NCBI RefSeq assembly: GCF_018449695.1
Contig: NZ_JAAVUY010000001.1
Span: 1 to 64,000, forward strand
Direction: 5' to 3'
DNA: 64,000 bases
DNA from: Bradyrhizobium sp. dw_411
GTDB taxonomy: Bacteria > Pseudomonadota > Alphaproteobacteria > Rhizobiales > Xanthobacteraceae
The position numbers were made by a program, and so were the translations under genes. Shown here in pieces: positions 1 through 64,000 of this stretch (positions within the stretch are counted from its first letter, which is position 1; every line of letters begins with the position of its first letter). The notes below the pieces were generated by a model, which searched no databases, was not told the DNA's origin, and saw only the letters and a list, made by a program, of their open reading frames with translations.

Positions 1-108
1 TCTAGAGCGTTTTCAAGCGAAGTGGACGCCGGTTCGCGTGAAGAAAACGCGTCAAAACAAAAGATTGGAGCCCGGTTCTGATTAAATCAGAACCGATAGG
101 CTCCAAAT
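1..108. repeat. Dispersed repeat with terminal hairpin (copy 1)
   Basis: Positions 1-60 match, in inverted orientation and with few differences, the stretch at about 39908-39966, so this is a dispersed intergenic repeat. The right part (66-107) is a long hairpin: an outer GGAGCC/GGCTCC stem encloses GGTTCTGATT/AATCAGAACC. It is followed on the plus strand by a T-rich tract. Lying just downstream of the minus-strand membrane protein gene, the hairpin could also act as its terminator. The function is inferred. Confidence 0.7.
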
Positions 109-116
109 TTTTTAAA

Positions 117-752
117 TTAATGCGCCGGCGCGTCCGGTGTCCGCGGCAGGCTGGCGTCCGGATGCGGCCCTGCGGGCACCACTTCCGGTGACGCGGCGGC
201 GGGTGCGACTTCCGGCTGGACGATTTTCGGTTGCGGATGCTCCAGCAGCACGGATTCGGCTACCGAAGCCGCAGCCGGCGCCTTCGACACGGGCGCGGGC
301 GGAGGATCGAATTGCGGCTCGGCAACCACCACGTCGGCTTTTCTCGCTCCGCGCCTGGAAACCGGAGCCACAGCGACAACTTGCGTCCCGCGTCGCGTGC
401 GCAACGCCAGGCCCGACAGGAAATCCGCCAACGCCAGCAAGGTGAGCAGGAAATAGATCGAATTGCCGAACCGCGGCCACAGCAGGAATTCAGCAATCGC
501 GCCGCCACACACGACCAGCGACAGCAGGTGATCGGTGAGATATTTCGCGCCGGGGCGCGCGCCCTTGATCACCTCAAGCAACAGCACGACAATGCCGATC
601 GCGAGCAGGATATCGCCGAGCGTCACCGGCCACGCCGCGCCCGACATCAGTGGCACTGTCACGAGCGGATCGCCCAGCGAAACCCCGGGCATCAGGAACA
701 CGATGATGTTGTAGATCGCGAGCGGAATCAGAAGAAGCGGGAAACCGACCAT
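117..752 (-). CDS. Membrane protein of unknown function, 211 aa
   Basis: I do not recognise a named family. The protein starts with a hydrophobic segment (about residues 3-22), has further hydrophobic segments around 40-60, 73-90 and 97-115, then a basic patch and a Pro/Ala/Val-rich tail from about residue 140 that is probably extended and soluble. This suggests a small integral membrane protein of about four segments with a long cytoplasmic or periplasmic tail. It lies upstream of rpmF on the same strand but 170 bases away, so co-transcription is not obvious. A hairpin-containing repeat follows its stop. No catalytic motif is visible. Confidence 0.75.
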   Translation of the reverse strand: MVGFPLLLIPLAIYNIIVFLMPGVSLGDPLVTVPLMSGAAWPVTLGDILLAIGIVVLLLEVIKGARPGAKYLTDHLLSLVVCGGAIAEFLLWPRFGNSIYFLLTLLALADFLSGLALRTRRGTQVVAVAPVSRRGARKADVVVAEPQFDPPPAPVSKAPAAASVAESVLLEHPQPKIVQPEVAPAAASPEVVPAGPHPDASLPRTPDAPAH

Positions 753-823
753 CGGCGAGGCCTTCTTTTCAAGAGAACCAAGGCGTCCGAGACTACTGAT
801 CCGAGACTACCAAGGCGTTCTCT

Positions 824-843
824 GGCGAACCATCGGGTTCGCC
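824..843 (-). other. Hairpin downstream of rpmF
   Basis: GGCGAACC and GGTTCGCC form a perfect 8-bp stem with a 4-base loop, 80 bases after the rpmF stop. No T-run follows on the minus strand, so it is not a classic intrinsic terminator. A 10-base direct repeat (CCGAGACTAC) lies next to it at 787-796 and 801-810. Confidence 0.45.
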
Positions 844-922
844 GCCGGAAACCGTCTTACCTCACGCGTGACCGAATTCGGGCAGGCGCTGCGGATCGCA
901 GTTCGCCTGCCCTGCATCGATA

Positions 923-1108
923 TCAGGATTCTTTCTTGGCCTTGAGAACCTGGCGGCCCTTGTACATGCCGGTTTTCAGGTCGAGGTGGTGCGGACGGCG
1001 CAATTCGCCGGAATCCTTGTCCTCGGCATAGGTCGGCTTCTTCAGCGCGTCCGCCGAGCGGCGCATGCCACGCCGCGAGGGCGATGTTTTTCTACGGGGA
1101 ACGGCCAT
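923..1108 (-). CDS. rpmF: 50S ribosomal protein L32
   Basis: L32 is a small zinc-free or zinc-binding large-subunit protein; this 61-residue form is the usual alphaproteobacterial length. The N-terminus [17 protein letters not shown] is diagnostic for L32, followed by the family's basic central region and a lysine-rich end (VLKAKKES). An upstream in-frame ATG exists at 1183, but the extra 25 residues do not resemble L32, so the start at 1108 is chosen. It lies between the membrane protein and mtgA, all on the minus strand. No cysteine zinc ligands are seen, so it is the non-zinc type. Confidence 0.97.
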
Positions 1109-1252
1109 GTCGGTATCCTCTAGGGGTGTTGTCGGAGGCATCGTCCGAAACCGGACCGCCGCAGCGTTTTGGCGCAGGCGCAAATGCCGATAAGGCCGCG
1201 CTTATAGAGGATGGAATGGCCCAAAGCTAGGTTCAAAATACGCCAAAATGGC

Positions 1253-1930
1253 TCAAAAACCGCGATTTTCGTTCCAGCAATGCTGCAATTCGGAGGCCTG
1301 CGCCCGGACCGTATAGATCCCGGCCAGCCGGCGCGTGCCGGGACCGGGGTTGCGGGCGCTGCGCCGGACCGGATTAGGCAGAATGGCCGCCAATAGAGCC
1401 GCTTCGCGCGGCGACAGGGCTGAAGCAGGGTGCCCGAAAGCGTAGAGGGCGCCGGATTGCGCGCCAAACTGGCCGGCGGGCCCGAGCTCGGCAATGTTGA
1501 GGTAGATTTCCAAAATCCGCTGCTTTGGCAGCACCCAATCGGTCCACAGCGCCAGCGGCAATTCCAGCCCCTTGCGGACCACGCTGCGGCCCGGCCACAG
1601 GAACAGGTTTTTCACCACCTGCTGGGTGATGGTCGAGCCGCCGCGGGACGCCTCACCATCCTCGGCGTCATCGATCACCTCACGTAGCGCGTCCCAGTCG
1701 ATGCCATGATGGCTGCAGAATTTCGCGTCCTCGGACGCCACCACCGAACGCGGCAGCGACGGCGAAATCGCACCAAAATCGATCCATTGCCGCGATACCG
1801 GCGCACCGGTAGCCCGGCGCCAAGCCATCAGCGCCGAGACCGGGTGACCGGCACGGTAGAACGGCACCAGCAGATAGGGCAGCAGCAAAACGGCCAGCAC
1901 AGCCAGCAATACATTTCGGGCAATGCGCAA
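1253..1930 (-). CDS. mtgA: Monofunctional peptidoglycan glycosyltransferase
   Basis: This family 51 glycosyltransferase polymerises lipid II into glycan strands at the inner membrane without a transpeptidase domain. An N-terminal membrane anchor ([18 protein letters not shown]) is followed by the GT51 motifs: VVASEDAKF, carrying the catalytic Glu, and [17 protein letters not shown], then [17 protein letters not shown]. The open frame extends upstream to 2110, but that would overlap the divergent ispA start. The TTG at 1930, just before the anchor, gives about 225 residues, the normal family length, so it is preferred; the start is uncertain. It is divergently arranged with the polyprenyl synthase, which makes isoprenoid precursors also needed for cell-wall lipid carriers. 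Confidence 0.9.
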
Positions 1931-2091
1931 ATTCTGTCGTTTCTGGCTTAATGTACGGATCAGGTCGATATCCCGCTGATAATTCCCGCTTTTTTCAGCC
2001 CTTTTAAGGCACCCCGAACCTGTGCCTGCGGAATTGACGAAGCCTGCCGCATAACCGATTGTCCGGCCAACTTGATCTGGAGCTATTCTTA

Positions 2092-3018
2092 ATGACGACC
2101 GGCACGGCACTATCCGACTTCACCCAACGACTGGACCAGACCGCGGAGGATACCGAAGCGCTGCTGGGGAGGCTTCTTTCCGATACCCTTTTGCCCGACG
2201 AGATCGCACGGCCGAAACGGCTGATGGACGCGATGCGCTATTCGAGCCTTGGCGGCGGCAAAAGGTTGCGGCCATTCCTGGTGGTCGAAAGCTCAGCCGT
2301 CTTCGGCGTGCCCCGCGATTCCGCGCTGCTGGCCGGGGCCGCGCTCGAATGCATCCACTGCTATTCGCTGATTCACGACGATCTGCCGGCGATGGACAAC
2401 AGCGATTTGCGCCGCGGCCGTCCCACCCTGCACAAGAAAACCGACGACGCCACCGCGATCCTGGCCGGCGACGGGCTGCTGACGCTCGCTTTCGACATCA
2501 TCAGCCGCGACGAGATCCACAAAGACCCGACCGTGCGGCTGTTGCTGACGCGGGCACTGGCGCGCGCCTCGGGACTGGGCGGCATGGTCGGCGGCCAGAT
2601 GCTGGATCTGGCCGGTGAAGGCCGGTTCGGCGACCGCGAGCCGGTCGACGTCGCGCGGCTGCAGCAGATGAAGACCGGCGCGCTGTTGCGCTATGGATGC
2701 ATTGCCGGCGCCATTCTCGGCCAGTCCACGTCGGCCCAATATCAGGCGCTCGATGATTATGGCCGTGCGCTGGGCGAAGCCTTCCAGATCGCCGACGACC
2801 TGCTCGATGTCGAAGGCGATGCGGCCGCACTCGGCAAGCAGACCGGGCAGGACGCCGCCTTGGGCAAGACCACGTTCGTCACCCAGCTTGGCATCGCCGG
2901 CGCCAAGCAGCGCGTCAGCGACCTGTTGGCGCGCGCCGATTCGGCGCTGTCGATCTTCGGCGCCAAGGGCGACGTGTTGCGCGCCGCGGCGCGCTTCGTC
3001 GCTGAACGCAAGAACTGA
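2092..3018 (+). CDS. ispA: Polyprenyl synthetase (farnesyl/geranyl diphosphate synthase type)
   Basis: Condenses isopentenyl diphosphate with allylic diphosphates to make farnesyl (or geranylgeranyl) diphosphate in the cytoplasm. At 308 residues it has the usual length. The first aspartate-rich motif DDLPAMD is at residues 96-102, followed by RRGRPT, and the second motif DDLLD is at 235-239; GGGKRLRP near residue 54 binds IPP. The ATG at 2092 is preceded by GGAG at a good distance, so it is chosen over an upstream TTG at 2059. Product chain length cannot be settled by eye, so the symbol is the most likely one, not certain. A DUF1345 gene follows 8 bases downstream. Confidence 0.93.
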
Positions 3019-3026
3019 TCGCGGCG

Positions 3027-3710
3027 ATGGCAACCAAGGAAGTCGACGATCATCTTGTCCGCTTCCGGAAGATGCCAAGGCCGGTTCGTCTCGTCTATGG
3101 GCGTCCGCGCACCTTCGCGGCGATCGCCATCGGCATTATCGCGTTCTTCCTGCTGCCGGGATCGTTGCGGCTGGTAACGCGCCTGCTGATCGGCTGGGAC
3201 TGCTTTGTCGCAGTGTATCTGCTGCTGGTCTACATCATGATGTTTCGCTGCGGGCTCGCGCATATCCGCCGCAACGCGATTCTGCAGGATGACGGCCGCT
3301 TTCTGATCCTGCTGGTAACCGCGCTCGGCGCCTTCGCCAGCATCGCAGCCATCGTGTTCGAACTCGGCGGATCGCATCGCAGCGTCACAGACCTGTCGCT
3401 GGCGACGGTGACGATCGCGCTGTCATGGGCCGCGGTGCATACCGTCTTCGCCCTGCACTACGCCCACGAATTTTATCGCCGCACCAAACCCGGCGGCTTG
3501 CAGTTTCCCAGCGGCGACCAGGACGACCATGCCGACTACTGGGACTTTGTGTATTTCTCGTTCGTGATCGGCATGACCGCGCAAGTGTCCGATGTCGGAA
3601 TCACCGACAAGATTATCCGCCGCACCGCGACCGTACACGGCATTATCTCTTTTGTGTTCAACACCGCTCTCGTCGCGCTGATGGTCAACATCGCCGCGAG
3701 CGCGATTTAG
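3027..3710 (+). CDS. DUF1345 family membrane protein
   Basis: A 227-residue protein with about five to six hydrophobic segments (around residues 30-47, 53-75, 90-110, 118-140, 170-190 and 205-225). The segment containing VHTVFALHYAHEFYR and the following acidic loop (GDQDDHADYWDFVYFSFVIGM) are typical of DUF1345 proteins, whose function is unknown. It begins 8 bases after the ispA stop, so the two are probably co-transcribed. An elaborate palindromic repeat starts just after its stop codon. No catalytic role can be given. Confidence 0.88.
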   Translation: MATKEVDDHLVRFRKMPRPVRLVYGRPRTFAAIAIGIIAFFLLPGSLRLVTRLLIGWDCFVAVYLLLVYIMMFRCGLAHIRRNAILQDDGRFLILLVTALGAFASIAAIVFELGGSHRSVTDLSLATVTIALSWAAVHTVFALHYAHEFYRRTKPGGLQFPSGDQDDHADYWDFVYFSFVIGMTAQVSDVGITDKIIRRTATVHGIISFVFNTALVALMVNIAASAI

Positions 3711-3717
3711 AAATTAA

Positions 3718-3803
3718 CCCGTCATTCCGGGGCGATGCGAAGCATCGAACCCGGAATCTCGAGATTCCGGGTCTGGTCCTGACGGACCATCCCGGAATGA
3801 CAC
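3718..3803. repeat. Palindromic intergenic repeat, CATTCCGG family (copy 1)
   Basis: Outer arms GTCATTCCGGG (3721-3731) and CCCGGAATGAC (3791-3801) are perfectly inverted. Inside lie a small CGATGC/GCATCG stem and a perfect 24-base palindrome centred near 3760 (arms CCGGAATCTC/GAGATTCCGG). A shorter relative with the same outer arms is at 30114-30154. It separates the ispA-DUF1345 pair from the next gene and may end transcription, although no T-run is present. Confidence 0.85.
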
Positions 3804-3816
3804 CTGGGAGAAAACC

Positions 3817-4191
3817 ATGAGCCACGACCGTTCCAGCATCGAAGCCGTCGTCCAGCACTATTTCGACGGCCTGTATGAAGGCGATGCCGACAAGCTGGGC
3901 GCAATCTTCCATCCTTCCGCGGATCTGCGCTGGCTCGAAAAAGGCGAATTGCAGGTTCTCACCGTACCAGACTGGCTCGGTCGCGTGCGAAAGCGTGCCT
4001 CCGCCAAGGCCGACGGCAAGCCGCGCGAGGATTTCATCGTCACCATCGACCGCTCCGACGAATCCACCGCCTTTATCAAAGTGCGCTGCCAACTGCCGCC
4101 GCGCTATTTCACCGATTATCTGGTGGCGATGAAGCTCCCCGATGGCTGGCAGATCGTCTCCAAATCCTATCGTTACGATTTGAAGGAATAG
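3817..4191 (+). CDS. NTF2-like / lumazine-binding fold protein
   Basis: At 124 residues this matches the SnoaL/NTF2-like (putative lumazine-binding) superfamily: an N-terminal helix IEAVVQHYFDGLYEGDADKL, then IFHPSADLRWLEKGEL, and C-terminal strands ending in LPDGWQIVSKSYRYDL. Such proteins form cone-shaped dimers with a ligand pocket; many have no known substrate. Nothing in the neighbourhood fixes a role. The ATG follows GGGAG at about 8 bases. It stands alone, between a palindromic repeat and the antiporter gene. Confidence 0.85.
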   Translation: MSHDRSSIEAVVQHYFDGLYEGDADKLGAIFHPSADLRWLEKGELQVLTVPDWLGRVRKRASAKADGKPREDFIVTIDRSDESTAFIKVRCQLPPRYFTDYLVAMKLPDGWQIVSKSYRYDLKE

Positions 4192-4353
4192 TGCGTCAGG
4201 CTTTCGCCGCGGCCTGCGTCACTTCTGCGTTGGCGCAACCCATGCTTGAATGACGCCAAGTCTCACCGGTATCCGCGCCCCTGCGACCTACTGCCTCGCG
4301 TTGACCTCGCGTACCTTCCGGGCGAATAAAAGGGCGGAAGGATTTATCGGACC

Positions 4354-5961
4354 GTGGAAGCCAAATTCCAGATTTTTCTGATTCTGCTGGCAGTGCTGGC
4401 GGGCGCGACCCTGCTCGCACGGCGGGTCAGCGTTGCGCCCGCGATCCTGCTGCTGCTGACCGGCATCGTGCTGGCCTTCGTGCCGGGAATGCCGTCGCTG
4501 GAGTTGCCGCCAGAGCTGGTGCTGCTGGTGGTCCTGCCGCCGCTGATCTATTCGGCCAGCGTCGCGATGAGCTGGCGCGAGTTCAAACGCAATTTGCGGC
4601 CAATCATCATGCTGTCGGTCGGCTGTGTGATTTTCACGGCCTGGGCGGTCGCCGCCGCGACGCATTACCTGGTCGGACTGCCCTGGAATGTCGGCTTCCT
4701 GCTCGGCGCCATTGTCGCGCCGCCGGACGTGGTGGCCCCGCTGGCGATCGCCCGCAAGCTCGGCATGCCCCGGCGTATCCTGGTCGTGCTGGAGGGTGAG
4801 GGCCTGGCCAACGATTCCACCGCGCTGATTCTCTATCGTTTCGCGCTCATGGCCATTTCGACCGGCGCATTTTCGCTGCCCAAAGCGACCGGCACGTTCT
4901 TCGCCATCGTCATATGCGAGGCGCTGTTCGGGATTGCGGTGGGCTGGCTCAGCCTGCGGGCGCGCCATCGCGCCCGCGATCCGCAGATCGAGATTACGCT
5001 GTCGCTGATCACCCCCTATGTCGCCTATTGGATCCCCGAGCACTTCGGCGGTTCCGGCGTGATCGCGACCGTCGCCTGCGGACTCTACATGAGCTGGAAC
5101 GGGCCGCTGCTGATCTCATCGGCGACCCGGCTTCAGGGCATTTTCTTCTGGGACCTCGTGATCTTTCTGATCGAGGGCCTGCTGTTTTTGCTGACGGGTT
5201 TCCAGATGCGATCGCTATGGGAAAACTCGAAGGCATTTCCGCTCAACGAAATCCTGTCCGCCACCGCGCTGGTCGCCGTGATCGTCGTCGTGGCGCGGTT
5301 TGCCTGGGTCTACCCCGCCACCTATCTGCCGCGGCTGTTGAACAAGCGCCTGCGCGAGCGCGATCCGCACCCGTCCTGGCGCACGACGTTCGTGATCGCA
5401 TTTACCGGCGTGCGCGGCGCGGTCTCGCTGGCAGCAGCGCTCGCACTGCCATTCGTGCTCCCCGATGGCCAAAGCTTTCCATACCGCGACCTGATCCTGT
5501 TTGTCAGTTTCGGCGTCATTTTCATCACGCTGGTTGGCGTCGGACTTACGCTGCCCCCGGTGGTGCGGCGGCTGGGTGTCACTGATGTGGGCCGTGCGGA
5601 AAGCATCGCGGAGCATGAATCGGAAATCGCCGCGCGGCGCGAGGCGCTTGGCGCGGCGCTCAAATCGCTCGATGCCATCACCGACGACCGCGAACTATCA
5701 GAAGAAGTCGTCAAGCTGCTGCGCGCGCGACACGAAACCCGCGCCGATCAGCTCCCGGATTCGCTCAATCCCGATGCGCATGATGTCTCGGCGACCGGAA
5801 CCGCGCTGACGCGGGAATTGATCTCGGCGGAGCGAAAATTCATCCATGTCATGCTGCGCGACGGCAAGATCACCGACGAAATCCGGCGGCGGATCGAGCG
5901 CGATCTCGATCTGGAAGAAGCCAGCCTAGCCAACCGCGAATACCGCAGGATTCCGCTTTAA
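4354..5961 (+). CDS. Na+/H+ antiporter, CPA1 (NhaP/NHE) family
   Basis: Inner-membrane exchanger that swaps protons for Na+ (or K+), supporting pH and salt homeostasis. The 535 residues begin with about twelve hydrophobic segments; VAPPDVVAP (Asp125) and GLANDSTAL (Asn153-Asp154) are the CPA1 ion-binding motifs, and FTGVRGAVSLAAALALP is the conserved late helix. The C-terminal ~140 residues are hydrophilic and rich in Glu/Arg, a likely cytoplasmic regulatory tail. The start codon is GTG. It converges on the LysR gene with only 17 bases between stops. Confidence 0.93.
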   Translation: MEAKFQIFLILLAVLAGATLLARRVSVAPAILLLLTGIVLAFVPGMPSLELPPELVLLVVLPPLIYSASVAMSWREFKRNLRPIIMLSVGCVIFTAWAVAAATHYLVGLPWNVGFLLGAIVAPPDVVAPLAIARKLGMPRRILVVLEGEGLANDSTALILYRFALMAISTGAFSLPKATGTFFAIVICEALFGIAVGWLSLRARHRARDPQIEITLSLITPYVAYWIPEHFGGSGVIATVACGLYMSWNGPLLISSATRLQGIFFWDLVIFLIEGLLFLLTGFQMRSLWENSKAFPLNEILSATALVAVIVVVARFAWVYPATYLPRLLNKRLRERDPHPSWRTTFVIAFTGVRGAVSLAAALALPFVLPDGQSFPYRDLILFVSFGVIFITLVGVGLTLPPVVRRLGVTDVGRAESIAEHESEIAARREALGAALKSLDAITDDRELSEEVVKLLRARHETRADQLPDSLNPDAHDVSATGTALTRELISAERKFIHVMLRDGKITDEIRRRIERDLDLEEASLANREYRRIPL

Positions 5962-5978
5962 CTGGCGGAAACCGTAAA

Positions 5979-6920
5979 TCAGACCTTGCCGCGGGTGCGC
6001 GGCTGCGGTGCGGTCATCTGCGAGACCGCCGCCATGATCTGCGCGCGCAGCCATGCATGGGCGGGATCGAGGTGCACGCGCTCGTGCCAGCTCATGGCCA
6101 TTTCAAATCCGGGCGGCTGGACCGGCGCATCGCGCAATTGCAGCCCCTCGCTGCGCCCCTTGAGCAGACGCGCCGGCAACATCGCGACCATATCCGAATG
6201 GCGAACCAATTCTGGCACCGAAAGGAAATGCGGCACCGACAGAACCACGCGGCGCTTGTGGCGGCGCGCTTCCAGCAACACGTCCGTCGGTCCCTTGAAG
6301 CCGCCGCCTTCCGGCGACACCACCATATGATCGAGCGCGCAATATTGCGCCAGCGTGATCGGGCCCTTTCCGAGCAGAGGGTGACGCTGGCGCGCGATAA
6401 ATTGATAGCGTTCGGTAAAAAGGATCGTGCTGCGCAGGCTTTCCGGCACGATGTCGGCGGTCGTGAGCGCGACATCGATATCGCCGCGCTCGGCCATACG
6501 CGCGATTTCAGCCGGAACCGGCGTATAGACCGCCACGCGCACCCCCGGCGCGTCACGGCGCAGACGCGGCAGCAACGGCAACAGAATCGCGCGTTGCGAA
6601 TAGTCCGAGGCGACGACGCGCCAGGTCATTTCGGTTTTAGCCGGATCGAACGGCGTCTGCGCGCTGAGCATGCGCTCGACGCCGCCTAGGGCTTCGCGCA
6701 GCGGCGCCAGCAATTCGAGACCGCGCGTGGTCGGCCGCATGCCGCGAGGACCCGGCGTCAGCAGCGGATCGGCAAACAGATGGCGCAGCTTGCCGAGGCG
6801 CACGCTGACGGTCGGCTGGCTCAGGTGCAGCCGCCGCGCCACATGGGTGACGTTGCAGATGGTAAGCAACGCTTCGAGGGTCACGAGCAATTCGATATCA
6901 ATGCCGCGGATATTACGCAT
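5979..6920 (-). CDS. LysR-family transcriptional regulator
   Basis: A 313-residue LTTR with an N-terminal winged helix-turn-helix (about residues 8-65, including NVTHVARRLHLSQPTVSVRL) and a substrate-binding-like effector domain from about residue 95. It is transcribed away from a flavodoxin-fold quinone oxidoreductase across an 85-base gap, the classic LTTR layout, so it most likely controls that gene and itself. The domain looks closest to the NodD/SyrM-NahR-like subgroup (start RNIRGIDIELLVTLEAL), but the effector is unknown. Confidence 0.93.
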   Translation of the reverse strand: MRNIRGIDIELLVTLEALLTICNVTHVARRLHLSQPTVSVRLGKLRHLFADPLLTPGPRGMRPTTRGLELLAPLREALGGVERMLSAQTPFDPAKTEMTWRVVASDYSQRAILLPLLPRLRRDAPGVRVAVYTPVPAEIARMAERGDIDVALTTADIVPESLRSTILFTERYQFIARQRHPLLGKGPITLAQYCALDHMVVSPEGGGFKGPTDVLLEARRHKRRVVLSVPHFLSVPELVRHSDMVAMLPARLLKGRSEGLQLRDAPVQPPGFEMAMSWHERVHLDPAHAWLRAQIMAAVSQMTAPQPRTRGKV

Positions 6921-7005
6921 GGCTATGCCTGCTATTGCATCTATTCATTTTGACTATGCCACAGGACGTCCTAACTGGATAGCGTCCCACCAAGGAGCCA
7001 TCGGC
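6921..7005. promoter_or_regulatory. Divergent promoter region with candidate LysR operator
   Basis: This 85-base gap separates the divergent LysR and oxidoreductase starts. CTATGCC occurs twice in direct orientation (6923-6929 and 6954-6960), 31 bases apart, about three helical turns. The stretch between them is AT-rich (TATTGCATCTATTCATTTTG). AAGGAG at 6992-6997 is the ribosome-binding site of the plus-strand gene. The operator role is inferred from layout only. Confidence 0.45.
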
Positions 7006-7863
7006 ATGAATGTCCTGCTGGTTTATGCCCACCCCGAGCCGCGCTCATTGAACGGATCGATCCGCGATTTCACGGTCGACCGGTTCGTTCGCGCCGGACA
7101 TACCGTCGAAGTCAGCGACCTCTACGCCATGCGCTGGAAGGCCGATCTCGACGCCGAAGATTTTCCGCAGCGCGACGCGGCGCAACCGTTCAGGCCGAGC
7201 GGCGACTCCAGGCGTGCTTTCGCGGAGGGAACCCAGACCGCGGATGTAACGGCCGAGCAGGAGAAGTTGCGCCGGGCGGATCTGGTGATCTTCCAGTTCC
7301 CGCTGTGGTGGTTCTCGATGCCCGCGATCATGAAGGGCTGGTTCGATCGCGTCTATGCCTACGGCTTCGCCTATGGCGTCGGCGAACATTCAGAGAAGCG
7401 CTGGGGCGTGCGCTATGGCGAGGGCGCGTTCAAGGGCAAGCGCGCCATGCTGGTGGTGACGACCGGCGGCTGGGCCGACCATTACAGCGAGCGCGGCATC
7501 AACGGGCCGATCGACGATCTGCTATTCCCGATTCAGCACGGCCTTTTGTTCTATCCGGGGTTCGACGTGTTGCCGCCATTCCTCGTGTTCAAAACCAGCG
7601 CGATGAACCCGGCACGTCACGACGAGATATTGAGTGCGCTCGGCGCTCGGCTGGACACTGCGATGCAGACCACGCCGATCGCCTACCGCAGTCAGAACCT
7701 CGGCGATTACCTGATTCCGGCGCTGACCTTGAAGCCCGAATTGAGCACCGACAAGACCGGCTTTGCGCTCCATCGCAGCGATGAAATAGCGACCGACCCT
7801 GTCGTTCGAGATCCATCTTTCGTCCCGGCAAACGCCGGGACGAAATCAGCGGTCATGTCGTGA
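7006..7863 (+). CDS. NAD(P)H-dependent quinone oxidoreductase, flavodoxin-like fold
   Basis: Resembles the NQO1/MdaB/KefF group, which performs two-electron reduction of quinones using FAD or FMN and NAD(P)H in the cytoplasm. The N-terminus MNVLLVYAHPEPRSLNGSI is the first strand and phosphate-binding loop. FQFPLWWFSMPAIMKGWFDR and GGWADHY are further family signatures. AAGGAG sits 9 bases before the chosen ATG; the open frame continues 112 codons upstream, but those are antisense to the LysR gene. At 285 residues it is longer than many homologues: the last ~15 codons run through a perfect inverted repeat (7818-7845). The divergent LysR gene is its likely regulator. Confidence 0.92.
   Translation: MNVLLVYAHPEPRSLNGSIRDFTVDRFVRAGHTVEVSDLYAMRWKADLDAEDFPQRDAAQPFRPSGDSRRAFAEGTQTADVTAEQEKLRRADLVIFQFPLWWFSMPAIMKGWFDRVYAYGFAYGVGEHSEKRWGVRYGEGAFKGKRAMLVVTTGGWADHYSERGINGPIDDLLFPIQHGLLFYPGFDVLPPFLVFKTSAMNPARHDEILSALGARLDTAMQTTPIAYRSQNLGDYLIPALTLKPELSTDKTGFALHRSDEIATDPVVRDPSFVPANAGTKSAVMS
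7818..7845. repeat. Perfect 12-bp inverted repeat inside the oxidoreductase 3' end
   Basis: TTTCGTCCCGGC and GCCGGGACGAAA form a perfect hairpin with a 4-base loop. It lies within the last codons of the oxidoreductase and 19 bases beyond the stop of the convergent hydrolase gene, so it may terminate the latter. A related GGTCCCGG/CCGGGACC hairpin occurs at 24530-24557. Confidence 0.7.
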
Positions 7864-8664
7864 TCAGCTTGAAACGCCGATCAGCATGCGCGTGAGTTCG
7901 TCAGGCGCCATCACCATGGCGTTGTGGCCGGTTGCGATTTCGGCCCAGCGCCAGCCCTGCTGCGCCTTGACCCAGTCCCGCGACTTCTGCAGCGCCGCAT
8001 AGACCGGACTGGTGCAGTGAATATAGGTGCGCGGCAGGTTGTTGCCGACCGGCCCCTTGATATTGAGCGTGCTGGTATAGGTCCCGAGCGGGTGCGGCGT
8101 CAGCCGCCGTTTGACCCATTCGGTGTCTTTTGGGTCCGAGACCCCGAACGCCGAGGGCGGCGGATTGGGCAGGCTGAGCCCGCCGCTGGTTTCTTCCGCA
8201 GCCTTGCGGCGCGCGGCGACGACATCCGGCGGCAGGCTATCGAACGGGCTCTTGCCGCCTTCCACCATCAGCGAATCCAGATAGACCAGATGACGAATCC
8301 GCTCGGGCACGGCATCGGCGGTGCCGGTGATCGCCAAGCCGCCAAAGGAATGTCCGACCAGCACGATATTGCTCAGCTCCTCGGCCTCGATCACGTTGAC
8401 GATGTCCTTGGTGAAGGTATCGAGCGTGATGTCTTTCGACAGCAGATGCTTGCGTTCGCCAAGCCCGGTCTGGGTCGGCGTGAACACCTGATGCCCGGCT
8501 GCGCGCAGCCGGTCCGCGACCCGGCTCCAGCACCAGCCACCGTGCCAGGCGCCGTGCACCAGCACAAAAGTCTGCGCCGCATTCTGCGCCTTTGCTGCTG
8601 TATCACTCGCGCCCGCCGCCAATCCTGCAACTGCCATTGTTTTGAGAACATCCCGACGTTTCAT
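7864..8664 (-). CDS. Tat-exported alpha/beta hydrolase
   Basis: A 266-residue alpha/beta-hydrolase. The N-terminus MKRRDVLKTMAVAGLAAGA looks like a twin-arginine export signal, with a likely cleavage after AKA near residue 25. The hydrolase core starts with FVLVHGAWHGGWCW (oxyanion loop), has the nucleophile elbow LVGHSFGGLAI and a C-terminal GHNAM histidine, so the Ser-Asp-His triad looks intact. It resembles the esterase/salicylate-esterase-like group of secreted hydrolases; the substrate is unknown. GAGGGAG precedes the chosen ATG; an in-frame start 40 codons upstream lacks a signal peptide. Confidence 0.9.
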   Translation of the reverse strand: MKRRDVLKTMAVAGLAAGASDTAAKAQNAAQTFVLVHGAWHGGWCWSRVADRLRAAGHQVFTPTQTGLGERKHLLSKDITLDTFTKDIVNVIEAEELSNIVLVGHSFGGLAITGTADAVPERIRHLVYLDSLMVEGGKSPFDSLPPDVVAARRKAAEETSGGLSLPNPPPSAFGVSDPKDTEWVKRRLTPHPLGTYTSTLNIKGPVGNNLPRTYIHCTSPVYAALQKSRDWVKAQQGWRWAEIATGHNAMVMAPDELTRMLIGVSS

Positions 8665-8713
8665 GATGATCGCTCCCTCTATGATTTCTTGCTGTGATTT
8701 TGATTGATGCGCG

Positions 8714-10084
8714 CTACTGCCGTCCCAGATGCGTCGCGGTCGCGACCCGGTCGAACCGCTCCAGAGACAGAATGGCGTCCGCAAGCTGATCGGCGCGGTT
8801 GTGCAGTACCGGGCGGGCCAGCGTCAGGAATTTCTGCGCCATCGCCTGCGCGTCGGGAAACGAGCCCGGTTCGCCCGAGGGATCGGGATAGAGGCGCTCA
8901 TGTATCCCGTCATCGGTGGTGATGCTGACGCGAGCCCCGAACGGATGGCTGCGGCCGACCTCAAGACGATCGTCCTGCACGACGTCGAACTTGTCAGCCA
9001 GTGCATCCACCGCGACATCGCCGAGCCGCTCGTAATCGTCCCAGCCGAAACGGCCCTGATCGAGTGCGACGGCTCCAGTGAAGAACATCGAGAACTGCCC
9101 GCCGACGATGGAGGTTGGATGCCGCTTGGTGGCGGCGTCGCCCGTCAGCGTGATGCCGTTGCGGTGCAGGCCGATCTCGACGCGCTTGACCTGGTCCGGC
9201 GTCAGATTGTGCTCGCGGCGCATCGCGATCAGCGCATCGAGCGCGGCATGGGTATAGCGGCAGCTCGGATAGGGCTTTACGCCGATCTTCATGGTCTCGT
9301 AGATCTCGCCGAGCCCGGCGACGGCCTTCTCGGGATGGGCGTTGTCGCTGTAGCCGACCAGCAGGCCATGCTTGCCCTCGACCGATTCGCTTGAGCCGAC
9401 GAAATCGTTGCGCGCCAGGGTCGCCGCGATCACTCCGTTCATGGCGGCGGCGCCGACCTGATAGCGCTTGTTCCATGCGCCATTGACCAGGAACTGCAGC
9501 GAGCCCGCGGCCTGGCTGCCGGAAACCCCAAACGCCGCGATGATCTGGCCTTTGGTGAGACCAAACAGTTTTGCCGCAGCGGCCGCCGCGCCATAGGTGC
9601 CGGCGGTGGCGGTGGGATGGAAGCCGCGCGCGTAATGCGACGTCGGATCGAGCGCATTGCCGAGCCGGCAGCACACTTCGTAACCCGCTACGATGGCGGT
9701 CAGCACATCGCGGCCGGAGGCGCCGACCAACTCGCCGATCGCAAACGCGGCCGGCACCACCGGTGCGCTCGGATGCAGCGAAGAATCCGCATGGGTGTCG
9801 TCGAAATCCAGCGAATGGCCGAGCGCGCCATTGAGCAATGCTGCGACCGCGGGCGTCCAGGTCCTGGTGTCGCCGAACACGGTGGATTCGCCGGTGCCGT
9901 CGAGCGCGAGCGCTTCGAGCATCTTGAGCAGCGAGGGCGTCGATTCGGCATCGCGCCGCGCGCGAATGGCGCTGCCGAGAAAATCCAGCGTCAGCACCTT
10001 GGCGCGCTCGCGGACCTCAGGCGGGATGTCGTCGAACCGGAGGCCGGCGACATAGGCGGCGAGGGTTGCGGTTTCTTCTGCCAT
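8714..10084 (-). CDS. MmgE/PrpD family protein
   Basis: A 456-residue member of the MmgE/PrpD family, which includes 2-methylcitrate dehydratase, cis-aconitate decarboxylase and iminodisuccinate epimerase. Visible family stretches are GHSLDFDDTHADSSLHPSAP (around residue 95), ATYGAAAAAAKLFGLTKGQ-like sequence and KPYPSCRYTHAALDAL in the second half. No prpB/prpC genes lie nearby, so a methylcitrate role is not supported; the substrate is unknown. It is followed on the same strand by the hydrolase gene 50 bases on, so the two may be co-transcribed. Confidence 0.93.
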   Translation of the reverse strand: MAEETATLAAYVAGLRFDDIPPEVRERAKVLTLDFLGSAIRARRDAESTPSLLKMLEALALDGTGESTVFGDTRTWTPAVAALLNGALGHSLDFDDTHADSSLHPSAPVVPAAFAIGELVGASGRDVLTAIVAGYEVCCRLGNALDPTSHYARGFHPTATAGTYGAAAAAAKLFGLTKGQIIAAFGVSGSQAAGSLQFLVNGAWNKRYQVGAAAMNGVIAATLARNDFVGSSESVEGKHGLLVGYSDNAHPEKAVAGLGEIYETMKIGVKPYPSCRYTHAALDALIAMRREHNLTPDQVKRVEIGLHRNGITLTGDAATKRHPTSIVGGQFSMFFTGAVALDQGRFGWDDYERLGDVAVDALADKFDVVQDDRLEVGRSHPFGARVSITTDDGIHERLYPDPSGEPGSFPDAQAMAQKFLTLARPVLHNRADQLADAILSLERFDRVATATHLGRQ

Positions 10085-10173
10085 GGCTTTGCCCCGGTTT
10101 TTCTTGCTCGTTCGTTCCCACGCTGGTTTTGGTACGGCTGCCGCGGCGCGCCGTCAACATCCGCCGCCGCGGG

Positions 10174-10653
10174 TCAGGCTGCGACTTGCCGCAACAAGGC
10201 GCGGACGACAAGGCGATGAAATGGCATGATGACCGCGAGATAGACCCGGCCAAGCAGATTGTGCGTCAGCACAATTGTGGTCGCGGTAACCCGCCGGCCG
10301 CGGCCGGAAGTGGCGACATCCACCACGACGCGAAAGTCCAGATGCCTGTCGTTTAAACCCGCAACAAGGCGACCCGGGGTTTCGCTCAGAACGGGAAATA
10401 TCCCGATGGTATCGGTGGCACCGTTCCGGCCCGGAACAGGCTTTTTCAAGCCGAAAGGCGTGATCAGAAAATTGCGTACTGCCAGCAATCTTTCGATCCA
10501 TCGCGGCGAGCGGCCCAGCATCTTCTCGGCCGCACGCCGCGCATCGAGCGCAGTATCCTCGATTAAAACACTAAATGCGTCGCTGAACTGCGCACCGGCC
10601 AACAGTTCACCGGTGGTCACATCGGGCTCAACCGTCTGAACTTGCATCGCCAA
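10174..10653 (-). CDS. DUF2867 domain protein
   Basis: At 159 residues it fits the DUF2867 family, a START/SRPBCC-like fold with unknown ligand: a central basic linker SPRWIERLLAVRNFLITPFGL, then a strand-rich part (GIFPVLSETPGRLVAGLNDRHLDFRVVV) and a hydrophobic C-terminal helix (YLAVIMPFHRLVVRALLRQV). It lies between the MmgE/PrpD gene and the MATE transporter, all on the minus strand but with gaps of about 90 and 40 bases. There is no signal peptide. The function is unknown. Confidence 0.82.
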   Translation of the reverse strand: MAMQVQTVEPDVTTGELLAGAQFSDAFSVLIEDTALDARRAAEKMLGRSPRWIERLLAVRNFLITPFGLKKPVPGRNGATDTIGIFPVLSETPGRLVAGLNDRHLDFRVVVDVATSGRGRRVTATTIVLTHNLLGRVYLAVIMPFHRLVVRALLRQVAA

Positions 10654-10690
10654 CCCCTTGCCGTGCGGCGGTCTGGAGCGTTGTAGCCGA

Positions 10691-12112
10691 TCATGGTATC
10701 CGCAAAACCACGCGGTCGGCCAGCCGCCGGAAGCGCAGGACGAGAAGCACGGCGTACACCACCGTCCCGCAGGACAGTCCGATCCAGACGCCGACGGCGC
10801 CCAATCCCATCCGGAACGCCAATTCGTAGGCGGCGGGGAATCCGATCAACCAGTAGCTGATCACGGCAAACAATAGTGGTATCCGCGTATCATTCATGCC
10901 GCGCAGCGAACCTGCCGCGACGGTCTGGATGCCATCGGCGATAAAGAAAGTCGCGCCGACCATCAGAAGCATCGCGGTGAGATCGATCACGCCACCGCCG
11001 CTCTCGGCACCATCGCCGAAGAAAAACCGCGCGATCGCAAATCGTCCGAGGACCACAACCAAAGTCATCGCGGTCATGAAGACAATACCAAGACTGGTCG
11101 CGACCGATCCCGCACGATGGACGGCCGGCGCGTCGCCGCGCCCGACCGCGTGACCGACACGCACGGTCGCGGCCATGCCGATGCCGAACGGAACCATGAA
11201 CAAAATCGCCGCGATCTGCAGCGCAACCTGATGGGCCGCCAGCGCCGTGGTGCTGATCAGGCCCATCAAAAGTCCGGCAGCGCCGAACAGGCCATATTCC
11301 AACAGAAATGACAGCGAGATTGGCGCCCCGATGACAATGAGTTGCCGCATCAGGGCCCCGTCGATGCGCCAGATGCGGCCCATCACATGATATTTCCGGA
11401 ACGGCGCGCGCTGCGTCACAAACCACAGGCCCGCGAAAAACATCCCGAAATTGACAATTGTGGTCGCGAGGCCGGCGCCGAACAGCCCAAGCCGCGGCAA
11501 TCCCAATGCCCCGTGGATCAGCAGATAGACCAGCACCGCGTTGGCCGGGATCGCGGCAAGCGTGATCCACAACACCGGCTCCGGCCGGTTGACCGCACCC
11601 GTGAAGCCGCGGATCGCCATGAACCACAGCGCCGGCGTAATGCCCCAGGTGAGACCCCAGAGATAGTCTTGCGCCAGATGCGCCGTCGCGGGCGCCTGAC
11701 CCAACGCCAATAATATTCGCTCGCCGTACAGCGGAAACATCATGATGGGGAGGGAAATCGCCAACGCGGCCCACAGTCCGACGCGAAGCGCGCGCCGTAC
11801 CTGCCGCGGATTGCGCGCGCCAAAGCCCTGCGCGGCGAGCGGCGCCACCGCAGAGACCAATCCCATGCCGAAGGTGAAGCTGAAGAAGAACACGGTATGC
11901 GCCAGCGCGGCCGCGGCGACAGCCACGTCCCCGAGCCGTCCGATCAAAGCCAGATCGGTTGTCATCATCGCGATCTGCCCGAGCTGGGTCAGCGCGATCG
12001 GCACCGCCAGCCTGAGCGTCTCGGTCAACTCGACCGCGAACTCATGGCCTGAAGCGCCCGCGATATCAGCCGCGACGCCGCGCCCGCGCTCCATTTTATC
12101 AAGGGATGTCAT
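10691..12112 (-). CDS. MATE-family multidrug efflux transporter
   Basis: A 473-residue inner-membrane exporter of the NorM/DinF type, driven by Na+ or H+. It has about twelve hydrophobic segments arranged as two similar halves, opening with LRLAVPIALTQLGQIAMMTTDLALIGRLG, the usual first MATE helix pair, and with APLAAQGFGARNPRQVRRALR in the first intracellular loop. The second half repeats the pattern (AHQVALQIAAILFMVPFG, RVGHAVGRGD). The substrate range cannot be read from the sequence. No regulator is adjacent. Confidence 0.95.
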   Translation of the reverse strand: MTSLDKMERGRGVAADIAGASGHEFAVELTETLRLAVPIALTQLGQIAMMTTDLALIGRLGDVAVAAAALAHTVFFFSFTFGMGLVSAVAPLAAQGFGARNPRQVRRALRVGLWAALAISLPIMMFPLYGERILLALGQAPATAHLAQDYLWGLTWGITPALWFMAIRGFTGAVNRPEPVLWITLAAIPANAVLVYLLIHGALGLPRLGLFGAGLATTIVNFGMFFAGLWFVTQRAPFRKYHVMGRIWRIDGALMRQLIVIGAPISLSFLLEYGLFGAAGLLMGLISTTALAAHQVALQIAAILFMVPFGIGMAATVRVGHAVGRGDAPAVHRAGSVATSLGIVFMTAMTLVVVLGRFAIARFFFGDGAESGGGVIDLTAMLLMVGATFFIADGIQTVAAGSLRGMNDTRIPLLFAVISYWLIGFPAAYELAFRMGLGAVGVWIGLSCGTVVYAVLLVLRFRRLADRVVLRIP

Positions 12113-12161
12113 GGAACATTACTAGCACTGCCGTTGGGTCGAAATGGTGACCATCAGCCCG

Positions 12162-13448
12162 TCAGCGCGCCGGCACGCGGGTGATTCGGGCGCCGAGCGC
12201 ATTGAGCCGCTCGTCGATGCGCTCATAGCCGCGTTCGATCTGATCGGCGTTGTTGATGGTGCTGACGCCCTTGGCGCATACCGCGGCCAGCAGCATGGCC
12301 ATTCCGGCGCGAATATCGGGCGATGTCATCAGCGCGCCCCGAAGCCGGCTCGGGCCTGCCACGATCGCGCGGTGCGGATCGCACAACACGATGCGGCCGC
12401 CCATCGCGATCAATTTATCGACAAAGAACATCCGGGATTCGAACATCTTCTCGAACATCAGGATCACGCCGTCGCACTGCGTGGCCGTCACGATCGCAAT
12501 CGACATCAGATCGGCCGGGAAAGCCGGCCACGGCTGGTCCTCGAGCTTCGGCACATGGCCGCCGAAATCGTCCCTGATCTTGAGCGTCTGGCCGGAGGGC
12601 ACGATGAGGTCGTCACCCTCGACCTCGCAGACAATGCCGAGCCGTTCAAAACCCATCCGGATCGAGCGCAGATGTTCGACGCCGGCCCGCGCGATACGCA
12701 GCGGCGAGCGCGTCACCGCGGCGAGCCCGATCAGCGAGCCGACCTCGATGTGATCGGGACCGATCGAATGACTGGCGCCGCCAAGCGTCGCCGGCCCATG
12801 CACAATCATGGTGTTGGTGCCGATCCCCTCGATGCGCGCGCCGAGCGCAACCAGGAAATGCGCGAGATCCTGCACATGCGGCTCGGACGCGACGTTGCGC
12901 AGATGCGTGGTACCGTGCGCGGCCACCGCCGCCATCAATGCGTTTTCGGTCGCGGTCACGCTGGGCTCATCCAGAAAAACGTCGGCGCCGCTGAGGCGCG
13001 ACGCGCGAAATTCCAGCCGCTCGGAGGCGGTGACCGTGGCGCCGAGCTGCTCGAACGCCAGGAAATGCGTATCGAGACGACGCCGGCCGATAACGTCGCC
13101 GCCGGGCGGCGGCAGCGTCACCTCGCCGCAGCGGGCCAGCAGCGGCCCCGCCAGCAGGATCGAGGCGCGAATCCGCGCGCAGAGTTCAGGATCGAGGTCG
13201 GCGGCGCGGATGTTTTTGGCATGGATCGCAAGCGTATTGCGGGAGCGCCATTCGGCTGACGCGCCGACCGACTGAATCAGTTCCACCAGCGTTTCGGTAT
13301 CGCGAATGCGCGGGACGTTTTCGAGCGTCACCGGATGCTCGGTCAGCAGCGCCGCGGCGATGATCGGCAAGGCGGCATTCTTGTTGCCGGACGGCTCGAT
13401 CGTACCGCTCAGCCGGTGGCCGCCCTCAACGATGTATTGGAGTGGCAC
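12162..13448 (-). CDS. murA: UDP-N-acetylglucosamine 1-carboxyvinyltransferase (MurA type, Cys-to-Asp)
   Basis: Transfers enolpyruvate from PEP to UDP-GlcNAc, the first committed step of peptidoglycan synthesis, in the cytoplasm. The 428 residues show the MurA/EPSP synthase fold: SGNKNAALP with the PEP-binding Lys23, and PPPGGDVIGRRRLDTHF in the active-site loop. The position equivalent to E. coli Cys115, the fosfomycin target, is Asp118 here. Asp at this position is known from mycobacterial and chlamydial MurA and leaves activity but confers fosfomycin insensitivity. The start codon is GTG. It could be a second MurA paralogue; only the rest of the genome can tell. Confidence 0.9.
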   Translation of the reverse strand: MPLQYIVEGGHRLSGTIEPSGNKNAALPIIAAALLTEHPVTLENVPRIRDTETLVELIQSVGASAEWRSRNTLAIHAKNIRAADLDPELCARIRASILLAGPLLARCGEVTLPPPGGDVIGRRRLDTHFLAFEQLGATVTASERLEFRASRLSGADVFLDEPSVTATENALMAAVAAHGTTHLRNVASEPHVQDLAHFLVALGARIEGIGTNTMIVHGPATLGGASHSIGPDHIEVGSLIGLAAVTRSPLRIARAGVEHLRSIRMGFERLGIVCEVEGDDLIVPSGQTLKIRDDFGGHVPKLEDQPWPAFPADLMSIAIVTATQCDGVILMFEKMFESRMFFVDKLIAMGGRIVLCDPHRAIVAGPSRLRGALMTSPDIRAGMAMLLAAVCAKGVSTINNADQIERGYERIDERLNALGARITRVPAR

Positions 13449-13465
13449 GCGTTTTTTCCCGCAGC

Positions 13466-14458
13466 TTATTTTAGACCTGGTTTATCGAGATTTTCGAGTG
13501 CCCGATCATAATAGGAAAGATCAAGATATTTCTCCGGCGCCGATGGGTTCTTTCCTTCATAGGAAGCCCGAAGCGCAAGAACGTTGCGAAATCCTGCCAT
13601 ATCAAATTTGCCGTCTTTCGCGAATTTTTCGGCATCTCCTGTAATAATATCGAAGACATCCGAGGCGAGATCTGGAGCCAAAGACAAGCGTCGAGCAAGG
13701 ATTTCTTTTGCCTTGGACTGATGGCTCTTATCCAAGGTCCACCGGACCGCCTCTATATAGGCCTCCAAATACTCAATGAGCGTCTCGCTGTGCTCCCTGG
13801 CCCATGATCTGAGCGTGTAACCGGCCGGACCTTGATAGGGGCCGATCATTGAAACCACCGAGCCTAAGTCGTTGAGCCCGGCTCGAATGGCTTGAACTGA
13901 AAAGGGTGGATTAATGAGCGCCGCCGAATTTGTGTTGTCATTAAGCAGGGCCTCTAATCTCTTTGGCGTGGCTCCCACCAGTTTGAGATTATAATCGCCT
14001 TTATTCAGCCCGGATTGCTTCAGGATCGAATAGAGTACGTAAGCATATCCGGTATCCGCACCATCGAGGACAATCGTTTTCCCTCTCAGATCGGAAAATG
14101 ATTTGATCGATTTCTGAGAAATAATGTGATTGTGGGCGTTATCTCCCCCGATCACCAGAGCAACGTCGACGCCATCGACGTCATGTATTTTTACGGCATT
14201 GTCCGAGGTGCTGTGAATAATTTGCCAGTTTCCAGCCGTTAAGCCTGGACCCAATTCGTCGGAGGACTGCGCGTTGATCAAATCAACATTCAACCCATGC
14301 TTCTTGAAGAACCCTTCCTCTTGGGCGACAAACAGCGGAAGATTTTGTCCCCCTCTGTAGACCATCACCTTCAGATTTATTTCAGCGGCAGTCACACTCA
14401 GCACGCCCAAAATATAGATGGCTGAGAATGCGAATATTAATTTCGCCGATCTTTTCAT
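13466..14458 (-). CDS. ABC-type solute-binding protein, NMT1/THI5-like
   Basis: A 330-residue periplasmic binding protein with a signal peptide (MKRSAKLIFAFSAIYILGVL, cleavage probably after TAA-like residues near 24). The mature part begins with INLKVMVYRGGQNLPLFVAQ and EEGFFKKHGLNVDLI, the signature of the NMT1/SsuA/TauA family that binds thiamine precursors, sulfonates or nitrate. No permease or ATPase is adjacent, so the partner and ligand are unknown. The gene is visibly richer in A/T, and in AAA, ATT and TTT-type codons, than murA and gyrB on either side, which suggests recent transfer into this core region. Confidence 0.85.
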   Translation of the reverse strand: MKRSAKLIFAFSAIYILGVLSVTAAEINLKVMVYRGGQNLPLFVAQEEGFFKKHGLNVDLINAQSSDELGPGLTAGNWQIIHSTSDNAVKIHDVDGVDVALVIGGDNAHNHIISQKSIKSFSDLRGKTIVLDGADTGYAYVLYSILKQSGLNKGDYNLKLVGATPKRLEALLNDNTNSAALINPPFSVQAIRAGLNDLGSVVSMIGPYQGPAGYTLRSWAREHSETLIEYLEAYIEAVRWTLDKSHQSKAKEILARRLSLAPDLASDVFDIITGDAEKFAKDGKFDMAGFRNVLALRASYEGKNPSAPEKYLDLSYYDRALENLDKPGLK

Positions 14459-14576
14459 GGCGTCCCACCAACTACAAAAGTCGTCGATCTCATCGACTGC
14501 GCCGGGCTCGATTTTGGGGACTCAAGCAAGAGTGGCTGTAAAGAGAGCCTGTACGAAGGAGGTCAGAAATCTGGCC

Positions 14577-17072
<2,496 letters not shown>

Positions 17073-17282
17073 TTATTTGTGCCATGAAAGGCGCGATGCG
17101 CCTAGCGCAAAGTATCTGTCAACAAGCTATTGAATAATTGGGGTTTTTCAGTGGTTTTTCAAGCCCTCCGGAGACCGATTCGACGGGCTCGCAAAAGCGC
17201 GATTCGCACGCCGATCTTGCGGCCCTGAACGCCCCGGTTGCAGCCGCCATGGCAGGGCGCCGGAGACCTGCTAGAGAGGCTT

Positions 17283-19175
17283 GTGACGCGAGTTTTGGAA
17301 CGACCCGAATTGTCCCAGCTTTCAGATCAATATCGGCCTGACATCGATGGCCTGCGCGCGATCGCGGTGCTGCTGGTCGTTGGCTTCCACGCCTTTCCGG
17401 AAGCTGTGCCGGGCGGTTTTATCGGCGTCGATATTTTCTTTGTGATTTCGGGATTCCTGATCACCGGCATCATCGCACGCGAGCTGGGCCAACAGCATTT
17501 CGGGCTGCTAGCGTTCTACGCCAGGCGAATCCGGCGAATTTTCCCGGCCCTGATCGTGGTGCTCGGCGTGACGCTGGTGCTCGGCTGGCTATGGCTGCTG
17601 CCGCAAGCCTATGCGCAGTTAAGCAGTGATGTGTTTGCCAGCGCTGCGTTTGTCTCGAACATCGCGCTCTGGCTGCAGTCCGGCTATTTCGACATCGAAT
17701 CCAGCAGGAAACCGCTGCTGCATCTGTGGTCTCTGGGCATCGAGGAACAGTTTTACCTATTCTGGCCGCTGATTTTGATGCTGGCGGCACGCCTCCGCCT
17801 GAGCCTTCTAGCGGTGGCCTCGCTGATCGCCATCGCGTCGCTTGCGCTTAACGTGGCGCTGATCGGCCCCGATCCCGTCGCGACCTTCTACCTGCCGTTC
17901 ACCCGGGCCTGGGAATTGCTGGCCGGCGCCGCACTGGCCTGCGGTTGGAGCCATATTCGGCACACCCCTGCCGCGAGCAATTTGCGCGCTGCCGCCGGGA
18001 TATTACTGATTGCGATCGCTGCCGGCGTACTCGATTCCAAAAACGCTTTTCCGGGCTGGTGGGCGCTGCTGCCCGTCGCCGGTGCGGCTCTGATGATATC
18101 GGCGCCGATGGCCTGGGGCTGCCGGCATCTACTAGCCAGTCCCGCCATGGTCCGGATCGGGTTGATCAGCTATCCGCTTTATCTCTGGCATTGGCCGCTG
18201 TTGGTATTCTCCGGAATCATCAAATTCGCCCCGTTGACGCTGCTGGAACGCGCGCTGATCGTCGGGCTGAGCTTTGCCCTGGCTTGGCTGACCTATCGAT
18301 TCATCGAGATTCCGTTCCGGTTTGGCCGGCCAACCCGGCCCAGAATCGCAGCGCTTTGTTCGGGCATGGCGCTGGTTGCGCTGGCCGGCGGCGTTATCGT
18401 CAGAGGGGACGGATTCGATTTCCGGCTGCCGGCGGAAATTCGCGACATGGCTGCCGTGAAGACGGAGTCTTTCAAATGGAGGTTCCGGGAGTGCCTGCTC
18501 GACCTCGGCCATGAAACTTCGTTCGCCGACGACTGCGTCGATCGCAACCGCCGCCCGCTGATCATGTTATGGGGGGATTCGACCGCCGGCGCGTTATTGC
18601 TCGGACTGCGCAAGGCGCAGGAAACCCACGATTTCGGGATCGCGCAGTTTACGTCCAATTCCTGCATCCCGGCCGTTAACGTCGACATATCAGGCGTGCC
18701 CAACTGCCGCGCCATCAATGACAAGGTCCTGACGCTCGCCCGCCAGATCCAGCCCGATATCGTGCTACTGCACAGCACCTGGGCCGGGCCGCTCGACGGC
18801 GTGGCCGCGGCGGTGACGGCGCTGAAGCAGCAAACCGGCGCGCGCATCATCGTGCTGGGTTCAGTGCCATGGTGGAAGCGCGGGCTACCGAACGAGGTGC
18901 TGCGCTATTTCATGCTGCATCGTCGGCTGATTCCAGAACGATCCGATCGCGCCACAGCCGATCCGTCCGAAGCGCGCCTGCGCGAAAAACTCACCCCGCT
19001 TGGCGCGGAATTCATTTCGGCGTGGGAAACCCTATGCAACGCGGATGGCTGCCTGGCGCGTATCGGCGATACCGCGCAAGATATCTCGGCCAGCGATCAG
19101 GTGCACCTGACCGAAAAAGGATCGATCTTTCTGATCCAATCCATCATCGGCAGGGTGCTTGCGCCGCATCAATAG
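17283..19175 (+). CDS. Acyltransferase 3 with C-terminal SGNH domain (OafA type)
   Basis: An inner-membrane O-acyltransferase that probably acetylates a surface glycan such as LPS or exopolysaccharide. About 630 residues: a membrane domain of about ten segments beginning YRPDIDGLRAIAVLLVVGFH, followed by GFIGVDIFFVISGFLI and FYARRIRRIFPAL, the acyltransferase-3 signatures, with LLHLWSLGIEEQFYLFWP further on. The C-terminal ~230 residues are a periplasmic SGNH hydrolase-like domain (MLWGDSTAG, and DQVHLTEKG with the late His). The start is unsure: GTG at 17283 or upstream TTG codons. It sits on the opposite strand from its replication-gene neighbours and is convergent with the next gene, 9 bases apart. 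Confidence 0.92.
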   Translation: MTRVLERPELSQLSDQYRPDIDGLRAIAVLLVVGFHAFPEAVPGGFIGVDIFFVISGFLITGIIARELGQQHFGLLAFYARRIRRIFPALIVVLGVTLVLGWLWLLPQAYAQLSSDVFASAAFVSNIALWLQSGYFDIESSRKPLLHLWSLGIEEQFYLFWPLILMLAARLRLSLLAVASLIAIASLALNVALIGPDPVATFYLPFTRAWELLAGAALACGWSHIRHTPAASNLRAAAGILLIAIAAGVLDSKNAFPGWWALLPVAGAALMISAPMAWGCRHLLASPAMVRIGLISYPLYLWHWPLLVFSGIIKFAPLTLLERALIVGLSFALAWLTYRFIEIPFRFGRPTRPRIAALCSGMALVALAGGVIVRGDGFDFRLPAEIRDMAAVKTESFKWRFRECLLDLGHETSFADDCVDRNRRPLIMLWGDSTAGALLLGLRKAQETHDFGIAQFTSNSCIPAVNVDISGVPNCRAINDKVLTLARQIQPDIVLLHSTWAGPLDGVAAAVTALKQQTGARIIVLGSVPWWKRGLPNEVLRYFMLHRRLIPERSDRATADPSEARLREKLTPLGAEFISAWETLCNADGCLARIGDTAQDISASDQVHLTEKGSIFLIQSIIGRVLAPHQ

Positions 19176-19184
19176 ACTTGCGCC

Positions 19185-21353
19185 TTAATACACGTGCAAC
19201 GACAGCACATCGCCGTCGGGCGCAATCATCAGGCCCCAAGCATCGTCCGCCGCAACCTCGATCGCGTTATTTCGAACCGGACCGCCCGCAACCTTCAGCG
19301 AGTATTGATATTTTCCCGGCGGCAGTTCGAGCGTCGGACCCTTGGCCTGTGGTCCGCCTGCGCCGGCGGCGATCTTGATGGTCTGCTTGTTGATGATCAC
19401 CGCAGCTTCGCTGTCGCCGAGATTGCCGAACAGCAGCTTGGCCTGACCGGGTTTCGGCATGACGTCGCCTTTCGCGGCCGCGGCCGGATTCTTTTGCGCC
19501 AGATTGACGGTGGTCTCGTCATTGTTGCGCCCAAGTTTCAGCACCGCCGGGCCGTCGGGCGAGGAAAACGCAAGCTGGACCTGATCGGGCTTGATGACGG
19601 CGCGCTCCGCCGATTCTTTCCAGCCGCGCTTGGCAAGTTCGCTGCGGTAGAAAGCGAGTACCGAATTCAGCTCGGCGGGAATACTGGCTTCAAGCTCCCT
19701 GCGGAACGCGATATCGGTACCCGGGAGTTTTCCGGCTTCGGTCGAACTCATCGTGTGCAGCTTCGGTAGCGGCAGAGCGGAATCGGGATCGGCTTCGAGA
19801 TTCGCCACCGCCGCTGATTTGCCGGCCAATGCGCTGGAGGCCTGATTGTCCCCAGCATCGGGCTTGGAATTCGCCATCACCAGGCCGGAGCCGTCGGCGC
19901 TGACATTGACCTTGGAACCCATCTGCATCGCGGTGAACGACAGCTTTTTCCCGGCTTTGGAGAATTCCATCACCACCATGTTGGATTTGTTGATCACGGA
20001 GGGCTGTTCCTTCCAGCCCTGCGATTTAAGGGATTCACGGTAGAATGTCGCGATCGTCTTCACGCTGGAGGCAGAGTCGAACTCCAGTTTGCCGTCCTCG
20101 GCGTCGAACTCGATATTCTCGGCGTTCTCCGGCAGCGGCACCGGCGTTTTCGCACCGGCCTGCGCCTGCAATGGCGCATCCGAAAGATTGGCCGCCTGCG
20201 CGGCCCGCCGCACCTCGTCCGCAGCCATCATCTGTTTCGCCGTGGCCATCGCGTCGGTCATGAACTTGTCGTCAGCGTCTTTCTTTGCTTTCGCCCGCGC
20301 CGCCAACGCGGCCTCCTTTACCCGCGCCACGAGACTGATCGTGGTGAGGTCGTATTTGCGGCTGAGCTTGAGCGTGGCGGTTTGCTCCGGGGAAGAGAAA
20401 TTCAGCGTGGCTTCGTTGTCGGAGACAACAGCGCCGCCGGCTTCTTCCTTCCAGTTGCGGGCCGCGAGCTCGCGGCGGTAGAACGCGAGCACCACAGGAA
20501 TTTCAGCCACCGTGACGCCCTCGACTTTGCGGCTGGTCGAATCCCGGCTGCCGGTACTTCCGAAGCTCGGGGTATGGTCCGGTTCCGGCAAGTCGACCGT
20601 GTCCCGGATAACCCTGAGATCCTGCGGCAGTGCGAATGGCGCAACCTTGATTTCGATGGATGTGTTGCCGTCGCCGCGGCGTTGCAGCGACAGCACGATC
20701 GGCGGCTGCGGATAGCCGCCATGGGTGTCCTGACCATAATAAGCGCGCATACCGTTCTCGATTTTCTGAGCCGTTTTGGCATTCGGCCACCGCGCCGCGA
20801 TGTCGGCATCGGATAATGGTGACCAGCCGGACGCGATCAGCTCCTTGCGGAAGAAATCGAGGTTCGCGTCCACGCTTGCGGCGCTGACGCAGCCGAGATA
20901 GGGCCGCCGGTCGTCGAACATGATATTTGTCGCAGCGGCCGGAAACGGCAGGTCGGCATTGATCCGGCTGGAATTATAAGACACCACGGATTGGTCGGGC
21001 CGTTTGAGACCCTGCGTAAAAGAGACGAACAGCCCCTGCTTGCCTTTCTTGAACAGCAGCGAGCCCCCGGATTCTTCCAACGGCCGCAAATATTCCACCC
21101 ACCCATCGGCCGCCAGCAGCTTCTCGATGGCCGGGGTCGTGATCGTGACCGGGGTCGGAACACCGTAACCCAAGCTGTGGGGCTCGGTGCGCGCCGGATT
21201 TTCGACCGCCCCTTCGAGACGCGGCAGGGTGCGGACGTCAACCAGGCCGTCATCGGCTCTGGCTGCGATTGTCGTGGCGGCGATCGATGCGAGGACGAGG
21301 GCGAGCAACTGACTCCTTGCCGGGACGAGGGTCCCGCGCATCGTTCCCAACAT
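19185..21353 (-). CDS. Secreted protein with repeated modules, unknown function
   Basis: I do not recognise a named family. About 722 residues begin with a signal peptide (hydrophobic LLALVLASIAATTIAARA). The mature protein repeats a module built around a motif of the type FYRxxLxxxGWKE followed by a strand-rich stretch: FFRKELIASGWSP, FYRRELAARNWKE, FYRESLKSQGWKE and FYRSELAKRGWKE. Linkers are rich in Ala/Lys. The C-terminal ~90 residues (LPPGKYQYSLKVAGG) look like a carbohydrate-binding or PEGA-like beta domain. GGAG lies 7 bases before the chosen ATG at 21353; an in-frame start exists at 21431. Probably periplasmic; the role is unknown. Confidence 0.85.
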   Translation of the reverse strand: MLGTMRGTLVPARSQLLALVLASIAATTIAARADDGLVDVRTLPRLEGAVENPARTEPHSLGYGVPTPVTITTPAIEKLLAADGWVEYLRPLEESGGSLLFKKGKQGLFVSFTQGLKRPDQSVVSYNSSRINADLPFPAAATNIMFDDRRPYLGCVSAASVDANLDFFRKELIASGWSPLSDADIAARWPNAKTAQKIENGMRAYYGQDTHGGYPQPPIVLSLQRRGDGNTSIEIKVAPFALPQDLRVIRDTVDLPEPDHTPSFGSTGSRDSTSRKVEGVTVAEIPVVLAFYRRELAARNWKEEAGGAVVSDNEATLNFSSPEQTATLKLSRKYDLTTISLVARVKEAALAARAKAKKDADDKFMTDAMATAKQMMAADEVRRAAQAANLSDAPLQAQAGAKTPVPLPENAENIEFDAEDGKLEFDSASSVKTIATFYRESLKSQGWKEQPSVINKSNMVVMEFSKAGKKLSFTAMQMGSKVNVSADGSGLVMANSKPDAGDNQASSALAGKSAAVANLEADPDSALPLPKLHTMSSTEAGKLPGTDIAFRRELEASIPAELNSVLAFYRSELAKRGWKESAERAVIKPDQVQLAFSSPDGPAVLKLGRNNDETTVNLAQKNPAAAAKGDVMPKPGQAKLLFGNLGDSEAAVIINKQTIKIAAGAGGPQAKGPTLELPPGKYQYSLKVAGGPVRNNAIEVAADDAWGLMIAPDGDVLSLHVY

Positions 21354-21461
21354 CTGTGATCTCCGGTGTTTTCCGGCGCCTGATCCTGGTCGCACGGCAA
21401 GGATGGCGGCGACGTCAGTCGCGCCTGACATCTAGTCGCTGCGGCGGAGAGTTCGGTTCAA

Positions 21462-22601
21462 TCAGCTACGGCGGACAATCTGACCGGAATCGACGCCAAA
21501 CACTTCGCCCGACGAACCGATGCCGGCGAACGCGGCGGGATCGGCGCCGGTCATCCAGACCTGCGCGCCAAGCTTGGCGAACTCGTCGAACAACGCCAGA
21601 CGCCTGCCGGGATCAAGATGGGCCACCACCTCGTCGAGCAATAGCAGCGGCGTGATACCGGTCATCTCGGTGACCAAAGTGGCATGCGCCAGCACGAGAC
21701 CGATCAGCAGCGCCTTCTGTTCGCCGGTGGAGGCGTCGCGGGCCGGCATGTTTTTCGGCGCGTAGATTACCTGCAAATCCGTCAAGTGCGGACCATCGAG
21801 GGTGCGGCCGGCGATCGCGTCGCGCGGGCGGTTGCTGCGCAGGATTTCGCGATACCGATCCTCCACCGCGGTGGCGGGTTCCGACAGCAATGCATTTTCC
21901 ATCCAGCCGTCGAGCATGATCTGCGCGGAGGGAAATGAAGACGTTTCACCGCGGGCGCGCAGCATCGCGGCGAGTTTCGCCACGGTCTGGCCGCGCATCG
22001 CAGCCACCGCAACCGCGAGTTCGGCGGTTTCGCGTTCAATCGCGTCGCACCAGTGGTCGTCGTAATTGCGCACTTCGAGGAGCCGGTTGCGCGAGCGCAA
22101 AGAGCGATCCAGCGCCGACACCCGCGCCGAGTGCTCGCTGTCGATCGCCAGCACCAGCCGGTCGAAAAACCGCCGCCGCTCCGATGCCGCGCCCAGAAAC
22201 AGCCCATCCATCGAAGGCGTCAGCCACACCATGCGCAGATGATCGCCGAACGCCGTGGCCGAACCTACCGGCTCGCGATCGATCCGGCAGCGCCGGCTGG
22301 TCGCGGCCGCCTCGCTGCCCGGCGCATCAATGCCGGTGCCGAGCGTCGCCAGCCCAAGCGCGCCTTCGACCTCGGCGGACACCGCCCACGAACCGTCGCC
22401 CTGATTGTCGGCGACATCGTCGAGCGTCGCGCGTCGCAAGCCTCGCCCCGGCGATAAAAACGAAATCGCCTCGATGCAATTGGTCTTGCCGGCGCCGTTG
22501 GGCCCCACCAGCACCACCACGTCGCCCCGCGTCTCCAGACCAGCCGCGCGATAATTGCGGAAGTGGGTGAGGCTGAGGCGATGAATACGGGAGGCGGTCA
22601 T
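21462..22601 (-). CDS. recF: DNA replication and repair protein RecF
   Basis: An SMC/ABC-like ATPase that works with RecO and RecR to load RecA at single-strand gaps. 379 residues; Walker A GPNGAGKTN near residue 35, signature-region residues DASTGEQKALLIGLVLAHA and Walker B LLLLDEVVAHLDPGRR, all intact. The start MTASRIHRLSLTHFRNY matches the usual RecF beginning; the longer frame to 22658 would add residues encoded by the flanking palindromic repeat. In most relatives recF directly follows dnaN, but here a DUF559 nuclease unit lies between them. Confidence 0.96.
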   Translation of the reverse strand: MTASRIHRLSLTHFRNYRAAGLETRGDVVVLVGPNGAGKTNCIEAISFLSPGRGLRRATLDDVADNQGDGSWAVSAEVEGALGLATLGTGIDAPGSEAAATSRRCRIDREPVGSATAFGDHLRMVWLTPSMDGLFLGAASERRRFFDRLVLAIDSEHSARVSALDRSLRSRNRLLEVRNYDDHWCDAIERETAELAVAVAAMRGQTVAKLAAMLRARGETSSFPSAQIMLDGWMENALLSEPATAVEDRYREILRSNRPRDAIAGRTLDGPHLTDLQVIYAPKNMPARDASTGEQKALLIGLVLAHATLVTEMTGITPLLLLDEVVAHLDPGRRLALFDEFAKLGAQVWMTGADPAAFAGIGSSGEVFGVDSGQIVRRS

Positions 22602-22618
22602 GAGAAGAAATGTCGGGC

Positions 22619-22686
22619 TTTCTTCCCTCTCCCCTTGTGGGAGAGGGTGGCGCCTCACGAAGTGAGGCGACGGGTGAGGGGTTCTT
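22619..22686. repeat. Palindromic repeat CCCTCTCCCC family, left copy
   Basis: The sequence CTTCCCTCTCCCCTTG, then the inverted GGGAGAGGG, and a second stem GCGCCTCAC/GTGAGGCG form two hairpins, followed by GACGGGTGAGGGGTTC. The inverted partner at 23051-23107 is identical except for an 8-base deletion in the second stem. The nuclease stop codon overlaps its inner edge. Confidence 0.9.
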
Positions 22687-23050
22687 ACGGTTCGACGAGC
22701 TTTGCCAGAATGTCCTCCAAAACGCTGGACGGTCGTTGCAACACGTCATTGTTCCAGTAACGCTCGATTCGGAAGCCTTCGGCCTTCAGGATCGCTTCTC
22801 TCTCCATGTCGCGCTCCGACGATGCATGCTGACTGCCGTCGATCTCGATAATGATCCGTTTTTCGAAGCAAACGAAATCGAGAATAAAGGCCTGAAAGGG
22901 CACCTGCCGCCGAAATTTGAAGAGCGCAAATCGCCGGTCGCGCAGCAACCGCCACATCGCCACTTCGGCATCCGTCGGTTCATGGCGCATTTTCTTCGCA
23001 AAATTGCGGATGCGCCTGGCGGTCGGTCGATGGTGTGGCGGCTGTGGCAC
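22685..23050 (-). CDS. DUF559 endonuclease-like protein (Vsr / PD-(D/E)XK fold)
   Basis: About 121 residues matching DUF559, a family related to very-short-patch-repair and restriction-type nucleases. Key stretches are TDAEVAMWRLLRDRRF, LFKFRRQVPFQAFILDFVC and IIIEIDGSQHASSERD; the Asp of LDF and the EID pair are the expected metal-binding residues, and the end WNNDVLQRPSSVLEDIL is typical. The likely GTG start (23050) lies at the inner edge of the right palindromic repeat, which supplies GAGGGG just upstream, and the stop overlaps the left repeat. ATG at 22990 is an alternative start but would cut the first helix. DNA cleavage and mobility are inferred, not shown. Confidence 0.85.
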   Translation of the reverse strand: MPQPPHHRPTARRIRNFAKKMRHEPTDAEVAMWRLLRDRRFALFKFRRQVPFQAFILDFVCFEKRIIIEIDGSQHASSERDMEREAILKAEGFRIERYWNNDVLQRPSSVLEDILAKLVEP

Positions 23051-23107
23051 GAACCCCTCACCCGTCGCCTTCGGCGCCACCCTCTCCCACAAGGGGAGAG
23101 GGAAGAA
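23051..23107. repeat. Palindromic repeat CCCTCTCCCC family, right inverted copy
   Basis: Inverted copy of 22619-22686: the plus strand reads GAACCCCTCACCCGTCGCC, a short GCC/GGC stem, then CCCTCTCCCACAAGGGG and AGAGGGAAGAA. The two copies bracket the DUF559 gene as inverted terminal repeats of a unit of about 490 bases. Confidence 0.9.
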
Positions 23108-23128
23108 CACCACCCATGACGACCGTAA

Positions 23129-24247
23129 CTACACCCGCATCGGCATCAGCACGTAGAGTGCGCCCTTGGAATCCTTGTCCTGGACCAGCGTGGGCGAACC
23201 GGGATCGGCCAGCCGCAGGACTGCGACCTCGCCTTCGATCTGGGCCGCGATATCCAGGAGGTAACGCGAATTGAATCCGATATCGAGCGGGTCGGAGGCG
23301 TATTCGACTTCGAGCTCTTCGGTCGCGCTGCCGGAATCCGGATTGGTTACCGACAGCACCAGCTTGCCGGCGGACAGCGCCAGTTTCACCGCCCGGCCGC
23401 GCTCGCTTGAAATGGTCGAGACGCGGTCGACCGCAGCCTCGAAATCCTTCTTGTCGACGACGAGTTCCTTGTCGTTGTTCTGCGGGATCACGCGGCCATA
23501 ATCCGGAAAGGTGCCGTCGATCAGTTTCGAGGTCAGGACCACATTGCCGATGGTAAAGCGGATCTTGCCCTGTGAAAGCTCAAGACCGACCTCGGCCTCA
23601 TTGTCCTCGATCAGGCGCTGAACTTCGCCAACGGTTTTGCGCGGCACGATCACGCCCGGCATGCCCGTGGCCCCCTTGGGCAGAGCGAGGTCGATCTGGG
23701 CCAATCGATGCCCGTCGGTCGCAACCGCGCGCAGGGTTGCGGCCTTGGCGCTGCCGGCCGAATGCAGATAGATACCGTTGAGGTAGTAGCGGGTTTCCTC
23801 GGTCGAGATCGCAAACTGGGTGCGATCGATCAGCCGCTTCATGTCGGCGGCGGCGAGCGTAAACGAATGCGTCATATCGCCGGCGGCGAGATCCGGGAAA
23901 TCGTTTTCCGGCAGGGTCTGCAGCGTGAAGCGCGAACGGCCGGCGCGGATCGCCAGCACCGAGCGATCGCCGTCGCCTTCGAGCACGATCTGCGCGCCGT
24001 CGGGCAATTTGCGCACGATGTCATAAAACATGTGCGCCGGGACGGTGGTTGAACCCGCGGTTCCGGTTTCCGCCGCCAGCGTTTCCGTGACCTCGAGATC
24101 GAGGTCGGTGGCTTTAAGCGACAGCCGCGAATTTTCAGCGCGGACCAGCACATTTCCGAGGATCGGAATGGTGTTGCGGCGCTCGACCACACGGTGGACG
24201 TGGCCCAGCGACTTCAGGAGTTGCGCGCGTTCGACGGTAACCTTCAT
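23129..24247 (-). CDS. dnaN: DNA polymerase III beta subunit (sliding clamp)
   Basis: The ring-shaped dimer that tethers polymerase III to DNA. 372 residues is the standard length. The N-terminus MKVTVERAQLLKSLGHVHRV and VVERRNTIPILGNVLV are diagnostic, and the end LVQDKDSKGALYVLMPMRV is the conserved C-terminus with the peptide-binding pocket region. The ATG at 24247 is chosen; the 34 upstream codons are not clamp-like. It is preceded by a 349-base gap from dnaA, long enough for its own promoter. Confidence 0.98.
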   Translation of the reverse strand: MKVTVERAQLLKSLGHVHRVVERRNTIPILGNVLVRAENSRLSLKATDLDLEVTETLAAETGTAGSTTVPAHMFYDIVRKLPDGAQIVLEGDGDRSVLAIRAGRSRFTLQTLPENDFPDLAAGDMTHSFTLAAADMKRLIDRTQFAISTEETRYYLNGIYLHSAGSAKAATLRAVATDGHRLAQIDLALPKGATGMPGVIVPRKTVGEVQRLIEDNEAEVGLELSQGKIRFTIGNVVLTSKLIDGTFPDYGRVIPQNNDKELVVDKKDFEAAVDRVSTISSERGRAVKLALSAGKLVLSVTNPDSGSATEELEVEYASDPLDIGFNSRYLLDIAAQIEGEVAVLRLADPGSPTLVQDKDSKGALYVLMPMRV

Positions 24248-24596
24248 TGCAATACCCGCCTGGTCCGAAGATGGAAAAGCCGGGCGGCCCCGAAGGCGCG
24301 CCGCGGCATTTGAAACCCGAAAAGCCCGATCAAAGCTGGATTTGATCAAACCCGTGGGGGGACCGCAAGGTGGCGCGGATGGCCCGCCAGCGCAAGAGAC
24401 GCGTCACGCCGTTCCCCACGTTTTGCGAGGAAATTCCAAGAGAAATACCAAGGAAATACAATGTACGGACAGCGCTCCGGCCGACAGCCGGGGCCTTAAC
24501 CCCTGATGTCGACTGGCGCAAAAGCTGGCAGCGGTCCCGGCCTTCGCCGGGACCGCTGGTCGATGGCACATTAGATGGACCCCTGGCGGGCGGCGC
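24248..24596. other. Intergenic region between dnaA and dnaN
   Basis: No gene is seen. On the dnaA side lies a strong hairpin (24530-24557). Near 24430-24465 the plus strand has imperfect copies of AAATTCCAAG / AAATACCAAG / AAATACAATG; on the minus strand these read as TTGG-rich AT tracts that could contain the dnaN promoter, but no clear -35/-10 pair was identified. Confidence 0.6.
24530..24557 (-). terminator. Hairpin downstream of dnaA
   Basis: AGCGGTCCCGG and CCGGGACCGCT form a perfect 11-bp stem with a 6-base loop, 39 bases beyond the dnaA stop. Only a short TTTT follows on the minus strand, about 6 bases after the stem. It could be a weak terminator or a member of the same repeat family as 7818-7845. 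Confidence 0.55.
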
Positions 24597-26030
24597 TTAC
24601 TCGCTCTGCAATTGGCGCTTGAGCGATTCGACCTCTTCCGACAGCGAAACATCCTTGCTTACCAGCGCCTCGATCTTGCGCACCGCATGAAGCACCGTGG
24701 TGTGGTCGCGTCCGCCGAACCGGCGGCCGATTTCGGGCAATGAGCGCAGCGTCAGGGTTTTCGCCAGGTACATCGCGACCTGACGCGGGCGGACCACATT
24801 CGCAGTACGGCGCGACGACAACAGATCGGAGCGGCTGACATTGTATTGGCGGGCCACCACGCGCTGAATATCTTCGATCTTGATGCGCTTGGGTTCCTGC
24901 GGACGGATCAGGTCGCGTACTTCGCGTTCCGCCATTTCCAGGGTGACGGGCTGCGCGTTCAATTTGCTATGCGCCAACAGGCGATTGATGGCGCCCTCGA
25001 GATCCCGGCCATTATGGGTGATGGTGCGGGCGAGATAATCCAGCACCGGCGCCGGAACGTCGAAGCTCGCATGATGGGCGCGGGCCGCGGCGACCCGCGA
25101 CTTGAGGATGCCCAGCCGCAATTCTTCGCCGAGCGATCCCATCTCGACCACGAGACCACCGGCCAGCCGGGAGCGCACGCGATCGTCGAGACTCTCGAGG
25201 TCGGACGGCGGACGGTCTGCCGCGATCACCACCTGACGGCCGGCGTCGATCAGCGCATTGAGCGTGTGGCAGAATTCGGCCTGGGTCGATTTACCCTGCA
25301 GGAACTGCAGATCGTCGATCACCAGCACGTCGATGCCGCGTAACGCCTCCTTGAACGCCAGCGCGGTCTGCGTTTTCAGCGCCGCGACGAAGCCGTACAT
25401 GAATTTTTCCGCGGTGAGATAAAGCACCTTGCGCTCGCTGCCGGAATTACCGGCCCAGGTCACCGCCTGCAGCAGATGGGTTTTGCCGAGACCAACGCCG
25501 GCATGGATATAGAGCGGGTTGAACATCACGCTATCGCCGCGGCGGCCTTCGGCGACCTGACGCGCGGCCGCATGGGCCAGCGTATTGGAGCGGCCGATCA
25601 CGAAGCTTCCGAATGTCAGGCGCGGATCGAGCGGCGAGCCACCGAGCGCGTCATGACTGGCGGAGACCGGCGCGGTCGCGGTCGCACGCAATTCAGGCGC
25701 GGGACGGCCATCGGACCGTTCGGTGCGGCGCGCGTCGAGCGGCGCAGCGGTTTCCTTGGCGGGCGCCGCGCAGCGCATCGCGGTGCGCACGGTGAGGTCG
25801 ATCCGGTGCACTTCCGGCATCTCGGCCTGCCAGCAGGTGAGAACGCGCTCGGCATAATGCGCCTGAATCCAGCTCTTGAGAAATCGCGTCGGAACCGAAA
25901 GATGGACGCTTTCCGGCTGGACGCTTTCCAGGTCCATCCGCGCAAACCAGCTTGTGTAGACGTCTTCTCCGACGCTCGAGCGCAGCCGACCCTTCACGCG
26001 TGACCAGCGATCCTGTTCCATATTGTCCAT
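24597..26030 (-). CDS. dnaA: Chromosomal replication initiator protein DnaA
   Basis: AAA+ protein that binds DnaA boxes and melts the origin. 477 residues. Domain I (about 1-90, [21 protein letters not shown]) is followed by a variable linker rich in Ala/Arg/Glu (about 90-135). Walker A GVGLGKT is at residues 178-184, Walker [14 protein letters not shown] is near 235-247, and the C-terminal helix-turn-helix carries [14 protein letters not shown], the DnaA-box signature. ATG codons at 26030 and 26021 are both possible. It is flanked by rpsT upstream (1.36 kb) and dnaN downstream, as in related alphaproteobacteria. Confidence 0.98.
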
Positions 26031-26823
26031 TGCCTGAGAACTTCTCTGTAAGGAGTAATAGTGATGGTGAAACCGCCGGGTGGAGTTCCGCGACGGGTGA
26101 CCTCAAGCGGGACTTCGTCTGTCAGACATAGACCAGCCGTTCGGCGAAACGCCGTCAGGCAAAATCATCAGTTTGAAGATGAAGTTTCCGCGAGGTCAGC
26201 GCGTACTCGACGGCGTGTCCGCAGCTCGCGCGGGAGGCCGTGTGCCGATTATATCCAGGAAGCTCAGTTCGGCATTGTCTGAAAATGGCATTTGATTGAA
26301 AACCGCGCTGATTACGTAAGACATACGACCTCCCCCTCCTGCCGAGATTGCTCCCGGCAAGTTGTCATTCCAGATATTTTTAAATTCGATCGGCGACGCC
26401 TGAAACTCAAACAGTCCAGTCGTTACGCCCCTCCGCTCCGCCCACTCATTCCAGCCCGCTCACGTGCTTTGCCTTCGGCGCTGTCGTGACTGTCTGATGC
26501 GTATCTCTCTTGTTTGAAACCAACGAGACGCAAGCGCCCCGCCTGAGAAATTTCGACACAGACCCGCCATCCTCATATTGCTATGAGTTTCAACTCGACA
26601 ATCGCTTGGAAAGCGTCGCCAACGCGCACACCGCCGCCGATTTGCACGTCCACCCCGATCCTTAAACCGCGCTGGTCTGAAGAGCCGTGGGCGCCGCGAA
26701 CGCTCTAAGAGATACATCATGCCCCATTTCCCGCAACGAAAATGATTCAGCGCGGGTGCCAGCAAAAACAACTTCGGTTCGCCGAATCAGGCAGCGGTTT
26801 TTCGCGCAAAGCGGCAAGGTTTT

Positions 26824-26841
26824 GAATCTGTGCACAGATTC
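26824..26841. promoter_or_regulatory. Perfect 18-base palindrome, candidate operator
   Basis: GAATCTGTGCACAGATTC reads identically on both strands, has no loop, and sits about 790 bases upstream of the dnaA start beside an AT-rich tract. This shape suits a dimeric regulator rather than a terminator. The binding protein is unknown. Confidence 0.5.
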
Positions 26842-27274
26842 GAAACGCCGGGCCGTTGTCATATTTCGTACGATTGCCCAAAATAAATTCATAAAATATT
26901 TACGTTGGTGTGTGGCGGAAGGGATTTTTTGAACAACCGCTACCCGCTATGCCGATAAGTGACTACGCAAGCGCGTTTTTTTTTGCTCGTCGCGACAGGG
27001 TAACCCTTCAGCGCTGTTGAATGCTGCTACGCAGTCGCTGTTGCTATTTCAAAAGCGCGGCGGATCAACAGTTGATGGCCAAATCGTCGCAACCATCATC
27101 GGCAACAATCCGCATTGCGGAATGTCGTCAGTAGAAATACGGAACGTCAGCAATGTCGCACGCCGCACAGTGAGCCACTGGCCAGCGAAGTATGACAACG
27201 AGATAAGAAATAAAGCGGGCCTGGAAATCAGACGTCCGGAAAAGAAAAAGCCTGTCGCCAAAGGATCCGACAAT

Positions 27275-27301
27275 AAAAAAGCCCGGCACTGCCGGGCTTT
27301 T
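27275..27301 (-). terminator. Intrinsic terminator of rpsT
   Basis: GCCCGGC and GCCGGGC form a 7-bp GC stem with a 3-base loop. On the minus strand it is followed by TTTTTT and preceded by AAAA, so it could work in both directions. It lies about 95 bases beyond the rpsT stop. Confidence 0.85.
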
Positions 27302-27358
27302 GACGAATGTCTGTTTTGTTCAGCTCACTTGCTTCGGCTGTTGGCTTTCGCCACTCGG

Positions 27359-27403
27359 CCTCAGCTTACGTAGCCTCGGCTTACTTGACCTCAGTTTACT
27401 TGG
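27359..27403 (-). repeat. Three 15-base tandem repeats at the rpsT stop
   Basis: CCTCAGCTTACGTAG, CCTCGGCTTACTTGA and CCTCAGTTTACTTGG lie head to tail. The last contains the final Lys codon and the TAA stop of rpsT on the minus strand, so the 3' end of the gene appears to have been duplicated twice downstream. Confidence 0.75.
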
Positions 27404-27662
27404 CGAGCTTGGCGATCTGATGGGCCAGCCGCGAAACTTTGCGGCTCGCATTGTTCTTGTGAATGATATTGCGCTGCGCTGCCTGCATCAGTTCCGGTTC
27501 CGCATGCGCCATCGCCTTCAGCGCCGCATCGCGGTCGCCGCTCTTGATCGCTTCTTCGACGGTACGAACCGCGCCACGCATCTGGGTGCGACGCGACTTG
27601 TTGATGATGGTGCGGCGGGCAATCTTGCGGGTCGCCTTCTTGGCGGAAGTAGTATTGGCCAT
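27396..27662 (-). CDS. rpsT: 30S ribosomal protein S20
   Basis: Binds 16S rRNA in the small subunit body. The 88 residues are the normal length. [17 protein letters not shown] is the start, with the typical alternating Lys/Arg/Ala helices ([17 protein letters not shown]) and the C-terminal [18 protein letters not shown]. Its position upstream of dnaA is conserved among many alphaproteobacteria. The stop codon lies in a threefold 15-base repeat, and an intrinsic terminator follows. Confidence 0.98.
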
Positions 27663-28018
27663 GTTCTCAAATGTCCTTCGACGGTGATCGATCGCGGGTG
27701 GTCAGGCCTGCGCCTGCCGACAGTTCAACCACGTAACCGACGCTGATATGTTTTCCGGGTGCTCTGCAAGAAAGCCACTCTTGGAGCCCAAGGGCTCAAC
27801 TGGCGGCGTCGCTCAAAGAACATCGGCGGCGGGATTGCGCCCGCCGCCATTGCCAGTCTTATAGAGGGCGCGGTTTGCAGCGTCAACGCCTTCCGGCCTC
27901 CCTGGGAGCGGCAGGCCCGCCGCGAAAATGCCGATAAGTTGCTGATGAGGTTGAATTTCCCACGCCACCCCGTTATGGGCTGGCTGCGCTTTCCGGCGCT
28001 TTTTATGTAAGGTGACGC
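27663..28018. other. Intergenic region between divergent rpsT and membrane protein
   Basis: This holds the leader and promoter of rpsT (minus) and of the next membrane protein (plus). An open frame of 83 codons at 27759-28010 has no recognisable features and is not called. No riboswitch-like or hairpin structure stood out. Confidence 0.5.
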
Positions 28019-28336
28019 ATGATCCGCGGTTTCTTCCGCCTTGTGGGGCTATTGCTGCTGGCCGGCGGATTTATCTTCATGGTCTATGACGGGGCCCGCT
28101 GGGTCGCCGATCAGACCCTGCGGTTTACCCGGTTTGGCCAGTTCTGGAACGATGTCCATCAGACCAGCCAGCAGGCATTCCGGGCCTGGGTAGAGGGCCA
28201 TGCGCCCTGGCTCTGGAACGGCGTCGTGAGGGTTCTTCTCGACCAACCGGTTTTTGCCGTGATGGGCCTATTGGGCATTGTGCTGATGCTGCTGTTCCGG
28301 CCCCGCAAACCCCTGATCGGTTATTCGCGGAACTGA
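28019..28336 (+). CDS. Small membrane protein, unknown function
   Basis: 105 residues with two hydrophobic segments, one at the N-terminus (LVGLLLLAGGFIFMVYDG, about 8-25) and one near the C-terminus (VFAVMGLLGIVLMLLF, about 78-94), separated by an aromatic-rich stretch with several Trp. It ends in RPRKPLIGYSRN. It resembles small conserved proteins seen in Bradyrhizobium-type genomes, which are sometimes labelled as PetM-like, but I cannot support a function. GTAAGGTGACGC precedes the ATG. Confidence 0.75.
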   Translation: MIRGFFRLVGLLLLAGGFIFMVYDGARWVADQTLRFTRFGQFWNDVHQTSQQAFRAWVEGHAPWLWNGVVRVLLDQPVFAVMGLLGIVLMLLFRPRKPLIGYSRN

Positions 28337-28343
28337 CCCGACA

Positions 28344-28377
28344 GGATTGCCAAGTTTACAGGACTGCCAAGTTTAAA
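28344..28377. repeat. 17-base tandem duplication
   Basis: GGATTGCCAAGTTTACA is followed directly by GGACTGCCAAGTTTAAA, 15 of 17 bases identical, just after the stop of the small membrane protein. Confidence 0.7.
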
Positions 28378-28516
28378 GGCGCTGCCGGGCTCATCAGTGC
28401 CGGGGCGACAGGTAACGCGCCCGCCGTAACGGAGCTGCCCTTCTCTGCGTAGAGACATATATCCAGCCCACACATTCCTGGCGTCAATTCGAATGCATCC
28501 CGCAAGGAGGTCATCC

Positions 28517-29176
28517 ATGTTGTTCATGCGCAAAACCACGACGCTGCCGAGCGCCACCGAGGCCCTGCCCGGACGCGCGGCTCCGATCCCGACTTCTGTC
28601 CGCCATTTCGTCAACGGCCATCAAACGCAGCCGCCCTATCCCGCAGGTCTGGAGCAAGCCGTATTCGGACTCGGCTGCTTTTGGGGCGCGGAGCGTAAAT
28701 TCTGGGAACTCGGCAACGGCATCTATACGACGGCCGTGGGGTATGCCGGCGGCCACACCCCGAATCCCACCTATGAAGAAGTATGTTCGGGCCGTACCGG
28801 TCATACCGAAGTCGTTCTGGTGGTGTTCGATCCCAAGGTGATCTCGTACGAGCAACTGCTCAAGACGTTCTGGGAAAGTCACAACCCGACCCAGGGCATG
28901 CGTCAGGGCAATGACGTCGGCACCCAGTATCGTTCCGCGATCTACACGTTCAACGACGCGCAGCGCAAAGCGGTGGATGCGTCGAAGGCCGCCTATCAAA
29001 AGGCGCTGTCCGCAAAAGGCCTCGGCACCATCACCACGGAGGTTGCGCCGTCGAGCGAGTTTTATTTCGCCGAGGACTATCACCAGCAATATCTGGCCAA
29101 GAATCCGGCCGGCTATTGCGGACTTGGCGGCACCGGTGTGTCGTGCCCGATCGGCGCCGGCGTCAGCGTGGCTTGA
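28517..29176 (+). CDS. msrA: Peptide-methionine (S)-S-oxide reductase
   Basis: Repairs oxidised methionine in proteins using thioredoxin. 219 residues. The catalytic motif [13 protein letters not shown] holds the nucleophilic Cys; [45 protein letters not shown]-type sequence and the end [12 protein letters not shown] (resolving cysteines) follow. AAGGAGG lies 6 bases before the ATG. The ~45-residue N-terminal extension ([20 protein letters not shown]) is common in MsrA of this subtype; it lacks a clear signal peptide, so the protein is probably cytoplasmic. An intrinsic terminator follows. Confidence 0.97.
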
Positions 29177-29190
29177 TCGCTTGCATTGGA

Positions 29191-29218
29191 TGGAAGGCCG
29201 GCAGCGGCCTTCCATTTT
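29191..29218 (+). terminator. Intrinsic terminator of msrA
   Basis: TGGAAGGCCG and CGGCCTTCCA form a perfect 10-bp stem with a GCAG loop, followed by TTTTCT. It begins 15 bases after the msrA stop. Confidence 0.9.
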
Positions 29219-29309
29219 CTGCGTTCCACGTCTCCTTTGCGCATCTTGGGCAAAAAAACCCTTTGTTAACCATAACCGGTGCAAGACTGAGGCTGTCTCG
29301 CTTGAGGGG

Positions 29310-30095
29310 ATGGCTCCGGTGCGGGTTGCGCGCGCGTTTCGATTGCCGATCATTACCGCCATGACTGCGCTCGCTTTGTCGGGCTGCGTGCACTCGGGCT
29401 CGCCGGTCGCGAACACACAGCCGCGAAGCGATCTCGATGCGATGGCTTACGGTCAGCCGGCTTATTATCCGGCTCCCGTTGCCGGCGCCGCGCCTCCAGC
29501 CAATTCCGGCGGCGCCATCGCAGCGCTGAACGCCAGTTTGTCCGCGCGCCGGCGCGCTTACGCGCAGCCTCAGCCCGCGCAATATGCTCCGCCTCAGGCG
29601 GCCTACGCCGCAGCCCCGATGCCGGTAGCTTATGATTCCTCTTACCGGCTCGATGCCGGCGATAGATTGCGGGTCGTGGTCTATGGCCAGGAAGGCCTCA
29701 CCAACACCTATGCGATCGATGCCGGTGGCTCCATCACGATGCCATTGATCGGTTCGGTGCCGGCGCGCGGACGAACGCCGGCTGGTCTCGCCGCCGAGAT
29801 CACCGGCCGGCTGCGCAACGGTTACATCCGCGAGCCATCCGTGGCGGTCGAGATCGAATCCTATCGGCCGTTCTTCATCCTCGGTGAAGTCGCAGCCCCC
29901 GGCCAATATCCCTACGTCCCGAATATGAGCGTCGAAAGTGCGGTGGCGATTGCCGGCGGTTTCTCGCCTCGCGCCAAGCGAGACCAGGTGACGCTGACCC
30001 ACACGGATAGTTCGGGTTCAACGCGCTATGTGGTGCCGCTCGGCACGGCTATCAGCCCCGGCGATACCGTGCTGGTCGGCGAACGCTGGTTCTGA
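29310..30095 (+). CDS. Polysaccharide export lipoprotein (Wza/ExoF type)
   Basis: Outer-membrane-associated export protein for capsule or exopolysaccharide. The N-terminus has a hydrophobic signal ending in the lipobox LSGC (Cys near residue 31), then a low-complexity Pro/Ala/Gln linker. The export domain begins YRLDAGDRLRVVVYGQEGL and has PLIGSVPARGRTPAGLAAEI; an SLBB-like segment follows (FFILGEVAAPGQYPYV, VAIAGGFSPRAKR). GTG at 29319 is as likely a start as ATG at 29310, because GAGGGG is better spaced for it. No polymerase, chain-length or glycosyltransferase genes flank it, so its polysaccharide is unknown. Confidence 0.92.
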   Translation: MAPVRVARAFRLPIITAMTALALSGCVHSGSPVANTQPRSDLDAMAYGQPAYYPAPVAGAAPPANSGGAIAALNASLSARRRAYAQPQPAQYAPPQAAYAAAPMPVAYDSSYRLDAGDRLRVVVYGQEGLTNTYAIDAGGSITMPLIGSVPARGRTPAGLAAEITGRLRNGYIREPSVAVEIESYRPFFILGEVAAPGQYPYVPNMSVESAVAIAGGFSPRAKRDQVTLTHTDSSGSTRYVVPLGTAISPGDTVLVGERWF

Positions 30096-30113
30096 CGAAG
30101 GACGAAGTGCTTC

Positions 30114-30154
30114 GTCATTCCGGGACACGCTTCTTAGCGTGGACCCGGAATGAC
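30114..30154. repeat. Palindromic intergenic repeat, CATTCCGG family (copy 2)
   Basis: Outer arms GTCATTCCGGG and CCCGGAATGAC match those at 3721-3801; an inner CACGC/GCGTG stem closes the loop. It lies between convergent genes (export lipoprotein and dienelactone hydrolase). Confidence 0.85.
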
Positions 30155-30163
30155 ATCGTAAAA

Positions 30164-30838
30164 TTACTTCTTCAAATGCTTGGCAAGGAAATCGAGGCTG
30201 CGCGGCCAGGCGATATCAGAGCTCGCCTTGTCGTAGCTTGGCCGCTCGTCGCAGTGGAAGCCGTGCTGCGCGCCGGGATAGACGTAGATCTCGACATCGG
30301 GCCGCTTGGCGCGGATGGTCTCGACGTCGCTGAGCGGAATGCCCGCATCCTTTTCGCCGAAATGCAATTGCGTCGGCACCTGCGGCTTGTCGTCGGCAAA
30401 GCGAACGACGGCGCCGCCGTAATAACCGATCGCGGCAGAGAGGCCGGACAGCTTGGTGGCCGCCGCATAGGCGATACTGCCGCCGAGGCAAAAGCCGATA
30501 ATGCCGACCGGCCCGACATCCTTCACGGCATCGATCGCCGCCTGGGTGTCGCGCAGCATTGCGGCCCAATCCGGATTGGCAACGAATTTGCGCGCCACGG
30601 CGATCTCGTCGGGCGAATAACCGGACTGGAAATTGGGCTCGACGCGATCGAAGATCGCGGGCGCGATCGCGACATACCCCTCACCGGCGAGGCGGTCGCA
30701 AACCGCACGGATGTGGTGATTGACGCCAAAGATTTCCTGGATCACCACGACAGCCCCTTTGGGCGCGGCCGCGGGATCGGCCCGGTAGCCGCCGAGTTGG
30801 AAACTGTCCGAAGCCGTCAGCTTGATGTCATGTCCCAC
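30164..30838 (-). CDS. Dienelactone hydrolase family protein
   Basis: A 224-residue alpha/beta hydrolase. Family features: VVIQEIFGVNHHIRAVCDRLAGEGY near the start (Glu contacts the nucleophile), the elbow GIIGFCLGGSIAY with a Cys nucleophile, and the late YPGAQHGFHCDERPSY with the catalytic His; an Asp lies in EKDAGIP. All triad positions are present. The classic reaction opens dienelactone to maleylacetate in chloroaromatic degradation, but no other pathway genes are near, so the substrate is uncertain. It is cytoplasmic, with no signal peptide. Confidence 0.94.
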   Translation of the reverse strand: MGHDIKLTASDSFQLGGYRADPAAAPKGAVVVIQEIFGVNHHIRAVCDRLAGEGYVAIAPAIFDRVEPNFQSGYSPDEIAVARKFVANPDWAAMLRDTQAAIDAVKDVGPVGIIGFCLGGSIAYAAATKLSGLSAAIGYYGGAVVRFADDKPQVPTQLHFGEKDAGIPLSDVETIRAKRPDVEIYVYPGAQHGFHCDERPSYDKASSDIAWPRSLDFLAKHLKK

Positions 30839-30904
30839 GGGTCATCCATTTGCTTTTAGAGTTGCGCGAATTTGTTGGCGGCGAGATTGGAAAGCTGAAG
30901 CGGC

Positions 30905-31267
30905 CTACCACACCAGATACGGCATATGATAGCCGCTCTCGCCTTTCCAGCCGGTCAGCCTGCCCCTGCGGAACTGCAGATAGATCGGATCCCTGCGCGC
31001 GAATAGAATGATGCCACTGGTGTCGCGGATCGCCAGATAGATTTCATTGCCGCGGCGGCCGCTGACATAGCGCAGTGGCACGCCCAAGGTCTGTGAGACT
31101 TCCCCGACATTCATGCCGAAAGCCAGCGGCGTGTTGTCAGGCCATATCGTCATCAGGGACGGCGTGTACGGTCCGCCGGCCGGCGCGGGTGGTGTGGCAT
31201 TCGCAGGGGCCGAGAGGCCTGCGAACATCGCGAGCGCTAAAATTGCCGAAGCAGCCGATATCTTCAT
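30905..31267 (-). CDS. Small secreted protein, unknown function
   Basis: 120 residues with a clear Sec signal peptide (MKISAASAILALAMFAGLSA, cleavage likely after ANA at 24). The mature part, ending in RRDPIYLQFRRGRLTGWKGE and YHMPYLVW, looks like a single compact alpha/beta domain of the SmpA/OmlA (BamE-like) kind: a helix GEVSQTLGVPLRYVSGRRG and strands EIYLAIRDTSGIILFA. That resemblance is only by eye. It is monocistronic, followed by the dienelactone hydrolase gene on the same strand 66 bases on. Confidence 0.8.
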   Translation of the reverse strand: MKISAASAILALAMFAGLSAPANATPPAPAGGPYTPSLMTIWPDNTPLAFGMNVGEVSQTLGVPLRYVSGRRGNEIYLAIRDTSGIILFARRDPIYLQFRRGRLTGWKGESGYHMPYLVW

Positions 31268-31545
31268 GATGCAACCTTCTTGTTTTGGACTCGCGTCGTT
31301 CTGGTCCTGCCGCCGCGCGGAATAAACACCTGATCCGGCAATAAATTATGTCAGCGTTATTGCCCCAACGCACAACACTAATTTGGCATTTTATTTTTTT
31401 TGATCAATTCCAAATTGGATTGCCCCCAGAACGGATCACGATCATTCTGCATATTATCTGGCATCGGACCGGTGGGTGCCAGCCCATAACCAAAAGAGTG
31501 TTGCCGCCGTAAGCGGTGTCATTCACCGGCAAGGGAAGAGAGACA

Positions 31546-32034
31546 ATGCCTAATCTCAACATCAATGGGCGGAATATGTCCGTCGAGGCAGCGAACGATA
31601 CGCCGCTGCTTTGGGTCATCCGCGAGCAATTGCAGATGACCGGCACAAAGTTCGGTTGCGGCGCCGGTCTGTGTGGCGCCTGCACCGTTCATGTTAACGG
31701 CGAAGCCGTACGATCCTGCCAGACGTCCGTCAGCGACGCCGCCGGCAAAAAAATCACCACCATCGAGGGTCTCAGCGTCAAGGGCGACCATCCGTTGCAG
31801 AAAGCATGGATCGCCGAGCAGGTCCCGCAATGCGGCTACTGTCAATCCGGACAGATCATGCAGGCAGCCTCGCTGCTCGCCAAGAATTCAAATCCGACCA
31901 AGGATGAGGTGGTTGCGCACATGGACGGCAATCTCTGCCGCTGCATGACCTATTCTCGCATTCAGAAAGCAATCATGCGCGCCGCCGCCGATATGCGCAC
32001 CGCGTCCAACGCTGGCGATCGGAGGCCCACATGA
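31546..32034 (+). CDS. (2Fe-2S)-binding subunit of molybdenum hydroxylase (IorA type)
   Basis: Small subunit of a xanthine-oxidase-family enzyme that passes electrons from the molybdenum cofactor. 162 residues. The N-terminal plant-type ferredoxin domain has [17 protein letters not shown] and a Cys in RSCQTS; the C-terminal domain has [17 protein letters not shown] and NLCRCMTY, so both [2Fe-2S] clusters are complete. AAGGGAAGAGAG precedes the ATG. It overlaps the large-subunit gene by ATGA. There is no FAD subunit gene, matching the isoquinoline oxidoreductase/aldehyde dehydrogenase subtype that uses quinone or cytochrome acceptors. Confidence 0.96.
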
Positions 32035-34331
32035 ATACGCACGTGAAAATCACCCAGACAGCAGGCGAACCCGCCGATCTCAGCCGCCGTTCGTTCCTCG
32101 TCGGCACCGCTGCTGCAGGCCTCGCACTCGGCTATTCCGCTGTCCCCGGCCTGCTTGGCGCCGATCAGGCGCTCGCTGCCACCGGCAATTTCGATCCCAG
32201 TGTCTGGTATTCGATCGCACCGGACGGGCTTGTCACGGTTACCTGCGGCAAGGCCGACATGGGCCAGCATATCGCCTCGACCATGGCGCAGATCATCGCC
32301 GAAGAACTCGGCGCGAGCTGGAAGGACATGCGGGTTCAACTCGCATCCAACGACCCGAAGTTCAACGACCCCGTGCTCGGCGCGCAGATTACCGGCGGCA
32401 GCTGGAGCACGATGATGAACTACGATGCCATGAGTCGCGCGGGAGCCGCGGGACGCTTGGCACTGACGGAAGCCGCAGCCACTGCGATGGGCGTGCCCGC
32501 CAGTGAACTGGTCGTCAGGGAGTCCACGGTTACGCATCCGAAGTCGAAGAAGTCGATGACGTTTGCGGACATCGTCAAGAGCGGCAAGGCCACCAAGACC
32601 TTTACGCCCGACGAACTCAAGGCGATCAAGCTCAAGACGCCGGACCAATACACCATGATCGGTGTTTCGGTTCCGCAACTCGACATCCCCTCGAAGACCA
32701 ACGGGACCGCCAAATACGGCATCGACGTCATGTTGCCGGGCATGGTCTACGGCAAGGTCGTCACTCCGCCGGTGCGTTATGGCGCCACGGTAAAGTCGGT
32801 CGACGACAGCGAAGCCAAAAAAGTACCGGGCTTCATCAAGGCCGTTACGCTCGACGACAAGACCGCCACCACCACCGGCTGGGTCGTGGCGGTCGCCAAC
32901 ACTTATGCCAACGCCCGCAAGGCCGCGGACGCGCTCAAGATTACCTATAACGATGGTCCGAACGCCAAGCTGTCGAGCGAATCCCTGCTCACCGAAGCCA
33001 AGCGGTTGCAGAAGCTGGACGACTCCGGTCTGTTCTTCGTCAAGGACGGCGATACGGCAGCGGCGTTCGGCACGGCGGCAAAGGTGTTCGAGGCGGAGTA
33101 CACCACCAACATTAATATCCATGCGCCGCTGGAACCGATGAACGCCACGGCGCAGTTGCAGGGCGATATCTGGCACCTCTATTCCGGCAACCAGTTTGCG
33201 ACACGCTCCGGCGCGATCGCGGCCGGCGCCGCCGGGGTCGATCCGAAATTTGTCGTGATGCATCAGATGTGGCTGGGCGGCGGCTTCGGCCGGCGTCTCG
33301 ACGCCGACATGATGGTCCCGGCAGTGCAGGCGGCGAAGGCCGTCGGCAAGCCGGTCAAGGTCATCTATTCGCGCGAAAATGACATGACCATGGACTTCTC
33401 GCGTCCGCTGACGTTCCAGAAGGTCAAGGCAGGTCTGGACGGCGACGGCAAACTGATCGCGTTGAACCACGACGTGGTCAGCGCGTGGCCGACCAAGCGC
33501 TGGGGGATTCCCGATTTCCTCACGCCTTCGGTCGACAAGAAAGGCGGTCTCGACGGCTTCACCGTGAACGGCGCGGACTTCTTCTACACCGTGCCCAATC
33601 ACAATGTCCGCGCGATCCTCAACGAGATGGCACACAACGCCACCCCGTCGGGTCAGTTGCGATCGGTGGCGCCGGGCTGGACCTTCTGGGCGGTCGAAAG
33701 CATGGTCGATGAACTCGCCCATGCGGCGGGCAAGGATCCGGCGCAATACCGGATCGACATGCTCGACGGCAAGGGCGCCAATGCCGGTGGTGCGCAACGT
33801 CTGCGCAACACCTTGCTCGCGGCCATGGGCATGGCCGGCTACGGCTCCAGGCAATTGCCGAAAGGCGAAGGCATGGGCGTGGCCTGCGTGTCATCGCAGG
33901 AACGAGCAACGGCAAGCTGGACCGCCTGCGTCGCCCATGTTGCGGTGACGCCAAGCGGCGAGGTCAAGGTCAAGAAACTGACCGTGGCCACGGACGTCGG
34001 CACGCAAGTACATCCCGACAACATCCGCGCCCAGGTCGAGGGGGCTGCGTTGTGGGGCCTGTCGCTGGCCTTGTACGAAAAGGCGACGTTGAAGGATGGC
34101 GGTATCGAGCAGACCAACTTTGATACCTACACGCCGCTCCGGATGAGTCAGGTGCCGGAAGTCGCCATCAGCGTCATCGCCAATGGCGAAAAAGCCACGG
34201 GCGTCGGCGAACCCGCCGTGACCGTGATCGCGCCGGCGCTCGCCAACGCGATCTTCAATGCCTCGGGCGCCCGCGTCCGCTCGCTGCCGATCACGGCAGA
34301 AGCAGTTAAGGCGGGAATGTCGAAGGCATAG
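32031..34331 (+). CDS. Molybdopterin-binding subunit of xanthine dehydrogenase family (IorB type)
   Basis: Large catalytic subunit, 766 residues. A twin-arginine signal ([20 protein letters not shown], about residues 18-40) shows export of the folded holoenzyme to the periplasm, carrying the small subunit with it. The first domain has [20 protein letters not shown], with [20 protein letters not shown] as the cofactor-binding loop and [16 protein letters not shown] near the end, plus [17 protein letters not shown], which holds the active-site Glu. The substrate (N-heterocycle or aldehyde) cannot be decided. No cytochrome c subunit or XdhC-like maturation gene is adjacent. A strong terminator follows. 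Confidence 0.95.
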
Positions 34332-34356
34332 TCGGCATCGCCGATCTCGACAACGA

Positions 34357-34388
34357 TCCGCCGGAGCCTGTCTCCGGCGGATTTTTTG
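34357..34388 (+). terminator. Intrinsic terminator of the iorAB-like pair
   Basis: ATCCGCCGGAG and CTCCGGCGGAT form an 11-bp stem with a 5-base loop, followed by TTTTTT. It starts 25 bases after the large-subunit stop. Confidence 0.93.
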
Positions 34389-34622
34389 CGTCCGGCTGTT
34401 TCCATGCCGTGTCCCGATCATCGCGATCCAGAGTCCGGCGGTCGTACTAACCTTCGCAAATCACTGCTGCATTTTCTGCCCGAGCCGGCAGCAGCAATAA
34501 CATTCCTTCAAATTTTACGCTTCCCCATCAACAAGCGTTCATCGCTTCTGTTAATCCGGGAGAATATGTTCTTAAGCTAGTTCTTTCGCTGTCGGCCACC
34601 TTTAGTTGCCCAGCGAGGCTCC

Positions 34623-35717
34623 ATGTCAGCTCTACCGAAACCTTCCACCAAACGCCGGCTGCTGCTGGCGTCCGATCGCAGCGATCAGAGCAGTGAGCTG
34701 GCGAACATTCTGCAAACCGTGAGCGAGGTGGATACCATCTCGACGTCGGAGATTCCCGACAACCCCGCCGGTCATTTTTCCGGGATTGTGGTCGATATCA
34801 ATCTGCGTTCCGCCGAAAGCGTGCAGGTGGTTCGCAACAAGCTGCGGGGCGAACCCTACCGCGCGATGCCGCGGCTGTTCGTTCTCGCCGATGCGTTACA
34901 CCACGGCTCGATGCAGGCCTGGGCTTTAGGCGCCACCGACACGATCTCGCGGCCGTTCGATGCACGGGGCATTCTGCACCGCGTTAGTGCGGCCTTTCCG
35001 GACTCCACCGGCTTCGATGCGACGGATCGCGGCAAGACCCTGAACAGGGGTGTCGTTGCCGCGCACGACGTCATGGTCAAGATCTTCGACAAGCTTCCAG
35101 CCGGAGTACCGTTGCAGTTCGACGATATCGTGAAAGCCGAAAACAAGATTCTGAAGGCAATCAAGCACTCTTCCTTGCGCGAGTGGCTGACGACGGTCGG
35201 CTGTCACCACACTGCCAGCTATCGTCACTGCCTGTTCGTCACCGGTTTCTCCGTCGCGTTCGCGCAGCATCTGGGCATGCGTGAAGACGACCAGCGCCGG
35301 CTGGCGCGGGCCGCCCTTCTGCACGACGTCGGCAAGGCCTTTATTCCGGTCACGATTCTAGACAAGCCGAGCGAGCTGACACCCGAGGAGACGGTCGAAA
35401 TCCGCAAGCACCCGCGTCTCGGCTATGATGCACTCAAAGCCCAGGGCAGTTTCCCGCCGGAGATGCTGGATGTCGTGCTGCACCATCATGAATTCCTGGA
35501 TGGCACCGGATATCCCGACGGTCTGCATGGCGACCAGATCAGCGACATCGTGCGCCTGACCACGATCGTGGACATCTATGCGGCGCTGGTGGAGCAGCGC
35601 GCCTACCGGTTGCCGTTTACGCACGCCAACGCCTTCGCGGTCATGGAAAAGATGCAGGGCAAGCTCGACCAGCATCTGCTGCACGCGTTCCGTCCGGTGA
35701 CGCTTGGGTCTTATTGA
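34623..35717 (+). CDS. HD-GYP domain protein with receiver-like N-terminus
   Basis: Likely cyclic-di-GMP phosphodiesterase. 364 residues. An N-terminal receiver-like domain (about 10-130) has GIVVDINLRSAE, where Asp could be phosphorylated, but the usual Lys-Pro of the last strand is Arg-Pro (ISRPFDARG). The HD-GYP domain follows: ALLHDVGKAFIP (His234-Asp235), HHHEFLDGTGYPDGLHGDQI with the GYP signature, and IVRLTTIVDIYAAL, so the metal-binding residues appear intact. No partner kinase is adjacent. It probably lowers c-di-GMP to affect motility or surface behaviour. Confidence 0.93.
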   Translation: MSALPKPSTKRRLLLASDRSDQSSELANILQTVSEVDTISTSEIPDNPAGHFSGIVVDINLRSAESVQVVRNKLRGEPYRAMPRLFVLADALHHGSMQAWALGATDTISRPFDARGILHRVSAAFPDSTGFDATDRGKTLNRGVVAAHDVMVKIFDKLPAGVPLQFDDIVKAENKILKAIKHSSLREWLTTVGCHHTASYRHCLFVTGFSVAFAQHLGMREDDQRRLARAALLHDVGKAFIPVTILDKPSELTPEETVEIRKHPRLGYDALKAQGSFPPEMLDVVLHHHEFLDGTGYPDGLHGDQISDIVRLTTIVDIYAALVEQRAYRLPFTHANAFAVMEKMQGKLDQHLLHAFRPVTLGSY

Positions 35718-35739
35718 TTGGTAGGTTGAGGCCTCACCG

Positions 35740-35851
35740 CCATTGCCTGAGACAAACGCGAAGCGTTTGCGCAAGGGAGCGTTGGCGACGAAGCAATCCA
35801 TCTCGCAACGAGAAGGAAAGCTGGACTGCTTCGCTTACGCTCGCAATGACG
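35740..35851. repeat. CATTGC...GCAATGAC intergenic repeat (copy 1)
   Basis: It begins CATTGCCTGAG and ends CTCGCAATGAC, with GAAGCAATCCATCTCGC in the middle and an extra AAACGCGAAGCGTTT palindrome. A cleaner copy with the same core is at 58671-58753. It fills the gap between convergent genes. Confidence 0.75.
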
Positions 35852-35866
35852 GAACCAAGGATCGCC

Positions 35867-36286
35867 CTACTCCGCCTCACCCTCATACGACGATATCTCA
35901 ATCAGACTCCCATCGGGATCGCGGCAATAGACCGACCGCAGCGTGCCACGCGCGCCTTGTCTTGGCCCGGGGCCTTCTTCGATCGCGACCCCGCACGCCC
36001 GCAGATGCGCGACCACCTGTTCCGGCGGGCTTGACGTAAGAAAACACAGATCGTCGCTGCCGGCGGCCACATGATCCGCAGTGAACCACTCGGCCTTGTC
36101 GGCGCCGAGCGGCCGTACGTTGATTTTCTGGTTGCCGAACATCAGCGATGTCCGCTTGGGCTTGCCCGGGCCCGGCTCGGACACCCTGATCTCCATGCCG
36201 AGAACCCGGTGATACCATTCGGCTGAGCGCGCCACGTCGGCGACATTGATCACGAGATGATCGAGCGCGTTGACTTTGACAGACAT
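35867..36286 (-). CDS. VOC family protein (glyoxalase/dioxygenase fold)
   Basis: 139 residues with two beta-alpha-beta-beta-beta units: ALDHLVINVADVARSAEWYH and RVLGMEIRV at the start (metal-ligand His in LDHL), and the second half with SVYCRDPDGSLIEISSYEG, whose Glu is the other usual metal ligand. The family includes glyoxalase I, ring-cleaving dioxygenases and fosfomycin-resistance proteins; the general pattern resembles virulence/glyoxalase-like members and the substrate is unknown. It is transcribed divergently from the TctC-like gene. Confidence 0.92.
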   Translation of the reverse strand: MSVKVNALDHLVINVADVARSAEWYHRVLGMEIRVSEPGPGKPKRTSLMFGNQKINVRPLGADKAEWFTADHVAAGSDDLCFLTSSPPEQVVAHLRACGVAIEEGPGPRQGARGTLRSVYCRDPDGSLIEISSYEGEAE

Positions 36287-36426
36287 AGGCTATCCTTTCG
36301 TCGCAGATCCGTGCGCATGTGCCGCGCTGGCCGCGTCACATTTTGTTTGTTACAACGCGGACCGCCGTTAATTCAACAAGATCGGGCCGCGCAAAGCGGT
36401 TGGGGAATGACAGGGAGAAGCCACTT

Positions 36427-37431
36427 ATGGGAAGAAACCGCTTGGCATCACGTCGTGCCGCGATGGGTCTGGTTGCACTTGGTTTCTCGGCTCTAGCCTT
36501 GCCGCTTGCCTTGCCGGTGGGCAGCGCCTTCGCCCTGGACTATCCGACGCGGCCGGTTCGTTTCATTGTCGGATATCCGGCCGGCGGCTCGACCGACATC
36601 GTGGCCCGATTGGTCGGACAGAAGCTATCTGAACGGCTGGGCCAGCAATTCGTGATCGAGAACAAGCCCGGCGCCGGCAACAACATCGGTACCGAGACCG
36701 TCGTCAAGGCCGATCCCGACGGTTACACGGTGCTGCTGGTCAATCCTGCCAACTTCATCAACGCGTCGCTCTACGTCAACCTCAACTTCAATTTCATCCG
36801 CGACATCGCGCCGGTCGCCGCGTTCAATCGCGTGCCGAACATCATGACGGTCAGCCCGGGCATCAAGGCGAAAACCGTCGCCGAATTCATCGCCTATGTG
36901 AAGGCCAATCCCGGCAAGGTGAACCTGGCGTCGTCGGGCAATGGCACGTCGGTGCATCTGTCCGGCGAAATGTTCATGGCGATGACCGGCGCGAAGATGC
37001 TGCATGTGCCCTACCGGGGCGCGGCGCCTGCGACCACCGACCTGCTTGGCGACCGCGTCCAGGTGCTGTTCGACAACATGCCCTCCATCATCGGGCATAT
37101 CCGTGGCGGTGCGTTGCGCGCACTGGCCGTGACGACGGCGACGCGGTCGTCTGAACTGCCCGACGTCCCCACCGTCGGCGAGACCGTGCCGGGCTACGAG
37201 GCCAGCGCGCTGTTCGGCATGGGCGCGCCAAAGAACACCCCGCCGGAGATCATCGCCAAGCTGAACAAGGAAATCAACGCGGTGCTGGCCGATCCCGAGG
37301 TGAAGAAGCGCTTCGTCGAGCTCGGCGGCGACCCGGTGATCGCCACGCCGGAAGAGTTCGGCGCGATGATCGCGGCCGAGACCGAAAAATGGGAAAAGGT
37401 CGTCAAATTCGCCGGCATCAAGATCGAATAA
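36427..37431 (+). CDS. Tripartite tricarboxylate transporter binding protein (TctC/Bug family)
   Basis: Periplasmic solute receptor of about 334 residues. The signal sequence has SRRAAMGLVALGFSALALP and cleaves before LDYPTRPVRF, the standard mature start. Family signatures are IVGYPAGGSTDIVARLVGQK, VIENKPGAGNNIGTETVVKA and VPYRGAAPATTDLLGDRVQV. Bug proteins bind carboxylates or related small molecules. No TctA/TctB membrane genes are adjacent, which is usual for this expanded family. The ATG at 36427 is chosen because it gives the complete signal peptide. Confidence 0.96.
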   Translation: MGRNRLASRRAAMGLVALGFSALALPLALPVGSAFALDYPTRPVRFIVGYPAGGSTDIVARLVGQKLSERLGQQFVIENKPGAGNNIGTETVVKADPDGYTVLLVNPANFINASLYVNLNFNFIRDIAPVAAFNRVPNIMTVSPGIKAKTVAEFIAYVKANPGKVNLASSGNGTSVHLSGEMFMAMTGAKMLHVPYRGAAPATTDLLGDRVQVLFDNMPSIIGHIRGGALRALAVTTATRSSELPDVPTVGETVPGYEASALFGMGAPKNTPPEIIAKLNKEINAVLADPEVKKRFVELGGDPVIATPEEFGAMIAAETEKWEKVVKFAGIKIE

Positions 37432-37481
37432 GGAACCTCGACAAGTCCGGGCGTTTTCCGCCGGAAATCCAGGAGCCAGCC

Positions 37482-38159
37482 ATGCAGCCGCACAAGATCG
37501 TCTCGCGCGAGGAATGGATCGAAGCCCGCAAAGCCCATATGGCCCACGAAAAGGAATATACCCGAGCCCGCGACCGCTTGAGCGAGGAGCGCCGCGCACT
37601 GCCCTGGGTCAGGGTCGACAAATCCTATGTCTTCGACGGACCGCAAGGAAAGCAGACGCTGGCCGATCTGTTTCGGGGGCGCAGCCAGCTCGTGGTGCAG
37701 CATTTCATGTTCGCGCCCGACTGGAACGAAGGCTGCAAGAGCTGCTCGTTCTGGGCCGACGGATTCGAGCGCATGATTCCGCATCTCGCCGCACGCGACA
37801 CCACCCTGGTCGCGATCTCGCGCGCACCCTTGCCCAAACTCGACGCCTTCAAGGCGCGGATGGGCTGGACCTTCGACTGGTTTTCTTCCGCCGGAGACGA
37901 TTTTAATTACGACTATGCGGTCTCGTTCCGGCCGGAAGACATCGAATCAGGCGCTGGGATCTATAATTTCGGCACCTCGAGCTTCGGCATCGAGGAGGCG
38001 CCCGGCATCAGCGTGTTCTATCGCGACGAGACGGGCGACATTTTCCATACCTATTCGTGCTTCGCGCGCGGCCTCGACATGATGAATGCCGCCTATCACT
38101 ATCTCGACCTGACGCCGCTCGGCCGCCATGAAGAAGGTCTGCCGTACCCGATGGATTAG
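37482..38159 (+). CDS. DUF899 family thioredoxin-fold protein
   Basis: 225 residues of the DUF899 family, a thioredoxin-like group of unknown reaction. Typical features: IVSREEWIEARKAHMAHEKE at the start, LPWVRVDKSYVFDGPQGKQT, then FMFAPDWNEGCKSCSFWADG with a CxxC pair in the thioredoxin position, and DFNYDYAVSF followed by ISVFYRDETGDIFHTYSCFA. It lies 50 bases after the TctC-like gene on the same strand, so the two may be co-transcribed. There is no signal peptide. Confidence 0.94.
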   Translation: MQPHKIVSREEWIEARKAHMAHEKEYTRARDRLSEERRALPWVRVDKSYVFDGPQGKQTLADLFRGRSQLVVQHFMFAPDWNEGCKSCSFWADGFERMIPHLAARDTTLVAISRAPLPKLDAFKARMGWTFDWFSSAGDDFNYDYAVSFRPEDIESGAGIYNFGTSSFGIEEAPGISVFYRDETGDIFHTYSCFARGLDMMNAAYHYLDLTPLGRHEEGLPYPMD

Positions 38160-38252
38160 CTGCGGCTGCGCGATCAGTACGCACCTGCGGCGGGTCCGGC
38201 GGCGTGCCATAGCTGATACGCCTCCTTGAGCTCACGGATACGATAAAGCTTC

Positions 38253-38534
38253 TTAGCAACCCCTGCAGATCGACGACACGATCCGGGAGACCTTGCGATC
38301 TTCCGCATCGACCGCTGGATTGCCGGTGCCGAGCGGAGGACCGCCGACAAAACTCGACCCGCCGCCCGAAAGCGCCGTCCCGGCGGAATTGGTGCCGGGC
38401 GCAGTCGGCTGGGTGCCAAACGCCCCGCCTGTCATTCCCGAATGATGCGATCCCGAACCACCACCGCCACGGCTGTACGCCGCGCTTGAGAAAAGTGCCG
38501 AGAGAACGATGCAACCGACGGCCAATATTTTCAT
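38253..38534 (-). CDS. Small glycine-rich secreted protein
   Basis: 93 residues: a Sec signal peptide (MKILAVGCIVLSALFSSAAY) followed by a low-complexity Gly/Ser/Thr/Pro stretch and a short conserved-looking end, DAEDRKVSRIVSSICRGC, with two cysteines in the last four residues. I do not recognise a family with a known role. It is convergent with the DUF899 gene. The terminal CxxC could bind metal or form a disulfide; this is a guess. Confidence 0.75.
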   Translation of the reverse strand: MKILAVGCIVLSALFSSAAYSRGGGGSGSHHSGMTGGAFGTQPTAPGTNSAGTALSGGGSSFVGGPPLGTGNPAVDAEDRKVSRIVSSICRGC

Positions 38535-38733
38535 GGCGTGCTCCTTTTCATTGCATTTCGTATTTTAACCTCATCCGGCCGCTTCTGGTTCCACCCAAGC
38601 GTTCGCCAACGCGTTTTTGATTGCCCAGACCGCGGTGCAGCAAGACAGCGGGAGACAGAGCGGCAAGGATTTGCAAAACTATTGCCCGACGTCCCCTCCC
38701 CCTCTTCCTCCCTCTGCATTTGGAGACTGCCTT

Positions 38734-39903
38734 ATGCCTTTCGACTTGGTGCTGCGCGGCGGCCGGGTGATCGACCCTTCCCAGAAGCTCGACGCCGTCA
38801 CAGATGTCGCCTTTAGCGGCGGCAAGGTGGCCATGGTCGGAAACGCGCTCAGGGCCGATCCGGGGACCGACGTGCGGGATGTATCGGGTTACATCGTCAC
38901 CCCCGGCCTGATTGATCTGCACGCCCATGTTTACTGGGGCGGCACCTCGATCGGCATCGATGCCGAGGAATTCTGCCGCACCTCCGGCGTCACCACCGCG
39001 ATCGATACCGGCAGCGCCGGGCCGGGTAACTTCGCGGGATTTCGCAAACATGTGATCGAGCCCAGTCAAGTCCGCATTCTCGCTTATCTGCATGTCTCGC
39101 ATGCCGGCATCTATGGCTATTCGCATCGCGTCATGGTCGGCGAGAGCGAAGAAATCCGCCTCATGAATCCGATCGACGCCGCGGAGGTCGCCGATGCCAA
39201 CCGCGACCTCATTGTCGGCATCAAGGTGCGGGTGGGCCGCCACTCCTCGGGTACTTCGGGGATTGTGCCGCTGCAGATCGCGCTCGAAGTCGCCGAGCAA
39301 GTCGGCATGCCCGTGATGGCGCATATCGACCATCCGCCGCCGAGCTACGAGGAAGTGGTCTCACTGCTGCGTCCGGGCGACGTCCTTACTCATGCGTTCC
39401 GGCCGTTCCCCAATTCGCCGGCCACCGCGCAGGGCACCGTGAAGAAGGTCGTGCTGGAGGCGCGCGAACGCGGCGTGTTCTTTGACATCGGCCACGGCAA
39501 GGGTTCGTTCGCCTTCAAGACCGCGCGCGCGATGCTCGCCAATGGCTTCTATCCCGATACCATCTCTTCCGACGTGCATATCCTCTGCATCAACGGGCCA
39601 GCTTTTGATCAGGTAACGACGATGTCCAAGTTCCTGTGCATGGGCATGCCGCTTTCTGACGTGGTCGCGGCCTCGACGGTCAATGCGGCAATGGCGCTGC
39701 GGCGTCCCGAACTCGGCAGTCTCAAACCGGGGAGCGTCGGCGACGCCACGCTCATTTCAATCAAAGAGGGCCAATTCGACTATGTCGACGTCGTCGGCGA
39801 GCATCTGACCGGCGACCGCAAGATCGTATCCGAAGGCGTCGTGATCGGCGGGCGCTGGTGGCATCCGCAGCCGTCTTCGCAATTCAAGCAACTCGCGGGC
39901 TAG
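38734..39903 (+). CDS. Amidohydrolase/deacetylase family metallohydrolase
   Basis: 389 residues of the amidohydrolase (TIM-barrel) superfamily. It starts MPFDLVLRGGRVIDPSQKLD, has the metal motif PGLIDLHAHVYWGG (HxH), later MAHIDHP and HAFRPFP histidines, and the final metal Asp region TISSDVHILC. It looks closest to the dihydroorotase-like/deacetylase group (EF_0837/AHD type). GGAG precedes the ATG at 38734. It lies upstream of a complete peptide-type ABC importer on the same strand, separated by a 285-base gap with a dispersed repeat, so a functional link is only suggestive. Confidence 0.93.
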   Translation: MPFDLVLRGGRVIDPSQKLDAVTDVAFSGGKVAMVGNALRADPGTDVRDVSGYIVTPGLIDLHAHVYWGGTSIGIDAEEFCRTSGVTTAIDTGSAGPGNFAGFRKHVIEPSQVRILAYLHVSHAGIYGYSHRVMVGESEEIRLMNPIDAAEVADANRDLIVGIKVRVGRHSSGTSGIVPLQIALEVAEQVGMPVMAHIDHPPPSYEEVVSLLRPGDVLTHAFRPFPNSPATAQGTVKKVVLEARERGVFFDIGHGKGSFAFKTARAMLANGFYPDTISSDVHILCINGPAFDQVTTMSKFLCMGMPLSDVVAASTVNAAMALRRPELGSLKPGSVGDATLISIKEGQFDYVDVVGEHLTGDRKIVSEGVVIGGRWWHPQPSSQFKQLAG

Positions 39904-39968
39904 GCTTTTTGTTTTGAACGCGTTTTCTTCACGCGAACCGGTACCCACTTCGCTCGAAAACGCTATGG
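39904..39968. repeat. Dispersed repeat (copy 2, inverted relative to 1-60)
   Basis: The plus strand reads TTTTGTTTTGAACGCGTTTT, CTTCACGCGAACCGG and ACTTCGCTCGAAAACGCT, the reverse complement of positions 1-62 with a few substitutions. It starts right after the amidohydrolase stop. The rest of the gap to 40188 holds nothing recognisable. Confidence 0.8.
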
Positions 39969-40188
39969 ACCGACTTCAACCGATGTGATCCGATCAAACA
40001 ATTGATCGCTCCAAATACCTATTCCGCCTCCATTCCATGGCGGAGCGCGTCCGCACTGGCATACCATTTGCAAGCAAGAGGACCGTTGGCATCAGACCTA
40101 ATTCGTTCGTTTCATCGCGTTTACCGCCGGACCCTCGGCGAATGAAACGGGCGGCCATCACCGCAACGAGCCGATAGTGGAGAGTTCT

Positions 40189-41793
40189 ATGGATCGCAGA
40201 ACCGTGTTGAAGGGATTGGCCGGGGCAGGCAGCTTGGCGGCGACAGGCGGGCTTTCGATGCCAGCGCTTTCCCAAAATGCCGCGGCGCGCACCTTGCGCT
40301 TTGTGCCGCAAGCCGATCTTGCGAATTTCGATCCGATCTGGGGAACGCAATATGTGGTGCGCAACGCCGCCGCACTGGTGTGGGACACGCTCTACGGCAT
40401 CGACGCCAATCTGCAGCCGAAGCGCCAGATGGTCGAAAGCGAAGAAGTTTCCAGTGACGGCCTGACCTGGACCTTCCGCCTTCGCGACGGGCTGAAGTTC
40501 CATGATGGCGAGAAGGTGCTCGCCAAGGACGTGGTGGCGAGCCTGACGCGCTGGTCGTTCCGCGATCCGATGGGGATCGGGATCAAGGCGATCCAGAGCG
40601 ATCTCGTTGCGGTCGACGACAAGACCTTCAAATGGACGTTGACAAAACCCTATCCGAAAATGCTGCTGGCATTGGGCAAGAACAATGCGCCTTGCACCTT
40701 CATCATGCCGGAGCGGATCGCCAAGACCGATCCGTTCAAGCAGATCACCGAATATGTCGGTTCGGGCCCGATGAAATTCGTCCGAAGCGAATGGGTGCCG
40801 GGCGCCAAGTCGGTATTCGAGAAATTCACCGACTATGTGCCGCGCCAGGAAAAGGCGTCATGGCTTGCCGGCGGCAAACAGATGCTGATCGACCGCATCG
40901 AATGGGTGGTCATACCCGATCCGGCGACAGCGGCGGCTGCGCTGCAGAACGGCGAGATCGACTGGTGGGAGAATCCGATTGCCGATCTCGTGCCGGTGCT
41001 CAAGAAGAACCGCAACATCGCCGTCGATATCGCCGATCCCCTCGGCAATATCGGCGTGTTCCGCATGAACCATCTGCATCCGCCCTTCAACGATGTGAAG
41101 GCGAGGCGCGCCGTACTGACAGCGCTGAACCAGGAAGACTATATGCGTGCGATCGTCGGCGACGATAACGCGCTCTGGAAGCCGCTGCCGGGTTTCTTCA
41201 CGCCGGGCACGCCGCTTTACAGCGAAGATGGCGGCGACATCCTCAAAGGCAAACGCGATTTCGCGGCTGCCAAGAAACTTCTCGCCGAGAGCGGCTATAC
41301 CAACCAGCCGGTGTCCTGCATCGTGGCGCAGGACCAACCGATCACCAAGGCGCAAGGTGATGTTACCGCCGATCTGTTGAAGCAGATGGGCATGAATGTC
41401 GACTTCGTCGCGACGGACTGGGGCACGGTCGGTTCTCGCCGCGCCCAGAAGGCGCCCGCAGGCCAGGGCGGCTGGGAGATGTTCCATACCTGGCACGCCG
41501 GTGCCGACTGTCTCAGCCCCGCCGGCTATGCCGGCATTCGCGGCAATGGCGACAAGTCGTGGTGGGGCTGGCCGACCAGTGAGGCTGTCGAGAAGGAAGT
41601 CACGGCGTGGTTCGACGCCAAGAACCTCGATGAGGAAAAAGCCGCGGTCGCCCGCCTCAACAAGGCCGCGATGGAAGACGTCATTTACGCGCCGACCGGC
41701 TTCTTCCTCAGCTACACGGCCTGGCGCAAGAACGTCTCGGGAATCGTGAAAGGGCCGCTGCCCTTCTTCTGGGACGTGACAAAAACCGCGTGA
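40189..41793 (+). CDS. ABC transporter substrate-binding protein (peptide/nickel family 5)
   Basis: Periplasmic receptor of the DppA/OppA family, 534 residues. The N-terminus MDRRTVLKGLAGAGSLAATG looks like a twin-arginine signal. The mature part has FVPQADLANFDPIWGTQYVV, then TWTFRLRDGLKFHDGEKVLA, the family-5 signature region. GGAGAG precedes the chosen ATG. It is the first gene of a five-gene importer cluster with two permeases and two ATPases. The ligand is not readable; dipeptides, amino-acid derivatives or similar are possible. Confidence 0.96.
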   Translation: MDRRTVLKGLAGAGSLAATGGLSMPALSQNAAARTLRFVPQADLANFDPIWGTQYVVRNAAALVWDTLYGIDANLQPKRQMVESEEVSSDGLTWTFRLRDGLKFHDGEKVLAKDVVASLTRWSFRDPMGIGIKAIQSDLVAVDDKTFKWTLTKPYPKMLLALGKNNAPCTFIMPERIAKTDPFKQITEYVGSGPMKFVRSEWVPGAKSVFEKFTDYVPRQEKASWLAGGKQMLIDRIEWVVIPDPATAAAALQNGEIDWWENPIADLVPVLKKNRNIAVDIADPLGNIGVFRMNHLHPPFNDVKARRAVLTALNQEDYMRAIVGDDNALWKPLPGFFTPGTPLYSEDGGDILKGKRDFAAAKKLLAESGYTNQPVSCIVAQDQPITKAQGDVTADLLKQMGMNVDFVATDWGTVGSRRAQKAPAGQGGWEMFHTWHAGADCLSPAGYAGIRGNGDKSWWGWPTSEAVEKEVTAWFDAKNLDEEKAAVARLNKAAMEDVIYAPTGFFLSYTAWRKNVSGIVKGPLPFFWDVTKTA

Positions 41794-41813
41794 CGACAAA
41801 GCGGTGAACCCAG

Positions 41814-42755
41814 ATGGTTTCCTACATCCTCCGGCGTGTTCTCGCGACCATGCCCGTGATGGCGATCGTCGCGTTTTTCGTCTTCAGCCTGCTTTACATC
41901 GCGCCGGGAGATCCGGCGGCGGTGATCGCGGGCGATCAGGCGAGCCCCGCCGACGTTGAGCGGATTCGCCAGAGCCTCGGTCTCGACCAGCCGTTTCTGG
42001 TGCAGTTCTGGACCTGGCTGTGGCGAATCCTGCACGGCGATCTTGGCACGTCGATTTTCACCAACCTGCCGGTTTCGGCCCTGATTGCACAGCGGATCGA
42101 GCCGACGCTCTCGCTGATGACGATCACCCTCGTCCTCACCATTGTGATCGCGGTGCCGCTCGGCGTGGTCGCGGCGTGGAAGGCGGGAAGCTGGATCGAT
42201 CGCGCCATCATGACATTCGCCGTGTTCGGCTTTTCGCTTCCGGTGTTTGTGGTCGGATATGTGCTGGCTTACGTGTTCGCGCTCGAACTGGAATGGCTTC
42301 CAGTGCAGGGCTATAAGCCGCTTTCCGCCGGCTTCTGGCCGTGGCTCGAAAACCTGATCCTCCCCGCCATCGCACTCGGCTGTGTCTACATCGCGCTGAT
42401 CGCGCGCATCACCCGCGCCTCGATGCTCGAGGTGCTGCAGCAGGATTATATCCGCACCGCGCGCGCCAAGGGTCTGGGGCAGCGCAGCATCCTGTTCGTG
42501 CACGCGCTGAAAAACGCCGCCGTTCCGATCGTCACGGTGATCGGCATCGGCATCGCGCTATTGATCGGCGGCGCCGTGGTGACCGAAAGCGTGTTCGCTA
42601 TACCGGGCCTCGGCCGCCTGACCGTCGATGCGATCCTGCGCCGCGATTATCCGGTTATCCAAGGCATCGTGCTGATGTTCAGCTTCCTCTACACGCTGGT
42701 CAATCTGATGGTCGATGTCACCTACACCTTGGTCGATCCGAGGATCCGCTATTGA
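41814..42755 (+). CDS. ABC transporter permease (DppB type)
   Basis: Inner-membrane permease of 313 residues with six expected membrane segments. The start MVSYILRRVLATMPVMAIVA and the periplasmic loop SLGLDQPFLVQFWTWLWRIL with HGDLGTSIF are diagnostic for DppB/OppB, and the EAA loop is LQQDYIRTARAKGLGQRSIL. It pairs with the next permease to form the channel. Its stop overlaps the TTG start of the second permease, indicating translational coupling. Confidence 0.96.
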   Translation: MVSYILRRVLATMPVMAIVAFFVFSLLYIAPGDPAAVIAGDQASPADVERIRQSLGLDQPFLVQFWTWLWRILHGDLGTSIFTNLPVSALIAQRIEPTLSLMTITLVLTIVIAVPLGVVAAWKAGSWIDRAIMTFAVFGFSLPVFVVGYVLAYVFALELEWLPVQGYKPLSAGFWPWLENLILPAIALGCVYIALIARITRASMLEVLQQDYIRTARAKGLGQRSILFVHALKNAAVPIVTVIGIGIALLIGGAVVTESVFAIPGLGRLTVDAILRRDYPVIQGIVLMFSFLYTLVNLMVDVTYTLVDPRIRY

Positions 42756-43675
42756 CCATCACGACCACCAATCCCGTGCCCATTCCCCCGGGCCTCGCCA
42801 TCGCCCGGCAATTGCCGGATTTGATGGCGCCCGCAAAGGTTCGGCGCGGCGTATTTGGCTTCCTGCGCAACAATCCGACGGTAGCCATCGGCGGCGCGCT
42901 GTTGCTGTGCCTGATCCTGATCGGAATTTTTGCACCCTATCTGGGAACGGTCGACCCCACCGCGATCGCGCCCGCCAAGCGCACGCGGGCGCCGTCGGCG
43001 GATTTCTGGTTCGGGACTGATTTATTGGGCCGCGACATCTATTCGCGCGTGCTTTACGGATCGCGGGTCTCGCTTACCGTCGGGCTTTCGGTCGCCGCTT
43101 TGGCGTCCCTTGCCGGGCTCGCGATCGGCCTCGTCTCGGGCTTTGTGCGATGGGCCGACAGTATCATCATGCGATTTATCGACGGGCTGATGTCGATCCC
43201 GCCGATCCTGCTCGCGGTCGCGCTGATGGCCTTGACGCGCGGCAGCGTCGGCAATGTCATTGTCGCCATTACCATCGCCGAAATCCCGCGCGTGGCGCGC
43301 CTGGTGCGCGGCGTCGTGCTGTCGCTGCGCGAGCAGCCCTATGTCGACGGTGCGATCGCGTCCGGCACGCGAACGCCGATGATCATCCTTCGTCACATTT
43401 TGCCGAACACGCTGGCGCCGATGCTGGTACAGGCGACTTATGTCTGCGCCAGCGCGATGATCGTGGAATCCATTCTGTCCTTTATCGGCGCCGGCACGCC
43501 GCCAACCATTCCATCCTGGGGCAACATCATGGCCGAAGGCCGCGCGCTGTGGCAGATAAAACCCTACATCGTGTTCTTTCCCGCCGCGTTCCTGTCGGTC
43601 ACTGTTCTGGCCGTCAATCTGCTCGGCGACGGGCTGCGGGATGCGCTCGATCCCCGCATGGCGAAGAGCCTGTAG
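42752..43675 (+). CDS. ABC transporter permease (DppC type)
   Basis: 307 residues; second channel subunit. It has the DppC/OppC N-terminal pattern, with a cytoplasmic start and then FLRNNPTVAIGGALLLCLIL, FWFGTDLLGRDIYSRVLYGS (the diagnostic GTD-LGRD motif), and an EAA loop LREQPYVDGAIASGTRTPMI. No ATG fits; TTG at 42752 overlaps the stop of the preceding gene and has GAGG upstream, so it is the likely start. The open frame continues far upstream only as a shadow of the first permease. Confidence 0.94.
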   Translation: MTITTTNPVPIPPGLAIARQLPDLMAPAKVRRGVFGFLRNNPTVAIGGALLLCLILIGIFAPYLGTVDPTAIAPAKRTRAPSADFWFGTDLLGRDIYSRVLYGSRVSLTVGLSVAALASLAGLAIGLVSGFVRWADSIIMRFIDGLMSIPPILLAVALMALTRGSVGNVIVAITIAEIPRVARLVRGVVLSLREQPYVDGAIASGTRTPMIILRHILPNTLAPMLVQATYVCASAMIVESILSFIGAGTPPTIPSWGNIMAEGRALWQIKPYIVFFPAAFLSVTVLAVNLLGDGLRDALDPRMAKSL

Positions 43676-43678
43676 ACG

Positions 43679-44668
43679 ATGGCCCTGCTCGAAGTCGAAA
43701 ACCTGCAGACCCATTTCCGAACCCCAGAGGGGATCAACCGGGCGGTCGACGGCGTGTCCTTCCATGTCAATGAAGGCGAGACGCTGGCGATCGTCGGCGA
43801 ATCCGGCTGCGGCAAATCCGTCACCTCGATGTCGCTGATGCGGCTGATCCCGGAACCGCCCGGCAAGATCGCGGGCTCGATTCGCTTCCAGGGCAAGGAC
43901 CTGCTGCAGCTCTCCGAACAGGAAATGCGCGCGATCCGCGGCAATGACATTTCGATGATCTTCCAGGAGCCGATGTCGAGCCTCAATCCGGTGCTCAGCG
44001 TCGGCCGCCAGATCGGCGAGACGTTGCGGCTGCATCAGGGTCTGGACAAGCAGGCCGCCGAGGCCCGCGCCATCGAGATGCTGACATTGGTGGGCATCCC
44101 GGAGCCGGCGCGGCGCGTGCACGAATATCCGCACCAGCTTTCAGGCGGCATGCGCCAGCGCGTGATGATCGCAATTTCGCTGGCCTGCAATCCGAAACTC
44201 CTGATCGCCGACGAGCCGACCACGGCGCTGGATGTCACGATCCAGGCGCAAATCCTGCAATTGATGCTGGATCTCAAGCGCCGCGTCGGCGCGGCGGTGA
44301 TTCTGATCACCCATGATCTCGGCGTGGTGGCTGAAATCGCCGAGCGCGTGATGGTGATGTATGCGGGCCGACAGGTCGAGGAAGCGCCGGTGGCCGAGTT
44401 GTTTCGCTCGCCCCGTCATCCCTACACGCAGGGTTTGCTCGGCGCGGTGCCCAAGCTCGGCTCCTCCCTCATTGGCGCGGCACGGCGTCTTGCAGAAATC
44501 CCTGGACAAGTGCCGAGCCTCAAGATGCGGATCGAGGGTTGCGCCTTTGCCGGGCGCTGCGCGCTGGCGACTGACCTGTGTCGTCAGGTCGCGCCGGGCC
44601 TCGAAGAAAAAGCACCCCGCCACACCGCCGCGTGCCATTACGCGGCCAAAGAGGCGAGCGCCGCATGA
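43679..44668 (+). CDS. ABC transporter ATP-binding protein (DppD type)
   Basis: 329 residues; first of two ATPases. Walker A is [19 protein letters not shown], the Q-loop [16 protein letters not shown], the signature [14 protein letters not shown], and Walker [13 protein letters not shown] with the H-loop [12 protein letters not shown]. The C-terminal oligopeptide-transporter extension has the family cysteine cluster ([16 protein letters not shown] ... HTAACHY), which in relatives holds an iron-sulfur centre. It begins three bases after the DppC-type stop and overlaps the next ATPase gene by ATGA. Confidence 0.97.
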
Positions 44669-45663
44669 ACCTCCCTCTGCTGCAGGTCAACGACCTCAAG
44701 AAGCATTTTCCGGTGCGCGGAGGTCTTTTCAGCCGCACCTCCGGCTGGGTCTATGCCGTCGACGGCGTGTCCTTTGAGGTCAAGCGCGGCGAGACGCTGT
44801 CGCTGGTCGGCGAGTCCGGTTGCGGCAAGTCGACGGTCGGCCGCGCGATCCTGCGGCTGTTTGATATCACCGCCGGTCAGGTGGTGCTGGACGGCAAGCG
44901 CATCGACGATCTGTCGCCCGACAAACTGCACAGCATGCGCCGGCGGGTGCAGGTGGTGTTCCAGGATCCGTTCTCGAGCCTCAATCCGCGGATGCGGGTG
45001 CGGGATATCCTGGCCGAACCGATCCGCAATTTTGGCCTGACCAACTCCAAAGCCGAACTCGAAACACGCCTTGCGGAATTGATGGATATCGTGCGCTTGC
45101 CGCGCGATGCGCTGAACCGCAGGCCGCACGAATTCTCCGGCGGCCAGCGCCAGCGCATCTGCATCGCGCGCGCACTCGCGGCCGAACCCGAACTGATCGT
45201 CTGCGACGAGGCAGTCTCGGCGCTGGACGTCTCGGTCAAGGCGCAGATCGTCAATCTGCTGCAGGATCTGCAGCAGAAGTTCGGCCTCGCGCTGCTGTTC
45301 ATCAGCCATGATCTCGCGATCGTCGAGCACATGACGCACCGTGTCGCGGTGATGTATCTCGGCAAGATCGTCGAGATGGCAACCCGGCAGCAGATCTTCA
45401 CCGCACCGAAACATCCTTACACCAAGGCATTGCTGTCGGCCGTGCCGATCCCCGAGCCGGGCGCCGCACGCAACCCGATCATCCTCAAGGGCGACGTGCC
45501 GAGCCCGATCAATCCGCCGAGCGGATGCCGCTTTCACACCCGATGTCCGTACGTTTTCGATCGTTGCCGGACCGAAGAGCCGGAACTTCGATCCTGGGAA
45601 GACGGCCAATGGGCGGCCTGTCATCTCGATGTTTTGCCGGAAACGGCGGCGTCATCGAGTTAA
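44665..45663 (+). CDS. ABC transporter ATP-binding protein (DppF type)
   Basis: 332 residues; second ATPase of the importer. Start [20 protein letters not shown]; Walker [20 protein letters not shown]-loop [18 protein letters not shown]; signature [16 protein letters not shown]; Walker [13 protein letters not shown], with Ala-Val rather than Pro-Thr as is usual in DppF/OppF; H-loop [11 protein letters not shown]. The C-terminal extension has [15 protein letters not shown]. Its start overlaps the stop of the preceding gene. A short AAGCGCG/CGCGCTT hairpin lies at its stop, shared with the convergent small gene. Confidence 0.97.
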
Positions 45664-45676
45664 GCGCGTTGCGCGC

Positions 45677-45868
45677 TTACGTCGCGGTGGACTCGCCCGC
45701 AATGGCGCGATCGATCGCATCGATCAGCCCCTGGGTCTCGATAAATTTGAGCCGCGCCCGCTCGGCCTTGTCCCGATCAAAGGGCGCCGCAAGCACTTTG
45801 GCAAAGGCGTCACGGTCCTCGATCATGCGCTCGCGCGCCTTTTTCAGCGTCTCAAGTCGCTCGCTCAT
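45677..45868 (-). CDS. Small charged protein, unknown function
   Basis: 63 residues, MSERLETLKKARERMIEDRD followed by FAKVLAAPFDRDKAERARL and ending in GLIDAIDRAIAGESTAT. It is rich in Arg/Glu/Asp and likely forms a helical hairpin or coiled coil. Comparable small conserved proteins occur in Bradyrhizobium-type genomes, but I know no function. The frame extends upstream to 45940 without matching character, so the ATG at 45868 is chosen. Confidence 0.7.
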   Translation of the reverse strand: MSERLETLKKARERMIEDRDAFAKVLAAPFDRDKAERARLKFIETQGLIDAIDRAIAGESTAT

Positions 45869-46005
45869 GGGGGCTTCGCTTTCTGTTGGCCGCAGAGGGG
45901 CAGATACTGCCGAAACACTCTCTCGACATTCGGCCACCACGATACGCCCCGGGGCGTAACTATTCCCCGAACTTCCACGATCTGTGCAACGGTGCCCAAT
46001 GGCGA

Positions 46006-46254
46006 TCAGGGAATAGCGTCGAAGCCGGCATTGGTCAGGACGAGTTCGTCATTTCGCATCTCGACGAGGCCCATGGCCTTCAGCTTTTCGAGATGCGTGG
46101 GGTCGATTGGCGAGAGTTTCCAACGTTTCGCCTTGATGTCCCGCAGGGTCCATCGCAGGTCAATGGACTCTTTAAGATCAAGATCGCTTAAGGGGTCGTT
46201 TTCAGCAGGCACAGCTATCACTTTCGGTAAGACGGTATCGAATGCCCCACCCAC
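46006..46254 (-). CDS. Small hypothetical protein with winged-helix-like end
   Basis: Up to 82 residues from a GTG at 46254; the true start may be inside. The C-terminal ~50 residues, RWTLRDIKAKRWKLSPIDP, THLEKLKAMGLVEMRN and DELVLTNAGFDAI, look like a small winged-helix or MarR-like wing: a helix, a helix, then a beta hairpin ending in LTNAG. A DNA-binding role is possible but not supported by a recognition helix I can name. It lies between a small charged protein and tRNA-Arg. Confidence 0.55.
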   Translation of the reverse strand: MGGAFDTVLPKVIAVPAENDPLSDLDLKESIDLRWTLRDIKAKRWKLSPIDPTHLEKLKAMGLVEMRNDELVLTNAGFDAIP

Positions 46255-46440
46255 CCAAAAGTTCCTAAGTGCCGGCGGTTGTGTTGATCATGCCGTAAGG
46301 CAATCCTCGTTGTCTGCTCCCCGAGCGACAATCATCCTGCCGGCAGGTGGCTCAGCAGCCTGAGCGAATCCCGAGCGGCTTTTGGCTGTTTCCAGCGTTG
46401 AAGCCGTTCGAAATTTCAACCGTTCGGGCTTCAAGCCAAT

Positions 46441-46517
46441 TGGCGCACCCGACACGATTCGAACGTGTGACCTTTGCCTTCGGAGGGCAACGCTCTATCC
46501 AGCTGAGCTACGGGTGC
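46441..46517 (-). tRNA. tRNA-Arg (CCG)
   Basis: Read on the minus strand, the acceptor GCACCCG pairs with CGGGTGC, the D-arm has GCTCAGCTGGATAGAGC, the anticodon loop CTCCGAA gives anticodon CCG, and the T-arm is ACACG-TTCGAAT-CGTGT. The CCA end is encoded (46441-46443). All four stems are intact. No integrase or attachment-site duplicate was seen near it. Confidence 0.96.
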
Positions 46518-46710
46518 GTTGGGGTTCATTTAGCCGATTGGCCCACGCTCGGCAACGGCCGGGCGGGACCTTTGCAGGCCTTGGCGCGGGCAAAAGGCGC
46601 CGGTTTGCGGCTTTATTTCCGGATCTGGACCGTCATGATAGCGTAGCGGAGAAAAGCGCGCGCGATCGGACGCACCGGTCTTAGGGAACAGCTTGGGGGA
46701 ACAATAAGCG

Positions 46711-48426
46711 ATGGCGAAGACGTCCGGCGCTGCTGATACCGCTAATACAGCCAAGCCGTGGCCGGTATTTCGCTCGCTGCGCGCCTACCCGATTCAATTC
46801 ATCAGCCACGATCTGTTTGCCGGCCTGACGCTGGCCGCGATCGCGATCCCCGAACAGATGGCGACGGCGCGGCTCGGTGGATTCGCGCCTCAAATCGGCT
46901 TTTTCGCCTTTCTGGCGGGCTCGCTGGCGTTCGCGGCGTTCGGAAGCAACCGCTTTTTGTCGTCCGGTTCGGATTCGACAATCACGCCGATTTTTGCCGG
47001 GGGCCTGGCGGTGCTGGCCGCGACCGGCTCGCCGGACTACCTGACGCTTGCGGCGGCGCTGGCGCTGATGGTCGGGCTGATGCTGCTGGCCGCCGGCATT
47101 TTCCGCCTCGGCTGGATCGCCGATCTGTTGTCGATCCCTGTCACCACCGGCTTTCTGGCCGGCATTTCGGTCCATATCCTGATTTCGCAATTGCCGGCGA
47201 TTCTCGGGCTGCCTGGCCCCGAAGGCCCGATGCTGCAGAAGCTCGCGATTCTCATTGGGCATCTCGGACAGACCAATCCCTATACGCTGGTGATCGGGCT
47301 CGGCGTGCTGGCGATCATCACCGTTTCCGAAAAGATCGATGCGCGGATTCCCGGCGCATTGATCGGTCTCGCGCTGGCCGTCGCTGCCGTGGTGCTGCTT
47401 GCGTTGGAGAGCCGGGGCGTCAGCGTGCTCGGTGCCGTCACGGTGACGATGCCGGCGGTGGCGATTCCCGTCGTCTCCGTCAGCAAACTGACGAGCTTGT
47501 TGTCGCTGAGCCTGATCATCTCCATTGTCGTGATGGTGCAGACCGCCGCGACCACGCGCTCGTTCCAGTCCAATCCCAACGAGCCGCCGGATGTCGACCG
47601 CGATTTCGTCGGCGTCGGCACGGGCAGTATTCTATCCGGACTGATCGGCGCGTTTCCCGTCAATGCCAGTCCGCCGCGCACCGCCGTGGTGTCCGAGACC
47701 GGCGGCCAATCCCAGCTCGCCGGCCTCGCGGCGGTGGCGATCGTGATCCTGCTGTTGTTGTTCGGCGCGTCGTTGTTACGCCAAATCCCCAATGCCGCGC
47801 TTGGCGGCGTGTTGTTGTTCGTCGCGCTGCGGATCATCCGCGTCGGCCAGATCGTCACGATATTCAAGCAGTCGCTCGGCGAGTTCCTGCTGATCGTGCT
47901 GACGGCGGTCGGAATCATCCTGCTGCCGATCGAACAAGGCGTCGGTATCGGCATCGCGCTCTCGCTGCTGCACGGCATCTGGACCACGACGCAGGCCCGG
48001 GTGCAGGCCTATGAACGCGTGCCCGGCACCTCGATCTGGTGGCCATCGAGTTCTAATCTTCCCGGCGAACAGGAGCCCGGCATCATTGTCGCGGGATTCC
48101 AGGCGCCGCTGTCGTTTCTCAACGCCTATCATTTCCGCCACGACGTCCTGGCGGCGTTGCAGTCGTCACCTCAAAAGGCGCGGCTGCTCGTGCTCGAAGC
48201 CACCGGCATTGTCGAGATCGATTTTACCGCCGCACAGGTGATGACCGATCTCATTCGCCGCTGTCATGCCGACGGCGTCGACTTTGCTGTCGCCCGGCTG
48301 GAATCCGTCCGCGCCCTCGACGCCATGGACCGCTTCGGCATCTGTACGCTGCTGGGCACAGATCATATTTTTCAAAGCGTCGATGAAGCGATCAAGGCGT
48401 TGGGCAAGGCAGACGTGACAGGTTGA
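46711..48426 (+). CDS. SulP family inorganic anion transporter with STAS domain
   Basis: Inner-membrane uptake protein for sulfate, bicarbonate or related anions, 571 residues. The membrane domain (about 30-430) opens with LFAGLTLAAIAIPEQMATAR, the SulP signature, and includes FGSNRFLSSGSDSTITPIFA and AFPVNASPPRTAVVSETGGQ. The C-terminal STAS domain (about 440-560) has RLLVLEATGIVEIDFTAAQ. No sulfate-assimilation or carbonic anhydrase gene is adjacent, so the substrate is open. It converges with the YccF gene with no gap. Confidence 0.95.
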   Translation: MAKTSGAADTANTAKPWPVFRSLRAYPIQFISHDLFAGLTLAAIAIPEQMATARLGGFAPQIGFFAFLAGSLAFAAFGSNRFLSSGSDSTITPIFAGGLAVLAATGSPDYLTLAAALALMVGLMLLAAGIFRLGWIADLLSIPVTTGFLAGISVHILISQLPAILGLPGPEGPMLQKLAILIGHLGQTNPYTLVIGLGVLAIITVSEKIDARIPGALIGLALAVAAVVLLALESRGVSVLGAVTVTMPAVAIPVVSVSKLTSLLSLSLIISIVVMVQTAATTRSFQSNPNEPPDVDRDFVGVGTGSILSGLIGAFPVNASPPRTAVVSETGGQSQLAGLAAVAIVILLLLFGASLLRQIPNAALGGVLLFVALRIIRVGQIVTIFKQSLGEFLLIVLTAVGIILLPIEQGVGIGIALSLLHGIWTTTQARVQAYERVPGTSIWWPSSSNLPGEQEPGIIVAGFQAPLSFLNAYHFRHDVLAALQSSPQKARLLVLEATGIVEIDFTAAQVMTDLIRRCHADGVDFAVARLESVRALDAMDRFGICTLLGTDHIFQSVDEAIKALGKADVTG

Positions 48427-48831
48427 TCAAGCCGGCACGATCACCTTGCCGATCGGCCACAGCGCGATGCCGGCGAGTTTTACGTGAGCCCAGGCAAAGG
48501 GAATGCCGATGATGGTCACGGCCAGCACCACCGCGGTCACGATGTGCCCAAGCGCCAGCCACCAGCCCGCCAGCACCAGCCAGATCAGATTGCCGATCAG
48601 GCCGAGCACGCCGGTGCCCAGATCGGATTGACCGGTCAGGCTCTCGCGGCTGACCGCCTTTTGTCCGAAGGGCAACAGCGTATAGACCGCGATATTGAAC
48701 GCGGCCCTCGCCCAGGGCAGGCCGATAATGGTGATCGCCATGATGATGGCGGCAATTACCCAGCCGGCGGCCATCCAAAGGCCGCCGCAGAGAATCCAGA
48801 AGATATTCAAAATCATCGAGACAGGGGCCAT
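48427..48831 (-). CDS. YccF family inner-membrane protein
   Basis: 134 residues built from two similar halves, each with a hydrophobic pair and the repeated pattern ITIIGLPWARAAFNIA / VTIIGIPFAWAHVKLA. That duplicated motif defines the YccF (DUF307) domain. The function is unknown. The ATG at 48831 begins MAPVSMILNIFWILCGGLW, the usual YccF start; the longer frame adds 82 unrelated residues. The stop abuts the stop of the convergent SulP gene. Confidence 0.93.
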   Translation of the reverse strand: MAPVSMILNIFWILCGGLWMAAGWVIAAIIMAITIIGLPWARAAFNIAVYTLLPFGQKAVSRESLTGQSDLGTGVLGLIGNLIWLVLAGWWLALGHIVTAVVLAVTIIGIPFAWAHVKLAGIALWPIGKVIVPA

Positions 48832-49082
48832 GGGATTTCTCGTAAAATGCGATTTCTCGTAAATATGGCTCCGCGTTCGCTGCGGACACTTCGCGCCGTT
48901 TATAGGCCTTCCGATGCGGTGGGGATAGTCGGCGACTTCCTTGGCCTCATGGTTCGAGACGCACGAAAACGCGCTCCTCACCATGAGGATTAAAGACCTG
49001 ATCCTGGTTGGGACCTCATCCAGAGGAGCGGCCTTTTGGTCGCGTCTCGAAGGATGGAAGCAGCGCCTGAAGTGCAAATGTC

Positions 49083-50864
49083 TTACCGGCGATAGCGCTC
49101 GGGGCGCGCATGGGCCTGGCGGCCTTCCTGCTGCGGGCGGCTCGCAAGGCTGACGCGAGCCTCGCTGATGGCGGGTAAGCTTGGCTTGAGTTCTTCCAGG
49201 AAAATCGGCCGGGAGAAATAATATCCCTGCGCATAGCGGATTCGGGTCGCGGCCTGCAGATAGGCGAGTTCCTCGAAGGACTCGATGCCCTCCGCGATCA
49301 TCGTCATTCCAAGGGCCTCGCTCAGCGATTCAATGGCCCGCAGGATTCCCTGGCTGCGCGGACGCAAATGGATGTCGGTAATGAACGAACGGTCGATCTT
49401 GATTTCGTCGGCGGTGATATCGGCCAGCGCCGACAGCGACGAATAGCCGATGCCGAAATCGTCGATCGAGATGCCGACGCCCAGTCTGCGGAAGATCGGC
49501 AGAATCTGGTCCTGGAAATGGGTTTTGGTGACGAATGCGTCTTCGGTCACCTCGATCATGAACCGTTTGGGGAAACCGGTCGCTTCCAGCGCCTGCGCGA
49601 ACGAGCGCATGAACTCCGGATTGCCGGCCTGCTTGGCCGCGACGTTGATGCTGATGGTGGTAGCAGGACCAAAGGTCTCGTTGATGAGATCAATCGACTT
49701 GACGATCTCCGCCAGCACCAGATGCGTCAGATCGTCGATCAATCCCAATTCCACGGCGAGATTGATGAAGGTGCCCGGAGCCTGGATCACGCCCTCATCG
49801 TCACGCAAGCGAACCAGCGCCTCGATGCCCTTGATATCCCGGGTCCGGATGTCGACCTTGGCCTGAAAGGCACAGCAAAAACGCTTTTCCAGAATCGCCA
49901 GCCGCAGCGACTGCTCGATCTTCATTCGTTCAAACGCCTCGTGCTCCATGGTGGAGTCGAAGAACGCCGCCGATCCCTTGCCGTCATTCTTGACGCGGTA
50001 CATCGCGATGTCGGCATTCTGGCGCAGCACGTCGTAGCTGCGTCCGTGATCGGGATAGAGACTGACCCCGATCGAGGTCGAGGCGAATATTTCCGAGCCG
50101 TCGATAAAGAACGGAGCTTTCAGCCGCTGCAGCGTCGCCTGGATATATTCCGCCACCTCCGCCTCGTTCCGGATCGGATTGAGCAACAGCATGAACTCGT
50201 CGCCGCTGATCCGCGACAGCATGTCGGACTCGCGCAGATCCAGCCCCAACCGCTTGGCGACCTCGATCAGCAGCGCGTCCCCGATCGAATGGCCGTAATA
50301 ATCGTTGATGTGTTTGAAATTATCGATGTCGAGAAAGGCGAGCGCGAACCTGGAGACCGCGCCGTCATGCTGGATCAGGCTGTTGGCGCGGTGCTCGATC
50401 ACCCGGCGCATCGGCAGGTTGGTCAATTCGTCAAAATACGCCGAACGGAACAGATGATCCTCGACGGCTTTTTGATCGCTGATATCGGCGGAGCTCGACA
50501 GCAGCAAATTTCGGTCCGCGATACGGACCGGCCGATGGGCCGTGAGCAAGGTCTGCTTGCCCTGGCCGGCGGTGAAACATTCTTCCGCAACGGCGGCGCG
50601 CCCGGCGCGGAGCAATTCGAGGCAAGCCTCGCGACGATCGTTCAGATATTTCGAGGGAAGTGCGGGCGACTGTCCTTCGGCCAGGCCCAACTGCACCGCA
50701 GCCGCGTCATTGACCATCAGGAAGCGGCCCTGCTCGTCCTGAACCGTGATGCCGGTCGGGAGCATTCTGAAAACATCCCGCAAGATGTTCAACTCGCTGT
50801 CGACAGCTATTTCGCTGTCTCCTTGCGCCGGGGCGTAGAGGTCTTTTCGAATCGGGCTTTGCAT
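49083..50864 (-). CDS. PAS-GGDEF-EAL protein (c-di-GMP turnover)
   Basis: About 593 residues. An N-terminal PAS domain (about 25-130, MLPTGITVQDEQGRFLMVND) precedes a GGDEF domain whose signature reads SGDEF (about 220-224), with LAFLDIDNFKHINDYYGHSI before it. An EAL domain follows, with the signature intact as EALVRLRD (about 348-350) and later TISINVAAKQ, ISIDDFGIGYSSL and KIDRSFITDI, so phosphodiesterase activity is likely. SGDEF may or may not make c-di-GMP. The ATG at 50864 and a TTG six codons upstream are both possible starts. There are no membrane segments; it is cytoplasmic. Confidence 0.94.
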   Translation of the reverse strand: MQSPIRKDLYAPAQGDSEIAVDSELNILRDVFRMLPTGITVQDEQGRFLMVNDAAAVQLGLAEGQSPALPSKYLNDRREACLELLRAGRAAVAEECFTAGQGKQTLLTAHRPVRIADRNLLLSSSADISDQKAVEDHLFRSAYFDELTNLPMRRVIEHRANSLIQHDGAVSRFALAFLDIDNFKHINDYYGHSIGDALLIEVAKRLGLDLRESDMLSRISGDEFMLLLNPIRNEAEVAEYIQATLQRLKAPFFIDGSEIFASTSIGVSLYPDHGRSYDVLRQNADIAMYRVKNDGKGSAAFFDSTMEHEAFERMKIEQSLRLAILEKRFCCAFQAKVDIRTRDIKGIEALVRLRDDEGVIQAPGTFINLAVELGLIDDLTHLVLAEIVKSIDLINETFGPATTISINVAAKQAGNPEFMRSFAQALEATGFPKRFMIEVTEDAFVTKTHFQDQILPIFRRLGVGISIDDFGIGYSSLSALADITADEIKIDRSFITDIHLRPRSQGILRAIESLSEALGMTMIAEGIESFEELAYLQAATRIRYAQGYYFSRPIFLEELKPSLPAISEARVSLASRPQQEGRQAHARPERYRR

Positions 50865-51106
50865 GGAAGCCGAAAGTGTCAAAGTCTCTTGTAGTTTTGG
50901 TTAAGTGGACCTCCGAAAAGCCGTGACAGCTCTCAATGCATGCGATTTAAATCGGCGCCGTCCTGATCGTCATTAACAGACCGTCAACGCGACTTCAGAA
51001 TGCCCTTACACGGATACTGTCAACAACAAATCCTGCGGGTTTGCGTGCGCAAGCGCGTCCGATTCGCGCGTTCATCTTGCGTATTGCGCCGTTCATCTTG
51101 CGCTGT

Positions 51107-52069
51107 TTAATTGGCAGGTATGCGGCATTGCAGCGTGCAATGAATGCCAGTCTTCAAAAAGGTAATTTCGGTCTTGCCTTCAAAAGGCGTGAGTGCAGTC
51201 TTCAGCAATTTGCTGCCGAACCCGGCCGCGCCGATTTCGCCGATCGGCGGTCCTTCCATTTCGTCCCACGCAATATTGAGGCGATCTTCGATCATCGACC
51301 ACGAAACCTGCAAAAACCCGCCGGCGGCAGAAAACGCACCGTATTTCCCGGCGTTGGTGGCCAATTCGTGAAATATCAACGCCAGGCTCACCGCCAATTT
51401 GGCTGGAAGAAACAACCGATCGCCGTTCAGGTCAAACCGGGCATGGCCATATGGCCCGAGTTCGGACTGCAGGAGATCCTTGATATCGCAACCACGGCCA
51501 TCAACCCTGGCAATCAGATCGTCGGTCGCTGACAGCGCCCGCATCCGTTGATCGATGCTGGCCCAGACCTGCGGTTGATCCTGCAACACCTGATGCAGCA
51601 CCGCGTGAATAGTCGATAACTTGTTTTTCAGCCGATGCTGGAGCTCATCGACGATGAGCTTGCGGTAGGCCTCCTCCTGGATCAGTTGCGCGGAGATTTC
51701 CCGCTGATTTGCGGCGACCGAGCGATAGTGCTCGACACCCCAGATCGTAAGACTGCACACGACAAGATAGATGACCGACAGCACCAATCTGGCAAAATCG
51801 GTCGGGGTATCGCCGAAATTCAGGGTCAAGCCGAACAAGCCGCCCATCACGGCCGTCGCAATCCCGATCCGTAAGCCGCCAAACGCGGTGGCAAAGAATA
51901 CGGCGGGGAAATAGGGGGTAAAGTAGACATCCGGCCGGATCATCGAAAGAAGCCAACGCGCCGCGGTCGATGCCGCAATGCAAGATGCCGCAAAGCCGAT
52001 GCTGAATAGCGGTGACGGTCGCGAGATTCCCTGCCAGCCCCGTTGAAACTCGTCGATCAATTTTACCAT
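51107..52069 (-). CDS. Membrane sensor histidine kinase (HWE/HisKA_2 type)
   Basis: 320 residues. The N-terminal half has four hydrophobic segments (about 22-45, 52-70, 74-95, 98-118) resembling the DUF4118/KdpD-like membrane sensor. The kinase part starts with LIVDELQHRLKNKLSTIHAV, where His is the phospho-acceptor, and has FHELATNAGKYGAFSAAGGF (N-box with the HWE/HisKA_2 style) and a short G-box AGFGSKLLKTAL. No response regulator is adjacent. Related kinases act in light, general-stress or chemosensory pathways in alphaproteobacteria; the signal is unknown. Confidence 0.92.
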   Translation of the reverse strand: MVKLIDEFQRGWQGISRPSPLFSIGFAASCIAASTAARWLLSMIRPDVYFTPYFPAVFFATAFGGLRIGIATAVMGGLFGLTLNFGDTPTDFARLVLSVIYLVVCSLTIWGVEHYRSVAANQREISAQLIQEEAYRKLIVDELQHRLKNKLSTIHAVLHQVLQDQPQVWASIDQRMRALSATDDLIARVDGRGCDIKDLLQSELGPYGHARFDLNGDRLFLPAKLAVSLALIFHELATNAGKYGAFSAAGGFLQVSWSMIEDRLNIAWDEMEGPPIGEIGAAGFGSKLLKTALTPFEGKTEITFLKTGIHCTLQCRIPAN

Positions 52070-52225
52070 CGGGTCATATCAGCCCGATCAGAGAGTCCAG
52101 TCCAAGGCCGAGCATGGAACGAGTACCTGTTCTGCGAGAATGGCTGTTAAATCGGGCTTGTGGCTTGCGTTGTTCCGGCGGGCCGCAGATTATTGAACTC
52201 AACCTTGTCAAAAAGGAGAACGGGA

Positions 52226-53068
52226 ATGGGACGGCTGGACGGCAAGGTCGCGGTGATCACTGGCGCGACAAGCGGCATCGGCCTGCGCACCGCCGAGATG
52301 TTCGTCGCCGAAGGCGCGAAAATCGTCATCGCCGGACGCCGGGCTTCCGAAGGGGAGCAACTTGCCAAAAGACTCGGCACCGCCTGCGTGTTTCGGCGCA
52401 CCGACGTCACCATCGAGGAAGATATCCGGGCCTTGATCGGCCAGACGGTCGATACGTTCGGCCGCATCGACTGCCTTTTCAACAATGCCGGCGGCCCGGC
52501 GCAAACCGGCGGCATCGAAAACCTTGACGCCGCGCGCTTCGACACCGCGATCGCGACGCTGCTGCGCAGCGTGATGCTGGGCATGAAGCACGCAGCACCC
52601 CATATGCGCCGCCAGGGTTCCGGCAGCATCATCAACAATGGCAGCATCGCCGGCAGGCTGGCCGGCTATTCGTCGTCGCTTGTCTACGGCGCCGCCAAGG
52701 CCGCGGTTATTCATCTGACCAAATGCGTGGCGATGGAGCTGGGCGAGGCCAACATCCGCGTCAACAGTATTTCGCCGGGCATCATCGCCACCGGCATCTT
52801 CGGCAAGGCGCTGGGCCTGTCGGTCGAAGCCGCGGAGAAAACGCCGGAGATCATGCGCGAGGTCACCAAGACAGCGCAGCCGATCCCGCGTGCCGGCTTA
52901 CCCGAGGATATCGCCCATGCCGCGGTATTTCTCGCCAGCGACGAGTCAGGTTTCATCAACGGTCATGATCTGGTGATCGATGGCGCCATCACCGGCGGCC
53001 GCAACTGGACCGCACAGCAACAAGGCTATGTCGCCATGCGCAAGGCATTCGGCGAGATTCCGGAATAG
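52226..53068 (+). CDS. Short-chain dehydrogenase/reductase (SDR)
   Basis: 280 residues of classical SDR type: NAD(P)-binding VAVITGATSGIGLRTAEMF (GxxxGxG), FNNAGGPAQTGG, the catalytic Ser in NNGSIAGRLAGYSSSLVYGA and YxxxK in VYGAAKAAVIHL; the Tyr and Lys are present. AAAAGGAG precedes the ATG at 52226. The C-terminus (QQQGYVAMRKAFGEIPE) extends beyond the usual core. It faces a convergent P450 gene 29 bases away; with the LLM-class oxidoreductase nearby this looks like a small catabolic or modifying cluster, but the substrate is unknown. Confidence 0.94.
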   Translation: MGRLDGKVAVITGATSGIGLRTAEMFVAEGAKIVIAGRRASEGEQLAKRLGTACVFRRTDVTIEEDIRALIGQTVDTFGRIDCLFNNAGGPAQTGGIENLDAARFDTAIATLLRSVMLGMKHAAPHMRRQGSGSIINNGSIAGRLAGYSSSLVYGAAKAAVIHLTKCVAMELGEANIRVNSISPGIIATGIFGKALGLSVEAAEKTPEIMREVTKTAQPIPRAGLPEDIAHAAVFLASDESGFINGHDLVIDGAITGGRNWTAQQQGYVAMRKAFGEIPE

Positions 53069-53097
53069 GCCGCGAACATCCGGCCAGCCGATCTCTC

Positions 53098-54471
53098 TCA
53101 CACCGGCGACAGCACCACGCGCAGCCCGTCCTTGGGCTTCGGGATCGGCCACATCTGCCAGTCCGGCGTGGTGCCGGGCTGCAGCGAGACGCTGAGATTC
53201 TGCAGGAAATGCCGCGCAAAACACTTCGCCTGCATGTAGGCGAAGTGCAGCCCGAGACACATATGCGCGCCGCCGCCGAACGGCACCCAGGCGAAGCGAT
53301 GGCGGCCGCGCTGCGCCTCATCGGTAAAGCGCGACGGATCGAACGTTTCGGGATCATGCCAGATTTGCGGCATGTGATGGGTAAACAGCGGATTGATTCC
53401 GACCAGCGTACCGGCGGGGATCGCGTAGCCGCCAAACGTAAAATCCCGCGTCGCGCGCCGCGGCAGCGACGGCACCGGCGGCTTCATCCGCATCGCTTCC
53501 TTGAAGGCCATCTCACTCAATGGCATGGCGTCGAGATTTTCCGACGTCGTCGGCTCATCGGCGGCGACGCCGAGCGCGGTGATTTCGTCGCGCAGTTTGC
53601 TTTGCCACTGCGGATTGGCGGCGAGCCCAGCGACAAAGGATGTCAGCGACGAGGTCAGCGTGTCGTGCGCCGCCATCATCAGAAAACTCATGTGGTCGAC
53701 GATGTCCTGGGTCGTGAGCAGCGCGCCGTCCTCATGGGTGGCGCGGCATAGCTGCGAGAACAGGTCCTCGCCGCCCTTGGCGCGGCGGATCGGAATCTGT
53801 TCCGAAAAATAAGCGACGACACGGGCGCGGCCTTTGACACCGCGCGCCATCTGCGTGCCGGGTAGAGGCTGCCGGATCGGCGTCACCGCGGCCGCGACCA
53901 TGTCGATGAAGGCGCGCGTGATGTTGTCGACATCGGGCCCGATGCTGGCGCCGAGAAACGACGTCGCAGCGAGATCGAGCGTGAGTTGTTTCATCGCCGG
54001 ATAGAACAATATCGGCCCCGGCTGCGCCTTCCACTGCGCGACCCGCGCCGCGATCCCGGCATCCAGCGCAGCGAGATAGGACTTCATCGGCCCGGCTTTG
54101 AATGCGACCGAGAGAGCGCGCCGGTGCAGGCGGTGTTCGTCGAAATCAAGCAGCATCAGGCCGCGTGGAAACAGGCGGCCCAGGATGGTCTCCCAGCCAT
54201 AGGTCGAGGAGAACAGCCGGCTTTGGTCGAACAGCACGAGCTCATTGGCTTCCGGCCCAAGCAGCGTGATGCTGGTTTCGCCGAGCACGCGGCTGCGATA
54301 GATCAGGCCATATTTCGCAGCCATCCGCTCAACTTCCCCCTTGGGGTCGGCGAGGATCGACAAGGTACGGCCCACGATCGGCCAGCCTTCGTTGCCCGGA
54401 ATGTGCTTCAGCGAAGTGCGCTTGACCGGTGTGATGGTGATCGCGGGAGACACCACAGTCTGCATGGACAT
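53098..54471 (-). CDS. Cytochrome P450
   Basis: 457-residue soluble monooxygenase. The heme-binding loop FGGGAHMCLGLHFAYMQAK carries the axial Cys; the I-helix has LMMAAHDTLTSSLTSFV, with Ala-His-Asp-Thr matching the oxygen-activation motif; the ExxR is in FKEAMRMKPPVPSLPRRA. The N-terminal part lacks a membrane anchor. It resembles bacterial P450s of the CYP120/CYP26-like type in the length and spacing of motifs, but no subfamily is claimed. No ferredoxin or ferredoxin reductase is adjacent. It lies between a convergent SDR and an LLM oxidoreductase on the same strand. Confidence 0.95.
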   Translation of the reverse strand: MSMQTVVSPAITITPVKRTSLKHIPGNEGWPIVGRTLSILADPKGEVERMAAKYGLIYRSRVLGETSITLLGPEANELVLFDQSRLFSSTYGWETILGRLFPRGLMLLDFDEHRLHRRALSVAFKAGPMKSYLAALDAGIAARVAQWKAQPGPILFYPAMKQLTLDLAATSFLGASIGPDVDNITRAFIDMVAAAVTPIRQPLPGTQMARGVKGRARVVAYFSEQIPIRRAKGGEDLFSQLCRATHEDGALLTTQDIVDHMSFLMMAAHDTLTSSLTSFVAGLAANPQWQSKLRDEITALGVAADEPTTSENLDAMPLSEMAFKEAMRMKPPVPSLPRRATRDFTFGGYAIPAGTLVGINPLFTHHMPQIWHDPETFDPSRFTDEAQRGRHRFAWVPFGGGAHMCLGLHFAYMQAKCFARHFLQNLSVSLQPGTTPDWQMWPIPKPKDGLRVVLSPV

Positions 54472-54612
54472 GGCAATTGCTCCGATTGGTCCCAGTGGAT
54501 CCGCCGGAGTTCGATCGTGGCGTGATCGCAGCTCCGGGTCGATGTCATCGGCGTAGCCCCAATGCTGCTAAAATAGCCCCTTTGTCGTTCCTGTGCAAAG
54601 GCTCTCGGGAGG

Positions 54613-55854
54613 TTAAACCTTCCGTTTTGCGGCTTCCTTTTGCAGATCCGGTGCATTGATGATCGGGATCGCGACGCGGCCGGGGCCGGTGAGCGAAAGC
54701 GCGGCAGCGGCCTTGTCGTTCTCCATGATCTTGGCCATCACGGCCTGACCCGCCCGGTCGAACACCGCGCGATTCTCGATCAGGAATTTCTGCGACTCGC
54801 GCAGCTTGGTGACGTAGCCGTTGATCTCCGGCACCACATAGCGCGCCACCATGTCCCAGCTGCGCCGGGTGTTTTCCGGATTGGCCCAGTCGTGCACGAA
54901 GCCGACGATGGTGCCGACGCCGCCGGAAACTTCCGTCAGGCTCTTGATGGTTTTGACGAGATCATCCGGTGTGCCGATGGTGGAAGCGGCCGCCTCGCCG
55001 CCCGCGGTTTTATCCACCGCGTCCTCCGGCGAGGTGAACGGCTGCAAGCCCGGCCGCTGCAGCGTGCGGACATTGTATTCATTGTGCCAGCGCATCAAAC
55101 CAGCGCCCGCCTCGCGCTGCGCCTGTTCACGGGTCTCGGCGATATGCCAGCTCAACAATACGCGCCAATCGGAACGGCTCACAATGGTGCCGTGCTTTTT
55201 CGCGGCATCCTCGGCAAAGCCCCATTGCGTCGGCAGCGCCATCAGGCCCTGCGTCGACATCGAGCCGAGCGAAATGATGCCGATGCCGTATTTGCCGGCC
55301 AGCGTCATGCCCGACGGCGAGATCTGCGACGCCACCACGAACGGCATCTCCTCTTGCAGCGGCAAGATCTGCAGCGCGGCATCGTTCATCGTGAACCAGT
55401 CGCTCTTCGCCGTGACCCGCTCGCCCTTGAATAGCCGGCGGATGATCGCAATCGCCTCGTCCTGGCGGTCGCGCTGCGTCATCGGATCGATGCCGAGCGT
55501 GTGCGCATCGGAAGCCAACGCACCCGGCCCGGAGCCGAAGATGGCGCGGCCACCCGTCATGTGGTCGAGCTGCACCATGCGCTGGGCGACATTGAAGGGA
55601 TGGTGATAGGGCAGCGAGACCACGCCGGTGCCGAGCTTGATGCGCTTGGTGCGCTCGCCGGCCGCAGCCAGAAACATTTCGGGCGACGCGATCATTTCCC
55701 AGCCCGAGGAATGATGCTCGCCGCACCAGAACTCGTCGTAACCGAGTGCGTCGAGCTGCTCGACCAGATCGAGATCCCGACGAAATTGCAGCATCGGATG
55801 CTCGCCGATCGGATGATGCGGGGCGAGGAAGGCGCCGAACTTCAGGCGTGCCAT
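54613..55854 (-). CDS. LLM-class flavin-dependent oxidoreductase
   Basis: 413-residue luciferase-like monooxygenase. It begins MARLKFGAFLAPHHPIGEHP, then DALGYDEFWCGEHHSSGWEM, the start of the bacterial-luciferase barrel, and TGVVSLPYHHPFNVAQRMVQ and LDHMTGGRAIFGSGPGALAS are close to limonene monooxygenase/alkanal monooxygenase-type enzymes. FMNH2 would come from a separate reductase, not seen here. It precedes the P450 on the same strand by 141 bases, so co-transcription is possible. The substrate is unknown. Confidence 0.94.
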   Translation of the reverse strand: MARLKFGAFLAPHHPIGEHPMLQFRRDLDLVEQLDALGYDEFWCGEHHSSGWEMIASPEMFLAAAGERTKRIKLGTGVVSLPYHHPFNVAQRMVQLDHMTGGRAIFGSGPGALASDAHTLGIDPMTQRDRQDEAIAIIRRLFKGERVTAKSDWFTMNDAALQILPLQEEMPFVVASQISPSGMTLAGKYGIGIISLGSMSTQGLMALPTQWGFAEDAAKKHGTIVSRSDWRVLLSWHIAETREQAQREAGAGLMRWHNEYNVRTLQRPGLQPFTSPEDAVDKTAGGEAAASTIGTPDDLVKTIKSLTEVSGGVGTIVGFVHDWANPENTRRSWDMVARYVVPEINGYVTKLRESQKFLIENRAVFDRAGQAVMAKIMENDKAAAALSLTGPGRVAIPIINAPDLQKEAAKRKV

Positions 55855-55996
55855 GGGCGTTCTCTCCGGGCGTGTTGTTCTTGGTTGCTTGGCGCCAAAC
55901 TAGTGCGCGGCAAGGACCAAGGCAATCGCTGCTGGATCGGACCGCTTATGCGGTACCGGCCATGCGCGGAGTTAAGAATCGCCCGGCGTGCGCCTT

Positions 55997-56956
55997 CTAT
56001 TGAACGTTCAGCGTCCTGACGACGCGGAAGCTGTCGCCGCTACCGGCATAATGGTCGTCGCGGTAGCCCGAGCGCGACTTGTCCGCGGACCAGTTCCATA
56101 GCCCGCCGCGCACCATGCGCTTGGTGCAATCGCCTTCCAGCCATGGCGCACCGTCGGCCGGCGTATCCTCGGTGTAACGCTTGTTGAAGCAATCCTCGGT
56201 CCATTCCATCACGTTGCCGTTCACCTGATAGATCCCGAAAGGATTGGGCGCGTAGGAATCCACCACCGCCGGACCCTTGGCGTCGACGCCGCGCGGACCG
56301 TGGCCATACGGGGTACCCGCGGTATAGCTGGCGTTCATCGAGGAGATGGTGTTGCCGAACCAGAACGCCGTCGTGGTGCCGGCGCGGGTGAAATATTCGC
56401 GCTCGGACTCGCTCGGCAGCCGGTAGGTGCGCCCGACCTTTCGCGACAGCCACGCCAGATAGGATTTCGCCGCTTCGAAGCTGATGCCCTGCGCGGGCAT
56501 GCGGCCGCGCCCGAATTTGTCGTCCCCCTTGTTGCCGTCGCAGCCGCCGTCGGCGAGGCAGGCATCCCACTCGTCGAATGAGATGGTGAAGCGGCCGACC
56601 GCAAATGGCCGCGCCAGCGTAACCTGGTGCAGCGGGTCTTCACCCTTGTAGCGATCGATTTCGGAAAGCGGCGTCCCCATGATGAACGAGCCCTTCGGCA
56701 CCACCACCATCTCCGGGCAGGCCTCGCACTCCTTGAAGCTGTCTTTCGGCTTCAACGCCTGCTCGATCTCCGGCGTGAGCGGCTCCACGCCTTTCGTGGC
56801 GAAGAATTGCCGCGGCGCGGGTGCAGGCGCCTGAGCTGCTTCCGCGGCCGGAGCGGGTATCGGTCTCACGCGTTTCGATTTAGCCGAGGCGCCGGAACAC
56901 CACACCGCAAATACGCCCGCGGTGAACACGGCCAGCAGTGTCAGCTTCATCGTCAT
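55997..56956 (-). CDS. SUMF1/FGE-fold secreted protein lacking FGE cysteines
   Basis: 319 residues. A Sec signal peptide (KLTLLAVFTAGVFAVWCSGA) is followed by a Pro/Ala linker and the SUMF1 domain: EMVVVPKGSFIMGTPLSEID, HQVTLARPFAVGRFTISFDE and YRLPSESEREYFTRAGTTTA, with GNVMEWTEDCFNKRY near the C-terminus. The late region reads VRGGLWNWSADKSRSGYRDD, without the two copper-binding cysteines that formylglycine-generating enzymes need. It is therefore not expected to activate sulfatases, and no sulfatase lies nearby. Other SUMF1-fold proteins act as scaffolds or ligand binders; the role here is unknown. Confidence 0.92.
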   Translation of the reverse strand: MTMKLTLLAVFTAGVFAVWCSGASAKSKRVRPIPAPAAEAAQAPAPAPRQFFATKGVEPLTPEIEQALKPKDSFKECEACPEMVVVPKGSFIMGTPLSEIDRYKGEDPLHQVTLARPFAVGRFTISFDEWDACLADGGCDGNKGDDKFGRGRMPAQGISFEAAKSYLAWLSRKVGRTYRLPSESEREYFTRAGTTTAFWFGNTISSMNASYTAGTPYGHGPRGVDAKGPAVVDSYAPNPFGIYQVNGNVMEWTEDCFNKRYTEDTPADGAPWLEGDCTKRMVRGGLWNWSADKSRSGYRDDHYAGSGDSFRVVRTLNVQ

Positions 56957-57173
56957 GGGCGATCCTTGTAATCGGCGGTCTTTGGGGCGCGAGAGGGGCA
57001 TTGCTTGGTCGCGCCGGTGGGGAGTTGCGTTCATGTCGAGACCGGTCGGTAGCGCAAGGGCCGATCCGGGGCGGGCAGGGCAAAAAACGAGCAAATGGGG
57101 CCTTTTTTGCCGAATTTACACCCCGGGACCATTCGGCTAAGAGGGCTTTCCTTTTTCCCGTTTCGAGGCTGCA

Positions 57174-58643
57174 ATGGACCTGAAGCAACCCGACATCCCT
57201 GCTTCACTGCAGCTTTCCAGCCAGCGAAAGCGGGACCTGCTCGACCATTACGAAGACAATGTCGAGGAGCTCGATCGCTGGCGCGAATTCAACGTCGCCT
57301 ACCATCAGGACGACCTCAAATTCATGCGGTTCCTGATCCCACCCGGCAAGCGGGTGCTGGAATTGGGCTGCGGCCGCGGCGATCTGCTGGCTGCGCTGCA
57401 GCCATCCTACGGCGTCGGCATCGATTTCGGTGCCAAGACCATTGCCCGCGCCCGCCAGCAACATCCGGAATTGAATTTTGTTCTTGGCGATGTCGAGGAC
57501 CCCGCCACGCTGGCCGGGATCGAAGGACCGTTCGATTATATCGTGATCGCCGACACCATCGGCATGTTCGAGGACATCGACGGCACGTTAACTCAGGTGC
57601 AGCATCTGTGCGCGCCATCGACGCGGATCGTGATCTCCTATTACTCCCATCTGTGGGAACCGGTGCTCAAGCTCGCGGAGCTTTTGCATCTGCGCAGCAA
57701 GCAACCGAAGATCAATTACATCGCCAACGCCGACTTCCTCAACATGATGGACCTCGCGGATCTCGAGGTAATCAGCCAGGAGCAGCGGCAATTGATCCCG
57801 CGGCGCTGGCTGGGCCTCGGACCGTTCGTCAACCGCTTCATCGCGCCGTTGCCCGGCATCCGGCAATTGTGCCTGCGCACCTATCTGGTCGGACGCCCGG
57901 TGCGGCACTTCCCGGAGCGGAAATTGTCCGCGAGCATTCTGGTTCCCTGCCGCAACGAACGAGGCAACATCGAAAACGCGATCCTGCGCATGCCGCGATT
58001 TGGCTCATCGCAGGAAATTTTGTTTGTCGAGGGCAATTCCAGCGACGGTACCTTCGAGGAATGCGAGCGGGTTCGCGACGCCTACAAGGATCGCTGGAAC
58101 ATCAAGGTGCTGAAGCAGGACGGCAAGGGCAAGGGCGACGCGGTCCGCAAGGGATTTGCTGCCGCGACCGGCGATGTGCTGATGATCCTGGACGCCGACC
58201 TGACCATGCCGCCGGAGATGCTGCCGAAATATCACGCTGTGATCGAGACCGGGAAGGCGGAATTCGTCAACGGCACAAGACTGATCTATCCGATGGAGCA
58301 TGAGGCGATGCGCCCGCTCAATCTGATCGCCAACAGATGCTTCGCCTATCTGTTCAGCTACCTCGTCAACACGCGGCTGACCGATACGCTGTGCGGTACC
58401 AAGGTCCTGCTGCGAAAAGACTACGAAATGCTGGCACGGGAGCGCGCTTACTTCGGCAATTTCGACCCGTTCGGCGATTTCGACCTGATCTTCGGCGCGG
58501 CCAAGCAGAACCTCAAAATCCTGGAAACACCGATCCACTACAAGGCGCGCACCTTCGGCGAAACCCAGATCTCGCGGTTTCGCGACGGCTGGTTGCTGTT
58601 GAAGATGGTGTGGTTCGCCTATCGCAAATTGAAGGCGATTTGA
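57174..58643 (+). CDS. Fused SAM methyltransferase and family 2 glycosyltransferase
   Basis: 489 residues carrying two enzymes. The N-terminal part (about 1-235) is a class I methyltransferase: VLELGCGRGDLLAAL at about 61-75 binds SAM, then VGIDFGAKTIARARQQHPEL and FDYIVIADTIGMFEDIDG. The C-terminal part (about 245-489) is a GT2 glycosyltransferase of the DPM1/polyisoprenyl-phosphate type: ASILVPCRNERGNIENAI, VEGNSSDGTFEE, and DADLTMPPEM with the DxD at 340-342. Both motifs are intact, so sugar transfer plus methylation is plausible. There is no clear membrane segment. Acceptor and sugar are unknown. Confidence 0.94.
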   Translation: MDLKQPDIPASLQLSSQRKRDLLDHYEDNVEELDRWREFNVAYHQDDLKFMRFLIPPGKRVLELGCGRGDLLAALQPSYGVGIDFGAKTIARARQQHPELNFVLGDVEDPATLAGIEGPFDYIVIADTIGMFEDIDGTLTQVQHLCAPSTRIVISYYSHLWEPVLKLAELLHLRSKQPKINYIANADFLNMMDLADLEVISQEQRQLIPRRWLGLGPFVNRFIAPLPGIRQLCLRTYLVGRPVRHFPERKLSASILVPCRNERGNIENAILRMPRFGSSQEILFVEGNSSDGTFEECERVRDAYKDRWNIKVLKQDGKGKGDAVRKGFAAATGDVLMILDADLTMPPEMLPKYHAVIETGKAEFVNGTRLIYPMEHEAMRPLNLIANRCFAYLFSYLVNTRLTDTLCGTKVLLRKDYEMLARERAYFGNFDPFGDFDLIFGAAKQNLKILETPIHYKARTFGETQISRFRDGWLLLKMVWFAYRKLKAI

Positions 58644-58670
58644 GCGGCTTGCCGCCAGACATTTAAGACC

Positions 58671-58753
58671 GTCATTGCGAGCAAAGCGAAGCAATCCATC
58701 CTACGGCACAAAGAAAGAATGGATTGCTTCGTCGCTTCGCTCCTCGCAATGAC
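58671..58753. repeat. CATTGC...GCAATGAC intergenic repeat (copy 2)
   Basis: Perfect outer arms GTCATTGCGAG and CTCGCAATGAC, and inner GAAGCAATCCAT / ATGGATTGCTTC, make one long imperfect hairpin between two convergent genes. It shares its core with 35740-35851. Confidence 0.85.
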
Positions 58754-58783
58754 GAGAAGTCCTCGTCCTATGGCCGCAGCCCT

Positions 58784-60175
58784 CTACCTCGTCATCCGAT
58801 TCCACGCATCGAGCCCGGCGATCTTGTAGGCTTCTGCCAGCGTCGGATAGTTGAACGTGTTTTGGATAAAATAATCGATCGTGCCTTTGAGATTGAGCAC
58901 CGCCTGGCCGATGTGAATGAGTTCCGTGGCGCCTTCGCCGAGAATGTGGACGCCGAGCAAGCGGCGGGTCTTGGTCGAGAAGATCATCTTCATCATGCCG
59001 CTGTTGAGCCCCATGATGTGTCCGCGCGAAGTTTCGCGAAAGCGCGCGACGCCGACTTCATAGGGAATGCCGCGGGTCCGCACTTCTTCTTCCGTCAGAC
59101 CTGTCGTCGAGATTTCCGGCACCGAATAAATCCCGTAGGGAAAGAACTCCGGCGGCGTCATCGGCTCCATGCCCAGTGCATGACAGGCAGCCACCCGCCC
59201 CTGCTCCATCGACGTCGATGCAAGGCTGGGAAAGCCGATCACGTCGCCGGCCGCATAGATATGCGGCACGCTGGTTTGAAGTGTGAGTGGATCGACCGCG
59301 ATCCGGCCACGGTGATCGACCGCTATCCCTGCGGCCTCGAGATTAAGCCGATCGGTGGCGCCAACGCGCCCCGCCGCGAACAGCAACATTTCCGAAACAA
59401 CATTGCGGCCGTCGGCAAGCCTGGTGACGATGCTGCCACCTTCGCTGCGCTCGATTGAATTGACGGCAGAGCCGAGCCGCATCGAGACATTGCGGTCGCG
59501 CAATTCGTGCATGAACTCTTCGATCAATTCCTTGTCGATGAAATCGAGGAAGGTCGGCCGAGGCTCGATCAGCGTCACCGCGACATCGAGTGCCGAGAAG
59601 ATCGTGGCGTATTCGACGCCAATGACGCCGGCGCCAATCACCGCGAGGCTGCGCGGCAGTTTCGGCAGATCGATGATCTCGTCGCTGTCGAACACGCTTT
59701 TGCTGTCGAACGGCACATAATCCGGCCGGAACGGCCGGGTGCCGCAGGCGATCAGGATATGGGCGGCCGACACGGTGCGGATCTCGCCGCTGTCGGCCGT
59801 GATCTCGATCTGGTTCGGCCCGGTAAAGCGCGCCTCGCCGCAGGCGGTCTTGACCATGTTGCGGCTGAACTGATGCTCCAGCACCTCGACTTCATGGTCG
59901 AGCGTCTTCTGCAGCCGCGCGATCAGATCGACGGCGCCGATGTCCTGCTTGACGCGGTAGGAGCGGCCATAAAAGCCGCGCTCGCGCCAGCCTGACAGAT
60001 TGAGCACGGTTTCGCGCAGGGTCTTGGAGGGGATGGTCCCGGTATGGACCGAAACGCCGCCAACCCGCCGGCCTTTTTCCACCACCAGAACCGACTTGCC
60101 GAGTTTGGCGAATTGCACAGCGGCCCTGCGGCCGGACGGCCCGGAGCCGATCACCACCATGTCATAGTCATGCAT
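58784..60175 (-). CDS. sthA: Soluble pyridine nucleotide transhydrogenase
   Basis: Moves hydride between NADPH and NAD+ to balance the two pools. 463 residues of the disulfide-reductase flavoprotein fold: MVVIGSGPSGRRAAVQFAKL binds FAD, and the NAD(P) motif is VIGAGVIGVEYATIF. The site that holds the redox-active CxxxxC in lipoamide dehydrogenase reads GGVSVHTGTIPSKTLRE, with no cysteine, as expected for SthA. The interface domain has FPYGIYSVPEISTTGLTEEE. The ATG at 60175 gives the normal length. Confidence 0.95.
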   Translation of the reverse strand: MHDYDMVVIGSGPSGRRAAVQFAKLGKSVLVVEKGRRVGGVSVHTGTIPSKTLRETVLNLSGWRERGFYGRSYRVKQDIGAVDLIARLQKTLDHEVEVLEHQFSRNMVKTACGEARFTGPNQIEITADSGEIRTVSAAHILIACGTRPFRPDYVPFDSKSVFDSDEIIDLPKLPRSLAVIGAGVIGVEYATIFSALDVAVTLIEPRPTFLDFIDKELIEEFMHELRDRNVSMRLGSAVNSIERSEGGSIVTRLADGRNVVSEMLLFAAGRVGATDRLNLEAAGIAVDHRGRIAVDPLTLQTSVPHIYAAGDVIGFPSLASTSMEQGRVAACHALGMEPMTPPEFFPYGIYSVPEISTTGLTEEEVRTRGIPYEVGVARFRETSRGHIMGLNSGMMKMIFSTKTRRLLGVHILGEGATELIHIGQAVLNLKGTIDYFIQNTFNYPTLAEAYKIAGLDAWNRMTR

Positions 60176-60660
60176 CGAAAGCAGTCCCGAACGCGCTGGA
60201 AGTGCTGGAAAGAAAGGCCCGAGGCCTTTTTCCATGCAGCAATCGGGCCAAAAAGACGCGAATGCGCGCGGTCACTGTCGCCGCGTAATCCATGTTTGGC
60301 GTCGATGCCGTTCGTCATCCACTTGCTATTCCGACTGTCGCCATCGACCTGCATGCGGCCCGCGCCAGTCGAGACTGTCATCGCTTCGCGACGCAGCCTT
60401 CATTCGCTTTTGCACAACCCGTCAATCCAACGCATCAAGAAAGCGCATGGCATATTCCGCCACCGGGCGATTTGCGGCATCAATTGCGATTTGCGCCGCA
60501 TTTCTGACGTGGATGCGCCGCGCGACAGCCTTCGCCTGTTAACGATGGCGATCACAATCCCCGGCATTTCTGGGGAAAGACAGCACACGTCCTTTTTATT
60601 TTGCAGTGCAGCAACTATCTGGTTTGGGTGGAGTTGCTATTCACTTGCCCAGGAGCTGCC
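60176..60660. other. Intergenic region upstream of the PHB depolymerase-like gene
   Basis: About 485 bases between divergent genes. Open frames here have no recognisable character. No hairpin, repeat or clear promoter was identified by eye; AGGAG at 60651 is the ribosome-binding site of the next gene. Confidence 0.5.
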
Positions 60661-61857
60661 GTGTCCCTTGCCAAAAACGTCGAATTTCTGCGGCACCTGC
60701 CCAGGGTGAATGGAATCAATGGCTTGGGAGGCTGGGGAACCCGGCAACCAGCCAACACCCCGCTCGTCGAAATCACGGAATTCGGCACCAATCCGGGCGA
60801 TCTCAGGATGTTTGCCTACGTTCCCGAGACGCTGCAGCCGATGCCCAGCCTGATCGTGGTGCTGCATGGCTGCGGCCAGACGGCCGCCGGCTACGATCTC
60901 GGCGCCGGCTGGTCGACGCTCGCGCAACATTACGGTTTCGCGCTGCTGATGCCCGAGCAGCAGCACTCGAATAATGGACAGGGCTGCTTCAACTGGTTCA
61001 ACCCCGAAGATACCACGCGCGGCAGCGGCGAAGCCTGTTCGATCAGCCAGATGATCGCGCAAATGGTGCATGAGCACGCGATCGATCCGAATCGCATCTA
61101 CGTCACAGGACTGTCTGCCGGCGGCGCGATGACGACGGCGATGCTCGCCACCTATCCCGAGACGTTCGCGGCCGGCGCCGTGATCGCGGGATTGCCGTTC
61201 GGCGTCGCGACCAATGTGCGCGAAGCATTGAACGGCATGTTCCAGACGCCCGCCCGTCCAGCCCCCGAATTAGGCGACCTCGTGCGCAACGCGTCAGATC
61301 ATAAAGGCCCCTGGCCACGGCTTTCGGTGTGGCACGGCAGCGCGGATCGCACCGTTAACCCAGCGAATGCCGATGAGATTCTCAAGCAATGGCTCGACGT
61401 CCATCAGCTTCCTTCCGCGCCGATGTCGGAGGGAGCCGTTGACGGCTATCCGCGTCAGATCTGGTGGAATACGGACGGAGAAACCATCGTCGAATCCTAC
61501 ACCATCACCAATATGGCCCATGGCACGCCGCTCGGGTTGGCTGACAATGACGAACGGTATGGCGCCGAGGGCGCGTTTCTGATCGAGGCGGGAATCTCGT
61601 CCTCCTATCACATTGCCAATTTCTTCGGCCTGACCGACTGGATTCGTCCGGCCAAAGAATCTGCAAAGCCAGTTGCGAAGCAAACCGCCGAACCGATTCC
61701 GCTGGCTACCGTATCAGCGCGAACGCCGGATATCGCTGCCGTGCTCTGGCCGCAGGCGGGTCTCAACCGCGAGGCATCGCATTCATCGCCCCGTGGCGGT
61801 ATCGACGTCGGCAGCGTCATCACACGCGCATTGACGGCCGCAGGACTCATGAAATAG
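60661..61857 (+). CDS. PHB depolymerase-like esterase
   Basis: 398 residues of the LpqC/PhaZ (esterase PHB) family: LIVVLHGCGQTAAGYDLGAG (oxyanion region), GLSAGGAMTTAMLATYPETF as the lipase box with the nucleophilic Ser, WHGSADRTVNP with the Asp, and a late NMAHGTPLG with the His, so the triad appears intact. The GTG at 60661 with AGGAG 6 bases upstream is the likely start; the upstream in-frame ATG at 60601 has no such site. No signal peptide is visible, so action on intracellular polyester or another ester is possible. The C-terminal ~70 residues look like a low-complexity tail. Confidence 0.92.
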   Translation: MSLAKNVEFLRHLPRVNGINGLGGWGTRQPANTPLVEITEFGTNPGDLRMFAYVPETLQPMPSLIVVLHGCGQTAAGYDLGAGWSTLAQHYGFALLMPEQQHSNNGQGCFNWFNPEDTTRGSGEACSISQMIAQMVHEHAIDPNRIYVTGLSAGGAMTTAMLATYPETFAAGAVIAGLPFGVATNVREALNGMFQTPARPAPELGDLVRNASDHKGPWPRLSVWHGSADRTVNPANADEILKQWLDVHQLPSAPMSEGAVDGYPRQIWWNTDGETIVESYTITNMAHGTPLGLADNDERYGAEGAFLIEAGISSSYHIANFFGLTDWIRPAKESAKPVAKQTAEPIPLATVSARTPDIAAVLWPQAGLNREASHSSPRGGIDVGSVITRALTAAGLMK

Positions 61858-62049
61858 CGGACGTGCCTTTAGCTAAAGCCACAGGGCATTTCGCACGACC
61901 CCGTTAAGGATAACGCGCACGATCCCGGCGTTTTGTTCCAGCCTTGAGAAATAAAATTGGAACCAAACCCACGGGCAAGAGTTTGCTGAGATTGTGACAG
62001 GCGGTTAAGTTCCGGCTGCTAATCTAAGCAAAACTCGGCGCCGTCCTGC

Positions 62050-64000
62050 ATGTTGAAGGTCAACAAACCGATTTCTGCGGATTTTCTCTCCGGCGGCGGA
62101 GAGATGGGCGCGTTGACGCGCGCGCATGACTGGTCGGCCAGTCCGCTTGGAAAGCCCGAGACCTGGCCGCAGAGTTTGCGGACCGCACTGCGGATCCTGC
62201 TGAACACCAACCACCCGATGTTCATCTGGTGGGGCGAAGACCTCATCCAGTTCTACAATGATGCCTATCGCCAGACGATGGGACCCGAGCGGCATCCCAG
62301 CGCGCTCGGCCAGCGCGGACGGGAATGTTGGGCCGAGATCTGGCCCATTATCGGCCCGCAGATCGAACAGGTAATGAGCGGCGGCGGCCCGACCTGGAAC
62401 GAGAACCAGCTCGTTCCCGTCACCCGCAACGGCAAGCTCGAACAAGTCTACTGGACCTATGGCTACAGCCCGATCGACGACGACGACGGGATCGGCGGCG
62501 TACTCGTGGTCTGCCGTGATGTCACCAAAGACTATCTTGCCTCCGTCGCGTTGCGGGAACGCGAAGCTGAACTCGCGCGCGTGCAGCAGATCGGCCGCAT
62601 CGGCGGCCTTGAAGTCGATCTGACCACCGGCTTTCGCAATCGCCGCTCGCCGGAATATCTGCTGATCCACGGATTGCCGCCGGAGGCGGCCAACGAGTCG
62701 CACGAAGACTGGGTCCGCCGCATTCATCCCGAGGATCGCGAGGCCACTGAAAGAAAATTCCGCGACGCCGTTGCCAACGGCGTCCGTGACTACACGGTGC
62801 AATACCGGATCATCCGCCCCAGCGATGGTGAGACGCGCTGGATTTCCGTCAAGTCCACGATCGAACGCGACGCAAGCGGAAAACCCATCCGCCTGATCGG
62901 CGCCCATACCGATGTCACCGAACAGGTCGCGGCAGAGCAGGCGCTGCGGCAGAGCGAGGAGCTCTACCGCAAGCTTGCAGACCAGCTCGCCGAGTTGAAT
63001 GCGACGCTGGCGCAGCGCGTCGAGGAGAAGACACGGGAGCGCGACCGGATCTGGAACGTGTCGCAGGACTTGCTGATGGTCTCCGATCGCGCCGGCGTCT
63101 GGCAGACGGTCAATCCGGCCTGGACCACAACCCTGGGCTGGAGCGAAGCCGAGTTGCTGAACAGGACTTCGGAATGGCTGGAGCATCCCGACGACAACGG
63201 TCTTACCCGCGCCAAGATGAAGGAGCTAGGCGCGCGCGAGACCACCGTCCGTTTTGAGAGCCGTTTTCGCCATAAGGACGGCACCTATCGCTGGCTGTCA
63301 TGGACCGGCGTCTCCGACAAGGACTGCAATTATGCGGTGGCCCGCGACGTCACCGCCGAAAAGGCCGCGGCGGAGCGGTTGAAGGCCGCCGAAGAGGCGC
63401 TGCTGCAATCCCAGAAGATGGAAGCGGTGGGGCAATTGACCGGCGGCATCGCGCACGACTTCAATAATTTGCTGACCGGCATCGTGGGATCGCTGGATTT
63501 GCTGCAGACCCGTCTCAACCAGGGACGCACCGACAATGTCACGCGCTACATCCATGCGGCGATGACATCGGCCAACCGCGCCGCCGCCCTCACCCACCGC
63601 CTGCTGGCTTTTGCGCGGCGCCAACCGCTGGTTCCGAAGGTCGTCGACGTCAACCAGCTCGTGGTATCGCTGGAGGACTTGCTGCGCCGGACAATCGGCG
63701 AAGCCATCGATCTCGAGATCACAGCATTGAACGGGTTGTGGAATACGCTGTGCGATCCCAACCAGTTGGAGAGCGCACTGCTCAATCTCGCTATCAACGC
63801 CCGCGATGCGATGCCGAATGGCGGCAAGCTCATCATCGCGACTGCCAATGCACGGCTCGACGACACGACCGCCGATCCGTCGGCGCTATCGCCCGGCGAT
63901 TACATCTGCATCAGCGTCACCGATACCGGAACCGGCATGAGCGCCGAGGTCGCCGCGCGCGCCTTCGATCCGTTCTTCACCACCAAGCCGATCGGCCAAG
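62050..64000 (+). CDS. PAS-domain sensor histidine kinase (partial, runs off the right edge)
   Basis: 650 codons are visible with no stop. The first part (about 20-175) has a PAS-like fold (FIWWGEDLIQFYNDAYRQ); PAS domains follow at about 180-305 (RRIHPEDREATERKF, then RWISVKSTIERDASGKPIRL) and about 335-450 (LMVSDRAGVWQTVNPAWTTT). The kinase core has GGIAHDFNNLLTGIVGSLDL with phospho-acceptor His469, the N-box LLNLAINARDAMPNGGKLII and G-box DTGTGMSAEV, of the FixL/hybrid-kinase type; a receiver domain may follow beyond the window. The ATG at 62050 is the first after an in-frame stop; ATG at 62104 with GGAG upstream is an alternative. Confidence 0.93.
   Translation, partial: MLKVNKPISADFLSGGGEMGALTRAHDWSASPLGKPETWPQSLRTALRILLNTNHPMFIWWGEDLIQFYNDAYRQTMGPERHPSALGQRGRECWAEIWPIIGPQIEQVMSGGGPTWNENQLVPVTRNGKLEQVYWTYGYSPIDDDDGIGGVLVVCRDVTKDYLASVALREREAELARVQQIGRIGGLEVDLTTGFRNRRSPEYLLIHGLPPEAANESHEDWVRRIHPEDREATERKFRDAVANGVRDYTVQYRIIRPSDGETRWISVKSTIERDASGKPIRLIGAHTDVTEQVAAEQALRQSEELYRKLADQLAELNATLAQRVEEKTRERDRIWNVSQDLLMVSDRAGVWQTVNPAWTTTLGWSEAELLNRTSEWLEHPDDNGLTRAKMKELGARETTVRFESRFRHKDGTYRWLSWTGVSDKDCNYAVARDVTAEKAAAERLKAAEEALLQSQKMEAVGQLTGGIAHDFNNLLTGIVGSLDLLQTRLNQGRTDNVTRYIHAAMTSANRAAALTHRLLAFARRQPLVPKVVDVNQLVVSLEDLLRRTIGEAIDLEITALNGLWNTLCDPNQLESALLNLAINARDAMPNGGKLIIATANARLDDTTADPSALSPGDYICISVTDTGTGMSAEVAARAFDPFFTTKPIGQ

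Follow-up and report, generated by a model that had tools for sequence, protein, structure and literature searches.

The spreading of dispersed hairpin repeats has so far been ascribed to one enzyme family alone, which is unrelated to the nucleases described here. In the sections of PMC2817692 and PMC3116915 that deal with RAYT genes, the anatomy is the same as that of the locus reported below, with an HUH transposase as the enzyme, and these genes are said to be always framed by repeats (PMC2817692). A further class, the CGTC REPs, is presented in the available text of PMC3733652 as short hairpin dimers that are common in Alphaproteobacteria, present in Bradyrhizobium and, according to the authors, apparently without a dedicated transposase.

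We analyzed a 64-kb window (the whole stretch of 64,000 nucleotides under study), in which a DUF559 nuclease gene lies between two inverted hairpin repeats at the dnaN-recF junction. As far as the REP/RAYT literature is quoted above, the likeness extends beyond this layout: inverted dimers of the framing repeats are scattered through the genome, the enzyme varies together with its repeat, and the gene outpaces its neighbours in evolution while mostly staying put. The differences are that DUF559 is a Vsr-like PD-(D/E)XK nuclease whereas RAYT is an HUH tyrosine transposase, that the DUF559 repeat carries a G-rich tag in place of GTAG, and that its framing is frequent, not universal. The repeats of the window also share with CGTC REPs, as these are characterized in the text available, the form of short hairpins in dimers. 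However, they have another stem without CGTC at its end: a CGTC REP has CGTC next to an 8-9-bp stem starting with AT, and the hairpin of the window, CCCTCTCCC, falls outside this definition. Moreover, the CGTC-like repeats that we found frame GIY-YIG genes, not DUF559 genes. Free-standing homing endonucleases resemble the DUF559 system in a putatively related fold, with a weak match to the I-Bth0305I domain (3r3p), and in the patchy occupancy of conserved sites, but none is known to have matching dispersed hairpin repeats. The Vsr mismatch endonucleases have a similar fold (1cw0, E 0.05) and their family model weakly matches the protein encoded in the window; nevertheless, the score of 16.5 bits is far under the Vsr cut-off of 97.85, and Vsr genes are not framed (0/29).

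The position of the gene between dnaN and recF, given in the original prediction, was confirmed by the ORF list and by PF04480, and so was its exact packing between the repeats: with its candidate GTG start at 23050 and its stop codon ending at 22685, it measures 366 nt, which is the whole interval between the inner arms. The right repeat does provide the GAGGGG that had been proposed, whereas the GTG behind it (23050-23048) adjoins the inner arm, and the frame stays open further upstream, past the repeat, as far as a GTG at 23113. The left repeat had been thought to overlap the stop codon; in fact, the codon (22685-22687) abuts it. The two copies are identical apart from 8 bases, as predicted. 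Their outer arms (22620-22654 and 23073-23107, 35 nt) and inner arms (22665-22684 and 23051-23070, 20 nt) are 100% complementary, and the sole difference, 10 nt on the left (22655-22664) against 2 nt on the right (23071-23072), is confined to the second hairpin, which is trimmed by 4 bp on each side in the right copy. Reading of the sequence revealed neither CGTC at the edge of the hairpin nor a GTAG tag. The core hairpin pattern, with a tolerance of 3 mismatches, has 2 matches in the window (0.07 expected), both at the DUF559 locus. The right copy folds with a z-score of -3.3, and for repeat arms of four different subtypes the hairpin fold beats 200/200 shuffles each (z -3.1 to -6.5). The ORF list lengthens recF into the left repeat, to a GTG at 22658; the start of RecF is present in 60/60 genomes of the genus, which supports the ATG at 22601.

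Table 1 Features of the window and of related junctions in other genomes.
Feature	Position or locus	Strand	Description and basis
DUF559 nuclease gene	22685..23050	-	Candidate GTG start adjoining right repeat, to stop; ORF list, PF04480
Left repeat copy, 65 nt	22620..22684	+	Hairpin, second hairpin, gene-facing G-rich tag; inverted-repeat search
Right repeat copy, 57 nt	23051..23107	-	Same parts, gene-facing G-rich tag included; second hairpin 8 nt shorter; inverted-repeat search, fold
First hairpin, left copy	22625..22647	+	9-bp stem, 5-nt loop; pattern match, 0 mismatches
First hairpin, right copy	23080..23102	-	9-bp stem, 5-nt loop; pattern match, 0 mismatches; fold
Second hairpin, left copy	22652..22668	+	7-bp stem, 3-nt loop; read from sequence
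Second hairpin, right copy	23067..23075	-	Shorter stem; read from sequence
recF	21462..22601	-	ATG at 22601; ORF list, SMC_N match
dnaN	23129..24349	-	Longest open frame, putative start; ORF list, three DNA_pol3_beta domains
dnaN-recF GIY-YIG loci	L161, L164, L172, L176, L179, L184, L187, L192, L196, L197, L200, L207, L212		CGTC-type REP framing
pheS-pheT DUF559 units, subtypes C and E	L042 242-1393 and 1908-3323		

The protein encoded in the window is a DUF559 member (PF04480, 119.6 bits against a curated cut-off of 20.6, E 7.2e-35); only DUF559 and MTES_1575 matched it, with no match to the HUH tyrosine transposase model (PF01797) or to any other transposase model. Its predicted structure has a confident core (74/142 residues at pLDDT ≥90). 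The solved relative 3hrl, a Neisseria protein, was found both by sequence (E 2.6e-19) and by fold (E 5.2e-7). Once two ribosomal proteins are set aside, the next solved structure is 3r3p, the catalytic domain of I-Bth0305I, with a weaker fold match (E 1.8e-3, TM-score 0.69 by target). Twelve residues are invariant across 31 chosen DUF559 domains, some of them presumably catalytic, going by the PD-(D/E)XK and Vsr literature.

In the 7.3-Mb genome from which the window comes, its repeat has 72 matches (with a 100% self match), and pairing used 64 of 71 matches to give 32 inverted pairs. Thirty of these pairs are dimers of 117-186 bp; only two are longer (466 and 488 bp), and both contain DUF559 genes. 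The genome has four DUF559 genes, two framed by the repeat of the window, a third by a different 39-nt perfect inverted repeat, and a fourth unframed. The framing score is that of a local alignment between the left flank and the reverse-complemented right flank. On this scale the two GIY-YIG protein matches of the genome reach 26.5 and 25.5, with framing repeats from a further family. The inverted pair around the single Y1_Tnp gene is weak (14.5), differs from these repeats and starts with GTAG.

The framing of DUF559 genes recurs in many other genomes. We scored 40 regions of 18 kb each, one per genome and all outside the genus, taken from the 56 candidates noted outside the genus and loci L065-L094; they were picked before the scores were known, and the remaining 16 were left out for reasons that include contig ends. 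At a score of at least 18, 24/40 DUF559 loci were framed against 0/1,921 same-size intervals of the same regions, and at a score of at least 16 the counts were 27/40 and 3/1,921. The original prediction would have been refuted had the repeats surrounded unrelated genes just as often; this did not occur, no control interval being framed at 18. Further DUF559 loci reached 18 in 13 of 30 cases, and Vsr genes in 0 of 29. Within Bradyrhizobium, 69 of the 80 distinct loci with enough flank (a subset of all matches) scored at least 16 and 67 at least 20. Outside the phylum, a DUF559 locus of Bacteroidaceae is framed with a score of 37. Among seven plasmid loci, hand-picked among the 25 matches listed, four reach 18, including two (54 and 65) that belong to Pseudanabaena, a cyanobacterium; those of Synechocystis (9.5), Picosynechococcus (16) and Shinella (9) stay below. 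We counted as evidence against a REP/REPIN system the DUF559 loci unframed at 18 (16/40 and 17/30) and the unframed KSB1 and Flavobacteriales loci (10.5 and 13), together with those of Synechocystis and Shinella. A tally of named loci (52/62 framed) is unusable as a rate because the repeat itself codes for one of the peptides used in the search (FFPLPLWE). Y1_Tnp genes, tried as a positive control, were framed in 0/20 cases; the scorable top matches may be IS200-like, not RAYT.

The repeat and the nuclease occur together. One hairpin pattern of the window class was counted in 397 Pseudomonadota genomes and found in 127 of them, the reversed pattern used as a control being nearly absent. With strong DUF559 defined by a threshold of our own (E below 1e-20), at least five repeats were present in 74/116 genomes with a strong DUF559 match versus 18/281 others, and the former held 4,025 of the 4,507 repeat copies. 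Pooled within 16 families, including f41, the association had an odds ratio of 66 (p 2e-11); an earlier run on 12 self-chosen families without f41 had given 107. Against the REP/REPIN reading we counted 42/116 strong-DUF559 genomes with fewer than five copies of the counted pattern, 11 genomes with at least ten copies and no strong DUF559, and family f41, in which 0/4 genomes fit the pairing. In genomes without strong DUF559, the odds ratio of GIY-YIG with the repeat was 1.8 at one copy (p 0.23) and 3.4 at five copies (p 0.02).

The repeat also varies with the enzyme it frames. The repeats around DUF559 genes in Bradyrhizobium fall into at least eight subtypes, two of which were counted in eight genomes with patterns drawn up after the loci had been seen, weaker DUF559 matches in these genomes being left untyped. 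The subtype-B repeat has 6, 4 and 33 copies in the three genomes typed with a subtype-B nuclease and 0 in the other five; for the subtype-G repeat, the counts are 12, 19, 12 and 88 in the four genomes that encode a subtype-G nuclease, against 1, 1, 0 and 1 in the remaining genomes. Over 67 Bradyrhizobium loci, protein identity correlates with arm similarity (r 0.67, 0/5,000 permutations as high), and for pairs at different sites, averaged by locus group, r is 0.53 (14 groups, 0/10,000 permutations). Without averaging, the correlation of these pairs falls to 0.25, which we counted against the REP/REPIN reading, and shared ancestry of unit and repeat may contribute part of the co-variation. Four locus groups include subtype G, and its proteins are 78-84% identical in the pairs listed. 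We also considered that the tag might copy the 3' stem with mismatches; the combined p was 3e-5, but many loci were null alone and the 17 arms were hand-picked, and the idea was dropped. Putative G-quadruplex potential was noticed as well.

The dnaN-recF junction of Bradyrhizobium turns over rapidly. The same gene does not occupy the site in all relatives, a case that would have spoken against a movable unit: 28 of 60 genomes have DUF559 there, and the other 32 have a GIY-YIG gene (14) or repeat dimers and remnants (18, with L166 remnant-like and L201 aside). An empty site had also been anticipated, but inspection by eye of the 60 junctions, L201 aside, found none free of repeat remnants. When occupancy is mapped on a dnaN tree (56 genomes, with L166 scored as DUF559), it requires 18 changes, against a mean of 18.9 for shuffled labels (197/500 shuffles as low as 18), and the starred branches of the tree force at least 9 changes. 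The DUF559 genes at this junction have a dN/dS of 0.08, similar to DnaN, which indicates purifying selection; their median dS is 1.72 versus 0.46 for DnaN (162/253 pairs, those with finite values), and DUF559 identity is below DnaN identity in 253/253 pairs. All 24 scored loci of this locus group belong to subtype A. The pattern at dnaN-recF fits the exchange of old alleles or homing better than plain descent. In Bradyrhizobium, pheS-pheT, another conserved housekeeping junction, holds DUF559 subtypes C and E. The L334 allele had appeared to be a clean empty pheS-pheT site, but a one-sided repeat remnant is still there; as many of the alleles compared are occupied, the empty-site scan was not counted. 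At dnaN-recF of L206, one of the 14 genomes with GIY-YIG there, a junction of 149 nt is a GIY-YIG unit deleted internally, with both repeats and the first codons retained, as expected for a small derivative element. GTAG-type repeat dimers were seen by eye at dnaN-recF of L188, L203 and L204; thus, three repeat classes have landed at this junction.

The original prediction, that the unit is movable and spreads through cutting and copying, is partly supported. The small dimers have become numerous, with 88 matches to subtype G in a single genome, and framed units occur at new places, namely the four locus groups of subtype G and a cyanobacterial gene. The latter is on a Pseudanabaena galeata plasmid (L429 947-5812), where, by eye, a methyltransferase gene contains a framed in-frame DUF559 unit (~200 codons) directly before the DPACGSG of this BREX-type enzyme; at this place a short linker is present in two relatives (67% and 64% identity). 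Also by eye, the same gene has more repeat-coded in-frame stretches downstream, without a nuclease. In contrast, many nuclease genes sit at few conserved junctions, and the quick change at dnaN-recF may represent allele exchange by recombination. As for cutting and copying, the genomes compared display no event of cleavage, transposition, excision or insertion. Alignment of six subtype-G dimers from a single genome shows a constant first hairpin and tag and a second hairpin of variable length; similarity stops near the first hairpin, with no target-site duplication apparent by eye. Two equal-scoring DUF559 copies in G011 looked like a recent transposition, but recF stands beside both, revealing a duplicated stretch.

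The structure of the unit, its recurrence in many genomes, the matching dispersed dimers and the co-variation of repeat and nuclease are established by these comparisons. Because of the framing, the co-variation and the dispersed dimers, a REP/REPIN system with a nuclease partner is best supported, and the analogy to REP/RAYT made in the original prediction, with a Vsr-like nuclease as the enzyme, is well supported by frequent and specific framing, REPIN-like dimers and matched subtypes. We therefore regard a framed DUF559 gene as likely to be an enzyme-bearing member of the REP/REPIN family in which a Vsr-like nuclease replaces RAYT, and the enzyme probably helps to spread its framing repeats. 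The nuclease would recognize the repeat hairpin, probably when this is extruded or single-stranded in replication, and would cut or nick there; host repair could then copy the dimer to new sites. It would act in trans on dimers, as is thought for RAYTs on GTAG REPs, while its own gene would remain mostly fixed at few conserved junctions, with rare moves or recombination of junction alleles.

Homing at the junctions is a close rival, possible although on the whole somewhat doubtful as the full explanation, and it may operate alongside the REP/REPIN mechanism. The nuclease would cut junction alleles that have no unit and repair of the break would copy in the whole unit, from a sister allele or from incoming DNA; the repeats would mark the ends or shield the occupied allele, and DUF559 and GIY-YIG units would compete for the same junctions. 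The likeness of the fold to the I-Bth0305I domain, the homing-type fold of GIY-YIG proteins, an occupancy of dnaN-recF that follows the dnaN tree no better than shuffles do, the presence of subtype A alone at this junction and the high dS of the nuclease gene relative to DnaN all agree with it. However, the I-Bth0305I match is weaker than that to 3hrl, ordinary recombination between strains could yield the same turnover, and homing alone leaves the many dispersed dimers, subtype-matched to the nuclease, unexplained.

The remaining explanations appear less probable. It is unlikely that DUF559 is a resident repair enzyme, e.g. for Vsr-like mismatch repair, with the repeats as terminators, regulators or tolerated guests. 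Such a role has been proposed, in the portion available of PMC12907096, for a Caulobacter DUF559 protein that causes an SOS response in cells without cytosine methyltransferase, and the dN/dS at dnaN-recF indicates that function is kept; but Vsr genes themselves are never framed in our sample, and neither patchy occupancy among close relatives nor subtype matching would be expected. We consider it very improbable that the repeats are moved by a transposase from another locus, e.g. a RAYT, and that DUF559 is a passenger between two copies. Y1_Tnp genes do occur in 141/259 genomes searched and once in that of the window, yet the latter has its own weak pair with GTAG; a passenger should also vary, whereas both gene-sized intervals of the genome contain DUF559 and no control interval of the 40 regions is framed at 18. 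Chance, or an insertion bias that lands repeats on either side of short intergenic genes, is hardly credible: unrelated framed intervals do exist, as 3/1,921 controls at 16 and, in the GIY-YIG comparison, 2/884 at 18 attest, but at 18 the DUF559 regions give 24/40 against 0/1,921, and the similar-sized Vsr genes are unframed.

A second nuclease family behaves in a similar manner. The GIY-YIG gene of the junction (PF01541, E 4e-16) belongs to a family framed at 18 in 13/20 regions from other genomes versus 2/884 control intervals; some GIY-YIG genes are common to this tally and to the one with Vsr genes, and the two are not additive. The arms of several GIY-YIG loci resemble the CGTC REPs in the form given by the available text of PMC3733652. 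We tentatively entertain, as a reading nearly as apt to prove right as wrong, that there are at least three parallel REP classes with nucleases of unrelated folds, GTAG/RAYT (HUH), CGTC/GIY-YIG and GGGTGAGGG-like tag/DUF559, of which the last two spread by breakage and repair. If so, DUF559 and GIY-YIG would be partners of the homing-endonuclease type, their repeats, which would need no transposase to spread, would be mobile repeats of a sort without earlier description, and REP mobility would not be bound to one transposase family. It would also provide a testable function for two widespread, poorly characterized families, and a candidate mover for CGTC REPs, a question left open in the text available of PMC3733652. 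No link of DUF559 or GIY-YIG to REPs appeared in titles or abstracts of open PMC papers among the matches listed, nor was any enzyme linked to the hairpin class of the window in the open papers searched; subscription papers and preprints are mostly outside this scope, and such absence does not prove novelty.

Some DUF559 domains lie next to or within defence-type genes, indicating that the family has further uses, and a defence library gave weak matches only, to the end of two large proteins. The left repeat of the window (22623-22681) weakly matches whalefall-1 of Rfam (18.8 bits against a gathering score of 37), a family which might itself include repeats of this class. In the scoring of regions, a framing repeat was also found at L116, which we take to resemble the rhizobial element RIME1.
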